Shown here piece by piece: positions 1 to 22,930 of a stretch of 22,930 nt of DNA. Source of the stretch: a virus. The notes below the pieces were generated by a model, which was not told where the DNA came from, searched no databases, and saw nothing but the letters and a program-made list of their open reading frames with translations. Positions within the stretch are counted from its first letter, which is position 1, and each line of letters starts with the position of its first letter. The stretch covers positions 1 through 22,930 of the IMG/VR virus record IMGVR_UViG_3300038701_002259; one strand, written 5' to 3'. The position numbers were made by a program, and so were the translations under genes.

Positions 1-3000
1 AGTACGGGCATGAGAAATCTCTGAAAGACATTACGCTCAGTGAGGGTTCGTATACCGTGTTTATGGGCGAGCGGTTCGATGCGGCTCGCAACGTCTGGAC
101 AGTTCGCAATAAGGGTAGAATTGCATCGCACGGGGAAACCAAGCCCGAAGCCATCGCTGCCTTTGCTGACGAACATGCAAAGCTCGGGAACCTGCGCGAG
201 CGGGCAAAGGGCGTTAAATTTGAGATCCGCAAGTGGCGGAACGGCTCGACCTTCATTGGCAAAAAGGTTGGCAAAGACTGGATCGAGGTTGAAACCAATC
301 CTGATTGGGATTGGAAGGAAGCCCGTGCCTACCTGGCGGAAAACCAAGAGGCTCTTGAGGCAAAATTCAAGCGAATGAAGGAGCTGCCGCCGGAGCGCGG
401 CGAAGAAAATGCGCCGCGCGTTGGCACCGATCATCGCAATGGGCAGGACGTAACGCCAGAGATGTTTACGGAGACCTTCGGCTTCCGAGGCGTGCAGTTT
501 GGCAACTACGTTGAGGGGCCGCGCCGACAGGCTGATTTGAATAACGCATTTGACGGACTCATGGACTTGGCCGGAGTCGTGAATGTCCCGCCGAAAGCCA
601 TGTCTTTGAATGGAACTTTGGGCTTGGCGTTTGGCGCTCGCGGGTCTGGCCGCAGGGCTTCGGCCCATTATGAACCCGGAATGGTTGTCATTAACCTGAC
701 CAAAGGATCTGGAGCGGGGTCGCTGGCACATGAATGGTGGCACGCACTCGACCATTATTTCAGCATGCAGGGCGGAAAGAAGAGCTCTCTTCTGACGGAA
801 ACTGCCGGCCGGGGGCTTGATGGAAATATCCGCCCGGAGGTCGTTGAAGCGTTCAAGGATCTGATGTCCACTGTGCGCCAGGGCGAACTAGCCGTTCGGT
901 CAAGGCAGGCCGACAAGCGCCGGAGCACGCCGTATTTCTCCACGATGGTCGAAATGACTGCGCGTTCGTTTGAAAGCTATGTCATCGGCAAGCTACAGGA
1001 TCAGAGCGCGTCGAACGACTATCTGGCGAACATTCTGAGTGAGGACGCATGGAACGCGATCGAGGCGATGGCGGGACAGGAAACCCCAACCTGGCCGTAT
1101 GTCACGGTTTCGGAAATGCCGATCTTCCGCCAGGCGTTTGATAATCTGTTCGACGTGATCCAGACCGAAGAGACGCCCGAGGGCACCGTGCGCATGTATC
1201 AGCGCCAACTCAGCCAGTTCTATTCCCCGCTCCTGCGGGCGGTGCAGAACGCCAAGCAGCGCAAGGCCCCGGCGAAAGACTGGCAGGCTATCCTCGCCAA
1301 GCTGCCGGGCGTCAAGCAGGCGGAAATCGAATGGCTTGGCGTCTATGACTGGCTGGACAGCCAAGAAGGCGCGCAGGTTCCACGTGAAACACTGGAACAG
1401 TTCATCCGCGACGGGCAGATCCAGCTGGTCGAGGAACGGCTGGCCGGTGACGAAGACACCGCCCCGGATTTGAGCGTCGAGGTCGATTACAACAACGCTA
1501 TGGACCCCGATTGGGAGTTCGAGGCCGAAGCTTATATGGACGAGGCGCGGGACGAGGCGATCGAGGAAGACCCCGACCGTGATCCAGACGATATTCCAGA
1601 CGAGGAAATTCGCGACATTGCGGATCGCATCGCCCGCGAGCGATGGGAACCGACCGAGTTCGCAGCCGATGTGTTTGACGACCGCAGCGGTGAGTATGTC
1701 GCAACGGGCGTCTGGGACACGGACATGTCCGAATACCGGTTTCCTGATCTCAATGCCTCTGGCAAGGACGAAGATATTATCGAGGCGGCGCGGGAATACC
1801 TGAGAGGCCAGCAGTTTGCGGGGCAAGACGACATCGACGGCCCGGCGCGATTCCCTGAAGAGCCGGATTACAACGAGCCGGGCGGCACCGATTACCGCGA
1901 GATCCTGCTTCGGGTGCCGAACCTGCATGTGACGGGGCGGAATGTTTCGAGAAAGACGAGGGCCGATCAGCCTGACGTGGACGGGCAAACCGCATTTGAT
2001 CCAGATCAATACACCAGCGTCACGCAAAAACGCCCCTTTGTCCAATCCTACCACTTCGAGCAGGAGAACATCGTCGTTCATGCCCGCGTGAAGGACCGGG
2101 CCGGGGCCCAAGGCGAGCGCGTGCTGTTCGTCGAGGAAATCCAGTCGGACCTGGCGTCGAAGTGGCGCGAGAACACCGAAAGCCCGGAGGTCACGGCAAG
2201 GCGGCGCAGTCTTCAGGAAGAGCGCGACAGGCTGTCGGATGAGCGTCGAAACATAACGGGCCGCGTCGCCGCTGCGCTAAACGATGAATTTGAGGCCGCG
2301 GGTGTCGATGGCGCGACATCGGCGCGGATGGCGGTATTCGCGATCGAAGATCGAGTGAACCAAGGCTCAGACCAAGGAGGGCAGGGCGCGCTATACGCGA
2401 ACCTTCTTCGTCAGGAGAATTTGGAAACCTACCAGATGGTCGTTGACCTGATGCGAGATCGCAAAGCCGTTAACGACGAACTCCTACGCCTCGGGACCGA
2501 GCGCCGGGTGGACCCGTCCACCCCTGACACCCCGTTCAAGGAGGAACACACCTACACGCTGATGGTGAAGCGCCTTCTGCGCGAGGCGGCAGAGAAGGGC
2601 TATGACAGGCTGTCGTGGACGCCCGGCTACATGCAGGCCAAGCGGTGGAACAAGGCCGGTCAAAGCGTCGTGGAGCGGATTGAATGGGAAAAAAGCACGG
2701 GCACCAACGCCGAGGGTGCGGTGAAAGATGTTCTCCTTGTGATGGCGGGATCGAACGGCAACGGTGGTGAGTATGTGGTATCGGTGAATGATCGCGGTGA
2801 TATTGTGGATACCGATGCGGCGGCGCTGGAAGGCAAGACGTTGCAATCGCTTATTGGCCCCCAGCTTGCAAAGCAAATTCTGAGTGAAGAAAAGGGCACC
2901 GTCTCCGGCCAGAAGATCACCTTCCCCGACTCCGGTTATGCCATTGCCTACGACCAGCAGACCAAGCGGGCCGTCGAGAAGTTCGCCAAGAAGTACGGCG

Positions 3001-6000
3001 GGAGGGTGTATCAGGACCGGACGTTGCCGGATATGGCTGACACGAACGCTTCTGACGTTGCAATGACCGCAGCCATTCAGGAAATGGGCGACCAACCAGC
3101 CATTGAGCGGATCGTGAACGCACTGCCATCGCGGCTTACAGATCAAGCGAGAGATCGAGCGGGGGAAGCGTTGTGGCGCGCGGTTGGTGGTATGGATGGG
3201 CCTTACCGCCTAAGCCAAGCAGCGGTGAGCCAAATAGGCAGGGCTAAGGCGGAGGCCGCTCTTGGTGTCGCCCCCAAAGGCAACCCCGTCTGGTCGATCG
3301 ACATCACGCCGGAACTGCGCGCGGCGGCTCTTGAGCCGATGCCAATCTTGCAGGAAGCGGCCATCGAGACGCCCGACGCCTCGCTGATGGATGAGGGAAC
3401 GCTGCGCGAAATCCTGCCGGAACTGCGCGCATCCCTCGACAAAATGGGGCTCAAGCGCGTGCGCCTGGGGATTGGCGAAGACCGGGCCCAGCAGGGCGTG
3501 TTCCAGATCAACCGGATCGGGGCCATGGACATCCTGATCGGGGCCAGCCTGAATCCGCGCGCCACGCTCTACCATGAGTCGATTCACGCGCTGCGGGCGA
3601 TCAATGCGTTCTCGGATGCCGAGTGGTCCCGGTTGGAGGCTGCGGCAACCCGTGAGCCGACTGACGACAACCCAAGCCCGAACTGGATAGCCAAGCACCG
3701 CATTGCCGAACGCTACCCGGATCTGTCCCGTGAACAGCAGATCGAGGAAGCCATTGCCGAAGAGTTCGGCGAGTGGGCGTCGACTGGCCAAGCCCATAGC
3801 GGTGGCATCCGTCTCGCCTTCGAGAAGATCCGCCGGATCATGCAGGCCATCGCCGAAGCGCTGACCGGTCGCGGGTTCTTCACCGCCGAGGATGTCTTTG
3901 GCCGGGCGATCTCTGGCGAGATCATGCGGCGCCACGCCGGGAACACCGGAGCGCTGCGCGGCGAAGGCAGTATGGACCAGCGGGTTCCTGGCCTACCGGA
4001 TGTCGGGCCCGGACTCTCGCAGCCCTTGCCGGATGACGGCTTTGCGGCCGGCGGCCTGATCGAGTTCGAAACCACGCCAGAGGCGCGCGACCAGGCGGCG
4101 TCTCTCGCTAACGACATGCGGTCGGAACTGCGCAAGCTTGGCTTGCCGAACATCGAGACACGCGGTGTCGAACGCCTCTTTGCCGAAGTGGGCGAGATCA
4201 AAAAGCAGGAACTGGACGGGGTGTATTTCAGGGGCGTCATCACGGCGGCCTTGTCGTCGAGTCGCACTTGGCGGCAGACGGTGCGCCACGAGGCTATCCA
4301 CGCGCTGCGCGATGCCCGCATGTGGGGCAAGGAGGCCGGTCTGTTCCGCCCGGCAGAGTGGCGGGCGCTGGAACGCTACGCCAAGACCCAGACGGAAATG
4401 CTGGCTCGGGTTCGCGAGGCCTACCCAAACGACCCCGAAAGCGTCATTCTGGAAGAGGTCATCGCCGACCTGTTCGCGGACTTCATGGATGGCCGGTTCG
4501 AGCCGACCGGGTTCGTCGCGGCGGGGATGCGCGCAATCCGCAACGCGCTGGAGGCAATCGGCAACGCGCTGCGCGGCAATGGCTTCACCACGGCAGAGGC
4601 TGTTTTCCGGCGCGTGGGCGAGGGGGAAGTGGGGCGCAGGCAGTTCGAGGGCCGACAGCGCCCAGAGCCAGCCCTGACCGCCTCAGAGCGCCCCAGAGAC
4701 CGCAACGGGCGCTTTGTGAGCCGTCAGGCCGGAGCACAGGGCGACCTGCGGCCCATGTTCGCCGCGCGCAACTTCGCACCGAGTGGCGCTGATCAGGGCG
4801 GGGAAGGGGTTCGCGCAGGTGGCACGTTCTCTGAGACCGCGCTCGAACGCATCAAGGCGCTCAACGCTCTTTATGGCCCACCGACCCAGCCGACTCAGTT
4901 GGGCTTGCCGCCTCTTTTTGAAGTTCCGCATCGGCGTGGCATAGATCGTTTCCGTGAGGAAATTCAAGATCGCTTCGTCATGTTCGGGGCTGTCAATGCG
5001 GCCATCGAAAAGAAAACCGGTGAGGCAGTTCCTGACGAAATAGACTTTCGGTTGAAGCAAACCCTTTACGATGGCCGCGCCTCGTCACGACTTGAGAAAA
5101 TGCTGCGTGAAGAGGTGCGCCCCATAACCACAATGATGAAGGCACTGAAAGTCTCGGTTGATGATATAGGCACATACCTTCTTGCCATGCACGCCAAGGA
5201 GCGCAATGCCGAAATGGCGCGTCGAGACCCGGATAGGTTCCGGGACGGGAACGGATCTGGACTCTATGATGAAGCCGCGGATGCTCTTATCGAGGATTTT
5301 AGGGATCGCGGGCAACTGGAAAACTTGGAACAGGTTGCGGGCAAGGTCCGCGCCATGCTCGACCGCGACCTGAACAATCGCCGCGCATCCGGGCTTATCA
5401 GCCAAGAACAGCATCAATCCTACAAGGATATGTATGACCACTATGTTCCGCTGAGAGGCTTCGCGGAACGGGATGATGCCGCCCAAACTGGACGCATCGG
5501 CAGGGGCTTTGACATCCGTGGGAAAGAGGTTCGCGAGGCTCTTGGACGGATGTCGATCTCGGAAAACCCATTTGTCCAGGCCATTGCCATGCGCCAGGAG
5601 GGTATCGTCAGGGCAGAGAAAAACCGCGTCGGTCGATCTCTTCTCAAACAGGTTGAGAAATATCCCAACCCTGAACTCTGGGAGCAGCTGGGGAAACTGC
5701 CCATGCGGAAAGTTTTCGACAATGACACCGGCATGGTTCGGGAAGTTGTTGATTTTGGCGTGCTGAAAGAAACCGAGGTCATCGGGGTGAAGGTTGGCGG
5801 TGAAACTCGATATGTGCGCATCAAAGACAGGTTGATGGCCGAGGCCGTGAAGAATCTGGGCACGTCTGACTTCGGCGATTGGGCGCCGGTAATGAACACG
5901 GTCGCGCGCACAACGCGCGCTTTCTCCAGGCTTCAAACCGGGGGCAACCCGAACTTCGTGTTTGCCAATGCCATGGCAGACTACGCGGAGGGGGTGTGGA

Positions 6001-7748
6001 CCGCGTACAACGCGGACACGAAGGGCATGGTGCCGTCTTTCGTTAAAAATTACCCGGTTGCTCTAGCCGTTGCCCTGCAACGCGAAGTGAGGAACAGCGC
6101 GATCGGGCGCGGCGCCAACTTGCTGGAGGACAGCCGGATCAAGAAACTCATGGGCCAAGATGTCGCCGAGGAAGATATGTCTGCTTTTGAGAGGTATTAT
6201 GAAGAGTGGGAGTCTTCCGGCGGGAAGATCAACTTCATGGCGTTCCGCGACCTCGATGAAATCACGCAGGACATCAACGACCAGATCGGGGCGAACGGCA
6301 GGGTGAATTGGGCTGCGGCTCCATTTAAGGCAGCGGAGAAAGCCCTCCAAACCGTTGAAATGGTAAACCAGCCGATCGAGCACGCGACCCGCTTTGCCAT
6401 GTTTGTTTCAGCTCGACAAAATGGGTTCTCAAGGGAGCGGGCAGCAGAGATGGCGCTCGATGCCAGCGGCAACTACTATCGCCGCGGTCGGCAAACCCGC
6501 AAGTTCACCACCTTCTACGCATTCTTCAATCCAGCCATTCAGGGCATGGAAAAGTTCGCCAGATTTTCTGGCAAAAAGAAGAACTGGGCAATTTACGCTG
6601 GCTTGATGACTACCGCTTTCGCCCTGACCGCGTTCAACATGGACGCTTGGGGCGACGACGACGACCCGGAAGGGCGTCCGCTCTACCTCCAGATCCCGGA
6701 GTGGGAACGCAGTCGAAGCATAATCATCCCCTACGGCGTCGAAGAGGAAGAGGTGGAGATCAACGGCGAAATGATCACACGACAGCGCCTGAAATACTTT
6801 TCCTATCGGGTTCCGCACAACTTGCGCCCCCTTCTGACGATGGGGAATGAGGCGGCTGCGCTGGCAGCGGGGCACGCGACCCCAGAGGAAAGCATCGGCG
6901 CCGTCAATCGGTCGATACTCATGAACACAAACCCATTCGGCAGCGAGAGCGTCTGGAACATGGTGGCCCCGACCTTTGCCGATCCGTTTGTCGACCTCGC
7001 CTTCAACCGCTCTTGGACCGGCGCCCCAATCCGCCCAGAATCACAGATGTGGACCGAAGGGCGCCCGCGATCCAATCAGTATTTTGAGCGCAGCAATTCG
7101 GACGCCGCTGTTTGGATTGCGCAGGCGATGAACCGCCTTGGCGGTGGAGACCGATTCACACCCGCCCCGCTGTTTCCGGGGGTGTTTGACCGATACCCAG
7201 GCGAACTTGAATACCTCTATCGGTATTGGTCTGGCGGTCTAGGTCGGTTCCTCTCGATGTCGGGAGAGGCCGCACTTGACGCCGCGCAGGGTGTTGAAAC
7301 GGACCCGAATAGAGTGCCGATCCTGCGTTCCGTGATGGGGCGAACAAACTGGTATGATGCTCAAGGCCGATACTACGACATGAGAACCGAGGTGTTTGGC
7401 CAGAGAAACCGCGCTCGCGCCGCCTGGGCCGCCCTCGAAGAAAACCCAAATGATGCCTTGGCAGCGGAAACATGGGAGAGGATTTCCACCGAGCTCAATG
7501 TTTATCGGCAGGGCGATAGGTTCAGGTGGACGCAATCGACGCCACGCATCTTTGATCGCTCCGATGACCTGTTGCGCGGGATTCGGGACGAGATCTACGA
7601 GGCGCAAACAAATCCAAGTCTGAGCAGGCCGGAGCGCATCGAACGAGAACGAGAGTTGACCCTCCAAATGGAAGAGATCATGCGCGAAACCATGAGGGTC
7701 TATCTTGGAGAGCAGGCCGCAAATCTGGCGGCGATTGGTCCCGACTAG
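1..7748 (+). CDS. Giant polyvalent phage protein (LPD1- and LPD38-like), 5'-truncated
   Basis: The frame is open from base 3, so the gene starts upstream of the window; GTG at 57 is only the first start-like codon. Residues here are numbered from that codon (2,563 aa). An LPD1-like region (about 140-310) carries the HEWWH zincin motif at 225-229. An acidic stretch follows (about 470-590). Next is a block typical of phage polyvalent proteins, with a VEEIQSD motif near 700 and a GYDRLSWT motif near 855. Two related metallopeptidase-like units come next: HESIH at 1173-1177 with EEAIAEEF at 1230, and HEAIH at 1411-1415 with EEVIADLF at 1466. From about 1930 to the end the sequence resembles LPD38, with a hydrophobic segment near 2180-2200. 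Such polyvalent proteins are thought to travel with phage or plasmid DNA into the new host. The individual enzymatic activities here are inference. It is the last large gene of the rightward late block. Confidence 0.85.
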   Translation, partial: YGHEKSLKDITLSEGSYTVFMGERFDAARNVWTVRNKGRIASHGETKPEAIAAFADEHAKLGNLRERAKGVKFEIRKWRNGSTFIGKKVGKDWIEVETNPDWDWKEARAYLAENQEALEAKFKRMKELPPERGEENAPRVGTDHRNGQDVTPEMFTETFGFRGVQFGNYVEGPRRQADLNNAFDGLMDLAGVVNVPPKAMSLNGTLGLAFGARGSGRRASAHYEPGMVVINLTKGSGAGSLAHEWWHALDHYFSMQGGKKSSLLTETAGRGLDGNIRPEVVEAFKDLMSTVRQGELAVRSRQADKRRSTPYFSTMVEMTARSFESYVIGKLQDQSASNDYLANILSEDAWNAIEAMAGQETPTWPYVTVSEMPIFRQAFDNLFDVIQTEETPEGTVRMYQRQLSQFYSPLLRAVQNAKQRKAPAKDWQAILAKLPGVKQAEIEWLGVYDWLDSQEGAQVPRETLEQFIRDGQIQLVEERLAGDEDTAPDLSVEVDYNNAMDPDWEFEAEAYMDEARDEAIEEDPDRDPDDIPDEEIRDIADRIARERWEPTEFAADVFDDRSGEYVATGVWDTDMSEYRFPDLNASGKDEDIIEAAREYLRGQQFAGQDDIDGPARFPEEPDYNEPGGTDYREILLRVPNLHVTGRNVSRKTRADQPDVDGQTAFDPDQYTSVTQKRPFVQSYHFEQENIVVHARVKDRAGAQGERVLFVEEIQSDLASKWRENTESPEVTARRRSLQEERDRLSDERRNITGRVAAALNDEFEAAGVDGATSARMAVFAIEDRVNQGSDQGGQGALYANLLRQENLETYQMVVDLMRDRKAVNDELLRLGTERRVDPSTPDTPFKEEHTYTLMVKRLLREAAEKGYDRLSWTPGYMQAKRWNKAGQSVVERIEWEKSTGTNAEGAVKDVLLVMAGSNGNGGEYVVSVNDRGDIVDTDAAALEGKTLQSLIGPQLAKQILSEEKGTVSGQKITFPDSGYAIAYDQQTKRAVEKFAKKYGGRVYQDRTLPDMADTNASDVAMTAAIQEMGDQPAIERIVNALPSRLTDQARDRAGEALWRAVGGMDGPYRLSQAAVSQIGRAKAEAALGVAPKGNPVWSIDITPELRAAALEPMPILQEAAIETPDASLMDEGTLREILPELRASLDKMGLKRVRLGIGEDRAQQGVFQINRIGAMDILIGASLNPRATLYHESIHALRAINAFSDAEWSRLEAAATREPTDDNPSPNWIAKHRIAERYPDLSREQQIEEAIAEEFGEWASTGQAHSGGIRLAFEKIRRIMQAIAEALTGRGFFTAEDVFGRAISGEIMRRHAGNTGALRGEGSMDQRVPGLPDVGPGLSQPLPDDGFAAGGLIEFETTPEARDQAASLANDMRSELRKLGLPNIETRGVERLFAEVGEIKKQELDGVYFRGVITAALSSSRTWRQTVRHEAIHALRDARMWGKEAGLFRPAEWRALERYAKTQTEMLARVREAYPNDPESVILEEVIADLFADFMDGRFEPTGFVAAGMRAIRNALEAIGNALRGNGFTTAEAVFRRVGEGEVGRRQFEGRQRPEPALTASERPRDRNGRFVSRQAGAQGDLRPMFAARNFAPSGADQGGEGVRAGGTFSETALERIKALNALYGPPTQPTQLGLPPLFEVPHRRGIDRFREEIQDRFVMFGAVNAAIEKKTGEAVPDEIDFRLKQTLYDGRASSRLEKMLREEVRPITTMMKALKVSVDDIGTYLLAMHAKERNAEMARRDPDRFRDGNGSGLYDEAADALIEDFRDRGQLENLEQVAGKVRAMLDRDLNNRRASGLISQEQHQSYKDMYDHYVPLRGFAERDDAAQTGRIGRGFDIRGKEVREALGRMSISENPFVQAIAMRQEGIVRAEKNRVGRSLLKQVEKYPNPELWEQLGKLPMRKVFDNDTGMVREVVDFGVLKETEVIGVKVGGETRYVRIKDRLMAEAVKNLGTSDFGDWAPVMNTVARTTRAFSRLQTGGNPNFVFANAMADYAEGVWTAYNADTKGMVPSFVKNYPVALAVALQREVRNSAIGRGANLLEDSRIKKLMGQDVAEEDMSAFERYYEEWESSGGKINFMAFRDLDEITQDINDQIGANGRVNWAAAPFKAAEKALQTVEMVNQPIEHATRFAMFVSARQNGFSRERAAEMALDASGNYYRRGRQTRKFTTFYAFFNPAIQGMEKFARFSGKKKNWAIYAGLMTTAFALTAFNMDAWGDDDDPEGRPLYLQIPEWERSRSIIIPYGVEEEEVEINGEMITRQRLKYFSYRVPHNLRPLLTMGNEAAALAAGHATPEESIGAVNRSILMNTNPFGSESVWNMVAPTFADPFVDLAFNRSWTGAPIRPESQMWTEGRPRSNQYFERSNSDAAVWIAQAMNRLGGGDRFTPAPLFPGVFDRYPGELEYLYRYWSGGLGRFLSMSGEAALDAAQGVETDPNRVPILRSVMGRTNWYDAQGRYYDMRTEVFGQRNRARAAWAALEENPNDALAAETWERISTELNVYRQGDRFRWTQSTPRIFDRSDDLLRGIRDEIYEAQTNPSLSRPERIERERELTLQMEEIMRETMRVYLGEQAANLAAIGPD

Positions 7749-7795
7749 GGCTGGCCGTTCTTGTCATCGAGCGCTTCAATCCCCATGGTATAGGG

Positions 7796-8116
7796 ATGAC
7801 AAAGGACAGATTTTGGAAAGAGATCGTGCCAGCTTGCTTGCTCGCCTCATTCGTTTCCGCAACAGTCGCATTCGAGTGGGCCCGATCAACTGCGCCTGCC
7901 GTTGTTCAGCAGGCGCAAGAAGACCAAGAGCGCCTTGAATCGTGGTGGGAAGAACAGCGCGAGCGCCAGGAGCAGCAACGGGCGCTCGATGCACAGTGGA
8001 TGGAGAGCTGCGCGGACGCCTACGAGCGCGCCTATGAAGACGCACGATATGACTTGATGGACGAGGCGTGGCGGGGCGATCTATCCCCAGGTGCGTCTGT
8101 GCCAAGGGAATACTGA
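7796..8116 (+). CDS. Small single-pass membrane protein with charged helix
   Basis: This 106-aa protein starts 47 bp after the polyvalent gene, in the same direction. Residues about 8-28 form a hydrophobic segment (IVPACLLASFVSATVAF) that could be a membrane anchor or uncleaved signal. The rest is a long, strongly charged helix rich in Glu, Gln and Arg, probably a coiled coil. The ATG at 7796 has only a short GGG upstream, but there is no better in-frame start because a stop lies just before it. I do not recognise the family. A small inner-membrane protein at the end of a late operon could be a spanin- or lysis-related factor, but no lysozyme or holin is visible beside it, so this is only a guess. 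The reading frame continues past the TGA with coding-like sequence to 8200, so the protein may be truncated by a nonsense mutation. Confidence 0.65.
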   Translation: MTKDRFWKEIVPACLLASFVSATVAFEWARSTAPAVVQQAQEDQERLESWWEEQRERQEQQRALDAQWMESCADAYERAYEDARYDLMDEAWRGDLSPGASVPREY

Positions 8117-8200
8117 CTCGACGCCGCGCGCCGCGAGATTCTGCGAGAGGTGCCGATGCCGCCGGATCGCGGGCCGGTCGAGGATCCGTTTGGCGGATAA
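8117..8200 (+). other. In-frame coding-like extension after the TGA at 8114
   Basis: Reading on in the frame of the preceding gene gives 27 codons, beginning LDAARREILREVP and ending VEDPFGG, before a TAA at 8198-8200. The composition is protein-like and continues the charged helical character of the upstream protein. The TGA at 8114-8116 could be a recent nonsense mutation (one base from TGG), a sequencing error, or a natural end with a fossil tail. An ATG at 8156 with GAGAGG upstream could start a 14-residue peptide, which I consider unlikely. Confidence 0.4.
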
Positions 8201-8274
8201 GCGGCATGAGTGTGAAAGGCGGCTGCACCTGAACGACAGGCGCGGCGGGTCGTCCCTGCCGCCGATCACAGGCT

Positions 8275-8301
8275 TACTCTACACCATCGCGCGGCGGGGT
8301 G
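8275..8301 (+). repeat. 27-bp imperfect direct repeat, copy 1
   Basis: It begins TACTCTACACCATCGCGCGG and matches the copy at 8560-8586 at 26 of 27 positions. It lies in the gene-free stretch downstream of the late genes. Confidence 0.7.
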
Positions 8302-8559
8302 CAAAGCGGCTATGTGGGCCGAGATTCGGAACAGCAACGCTGCCCTACTGATCGGTTTCGCGCCCCCGTGGCATCTAAGGGTCTTTCACCTACTCTGCCA
8401 CCACGCCCGGAGAATCTACGGTCACAGGCTGTCCGAGGCGCGGCCCTGTGAAAGCGGCTATTTTGGCGCGGGTGGGGCCTGCCCGGAACCCCACAAAACG
8501 CTCCCACCCGAGAGTGGTGCTACGGCCGGCAGAATATCACCGTGTCGCCGCGCCTCCCC

Positions 8560-8586
8560 TACTCTACATCATCGCGCGGCGGGGTG
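8560..8586 (+). repeat. 27-bp imperfect direct repeat, copy 2
   Basis: It begins TACTCTACATCATCGCGCGG and lies 285 bp from copy 1. The copy forms the right side of a hairpin: CGCCGCGC at 8546-8553 is the exact reverse complement of GCGCGGCG at 8574-8581, with a 20-nt loop. The neighbouring leftward gene ends at 8597, so the hairpin could help terminate its transcript, although no T-run follows. Confidence 0.7.
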
Positions 8587-8596
8587 GAACCGCAAT

Positions 8597-8842
8597 TCAC
8601 TCTTTCAGCGATTGTGCAAGCAGATCTTGCAGCATGACCGTTCCGCCCATCATGGTAAGCACTTCGGACCCGGCGAAGCCAATCCCCGCAGTCAAATTTG
8701 GGCGCGCACATGAATACGAAATTCCGATGACCTCACCGCGCTTGGCTTCGTCCAAAAGGTTTTCTAAACGCTCGATCACTAGCGGGTCCGCTCTGCCTTT
8801 GAAAACTCGGTTTCCGTCGCCGATGCTGGTAACGTTTTCCAT
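8597..8842 (-). CDS. Small conserved-type phage protein, 81 aa
   Basis: The chosen start (ATG at 8842) overlaps the upstream stop as TGATG and is preceded by AGGAG at good spacing; an earlier in-frame start would lie inside the upstream gene. The protein has a helical segment (VIERLENLLDEAKRGEVIGI) followed by a short strand-rich part with GFAGSEV, and ends in a leucine-rich helix. Similar short proteins of the pattern 'LExLLxxAxxGEVxG' occur in proteobacterial phages, but I know no function for them. It is the last gene of a five-gene leftward cluster and ends facing the repeat-rich region. Confidence 0.75.
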   Translation of the reverse strand: MENVTSIGDGNRVFKGRADPLVIERLENLLDEAKRGEVIGISYSCARPNLTAGIGFAGSEVLTMMGGTVMLQDLLAQSLKE

Positions 8843-9159
8843 CACTCCTCCCACAGATAAGGTTTGCCTTGCTCGCCGCCGTGCATGTCGATGCTGATGC
8901 GAAAGTCGTGCAGCTTGTTGCAGACGTGCAGGATTGGCGCCTTCTGTTTGAAGGACGCACTGCTTCGCAGCATATCCACCACGCGAGCGGCCTCATCGGC
9001 GTTTCGTTGTAAATACTCGCGGCATTCATCGAGCGTCATGGACGGTCGAGCGCGCATGAAAAATTGCGGATCGGGGTAGCGCGTCATTGCTTCTTTACCA
9101 GTGATGCGGCTGTCGTGCCAATGGACGAATAATCTATTGGCTGGATTAGGGTAGGTCAT
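8842..9159 (-). CDS. Hypothetical phage protein, 105 aa
   Basis: ATG at 9159 is chosen because AAAGGAGA precedes it at good spacing and it overlaps the upstream small gene as ATGA. A longer frame upstream would overlap that small gene fully. The sequence is hydrophilic and predicted mostly helical in the middle (TLDECREYLQRNADEAARVV), with a His-rich end (DMHGGEQGK). I recognise no family motif. It belongs to the leftward cluster of small overlapping genes between the late genes and the integrase, a position where phages often keep morons or accessory regulators. Confidence 0.7.
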   Translation of the reverse strand: MTYPNPANRLFVHWHDSRITGKEAMTRYPDPQFFMRARPSMTLDECREYLQRNADEAARVVDMLRSSASFKQKAPILHVCNKLHDFRISIDMHGGEQGKPYLWEE

Positions 9160-9269
9160 TGGTTTTCTCCTTTCAGTTCTGCGAGGGCGCGGAGGCATTG
9201 CGATAACCAGTGCTTCACTGGCGTCTCTATCGTGATGTTTACGTGCGCTTCGATCATCATGCGCTTCAT
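9156..9269 (-). CDS. Tiny gene, 37 aa
   Basis: This gene falls below common ORF length cut-offs. It starts at ATG 9269 with a near-perfect GGAGGTGGAAGG before it, overlaps the upstream stop as ATGA, and itself ends with an ATGA overlap onto the next gene. The product (MKRMMIEAHVNITIETPVKH, then a short amphipathic helix with LSQCLRALAEL) has no recognisable motif. Double ATGA coupling plus a strong ribosome-binding site make it likely to be translated. Function unknown. Confidence 0.7.
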   Translation of the reverse strand: MKRMMIEAHVNITIETPVKHWLSQCLRALAELKGENQ

Positions 9270-9526
9270 CCTTCCACCTCCATCAGTGCTGCATAGATAC
9301 GTCGCGCGTTGTCACCGTTGGCCCCCTGAATTGCGCCATCCCGGTCGGGCCATGACCAGTAGCTGGTAGACGGTGCGGATGATACTCGAAAGCCAAAGTC
9401 GCCATCATTGTCTTGGATGATCTGGTAGACCCCCGCTGCGCCGAAAGCGTTGTACCCGAAAAACTCCAACGGTTTCACGGCCAGCCCCGCGTCAGTAAGG
9501 CGCTGCTTGATCTGGTCATGGGTCAT
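9266..9526 (-). CDS. Hypothetical phage protein, 86 aa
   Basis: ATG at 9526 is preferred over the GTG three bases upstream because GGAGGAA then sits seven bases away. It overlaps the stop of the preceding tiny gene as TGATG. The N-terminal half looks like a small helix pair (THDQIKQRLTDAGLAV). The middle is rich in aromatic residues and glycine (FGYNAFGAAGVYQI, YWSWPDRDGAI), suggesting a compact beta-rich fold. No family recognised. Its position in a cluster of overlapping genes next to the integrase supports a phage accessory role. Confidence 0.75.
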   Translation of the reverse strand: MTHDQIKQRLTDAGLAVKPLEFFGYNAFGAAGVYQIIQDNDGDFGFRVSSAPSTSYWSWPDRDGAIQGANGDNARRIYAALMEVEG

Positions 9527-9636
9527 CACAGTTCCTCCATTACGTCTAAATTACGCGCAGCATCCGATAGGGCACTGTTTTCGTTGCTGTAGATGATACC
9601 GGCCACGGGTACGCTTGTCTTGTCATCGGGTCGCAT
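9526..9636 (-). CDS. Tiny first gene of the leftward cluster, 36 aa
   Basis: ATG at 9636 is preceded by AGAGGCTC at suitable spacing, and the frame ends in a TGATG overlap with the next gene. The product starts MRPDDKTSVPVAGIIYSNEN and ends with a short helix (DAARNLDVMEEL). No family recognised. It appears to be the promoter-proximal gene of the five-gene leftward cluster. Its upstream region is shared with the divergent integrase gene. Confidence 0.6.
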   Translation of the reverse strand: MRPDDKTSVPVAGIIYSNENSALSDAARNLDVMEEL

Positions 9637-9766
9637 ATTTGAGCCTCTACTCGAAAAACTTGGGGGTTGATCTGTTGATAAGTCGCATTTTATCCCAATT
9701 CCGTCCCGCCCTGTGCCATCCGACTACGCGCAAGTTACGCATTGCACTACGCGCGGGGGAATCGGG
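9637..9766. promoter_or_regulatory. Divergent regulatory region, integrase versus leftward cluster
   Basis: This 130-bp region separates the leftward cluster from the integrase start at 9767. It contains a 9-bp direct repeat, ACTACGCGC, at 9723-9731 and 9746-9754 (23 bp apart). It also has a TTGATC at 9667-9672 and TTGATA at 9675-9680 that could serve as -35 elements for the integrase, and a TAAAAT on the minus strand at 9692-9687 that could be a -10 for the leftward cluster. No promoter has both elements good, so these are only candidates. Confidence 0.35.
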
Positions 9767-10729
9767 TTGGCGAGTATCAGGCGGGATCGAGGCAAGTGGC
9801 GGGCGGAAATCTACCGGCGCGGGATTCGCAAATCCAAGAGCTTCCCGACCAAGCAGGCGGCGAAGGATTGGGCCAGCCGCACCGAATACCTGCTGGACAA
9901 TGGCGAGGCTGTCGCCGCGCGCATGACCTTCGGGGAGCTGCTGGAACGCTACGTGCGAGAAGTCAGCCCCGGCAAGCGCGGCCACAGGTGGGAGGTGGTC
10001 AAGGTAAACCGGCTGCACCGCGATCCGATCTGGTCCGTGCGCCTGGGTAATCTGGATGCCGCGACGTTCTCCGACTGGCGCGATAATCGCCTGACCGAAG
10101 TCAGCCCCGCGACCGTCCTGCGCGAAATGAATTTTCTCAGCGCGGTCATGTCCTGCGCGCGGCGCGATTGGGGCCTGATCGGGGCGAACCCGCTGGCAGA
10201 CGTGCGCCGACCCAAGCCGCCCCCGCCGCGCGACAGGCTGCCCACGCCAGACGAGTTCGAGCGGCTGGCCATTGCTGCCGGTGATGACCTGACGCAGACC
10301 CGCGCTCGGGCTTACCATGCGTTCCTGTTCGCCTGCGAGACAGCCATGCGGGCCGGTGAAATCTGCGGCCTGACGTGGGGCCGACTGGATCTCGAAAAGC
10401 GCGTGGCGCGGCTGGACAGGACGAAAAACGGCACTTCCCGCAGCGTCCCGCTGTCCACTGAATCCGTGAGGCTTATTCAAGCGCTGCCCCATGCCGATCC
10501 GGTGTTTGGGCTGACCAGTAAGACGCTGGACGCCAGTTTTCGGAAGGTGCGCGAAATGGCCGGGGTCGAGGGGCTGCACTTTCATGACAGCAGGCATCAC
10601 GCAATCACGCAGCTCTCGAAGAAGCTGGATGTTCTGGCCTTGGCGCGGGTGGTGGGTCATAAGAACATTTCGCAGTTGATGACGTACTACAACGAAGGGG
10701 CGGAAGAATTGGCTAGGAGGCTGGATTAG
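9767..10729 (+). CDS. int: Phage integrase, tyrosine recombinase family
   Basis: This 320-aa protein carries the full catalytic set of tyrosine recombinases: Arg195 in the AMRAGE motif, Lys220, His273 and Arg276 in FHDSRHH, His298 in VGHKN, and nucleophile Tyr307 in MTYYN. The N-terminus (ASIRRDRGKWRAEIYRRG) is the beta-strand arm-binding type; a SAM-like core-binding domain spans about 50-150. The start is chosen at TTG 9767 because it gives the typical integrase N-terminus and has GGGGGA six bases upstream; the frame is open to GTG 9713, which would add 18 residues. It should catalyse site-specific integration and excision. It converges on the leftward early operon, overlapping the last gene there by 4 bp. 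Confidence 0.95.
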   Translation: MASIRRDRGKWRAEIYRRGIRKSKSFPTKQAAKDWASRTEYLLDNGEAVAARMTFGELLERYVREVSPGKRGHRWEVVKVNRLHRDPIWSVRLGNLDAATFSDWRDNRLTEVSPATVLREMNFLSAVMSCARRDWGLIGANPLADVRRPKPPPPRDRLPTPDEFERLAIAAGDDLTQTRARAYHAFLFACETAMRAGEICGLTWGRLDLEKRVARLDRTKNGTSRSVPLSTESVRLIQALPHADPVFGLTSKTLDASFRKVREMAGVEGLHFHDSRHHAITQLSKKLDVLALARVVGHKNISQLMTYYNEGAEELARRLD

Positions 10730-11256
10730 TCTACGTGCGCCCACCTTTTTCTTTTCACTATCGCCCAGACATATGATGGCCGAATATCATATTTGTTCGC
10801 CAATTCGGCAACCTGCCGAGGTTTGTATTTTGCTCGAATATCTCTAACGTCCTGTTCTGTTAGCTTTGCGCCGCTGGCGTCCTCTCCGCGCAACTTCGTC
10901 CCGTGCTTCTCCATGTCCGCCACATTCCCTGATCTGGTGTCGACACGCAGGTTAGACAGTCGATTGTTGGCCGGATCTCCATCATTGTGGCAAACATCCA
11001 TCCCCTGCGGGATGGCCCCAATAAAGGCACTAACCACAAGGCGATGGGTGTGGAACGTCCTTAGGGTGCCGCCTTTGCTCAGATCAACTGACATGTAGCC
11101 GAACCTGTTTGGACGTTGTTTTCTTATGCGCCCCTTCCACATGCATTTTCGCCCGTCGCTTCTTGTGACCGTCCGATCAATCGACCGAACTCGCCCCAAG
11201 TCGCTTGCCTCATAAAGGCCTTCATATCCGGGTATCGGCTTCCACGATTCCTCCAT
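10726..11256 (-). CDS. NUMOD4/HNH homing-type endonuclease
   Basis: The 176-aa protein begins with a NUMOD4-like segment (WKPIPGYEGLYEASDLGRV, about 5-23). An HNH nuclease domain follows, with THRLVVSAF around His71, CHNDG at 89-93, and NNRLSNLR at 97-104. The C-terminus (about 130-175) is a helix-turn-helix typical of these phage endonucleases. This is the architecture of free-standing homing endonucleases. ATG 11256 is used: it overlaps the upstream stop as TGATG and is preceded by AGGTGAAGG; the longer frame only overlaps the upstream gene. It is the last gene of the leftward operon and lies between the excisionase-like gene and the integrase, so it may be a later insertion there. Confidence 0.9.
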   Translation of the reverse strand: MEESWKPIPGYEGLYEASDLGRVRSIDRTVTRSDGRKCMWKGRIRKQRPNRFGYMSVDLSKGGTLRTFHTHRLVVSAFIGAIPQGMDVCHNDGDPANNRLSNLRVDTRSGNVADMEKHGTKLRGEDASGAKLTEQDVRDIRAKYKPRQVAELANKYDIRPSYVWAIVKRKRWAHVD

Positions 11257-11471
11257 CACACCTTCACCTCTCTGCTTTTCCCGCTTCCACGGGCTTCCAG
11301 TTCCCCGGCGTCGATCCGCCGGTAGACCGTGCTTTTCGACACGCCCTTCATGGCCATGTATTCCGCCACGCTCACCCATTGCGGCGGCGGGGCGATGTCG
11401 TCCAGGCGCGCGGCAATGGCGTCCAGCTTGGCTTCCACGCGGGCGATGTGTTCGGCTGTGGCGATCTGCAT
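11256..11471 (-). CDS. Excisionase-like helix-turn-helix protein
   Basis: This 71-aa protein has a short coiled-coil N-terminus (about 5-26) and a helix-turn-helix at about 33-60 (VSVAEYMAMKGVSKSTVYRR). The latter resembles the winged HTH of excisionases and AlpA/MerR-type small DNA binders. ATG 11471 is chosen because GGAG lies upstream and the preceding gene ends at 11476; the longer frame would overlap that gene. Its closeness to the integrase makes a role as excisionase or recombination directionality factor plausible. It could also be a transcription regulator, because HTH sequence alone does not distinguish the two. Confidence 0.75.
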   Translation of the reverse strand: MQIATAEHIARVEAKLDAIAARLDDIAPPPQWVSVAEYMAMKGVSKSTVYRRIDAGELEARGSGKSREVKV

Positions 11472-11475
11472 GTGG

Positions 11476-11691
11476 TCAGTCTCCGCTTGGCATCGATCCG
11501 CACACGTCACACGCGACGAAACCACCATCTGTTTCCGCCATGGTGCCGCAGCATTGCCACGGTTTCGGGCAATCTTCGTCAGGCTCGTTCCAGCGTCCAC
11601 ACGGGTCACCTATGGCCGCGCCTTCTTCGTCTCGGTCGTCGTAATGCCGGTCGACTGCAATGGCGTTGCCGTCGAGTGGGTGTCTGTCCAT
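11476..11691 (-). CDS. Small cysteine-rich (zinc-ribbon-like) protein, 71 aa
   Basis: The start at 11691 is supported by CAGGAGAGG upstream. The acidic N-terminal half has no motif. The C-terminal half has Cys41, Cys47, Cys48, and a CDVCG knuckle with Cys61 and Cys64, consistent with one small metal-binding ribbon. Such 'CPxP...CCG...CxxCG' phage proteins are frequent, but I know of no assigned role. The gene ends 4 bp before the excisionase-like start. A long intervening hairpin separates it from the repeat-protein gene upstream. Confidence 0.7.
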   Translation of the reverse strand: MDRHPLDGNAIAVDRHYDDRDEEGAAIGDPCGRWNEPDEDCPKPWQCCGTMAETDGGFVACDVCGSMPSGD

Positions 11692-11715
11692 CGTTCTATC
11701 CTCTCCTGGGTTGAT

Positions 11716-11750
11716 CCCGCCGCCTTCGTGTCTCGGTATCCGGCGGCGGG
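11716..11750 (-). repeat. GC-rich 9-bp inverted repeat between leftward genes
   Basis: CCCGCCGCC at 11716-11724 pairs exactly with GGCGGCGGG at 11742-11750 across a 17-nt loop. It lies in the 95-bp gap between the Gly-Tyr repeat gene and the cysteine-rich gene, one of the few real gaps in the operon. No T-run follows on either strand, so it is not a standard intrinsic terminator. A processing or attenuation signal is possible. Confidence 0.55.
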
Positions 11751-11786
11751 GAACCCGTCCGTCTGGGGGATCGGGCGGGTTATTGT

Positions 11787-12047
11787 TTAGCCAGAGCCGG
11801 AGCCATAGCCAGAGCCAGAGCCATAGCCATAGCCGGAGCCATAGCCATAGCCAGAGCCATAGCCATAGCCATCGCCAGAGCCATAGCCATAGCCAGAGCC
11901 ATAGCCATCGCCAGAGCCATAGCCATAGCCGGAGCCATCGCCAGAGCCAGAGCCATCGCCAGAGCCATCGCCAGAGCCATAGCCAGAGCCATAGCCATTC
12001 TCTTCGAAAGTTTCCGGTGCGAGTTTGATCACATTAGGAAGGCTCAT
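11787..12047 (-). CDS. Gly-Tyr/Gly-Ser/Gly-Asp dipeptide repeat protein
   Basis: After a 17-residue N-terminus (MSLPNVIKLAPETFEEN) the 86-aa product is 34 uninterrupted dipeptides of Gly plus Tyr (14), Ser (15) or Asp (5), ending in Gly. The DNA is a tandem array of hexamers of the form GGC-TCT/TAT/GAT, with occasional TCC, so glycine is always GGC. ATG 12047 has GGAG nine bases upstream; a TTG at 12062 would add five residues. It overlaps the preceding gene by 14 bp, so translation is probably coupled. Such a sequence should be disordered or phase-separating, but function is unknown. Both other frames of the array are long and open, and only this one has a real N-terminus. Confidence 0.8.
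   Translation of the reverse strand: MSLPNVIKLAPETFEENGYGSGYGSGDGSGDGSGSGDGSGYGYGSGDGYGSGYGYGSGDGYGYGSGYGYGSGYGYGSGSGYGSGSG
11790..11996 (-). repeat. Tandem hexanucleotide array
   Basis: About 34 hexamers vary only in the second codon (TCT, TCC, TAT or GAT after GGC). The array is in frame throughout, so gain or loss of a unit keeps the reading frame. The higher-order pattern Tyr-Tyr-Ser recurs several times toward the 3' end, which suggests growth by slippage or unequal exchange. Confidence 0.85.
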
Positions 12048-12414
12048 ATTCAGGCGCTCCAAGGATGGACTGACCAGCAGCAGCGGTCGTTGGCAGAATT
12101 TCGCAGGCGTCGAGAATGCAGATTTCCGCCACTTCGCCTGCGATCTTGCTGCCGGAAGGGGCGATGCCGTGAAGCGCCACGCCGCTCAGAGTGTGTCCTT
12201 TCGCGGCTTTCCAATGCCAGAGACGGCGCGATCCGGTAAGGCGAACGGTGCGGTCATGAACCGAAACCAGCGTACCGGCGTGAACGCCGCTATCGCGGCT
12301 GCGGATGATAACAAATTGCCCGATCATTTGCGCCGCCGGGTGGTCGGTCGGGGTCGGCGCGGGTGCGTCATCGCGCAGCAATTCCAAAAGTGTCGTCAGC
12401 TTTTCAATGTTCAT
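12034..12414 (-). CDS. DUF6948-like phage protein
   Basis: The 126-aa protein has a leucine-rich N-terminal helix, then a core with SGVHAGTLVS, RRLWHWKAAKG and LHGIAPSGSKI. These resemble the conserved strands of the DUF6948 family of small phage proteins; function is not known. ATG 12414 is chosen because GGAAGGAAAG precedes it; the longer frame has no such signal. It overlaps the Gly-Tyr repeat gene, whose start lies inside its last codons, so the two are probably made together. The family call is from memory of the motif pattern and should be checked by profile search. Confidence 0.75.
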   Translation of the reverse strand: MNIEKLTTLLELLRDDAPAPTPTDHPAAQMIGQFVIIRSRDSGVHAGTLVSVHDRTVRLTGSRRLWHWKAAKGHTLSGVALHGIAPSGSKIAGEVAEICILDACEILPTTAAAGQSILGAPEYEPS

Positions 12415-12493
12415 CTGTCTTTCCTTCCTTGTGTAAGTTCCCCCGGCGACCGTGCGAATGATGCGCCGGGGGCAGCCGTCCGTGAGTGAGCGG

Positions 12494-12751
12494 CTATCTC
12501 GGTTCAATGTCGCGCCACGCCTCGCGGGCCATGCGCTGGATTGCGTCGTGCTTCTGTTCTGCCGTGGCGTCAGGGCGTCCGAGAATGTGACCGGCAAAGG
12601 TTTCGCAGCAAGCCTCAAAGCCAAGGGCGCGCATAGCCTCAAGCATCATTTCCCGGTGTTCCGCGTCTTTGCGGCGGGCATCCTCGATTGCGCGCTGTTC
12701 GACGCCGCGCAGGCCAAGGCGTTCGGGGGATGGGTTGCGGCGGTGGAACAT
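12494..12751 (-). CDS. Hypothetical helical phage protein, 85 aa
   Basis: ATG 12751 overlaps the preceding stop as TGATG and has GGAGGGGAAG just upstream. The product is predicted almost wholly helical and charged, with a central stretch RKDAEHREMMLEAMRALGFE, two adjacent cysteines and a C-terminal REAWRDIEPR. No family recognised. An 80-bp gap, holding the ribosome-binding site of the next gene, follows it in the operon. Confidence 0.7.
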   Translation of the reverse strand: MFHRRNPSPERLGLRGVEQRAIEDARRKDAEHREMMLEAMRALGFEACCETFAGHILGRPDATAEQKHDAIQRMAREAWRDIEPR

Positions 12752-13149
12752 CACTTCCCCTCCACGGCTGCGCGGGCGAATGCAACTGTGCAAAGATTGC
12801 ACTCCTGATCCATTGTGCGGCTGTGCACACAAACATTCGGCCTGTCGCCGTCAACCGGTGGGACGTCCTGGTCTCGAATTTTAGTCAACGCTGCAATCAA
12901 CTCGTCCCGTTCCTTCTCCAATTCCTTGAGGTGCGCGATCGCTTCTGCATCCGCGTGTTTCTCGGTGCGCAGAATGGCGTTTTCTTCTTTGAGACGCAGC
13001 CAGTCGAGGGCGATAGCATCAAGCTCGTTCACGAGACTGCTTGTCCCCATGTGCATCATCATGGGTTGGCCGGGAAGCTGCATCATCAGGAATTGTGTCA
13101 CGCGCTCCCGCGCCGCCTTCACGGCTTCCGGTGTCAGTCGGTCAGTCAT
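12751..13149 (-). CDS. Coiled-coil phage protein with Cys/His end
   Basis: This 132-aa protein starts at ATG 13149 (AGGGAGAAG upstream, overlap ATGA with the preceding gene). Residues about 50-95 form a coiled coil (LRLKEENAILRTEKHADAE). The C-terminus carries a Cys-x-His...Cys-x2-Cys set (VCVHSRTMDQECNLCT) that could bind a metal. A methionine-rich patch (FLMMQLPGQPMMMHMG) precedes the coiled coil. I know no function; such 'coiled coil plus Cys knuckle' proteins are common in phage early operons. Confidence 0.75.
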   Translation of the reverse strand: MTDRLTPEAVKAARERVTQFLMMQLPGQPMMMHMGTSSLVNELDAIALDWLRLKEENAILRTEKHADAEAIAHLKELEKERDELIAALTKIRDQDVPPVDGDRPNVCVHSRTMDQECNLCTVAFARAAVEGK

Positions 13150-13496
13150 TGGGCTTCTCCCTTTGCTTTGGCGATAGCGGCGCGGGCGGCAAGGATTTCT
13201 GCGACAACCTGTTCGCCCCACCTTTTCCGCAGTTGGGCTTCATCCCACCCATTCGTGTGGGAAAGCATGGCTTCCAGCGCTTCCAGAAGGTCAGGCGCGG
13301 CGGCGATCAGGCGGGCGTTGGCTTCCCATGGGTCTGTTCCATTCCTGCGATGCTCATTCAAAAATTCTGCGTCCATCACAGTTTTGGGTTCGCGCGCTTG
13401 GCAAAGGACAAATCCGTCAACGCATACCGTGCCCCAATCGTGATATTTTGTGGGTCTGTATTCCCAAGGCCCCGGCGTGTGCTTTGCTTTCGTCAT
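13146..13496 (-). CDS. HTPGPW-type phage protein, 116 aa
   Basis: The N-terminal KHTPGPWEY and the later ANARLIAAAPDLLEALEAML are hallmarks of a family of small proteins very common in phages of Gram-negative bacteria. The biochemical role is unknown to me. ATG 13496 follows the stop of the preceding 41-aa gene by one base and has GGAGTG upstream. The middle is a short beta-rich domain, the rest helical. It is coupled by ATGA to the next gene. Confidence 0.85.
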   Translation of the reverse strand: MTKAKHTPGPWEYRPTKYHDWGTVCVDGFVLCQAREPKTVMDAEFLNEHRRNGTDPWEANARLIAAAPDLLEALEAMLSHTNGWDEAQLRKRWGEQVVAEILAARAAIAKAKGEAQ

Positions 13497-13497
13497 G

Positions 13498-13623
13498 TCA
13501 AATCACTCCATAGCTTGCGGCCAACAGTGCCAGCGTCACGACAATGCAGATCACGGCAACGCCAAGGTCATCGCGGCTGGCGCGGATCGGGGCGGGGCGG
13601 ATGTAGCGGCGAAGGGGGTTCAT
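13498..13623 (-). CDS. Tiny membrane protein, 41 aa
   Basis: This gene is below usual length cut-offs. ATG 13623 overlaps the upstream stop as ATGA and has GGGAGG at good spacing; TGA lies one base before the next start. The first 20 residues are basic (MNPLRRYIRPAPIRASRDDL); residues about 21-41 are a single hydrophobic helix (GVAVICIVVTLALLAAS) ending at the C-terminus. It is probably a tail-anchored or N-in inner-membrane peptide. Possible roles are superinfection exclusion or inhibition of a host membrane enzyme, but nothing in the sequence decides this. Confidence 0.75.
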   Translation of the reverse strand: MNPLRRYIRPAPIRASRDDLGVAVICIVVTLALLAASYGVI

Positions 13624-13934
13624 TCGGGGGCCTCCCATGTTGGTCCCGGCGAGGACGGGGAGACGCACGCCGCGCAGCGGTAAACGGGCGGCTCCGGGTG
13701 GTAGCCCTCGGAAACTACGGTCAGGCCGTCACAGGCCCCGCAGGCGCAGCGCGGGTTGTCTCGGCGCCAGGCGCGCAACTCCGGGCCGGAAAGCGGCGCA
13801 GCCCGGCGGGGCAGGGCGGCAATCGTCCTAAGTCCGGTCCCGCCGCACACGTCGCAGCGCGCCCCGTCTTCGGCCCACTTGTCACCCCGGCAGGTGCGGC
13901 AGAAATCGGTGGGATCTGCAAAAGCGTCGAGCAT
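13620..13934 (-). CDS. Zinc-finger-like protein with DnaJ-type Cys pairs
   Basis: The 104-aa protein contains FCRTCRG (Cys12, Cys15) and CDVCGGTG (Cys27, Cys30), the repeat type seen in DnaJ zinc fingers. A second group follows at Cys63, Cys65, Cys68, then Cys87 and Cys90. It could bind two metal ions. ATG 13934 is chosen because GAGGGTG lies just upstream and the preceding gene ends at 13945; the longer frame would run through the HNH gene. No J-domain is present, so it is not a DnaJ itself. Function unknown. Confidence 0.75.
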   Translation of the reverse strand: MLDAFADPTDFCRTCRGDKWAEDGARCDVCGGTGLRTIAALPRRAAPLSGPELRAWRRDNPRCACGACDGLTVVSEGYHPEPPVYRCAACVSPSSPGPTWEAPE

Positions 13935-13944
13935 GTTCACACCC

Positions 13945-14307
13945 TCAGTCATTCGGCCAAACGGCATCGCCGTTGAATTTCCGGTAAGGGATCTTCCGTT
14001 TCTTCGGAGCAATACCCAGGTGCTTCGCCCGAACGCGCGCCACCTTGGCCTTCTCGGCAACATCGGCCTTGCTTTTGGCTCCATGGCATGAGCGGCGCAG
14101 GGCGCGCAGGTTGCTTTCCCGGTTTTCACCGCCGTTCACCAACGCGACCTCATGGTCGAACTCGGTCTTCTCGGCGTAGGCGCCAAGCTTTACGCCGCAC
14201 CCGCAGGCGCAAAGCCCGTCCTGGGCCAGCACGATACGGGCCTTGACGCGGGGCGGGGCCGGGGTTTCGTCGGTTTTGCCGATCCATTCCGAGACAGAAC
14301 GCGCCAT
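13945..14307 (-). CDS. HNH endonuclease (compact, 120 aa)
   Basis: A zinc-binding CACGCG (Cys33, 35, 37) precedes the HNH core: EFDHEVAL with His52, NGGENRESNLRAL (Asn58-Leu70), and CHGAKSK with His75. A basic tail (KKRKIPYRKFNGD) follows. This is the classic small HNH nuclease found in phages, either a nickase or homing-type nuclease or a helper for packaging. No terminase lies in this window, so a packaging role is not indicated. ATG 14307 overlaps the preceding stop as TGATG; longer frames only overlap that gene. Confidence 0.9.
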   Translation of the reverse strand: MARSVSEWIGKTDETPAPPRVKARIVLAQDGLCACGCGVKLGAYAEKTEFDHEVALVNGGENRESNLRALRRSCHGAKSKADVAEKAKVARVRAKHLGIAPKKRKIPYRKFNGDAVWPND

Positions 14308-14513
14308 CAGGTCAGCCCCGCCAGCTTCGCGCCCTCGTAGAGCGCTTGAGCATCGCGCAGTTCCGCGCGGGTGCAGTTGTGGTCGATCAGGCAATCCACC
14401 TCGGCGGCGATCTCGCGCAGCGCGGCCGCCGGTGCACCGTCTTCGTTGTTGGCCGCGCGAACGGCATCATAGACCGCGCTATTCAGGGCGCTCATTGCAT
14501 CATCATAGGTCAT
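14307..14513 (-). CDS. Small helical phage protein, 68 aa
   Basis: ATG 14513 overlaps the upstream stop as ATGA and has AAGGAAAG upstream. The sequence is all-helical in appearance, with YDDAMSALNSAVYDAVRAA and CTRAELRDAQALYEGAKLA, and one Cys pair separated by about seven residues. No family recognised. It couples directly into the HNH gene. Confidence 0.7.
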   Translation of the reverse strand: MTYDDAMSALNSAVYDAVRAANNEDGAPAAALREIAAEVDCLIDHNCTRAELRDAQALYEGAKLAGLT

Positions 14514-15052
14514 GCGGCTTTCCTTCTTGTCAGGTCTTCGGGCGCGCAGCCGATCAGGCCCGCGATGTAGTTGAGAATGTCTGTTTTCGATCTCTGGAAC
14601 TCGCCATCCGGCATGGCCTTGTAGGTCTGGCTCCTTGGCGTGTAGCTGTAGACAAGCTTCCCGCTGACCGTGGTGATCGAGTATCCGTGAGCCTTGTCTG
14701 CCAGCGCCTTCACATGGGCGGCCAGCCGCAGGGCAGCGCGCTCAGATCCCGCGACCATCACGGCAGCGTCGCAGTAGCCGCACTTGATCAGCGCGTGGCG
14801 TCTAAGGGTGTCTTTGTTCTTCGCAAACGGGGCATCCTGCATGTGCTCTGGCAGGTTCTCCAGTGCATCTTGCAGCCACGCGAATTGGTGGTTGTGCGAT
14901 TGCTCGGTGCGCGGCTTCCCATCTGGGTTAATGAGAAGCCGCGTCACCTCGCCCGCGCCGAGTGTGTCCAGGCACACGGCGCGAGACCAGTTGCCATCCG
15001 GGATAAAGACTTCGCCCGTCCAGACGGCAGATATGGGGTCCGTGGTGGACAT
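14510..15052 (-). CDS. Conserved-type phage protein, 180 aa
   Basis: The pattern HNHQFAWLQDALENLPEH, then LRRHALIKCGYC, YTPRSQTYKAM and EFQRSKTDILNYIAGLIG matches a type of protein I recall from many alphaproteobacterial phages, in which this central block is conserved. No function is known to me. ATG 15052 overlaps the DUF2303 stop as TGATG; the longer frame upstream only overlaps that gene. Given its place directly after the DUF2303 gene in a recombination operon, a role in DNA metabolism is possible but unproven. Confidence 0.75.
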   Translation of the reverse strand: MSTTDPISAVWTGEVFIPDGNWSRAVCLDTLGAGEVTRLLINPDGKPRTEQSHNHQFAWLQDALENLPEHMQDAPFAKNKDTLRRHALIKCGYCDAAVMVAGSERAALRLAAHVKALADKAHGYSITTVSGKLVYSYTPRSQTYKAMPDGEFQRSKTDILNYIAGLIGCAPEDLTRRKAA

Positions 15053-15864
15053 CAGGCCACGTTCAGAACCATGAGTTGCGGGCGCGCGACCTTGAGTGCA
15101 TCGACGCACCGGCCAAAGGCCTCGTCTTCAAGGGTCTGGATGTCGTGAATCTCGAACGCGAACAGCAAGCGGCCCTCTTCGATCCGAAACTTGATCCGCA
15201 CCCGGATTTCCTGCGGGTCCATGCCATCGAACACCGGCACGAACAGCGTGAGGTGTTCGGGAACGGTGACCTGCCCGCGCGCCTCGGTTTCTTCGACATA
15301 GACAAACTGCACGCTGCCATCCCGAAGCCGGGTAGAGCTTTTGAAGTCAACCTTCTTCAATGCCTCGAAGTTCATCACCATGTCCATGATGTCGGCAGGT
15401 TCGGGCCGCTTCACGTCCTGCGCGCGATCCTCAAGGAACTCGCCGGCGGCCTTCTGGCGAATGCCGCCCTTGCTGTGCAGGTCTCGCCATGCCTTGTAGG
15501 GCTCGGAGTAGCGCGCTCGAAATCCTGCCAGGTGGTCACCGTGACTCGGCAGGGCGTCGCCGCCGCTGCCCTCTTCGGCAGTATGGTAGTCGATCACGAC
15601 ATTGATGGAGCGACTGGATGCGCTCGCAAAGCCAACCGAGTCGTCGGTTTCAAAGCGGCCGAGATACCCCGCCAAAGAGGTCACATCCGCGAAGACGCGG
15701 TTTTCATAGATACGGTTGGGCCGCTCCTGAAATTCCTCCAGAGAGTGGATCAGGTATCCACCTGGAAGGGTGGCGAACAGACCCCGCCCTTCCATCTGGG
15801 CGCGACTCACGTCGCTCGCGGCCACATCGTCGCGCTTCGATTCGTATTCGGTCTTATCAGCCAT
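15052..15864 (-). CDS. DUF2303 (YfdQ-like) family protein
   Basis: The 270-aa protein has the features of DUF2303: a central VVIDYHTAEEG, the WRDLHSKGGI(R)QKAAGEFLED segment, then a strand-rich C-terminal half ending in VRIKFRIEEGRLLFAFEIHD. The family is found in phages and prophages, often next to RecT or other recombination genes; function is not established. Start ATG 15864 has GAGGAACC upstream and overlaps the preceding gene by 8 bp. Here it sits three genes downstream of recT, which supports the usual link to recombination. Confidence 0.85.
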   Translation of the reverse strand: MADKTEYESKRDDVAASDVSRAQMEGRGLFATLPGGYLIHSLEEFQERPNRIYENRVFADVTSLAGYLGRFETDDSVGFASASSRSINVVIDYHTAEEGSGGDALPSHGDHLAGFRARYSEPYKAWRDLHSKGGIRQKAAGEFLEDRAQDVKRPEPADIMDMVMNFEALKKVDFKSSTRLRDGSVQFVYVEETEARGQVTVPEHLTLFVPVFDGMDPQEIRVRIKFRIEEGRLLFAFEIHDIQTLEDEAFGRCVDALKVARPQLMVLNVA

Positions 15865-16180
15865 GGTTAGGTTCCTCGGACTTCAGAAGGGATTGCTGGA
15901 CGTAGTTCGGTGCCTCGCGGGTGAGGTCGCCCGACCGGTCCATGAAGAAGAAGGATTGGCCGAACTGGAGTTGCGGCGCCTTCGCGGTAACCTTGGCCGT
16001 CGCCGCGAACCCGGTCTCCCCGTTTGGCGAAACCTCCAGAGTCACGGTGATCGAACCTTTCTTGCCGGTGCGGTTGACTGCGGAAATCACCTCCCGCAGT
16101 TGCTCGTCGGCAACCTCGATGGCGTGGCCGCCGTCGATCCTGCCAAGCGCCATCAAAAAATGGCTGTTTCCATCGCTCAC
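15857..16180 (-). CDS. Small beta-rich phage protein, 107 aa
   Basis: It starts with GTG at 16180, preceded by AAAGGAATAG; no ATG gives the same spacing. The middle alternates charged and hydrophobic residues (KGSITVTLEVSPNGETGFA and ATAKVTAKAPQLQ), suggesting a small beta-sheet fold, followed by SFFFMDRSGDLTREAP. I recall similar proteins directly upstream of DUF2303 genes in alphaproteobacterial phages, but I know no function. The 8-bp overlap with the DUF2303 gene suggests the two products work together. Confidence 0.7.
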   Translation of the reverse strand: MSDGNSHFLMALGRIDGGHAIEVADEQLREVISAVNRTGKKGSITVTLEVSPNGETGFAATAKVTAKAPQLQFGQSFFFMDRSGDLTREAPNYVQQSLLKSEEPNHG

Positions 16181-16205
16181 GTTCTATTCCTTTCGTGGAT
16201 GGTGG

Positions 16206-16508
16206 TTATGAACTCTTCGAATCAGCAGCCCGCCAGAGGATGCAGGACTTGCCCCATTGGGTCTTGCCACGCTGCCCACTGTCCTCGACCTTCCCGCTGT
16301 TCCTGAGCTCAGTCAGGCGCGGGCGGATCGAGCCGTAGGGCTTGCCAAGGCGGGCGGCGATTTCGTCTGCGGAGATCGGGTCTGCGGAATCGTGCAGGAC
16401 GGACATCACCCGGTCGCGCAGGTTCGGCGCGGTCTTCTCGGCCTCGATCGCGGCCGCAGCGCTGGTGTCAGTGCGCTGAAAGCCCGTGCCGTGGTTGGTG
16501 TAGGGCAT
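16206..16508 (-). CDS. Winged-helix DNA-binding protein, 100 aa
   Basis: Residues about 30-85 form a winged helix: DRVMSVLHDSADPISADEIA, then RLGKPYGSIRPRLTELRNSG as the recognition helix, and a wing ending in KTQWGKSCILW. ATG 16508 overlaps the recT stop as TAATG and has GGGGG upstream. Its location just after recT suggests it regulates the operon or acts with the recombination proteins. A chromosomal-type MarR or ArsR regulator is less likely given its size. Confidence 0.8.
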   Translation of the reverse strand: MPYTNHGTGFQRTDTSAAAAIEAEKTAPNLRDRVMSVLHDSADPISADEIAARLGKPYGSIRPRLTELRNSGKVEDSGQRGKTQWGKSCILWRAADSKSS

Positions 16509-17404
16509 TACTGAGCCCCCCATTCTTCGATCTCTTTCATGAGACTCGCGTGCAGGTCAGGGGCGTCTCGCTTCATGGCATCCAGCTTTTCAGAGTAAAA
16601 CTGGTCGACACGTTCCACGGGCATGCCGTCCGCAAGGTCGGCCACCAGGCTTTCGAACACCGCTTGGTGCGCAGAGGCGGGGCCATCGTCGGGCTTCTCC
16701 GCGCTCTGCTTCTGCTCGGGTTTCTTGGTCGGCCCCTTGTCCTGCTCTTCGGGGTTGTCTTCGACGGTTTCCGCCTCTTCCGTGTCATCAGTGGCAGAGG
16801 CAAACCGGTCGGCGACCTCTGCCGGTGTCACATCCTTCATGCCCGTGCCCGTCTCGATTTCGATCGTCGAAGGAACACCGACCATGACTTCGGGGCAGTA
16901 CAGACGGATCAGAAATGTCGCGCTCCGGTAGCGCAGCATTTGCTCTGGCATTGACGTGTATTTGGCATTTTTGGTCCAGCCTTCGGCCTTTGCCATCGCC
17001 ATGTCACAGGTGACGCTGACCTTCTTTCCTGTGGCTGTGAGTTCGGCCTGCGCGGTAACAGACAGGTTTTCGCCGCTCCCCTCCACCTTCCAGTCGATCG
17101 GGTTCTTGAATACCCCGTGCTGGTTGGCTTTCGAAATCATGTAGCTGGCTGACCAGCCAGGCTTGCCGCCCACAAAATAGATGTTCTGGGCGACAGTCAG
17201 CGGATCCTCATTGAGACGCATCGCCATATTCATCACAAGCACGCCGTTCGCGACCGCAGATTCCTTGGTGCCCTTGCGCAAGTGGTCAGGGAAAAGCGGG
17301 CTCAAGGCCAAGACCTGGCCAACGCGCTGCATGTGAGCAAAGGCGTCAGGATCCATCAGCGGGGTGTTGATAATTTTGGTGGGCAGGTTCGAGTTAGTCG
17401 TCAT
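16508..17404 (-). CDS. recT: RecT-family single-strand annealing protein
   Basis: The 298-aa protein has the RecT core at about 15-185: LSPLFPDHLRKG, AMRLNEDPLTVAQNIYFVGG, GKPGWSASYMISKA, then GWTKNAKYTSMPEQMLRYRS with the following PEVMVGVP. RecT proteins anneal complementary single strands during phage recombination. Residues about 205-245 are an acidic Glu/Pro-rich linker, and the final 50 residues form a separate helical tail. ATG 17404 has GAGG upstream and overlaps the preceding HNH gene by 11 bp. No RecE, lambda-Exo or other exonuclease partner is visible in the operon, so the nuclease may be a host enzyme or an unrecognised neighbour. Confidence 0.93.
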   Translation of the reverse strand: MTTNSNLPTKIINTPLMDPDAFAHMQRVGQVLALSPLFPDHLRKGTKESAVANGVLVMNMAMRLNEDPLTVAQNIYFVGGKPGWSASYMISKANQHGVFKNPIDWKVEGSGENLSVTAQAELTATGKKVSVTCDMAMAKAEGWTKNAKYTSMPEQMLRYRSATFLIRLYCPEVMVGVPSTIEIETGTGMKDVTPAEVADRFASATDDTEEAETVEDNPEEQDKGPTKKPEQKQSAEKPDDGPASAHQAVFESLVADLADGMPVERVDQFYSEKLDAMKRDAPDLHASLMKEIEEWGAQ

Positions 17405-17933
17405 GATCAACCTCATAAATTCCAAGGGTTTTATTTGTGGCCGCAAAGGTTCCGTAGATGTCGATCGCAGCTTGGTCATAAGATCTGGCGGCCTCTTCTT
17501 CCGTGGCGTACAAGCCAAGACTCTTACGCACTGGCCCTCGCCTTATCTGCGCTTGCCATTTGCCAGTCTGCTTATGAAAGTGAACGCCTTTGAACCGGCT
17601 CGCACCCTTTCGAGCTCGTTGGTTTGCGTTGTTCTGGGCGCGGCTCGCCTCTCGCAAATTGCTTCTGCGATTATCGACGCCATCATGGTTGATATGGTCG
17701 ACATCAAAGCCGCTAGGGGGGGCGATGATTTCCCTATGCATATAGAGGAAACGCCGCTTTCCCCTTGGCCCGACCGCTCGAATGGCATAGGCGCGACCGC
17801 GCTTTGCATCTACACACCAAAGATGGCCAGCAACCCGTGGGAGGTCGTCCGCATCAAAAAGGGCTGTGTGCCATTTGGTAAGGCGTACAAATCCATGGCT
17901 GCCACAGTCGCATATCATCGCTTCGCGGCTCAC
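17394..17933 (-). CDS. HNH homing endonuclease with AP2 DNA-binding domain
   Basis: The 179-aa protein has an HNH domain (MHREII with His66, DVDHINHDG at 77-85, NNRRSNLREASRAQNN with Asn88 and Asn101) followed by an AP2 domain at about 112-165 (SRFKGVHFHKQTGKWQAQI and the later ATEEEAARSYDQAA). HNH-AP2 is a known free-standing homing endonuclease architecture of phages. GTG 17933 is chosen for its GGAGGGCC upstream and GTGA overlap with the preceding stop; ATG 17918 is possible. It sits between the coiled-coil gene and recT and slightly overlaps both, which suggests insertion into an older gene pair. Confidence 0.93.
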   Translation of the reverse strand: MSREAMICDCGSHGFVRLTKWHTALFDADDLPRVAGHLWCVDAKRGRAYAIRAVGPRGKRRFLYMHREIIAPPSGFDVDHINHDGVDNRRSNLREASRAQNNANQRARKGASRFKGVHFHKQTGKWQAQIRRGPVRKSLGLYATEEEAARSYDQAAIDIYGTFAATNKTLGIYEVDHDD

Positions 17934-18673
17934 ACGGCCCTCCGCTCTTCCACAACGCGGACGCCTTCGACCTCTTCGCCGCGGCGGATCGCACCGGTGG
18001 CAAGGCTTTCGAGAACGCCGCGAACGTCCGGGTGATCCTTGAACTGGTTGAACACCAGATAGATGTTGGTGATCTCGGCGCGGCGGATCGTGCGCAGGCT
18101 GGCAGAGCGAGCCCCGCCGGTGGCGCTGGAAACCTTCACCGTCCCCTTCGCCATGCGCGTGGCGGTCTTCTCGGCCTTCTCGGCCTCTTTCATAGCCGCT
18201 TCTGCATCCACCTCGCCAGACAGGTCATTGCGAGCCTGCGCCTGCGCGGCCAGTCGGTCGGCCTCTTCACGCTGACGACGCGCCTCTTCTGCGATCCGGG
18301 CGGCCTCGGCCTTGCGCTCTGCCTCGACCTTCTCCATCCACTTTTTCAGGATCGGGTCAGTCTTGGAAATGGCGCGATCCAGCTTCTCCAAGATCGGCAG
18401 GTAAGCGGTCTGCACCGCCTTGCCCGCGTCATCGTGGGGCTTCTTGGCGGCCTTGCGGTCGTCTTCGGTTTCCTTTTTGCGGGCGCGGATGCCGGCGCGG
18501 AAGTCGTTCAGGCGCTGCGCATCCTCTTCGGACGCGAGGTCGCCATTCTCGATCCATTCGCCGGCCGCGGCGATGAACTGCGCCGCGATCTCGGCGTGTT
18601 TTTCGACAATGGCCGGGTCGAACGGCGGCGGGTTGTTGCCGCCCATCGTGGCACGGGGGTTTCCATCAGGCAT
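17930..18673 (-). CDS. Coiled-coil phage protein linked to recT
   Basis: The 247-aa protein starts with NNPPPFDPA, then has a long charged coiled coil from about 50 to 175 (WMEKVEAERKAEAARIAEEA and similar), and ends with a small globular part (RRAEITNIYLVFNQFKDHP, then GAIRRGEEVEGVRVVEE). Proteins of this build are frequent beside RecT-type genes in alphaproteobacterial phages. Their role is not established; they may act in DNA binding or as a helper of recombination. ATG 18673 has AGGAGG placed inside the end of the upstream gene. The homing endonuclease now separates it from recT. Confidence 0.8.
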   Translation of the reverse strand: MPDGNPRATMGGNNPPPFDPAIVEKHAEIAAQFIAAAGEWIENGDLASEEDAQRLNDFRAGIRARKKETEDDRKAAKKPHDDAGKAVQTAYLPILEKLDRAISKTDPILKKWMEKVEAERKAEAARIAEEARRQREEADRLAAQAQARNDLSGEVDAEAAMKEAEKAEKTATRMAKGTVKVSSATGGARSASLRTIRRAEITNIYLVFNQFKDHPDVRGVLESLATGAIRRGEEVEGVRVVEERRAV

Positions 18674-18676
18674 GTG

Positions 18677-19057
18677 TCATCCTCCTGGTCTGATGATCGT
18701 GGTGGACAGATCGACAGCCGTATGTGTGGCGGCCATCACGTCTTCGGTGCGGTGGCGTTCAACGAGAGCGTCAAAGGCCTCGCGAGAAATCGGTTGGCAG
18801 TAGGTCCAGATCGCGACCGGATCGACCGCGCGGCCCATGCGCTCGGCGCGCAGGTCTTCGGGCTCGGCCAGTTCGCCGGTCTCGTCGTCAATGACCTGGT
18901 TGAAGAAGATGTGGACCGGAAGCCACGGGCCGTTTTTCACGGCGCGCATCCGATACCAGCCCGGCTCGGGCATCCCGTCATGGATCGGCACGGCTTCGCC
19001 AGCGAGGCGGCGGCTGTGCGCGGCGTACATGACAGAAAAAGGGGTGGGCGTTCTCAT
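18677..19057 (-). CDS. Conserved-type phage protein, 126 aa
   Basis: The sequence has a pattern I associate with a small family of phage proteins: PEPGWYRMRAVKNGPWLPVH, then DDETGELAEPE and DPVAIWTYCQPIS. No function is known to me. ATG 19057 overlaps the preceding stop as ATGA, and GGGGAAGTGGG lies upstream; a TTG at 19075 would lie further into the upstream gene. The protein is compact with many aromatic residues in the first half. It ends in the ribosome-binding site of the coiled-coil gene. Confidence 0.75.
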   Translation of the reverse strand: MRTPTPFSVMYAAHSRRLAGEAVPIHDGMPEPGWYRMRAVKNGPWLPVHIFFNQVIDDETGELAEPEDLRAERMGRAVDPVAIWTYCQPISREAFDALVERHRTEDVMAATHTAVDLSTTIIRPGG

Positions 19058-19302
19058 GGGTGCCCACTTCCCCAAAGCCAGCGGTGGCTCCGGTCCATTT
19101 CACAGCCGTGGCAGAGCTTTGCGTCATTGCCACCATCAAGGGCATTGCCGCAGGTGATGCACTTGCGCTTCTTCGCGTAGAAATAGGAGTCTGTGCTGGT
19201 TATGAGAAAGCACGGCTTATACTTCCCGGTCAGCCCGGATTCCTCGATGGCGTTGCCACACGCTTCTTGCGTAGCAAAGCGTTGATTGGTCAAACTGCTC
19301 AT
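19054..19302 (-). CDS. Zinc-finger protein, 82 aa
   Basis: Four cysteines in two pairs (KCITCGNAL, Cys48 and Cys51; LCHGCEMDRS, Cys64 and Cys67) form a zinc ribbon. The N-terminal half has no cysteine pair and looks like a small alpha-beta module. ATG 19302 overlaps the preceding 51-aa gene as ATGA and follows a GGGGGG run that may act as a ribosome-binding site. Second gene of the leftward operon. A role in DNA or RNA binding is likely, but no target can be named. Confidence 0.75.
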   Translation of the reverse strand: MSSLTNQRFATQEACGNAIEESGLTGKYKPCFLITSTDSYFYAKKRKCITCGNALDGGNDAKLCHGCEMDRSHRWLWGSGHP

Positions 19303-19454
19303 GCCGCCCCCCGTTCGCCAATGGTGCGATCAACCGGCGCCGTCAGTCGGCCAGGGCAGGCTTCATCACAGGCCCGCATGTGTTCGAGCAAGATCCGCGC
19401 GAAGGTCGCTTCTGCGGCGGCGCGCTCGGTGTCATTCAGTGGTTTCTTGTCCAT
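19299..19454 (-). CDS. First gene of the leftward early operon, 51 aa
   Basis: This small gene is found from its ATGA overlap with the zinc-finger gene. It starts at ATG 19454, gives MDKKPLNDTERAAAEATFAR followed by a helix with two cysteines (HMRACDEACPGRL) and ends GERGAA. No family recognised. It has only a weak GGGA ribosome-binding site, and a very stable hairpin sits immediately upstream of the start, so its translation may be regulated. Its position next to the early promoter is that of lambda N, but it is not arginine-rich enough to call it an antiterminator. Confidence 0.6.
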   Translation of the reverse strand: MDKKPLNDTERAAAEATFARILLEHMRACDEACPGRLTAPVDRTIGERGAA

Positions 19455-19462
19455 TCCCGTAT

Positions 19463-19494
19463 CGGGGCGGGCCGTTTGCTGCGGCCCCGCCCCG
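19463..19494 (-). promoter_or_regulatory. Stable leader hairpin of the leftward operon
   Basis: CGGGGCGGGCCG at 19463-19474 pairs with CGGCCCCGCCCCG at 19482-19494 (one bulged base) across a 7-nt loop. In the leftward transcript this lies 8 bases before the first start codon. No T-run follows. It could control translation of the first gene or act as a recognition site for antitermination; neither is shown. Confidence 0.55.
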
Positions 19495-19532
19495 CCTCTC
19501 CGTGAGTGTGGTCGGTAGGGTGGACAATATCA

Positions 19533-19546
19533 GGGACAATCGTCCC
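19533..19546. promoter_or_regulatory. Operator-like dyad OL1
   Basis: GGGACAATCGTCCC has 5-bp arms (GGGAC/GTCCC) around four bases. The same dyad recurs at 19562-19575 and twice before the cro-like gene, which is the pattern expected of repressor operators at both early promoters. It lies between a TTTACG (19553-19548) and a GATATT (19532-19527) read leftward that might be -35 and -10, though with short 15-bp spacing. Confidence 0.7.
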
Positions 19547-19561
19547 CGTAAAGAGTAAAGT

Positions 19562-19575
19562 GGGACTAATGTCCC
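19562..19575. promoter_or_regulatory. Operator-like dyad OL2
   Basis: GGGACTAATGTCCC has the same arms as OL1 with a different centre. It is 29 bp from OL1 and upstream of the leftward operon. Confidence 0.7.
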
Positions 19576-19630
19576 CTGTTGAGCCGGAAAGCGGCGTTGA
19601 GCCTTGATCCTTTGGAAAAATTACGCTTGG

Positions 19631-19807
19631 TTAGTCAGGCGTTCTTGATCTGATGATGTAGGAAAAAACGATAAGGCTGCCGAGCCCGTGCAGAATCATC
19701 AAGGACGTGTCTCGGAGTTCTGCGCCTGCGCTCAGCGCGGCGAAGGCGCCGAGAAGTGATGTTGCGGCGAATGCGAATGAAATCAAAGAGGCTGCAATTC
19801 TGTGCAT
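19631..19807 (-). CDS. Two-helix membrane protein in the lysogeny region, 58 aa
   Basis: ATG 19807 opens a frame giving MHRIAASLISFAFAATSLLG, continuing hydrophobic to about residue 28, then LRDTSLMILHGLGSLIVFSY as a second membrane segment, and ending IIRSRTPD before TAA. A weak GGA precedes the start. It lies downstream of the repressor on the same strand, where phages often keep lysogeny-expressed genes such as superinfection-exclusion proteins; this role is an inference. A frame on the same strand from 19862 to 19635 gives a basic, non-membrane product and looks like a shadow. Confidence 0.6.
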   Translation of the reverse strand: MHRIAASLISFAFAATSLLGAFAALSAGAELRDTSLMILHGLGSLIVFSYIIRSRTPD

Positions 19808-19869
19808 GTGGTGGGGTCCATTTAGAGAGGTGTGAGGGGAATAGTATTATGAAACCCACCATTGGGCGA

Positions 19870-19914
19870 GTGACCAGAGGCGAAATTGTAAGGCTCGCCT
19901 TACGGCTAGGTCAC
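19870..19914. repeat. Nested inverted repeats after the repressor gene
   Basis: GTAAGGCTCGCCTTAC (19888-19903) is a palindrome with 7-bp arms. Around it GTGACC (19870-19875) pairs with GGTCAC (19909-19914). The structure starts 17 bp past the repressor stop. On the repressor strand the inner hairpin is followed by AATTT, so it may be a weak terminator. A protein-binding site is the alternative. Confidence 0.5.
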
Positions 19915-19930
19915 CGAGACCTGACAAGAA

Positions 19931-20515
19931 TCAATCGCGCGATGGGCGTTTCTTGCTTTGGTCGACGAGAAACAGAAGGTGAGACATCAGCGCTTTCTGA
20001 TCGTCTTCGGAAAGGCGATCAAATCCGCGAAGCAAATCTAAGGCCAGATCAGCCTTCGGGCTCCGGGCCAGATCCATAATCGTCGCGGACGTGAACCCAA
20101 TCGCCGCAGAAATCATTTCAGCTTCGTGAACGCTGATTGCTTCGACTTCGCCGGACAGGAATTGCGCAATCGCTCCGCTCGGAAGCCTGGCTCCGTGTGC
20201 AAGGCTGCGCTCTGAAACCCGGTTGTCTGATGACATTATCTGAGCAAGGCCCGCCCGAAACTCTTGAGATTGTTGCTTTGAAAGAAGCTTCTGCCCTTCT
20301 GGCAAAAATGTCATGACCTGCTCGATCGTCATGCCCAACACTGACGACAGCTTTGCCGCGTCTTCTACGTTTGTGGATGCGTTCGACCGCTGTTTCAGTT
20401 TTTTTAGCTGTTCGTAGGAAACGCCCGACAACTCCGCCACCCTGCGAAGTGGCAAGCCCTCCCTGTCCAGGGCAGCAAAGAACGCTGTTCGAAATGTTCC
20501 AGTCACGCTGAACAT
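19931..20515 (-). CDS. Phage repressor-like protein without peptidase domain
   Basis: The 194-aa protein begins with an XRE-type helix-turn-helix at about 10-65 (LPLRRVAELSGVSYEQLKKL). A second HTH-like segment lies at about 98-150 (SERSLAHGARLPSGAIAQFL), and a helical tail ends DQSKKRPSRD. There is no LexA/S24 Ala-Gly cleavage site or Ser-Lys dyad. Its position, divergent from a cro-like gene with operator dyads between them, marks it as the lysogeny repressor. ATG 20515 is chosen because the longer frame would run through the promoter and operators; no good ribosome-binding site precedes it. Without self-cleavage, induction would need another mechanism. Confidence 0.8.
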   Translation of the reverse strand: MFSVTGTFRTAFFAALDREGLPLRRVAELSGVSYEQLKKLKQRSNASTNVEDAAKLSSVLGMTIEQVMTFLPEGQKLLSKQQSQEFRAGLAQIMSSDNRVSERSLAHGARLPSGAIAQFLSGEVEAISVHEAEMISAAIGFTSATIMDLARSPKADLALDLLRGFDRLSEDDQKALMSHLLFLVDQSKKRPSRD

Positions 20516-20542
20516 TCTATTTTCAACGAAGCAAGGGGCAAG

Positions 20543-20556
20543 GCGACAATCGTCCC
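20543..20556. promoter_or_regulatory. Operator-like dyad OR1
   Basis: GCGACAATCGTCCC matches the OL1 dyad with one mismatch (second base). It directly precedes the -35 box of the rightward promoter. Together with OR2 it forms a 13-bp perfect inverted repeat (20545-20557 with 20567-20579) around a 9-bp spacer. Confidence 0.7.
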
Positions 20557-20587
20557 TTGACAAATGAGGGACGATTGTCCCTATATG
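20557..20587 (+). promoter_or_regulatory. Rightward early promoter
   Basis: A perfect -35 box TTGACA (20557-20562) is followed after 19 bp by TATATG (20582-20587). The OR2 dyad fills the spacer, so bound repressor would block RNA polymerase. The transcript would start at or within a few bases of the cro-like ATG at 20593. Confidence 0.65.
20568..20581. promoter_or_regulatory. Operator-like dyad OR2
   Basis: GGGACGATTGTCCC is a perfect GGGAC/GTCCC dyad between the -35 and -10 elements of the rightward promoter. Its centre is 25 bp from that of OR1. Confidence 0.75.
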
Positions 20588-20592
20588 TTGCC

Positions 20593-20841
20593 ATGGCAAA
20601 GACAGAACTCCTTTCATCCTTCTTGCTGGAGGTCGAGGCTTACGCTTTTGCGTGTGGCCTCGCCCCCGCTACGGTGACGAGCCGCGCGGTCAGCAACAGC
20701 CGCTTGTATTCCCGCCTCAAAGACGGCGGGGATGCTTCCACTGAGACGATCGAGCGCGTGCGCGACTTCATGGCTCAGAACCCCCCCGAGTCCAGAGACG
20801 GAGGGAAAGGCGATGACCTTTCACAGTGCCCCGCTGCATAG
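20593..20841 (+). CDS. Cro-like small DNA-binding protein, leaderless
   Basis: The 82-aa protein starts MAKTELLSSFLLEVEAYAFA and has a helix-turn-helix-like core ending SNSRLYSRLKDGGDASTETI. The last 20 residues are polar and probably flexible. An in-frame TTG at 20557 is part of the -35 box and cannot be the start. There is no ribosome-binding site before ATG 20593, and the predicted transcript starts there, so the mRNA is probably leaderless. As first gene of the rightward operon opposite the repressor, it occupies the place of Cro. Its DNA-binding role is inferred from position and motif. Confidence 0.75.
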   Translation: MAKTELLSSFLLEVEAYAFACGLAPATVTSRAVSNSRLYSRLKDGGDASTETIERVRDFMAQNPPESRDGGKGDDLSQCPAA

Positions 20842-21178
20842 CTGCCGGCCCCGTGACATCCGTTTTGCCATGGCAAGCTTCCGCAAGGCTGCGGAAAAAG
20901 TCGGCACCCGCGAACAGCGCGCTTTGTATGCCCGCCTGCGCGACGGCAAGTTTGTAGCTGACTGCCTGTTCATCGCCTATGACGCGCCGACGCAGCACCA
21001 GCGCTGCCTGATCGCGTCCCGTCATCTTGGGGTGAACCCGGAAACGGTCCGGCGCTGGATCGAGGGCGCAACGTCGCCATCCATGAAAGACTTTTGGCCG
21101 GTGATCATGCGCGTTGTGGAGTCGCGCGCACCGGCGGATCTTTATCCCGATCTGGTCCAGCTTCTTTTGGAGGTGTGA
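20813..21178 (+). CDS. HTH regulator in the CII position, 121 aa
   Basis: ATG 20813 lies inside the end of the cro-like gene and has GGAGGGAAAGG upstream. The protein has a helix-turn-helix at about 65-85 (IASRHLGVNPETVRRWIEG), after an N-terminal helical part (MASFRKAAEKVGTREQRALY). Downstream helices end LVQLLLEV. As the second gene of the rightward operon it occupies the place of lambda CII, but sequence similarity to CII is not evident. It may regulate the switch or early transcription. Confidence 0.75.
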   Translation: MTFHSAPLHSCRPRDIRFAMASFRKAAEKVGTREQRALYARLRDGKFVADCLFIAYDAPTQHQRCLIASRHLGVNPETVRRWIEGATSPSMKDFWPVIMRVVESRAPADLYPDLVQLLLEV

Positions 21179-21180
21179 CC

Positions 21181-21396
21181 ATGGCGGATGAACAGATAGG
21201 GGGCGCGGCTCCCTTTCGGGCTCGGGGGCAGAACCGGGCCTTAAACCAGCCGAACATGCACGGGTGCGCGCCCCGCGTCTCGAATGGAGGCGTTCATTTT
21301 ACCACCCAATGTTCGGAACCTGCGGCCCGGCTGGCCGAGAGCGGGGCTCGATCCCCGCAGGCCAAACCTATTCCTTGGCATGGGAGCGCAGTATGA
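21181..21396 (+). CDS. Hypothetical protein, 71 aa
   Basis: ATG 21181 has an excellent TTGGAGGTG upstream and the stop overlaps the next start as ATGA (21393-21396), which supports translation. The product (MADEQIGGAAPFRARGQNRA to PIPWHGSAV) is low in hydrophobic residues and probably disordered. It has two cysteines but no motif. The gene may mainly serve translational coupling. Function unknown. Confidence 0.6.
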   Translation: MADEQIGGAAPFRARGQNRALNQPNMHGCAPRVSNGGVHFTTQCSEPAARLAESGARSPQAKPIPWHGSAV

Positions 21397-21911
21397 CGGA
21401 CAGGAGACGATGGACCGCAGCCGCGAAGGCGGAATTGAAGGGGATGTGGACATCTGGAGAAGTGAGCCTGGACCACATCGCGGATCACTTTGGCGTCACT
21501 CCCCAAGCCATCAGCAAGCGCGCGAAGGTGGAGGGTTTTGGCCGAAAGGTCATGGTGGGGCAAGCGAACCGGCACCCGCGCATATTCAAGAGTGATCTCC
21601 AGCCACTGTGGGACGACTTGCGGCTGTCTATCGGACAGATCGCGGAGCGCTTGAACTCCACCGAAGCCCTTGTCGCGGCTGCGGCCTATCGGTTCGGCTT
21701 GTCCATGACAGACGACCCGGCAAAGGCCCGTCTGGACGTGGATACGGAGCAAGTGGCGCGGTTGCAGCGGGAGCAGGCTATGAACCGCCTGGAGCTCGCT
21801 GTGGCGCGCTGTGGTGGGCGCTACCGCGAGATGGCCAAGATCGCCGAAGAGTACGATGCCACAATGATTCAGGTGCAACAGTTGTGGCACCGCCTGCGGG
21901 TGGCGGCATGA
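21393..21911 (+). CDS. GcrA-like DNA-binding protein with several HTH segments
   Basis: The 172-aa protein begins RRRWTAAAKAELKGMWTSGE and continues into a helix-turn-helix (VSLDHIADHFGVTPQAISKR, about 24-43), reminiscent of the N-terminus of the alphaproteobacterial cell-cycle regulator GcrA. Two more HTH-like segments follow: about 75-103 (LSIGQIAERLNSTEALVAAA) and about 142-168 (YREMAKIAEEYDATMIQVQQ). ATG 21393 is used (GGGAGCG upstream, ATGA overlap). Frames reaching further upstream overlap the 71-aa gene. It may regulate phage early genes or bind near the origin; the GcrA resemblance is by eye and not an orthology call. Confidence 0.75.
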   Translation: MTDRRRWTAAAKAELKGMWTSGEVSLDHIADHFGVTPQAISKRAKVEGFGRKVMVGQANRHPRIFKSDLQPLWDDLRLSIGQIAERLNSTEALVAAAAYRFGLSMTDDPAKARLDVDTEQVARLQREQAMNRLELAVARCGGRYREMAKIAEEYDATMIQVQQLWHRLRVAA

Positions 21912-22432
21912 GCCACAAGGCGACAAATTGGGCTGTGACTGTGCGCGGCATACCGCCCGCTGCCAAGGTCGTTCTTTGGCATCTTGCAGACCGCCACAAC
22001 AAGGACACGGGACAGTGCAACCCCTCGCAAGCTCTGCTTGCTGATGACTGCGAAATGAGCCGGTCCTCTCTGAACAATCAGTTGGCGTTGCTCGAACGCG
22101 CGGGTCTGATCAAGCGCGTTCAGGCGGTCGACGCCAAGACTAAGCGTCAGTTGAGCACATCCTATATCTTGTGCTTCAACAATTCCGAACCGCAAGAGCC
22201 GTGTCCAAAATCTGGACACGGAGCCGTGTCCAAATCTGAGGCCGAGCCGTGTCCAAATTCGGGCCAAAGCCGTGTCCAAAATTTGGACACTAACCCTGTA
22301 AAAGAACCAGTAAAAGAACCGCGCGCGAACGCGCCGCTTTGCGATCAAGAGCGCAAGCGGCGATCCGCGCAGACCAGCGACGTGATCAAAGCGATGCGCG
22401 AAAGACTCAACGCAGGAGGTGCTACGCCATGA
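21908..22432 (+). CDS. Replication initiator, lambda-O-like winged-helix protein
   Basis: The 174-aa protein has an N-terminal winged-helix domain (about 15-90) of the phage replication-protein type: GIPPAAKVVLWHLADRHNKD, CNPSQALLADDCEMSRSSLN and LALLERAGLIKRVQAV. A hydrophilic central segment (about 93-140) is encoded by repeated DNA that looks like iterons, and a basic C-terminus (ERKRRSAQTSDVIKAMRERL) may be the partner-binding part. ATG 21908 overlaps the preceding stop as ATGA. Like lambda O, the gene appears to carry the origin it acts on. Start and function are inferred from fold and context. Confidence 0.8.
   Translation: MSHKATNWAVTVRGIPPAAKVVLWHLADRHNKDTGQCNPSQALLADDCEMSRSSLNNQLALLERAGLIKRVQAVDAKTKRQLSTSYILCFNNSEPQEPCPKSGHGAVSKSEAEPCPNSGQSRVQNLDTNPVKEPVKEPRANAPLCDQERKRRSAQTSDVIKAMRERLNAGGATP
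22198..22320 (+). other. Candidate phage replication origin within the initiator gene
   Basis: Four copies of GCCGTGTCCAAA start at 22198, 22223, 22246 and 22269 (spacing 25, 23 and 23 bp). Copies 1 and 4 extend into palindromes: CGTGTCC/GGACACG, and GTGTCCAAAATTTGGACAC. Two copies of the A-rich GTAAAAGAACC follow (22298-22308 and 22310-22320). Iterons then an A-rich element inside the initiator gene is the lambda ori plan. Confidence 0.7.
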
Positions 22433-22605
22433 AGAACATCAAGCAGTCAGGTGACGTGTCCAAGCTGTCGGGACTCCAGCGGGAGGTGCTTCATGAGAAG
22501 GTTCTGCCCCAAGCGGAACGGTGGTTGTCCATCCCAAGCCTGCGCAAGCACGCGGAACAAACGCTGGCCTATTGGGGTGTCATTGATGGCGAGGGCGCAA
22601 AATGA
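22429..22605 (+). CDS. Small helical protein beside the initiator, 58 aa
   Basis: ATG 22429 overlaps the initiator stop as ATGA, with AGGAGGT at ideal spacing. The product (SGLQREVLHEKVLPQAERWL, then SIPSLRKHAEQTLAYWGVI) is compact and helical. Its place between an O-like initiator and a DnaA-domain protein suggests a replication role, for example helicase loading, but there is no P-loop or other motif. Function unknown. Confidence 0.75.
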   Translation: MKNIKQSGDVSKLSGLQREVLHEKVLPQAERWLSIPSLRKHAEQTLAYWGVIDGEGAK

Positions 22606-22910
22606 CTTACCCAATTCAGGACGCAATACTGCCCGTTGGCGTCGGCGCCATAACGGCCGAGCAGATCATCACCATCACGGCGAAGTTCAGCGGCGTCACC
22701 ACGGACCAGATCCTTGGCTACAGTCGAGAGCGAGAGATTGTCACGTCTCGCCACGTGGCCATGTACCTGGTTCGAAAGCATTGCGGACATTCTCTGTGCC
22801 GGGTCGGGCGCATTTTCAACCGCGATCATGCCACGGTCATTCACGCCGAGCGCCGCATTCGCAAACTCGTCGAGGGCGAGGCCTCAGCCTGCGAGGGGGC
22901 GGGGAAATGA
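22602..22910 (+). CDS. Stand-alone DnaA domain IV-like protein
   Basis: The 102-aa protein consists almost only of a DnaA C-terminal DNA-binding domain: ITAEQIITITAKFSGVTTDQ, TSRHVAMYLVRKHCGHSL, VGRIF, then the signature RDHATVIHAERRIRKL (about 74-89). There is no AAA+ ATPase. It should bind DnaA-box-like sites. It could recruit or compete with host DnaA at the phage or host origin. ATG 22602 overlaps the preceding stop as ATGA. It directly follows the O-like initiator and its iterons, so a replication or host-takeover role is likely. Confidence 0.9.
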   Translation: MTYPIQDAILPVGVGAITAEQIITITAKFSGVTTDQILGYSREREIVTSRHVAMYLVRKHCGHSLCRVGRIFNRDHATVIHAERRIRKLVEGEASACEGAGK

Positions 22911-22930
22911 TCGAGCCAATGCCAGCAGTC
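22907..22930 (+). CDS. Start of next rightward gene (truncated by window)
   Basis: ATG 22907 overlaps the stop of the DnaA-domain gene as ATGA, and a GGGGCGGGG run precedes it. Only eight codons (MIEPMPAV) are visible, so the product cannot be named. Confidence 0.4.

Follow-up and report, generated by a model that had tools for sequence, protein, structure and literature searches.

The window, by which we mean the entire stretch of DNA analysed here, comes from IMG/VR as a linear fragment of 22,930 bases. It contains divergent genes for a CI-like repressor and a small Cro-like protein, each with a predicted helix-turn-helix (HTH) fold, and shared dyads at both early promoters that overlap the predicted promoter boxes (Table 1). 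The repressor matches Pfam HTH_26 (1.1e-7) and, in two separate stretches, PHROG 4583 (8.5e-7). Its AlphaFold model consists of a head formed by residues 1-70, most of it at pLDDT >90, and a helical tail that is less certain; the fold of the head matches those of DdrO, SinR, and P22 c2 at Z ~9.5-10. An ATG at 20515 was considered as the start of this gene. That codon was ruled out by the family alignment and by the 36-nt spacing to OR2, both of which favour the GTG at 20506, since only with this start does the window fit the family and the distance to OR2 become exactly 36.

The gene that the sequence-only reading had called cro-like encodes a diverged, small HTH-like protein. The Pfam scan returned no match for it, and PHROG 7669, to which it is similar, is a family of unknown function. 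The model of this protein contains four helices in an HTH-like arrangement (pLDDT 80), a fold that is only suggestive because the best PDB matches are weak (Z ~5-6). A small protein is found at the same position in 66 relatives and could be aligned in each of the 50 that were included in an alignment. Downstream of the Cro-like gene are a D5-like regulator and replication initiators. On the other side of the region, the 51-aa ORF that is the candidate first gene of the leftward operon belongs to no Pfam or PHROG family, and a GC-rich hairpin with a mildly unusual folding energy (z -1.4) lies between PL and this ORF (19451-19525, minus strand). Elsewhere in the window, an ORF on the minus strand (11780-12062) consists of glycine-tyrosine-serine simple repeats.

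Table 1. Genes, predicted promoters, and putative operators of the region, in order of window position.
Feature	Position	Strand	Remarks
First candidate gene of leftward operon	19299-19454	-	ORF, 51 aa
Predicted PL	19524-19552	-	-35 TTTACG (19552-19547), spacer 17, -10 TATTGT (19529-19524)
OL1, inner OL operator	19533-19546		GGGACAATCGTCCC; exact dyad; within the -35/-10 spacer of predicted PL
OL2, outer OL operator	19562-19575		GGGACTAATGTCCC; exact dyad
Hydrophobic ORF	19631-19807	-	58 aa; occupies the variable repressor-OL slot (where lambda has rexAB)
Repressor (CI-like)	19931-20506	-	191 aa from GTG; XRE head 1-72; second HTH possible at ~98-150; no S24
Predicted PRM	20514-20541	-	TTGCCC-16-TAGAAT (promoter scan); -10 ends 7 nt ahead of GTG
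OR2	20543-20556		GCGACAATCGTCCC; base 2 of the repressor-side half-site is damaged
Predicted PR	20557-20587	+	-35 TTGACA (20557-20562) adjoins OR2; -10 TATATG (20582-20587)
OR1	20568-20581		GGGACGATTGTCCC; exact dyad; within the -35/-10 spacer of predicted PR
Cro-like gene	20593-20841	+	82 aa; ATG 5 nt past predicted PR -10; PHROG 7669 (6.6e-5)

Exact copies of GGGAC-N4-GTCCC occur three times in the window, at 19533, 19562, and 20568, compared with an expectation of 0.04 (300 simulations of the dinucleotide make-up of the window, maximum 1), while the dyad at 20543 departs from this pattern by a single mismatch. No further exact or one-mismatch copy exists in the record, and all remaining sites have two mismatches and are present in numbers at the chance level. 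Thus, the four shared operators proposed earlier are real as sites, although only three of them are exact; a search of the window for the 14-mer confined them to the two early promoters, in the two pairs that had been described. OR1 and OR2 together form the perfect 13-bp inverted repeat that had also been noted, with arms at 20545-20557 and 20567-20579 and with a TTGACA whose first T is the final base of the left arm.

When a weight matrix trained solely on the sites of relatives was run on the window, it placed exactly these four dyads at the top of its ranking, with scores of 21.3, 17.1, 17.1, and 8.2, against a best score per simulated window (n = 30) that averaged 8.3 and reached a maximum of 15.2. 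By this comparison, three dyads are significant from sequence alone, and the fourth (20543) is significant because its position is conserved in 66 relatives. The low score of the fourth site, no higher than that of the best chance match per window when taken by itself, is the one observation that would fit an origin of the dyads as chance repeats or as products of promoter composition. The excess of exact copies and the conservation of both position and class in the relatives make such an origin hardly credible. An exact 14-mer scan of viral contigs included unrelated hits among the matches listed. A different palindrome, TTGCCATGGCAA, which is perfect over 12 bp, occurs twice in the window, at 20588-20599 across the Cro-like start codon and at 20865-20876; it was not seen at the Cro start of relatives and for this reason was not taken as an operator.

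Relatives were gathered by scans with the repressor and with an alignment of the repressor, and by genome searches, which yielded 84 distinct ORFs with the repressor head, including that of the window. Nearly all of the named genomes are from Rhodobacterales, one being labelled Nocardioides marinus. Tandem 14-bp dyads are present at a fixed OR position in 67 of the 84 loci, i.e., in the window and 66 relatives. The end of OR2 is 36 or 37 nt from the repressor start in 64 of these 67 loci and OR1 lies 24 or 25 bp beyond OR2 in 63, a narrowness that is partly built in, as the anchored scan covered only starts 34-39 nt away; the peak was again at 36/37 nt and 24/25 bp when the upstream region was searched without an anchor. 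The Cro-like ATG is 10-14 nt past OR1 in every locus (67/67), in a search that favoured starts near 11 nt, where a start is uncommon by chance. Within 3 kb beyond the repressor, 49 of the 67 loci contain an OL pair of the same class as their own OR sites (1.5% in a shuffled control), with a spacing of 27-30 bp that is 28 or 29 bp in 46 of the 49. This recurrence of same-class tandem OR and OL sites in tens of related loci supports both the pairing of dyads at each early promoter and the clean CI/Cro-type switch that the sequence-only reading had described.

The mismatch at 20543 is a family trait, because base 2 of the repressor-side half-site of OR2 is not G in 50/67 loci, while the other three half-sites retain G in 65-66; the damage perhaps makes OR2 weaker or accommodates PRM. 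The window has two sites at OR and no third. Many relatives (L141, L147, L154, and others) do have a third dyad, OR3-like, which is located immediately ahead of the repressor start and overlaps the PRM -10. The slot separating the repressor from OL ranges from 26 to 2310 nt in relatives and has unrelated contents, among them GGDEF, RelA/SpoT-like, AAA, and CBS genes, RelE with an HTH, and defence candidates. The Rhodobacter phages RcDormio (L205) and RcKemmy (L206) encode a relative of the Cro-like protein with no recognisable partner repressor nearby, and in Rhodobacter capsulatus phages such as RcDormio no tandem GGGA-type operators were seen beside that gene. Phages of Mesorhizobium, Ruegeria, and Komagataeibacter whose repressors show distant similarity were inspected as well, and none had a clear tandem site of this kind. 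Several open frames of ~850-1000 aa (L225, L229-L232, L234, L236, L249, and L250) also contain a distant relative of the repressor head.

The predicted promoters are positioned consistently across the family. On the Cro strand, TTG follows immediately 3' of OR2 in ~61/67 loci, and an AT-rich -10 element immediately 3' of OR1. At the OL of relatives, TTGAC[A/G] adjoins the inner site and an AT-rich -10 lies beyond it. From these flanking elements, OR1 and the inner OL site would each be located between a predicted -35 and -10 box. The PL boxes of the window agree in position with the TTGACA/TTGACG and -10 elements of relatives, its -35 box being weaker than theirs, and the predicted PR has a spacer of 18-19 bp. 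An AT-rich PRM -10 is likewise found at the matching place in relatives, ending ~5-7 nt ahead of the repressor start. This short distance, together with the presence of an SD-like motif in only 1/67 repressor leaders, leads to the prediction of a leaderless repressor mRNA, and both OR-side transcripts, those of the repressor and the Cro-like gene, are probably leaderless as judged from these features. In contrast, GGAGG is frequent in the PL leaders of relatives. The centre of OR2 is 43.5 bp upstream of the first codon of the window repressor. The OR2 of lambda is centred at about -42 with respect to PRM, and this similarity of placement suggests that OR2 might mediate activation of PRM.

The same positions bear on whether the 13-bp repeat (20545-20579) and the OL dyad function instead as RNA hairpins of a terminator or attenuator, an idea that derives from a terminator scan in which 20545-20579 and 19575-19562 were flagged. 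The 13-bp repeat, however, is located upstream of the start predicted for PR and contains the PR -35 box, the dyads have no real T-run, each 14-mer is palindromic by itself, as are those of the 66 relatives, and changes in operator class follow the DNA-reading helix of the repressor. Position and conservation thus rule against the terminator/attenuator role, which we regard as very improbable.

The operator described by the sequence-only reading as apparently distinct represents one class, GGGA, among at least three in an operator family that includes GGGT/GGGG, TGGA and, further out, TGGC. With the recognition helix of the repressor written as V-S-x3-x4-x5-x6-x7-x8, lysine at x7 accompanies G at operator base 1 in 57/57 loci and other residues at x7 accompany T in 9/9; counted over distinct helices, the division is 16:0 and 0:9 (Fisher 5e-7). 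On a tree constructed without the helix columns, x7 and base 1 underwent seven parallel changes. All four independent pairs on supported branches agree with the rule, the sign test giving p = 0.125 because only four pairs are well supported. Of 11 loci obtained once the rule had been fixed, a sample in which L271 is a near copy of L224, 10 agree. The exception to the rule is the distant locus L281, with the helix VSRDVINK and the operator GTGCC-N4-GGCAC. A weaker rule connects lysine at x8 with A at base 4 (p = 0.004, with few independent changes). Positions x7 and x8 align with residues 32 and 33 of the 434 repressor, on the side of the helix that faces DNA, x8 being aligned with Gln33, an operator-contacting residue of 434. 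One repressor residue predicts one operator base in nearly every relative examined.

This rule is also the main evidence bearing on a reading in which only the Cro-like protein or some other regulator uses the dyads as operators, with the large repressor acting elsewhere. The Cro-like recognition helix does vary by operator class, an NSRLY type being found with most GGGA sites and a WGQW type with GGGT sites, and the window repressor may hold a second DNA-binding domain. Yet from x7 of the repressor, base 1 can be predicted almost perfectly in the different lineages, whereas Cro proteins of the NSRLY type are found with GGGA as well as TGGA operators, and we consider exclusive use by the Cro-like protein or a third regulator to be quite unlikely. 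The differences among Cro-like helices support sites that would be shared by both proteins, though less tightly than x7 of the repressor does. Five genomes encode two different members of the family (L152/L167, L142/L145, G503, G154, and G092), and in each of them the two operator classes differ, which is what mutual exclusion between like classes would produce, the number of such genomes being small. One MAG contains two identical copies of the switch.

Repressors of the family differ in what follows the head. Long relatives (~209-218 aa) contained a Peptidase_S24 domain in both of the two scanned, and in 27 aligned long relatives the AG, GxSM, and K columns that a self-cleaving repressor should have are invariant; two short relatives (~105-119 aa) that were scanned lack the domain, as does the window repressor in the Pfam scan. 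The window repressor may instead carry a second HTH, to which its tail shows a weak match (PHROG stretch 98-150; Pfam HTH_26 E = 0.056 with the tail alone). No internal duplication emerged when the head was compared with the tail by BLAST. A scan of viral contigs found no relative of the C-terminal 119 aa, and the second-HTH architecture was therefore not found elsewhere; phage records searched by sequence with the window repressor or a short relative gave no match. A bolder and rather doubtful proposal is that this temperate-phage lineage of Rhodobacterales uses one immunity chassis, with specificity readable from two repressor residues and with interchangeable tails (none, S24, or second HTH). 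A RecA-cleavable tail would in the window have been replaced by a second DNA-binding domain, such that induction would not proceed by SOS cleavage and the repressor might read a second site, e.g., the TTGCCATGGCAA pair at 20588/20865.

That repressor residue and operator base change together, that the geometry is fixed, and that the sites are conserved all argue that the dyads are operators. We assign a probability of roughly 90% to the reading that this region is a temperate-phage immunity region on the lambda/434 plan, with the dyads as putative repressor operators, and the four dyads very probably belong to a CI-Cro switch common to many marine and soil Rhodobacterales phages. In the model that follows, we infer binding, dimerisation, PRM activation, Cro competition, leaderless translation, and OL-OR cooperation. 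A dimer of the XRE-type repressor would bind the 14-bp operators through their GGGAC half-sites. Bound to OR1 or to the inner OL operator, it would occupy the space that separates the -35 from the -10 box of PR or PL, thereby blocking the Cro-like/replication operon and the leftward operon, respectively. At OR2, beside the weak -35 of PRM, it would aid polymerase and sustain its own synthesis, and the OL and OR sites might cooperate. Competition from the Cro-like protein for the same sites would shift the phage toward lysis.

Prophages are common in Rhodobacterales, and in the papers found, their lysis-lysogeny switches are described by gene name only. The kind of switch presented here is already known. 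What is new is the family of operators, the damaged half-site that its members conserve, the rule linking residue to base, and the exchange of repressor tails; no description of the operator family or its recognition code was found in the open-access literature searched, which is not proof of absence. A fixed operator geometry combined with the residue-to-base rule would allow prophages that are mutually immune, and those that can share a host, to be predicted from sequence, and would mark the repressor-OL slot as one in which to seek cargo expressed during lysogeny.

The switch mechanisms between lysogenic and lytic growth have been described as poorly understood for most phages in a study of Sulfitobacter (PMC9044938). 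Comparable in gene layout are the switches of Phaeobacter inhibens T5, likewise Rhodobacterales prophages, in which divergent XRE and small-HTH genes (xre-luxR-luxI / hth) are served by lysogeny and lysis promoters demonstrated with reporters; unlike the window switch, they are tied to quorum sensing, and their operators are unmentioned (PMC13345283). CI- and Cro-like genes have also been named in Paracoccus phages, again with operators unmentioned (PMC6536676). One of these, the isolated phage vB_PyeM_Pyei1 (MK291445; PMC6536676), has the same layout as the window with other half-sites (site GGGGGAANTCCCCC): a CI-like repressor, tandem sites GGGGGAACTCCCCC/AGGGGAATTCCCCC located 36 nt ahead of its likely start, and a second dyad pair, 29 bp apart, beyond the repressor. 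Its repressor differs in possessing an S24 domain and another recognition helix. As an isolated phage of this layout, it is a natural comparison for the window switch.

Among the classical systems, the window resembles phage 434 in its 14-bp dyads, in which the outer four base pairs of each half are conserved according to half-site frequencies, and differs in its half-site (GGGAC, not ACAA) and in sharing little sequence identity. The likeness to lambda extends to the divergent repressor and Cro-like genes, putative operators located between these genes and again at another early promoter on the far side of the repressor gene, an OR2-type site beside the PRM -35, a predicted leaderless repressor mRNA, and a variable gene slot between repressor and OL that corresponds to that of rex. 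The window departs from lambda in its 14-bp operators, with two sites rather than three at both OR and OL, in a Cro-like mRNA that is also predicted to be leaderless, and in different proteins, including a repressor without S24. Because it has two, not three, operators at OR, we describe the switch as working like that of lambda and do not class it as a member of the lambdoid group.
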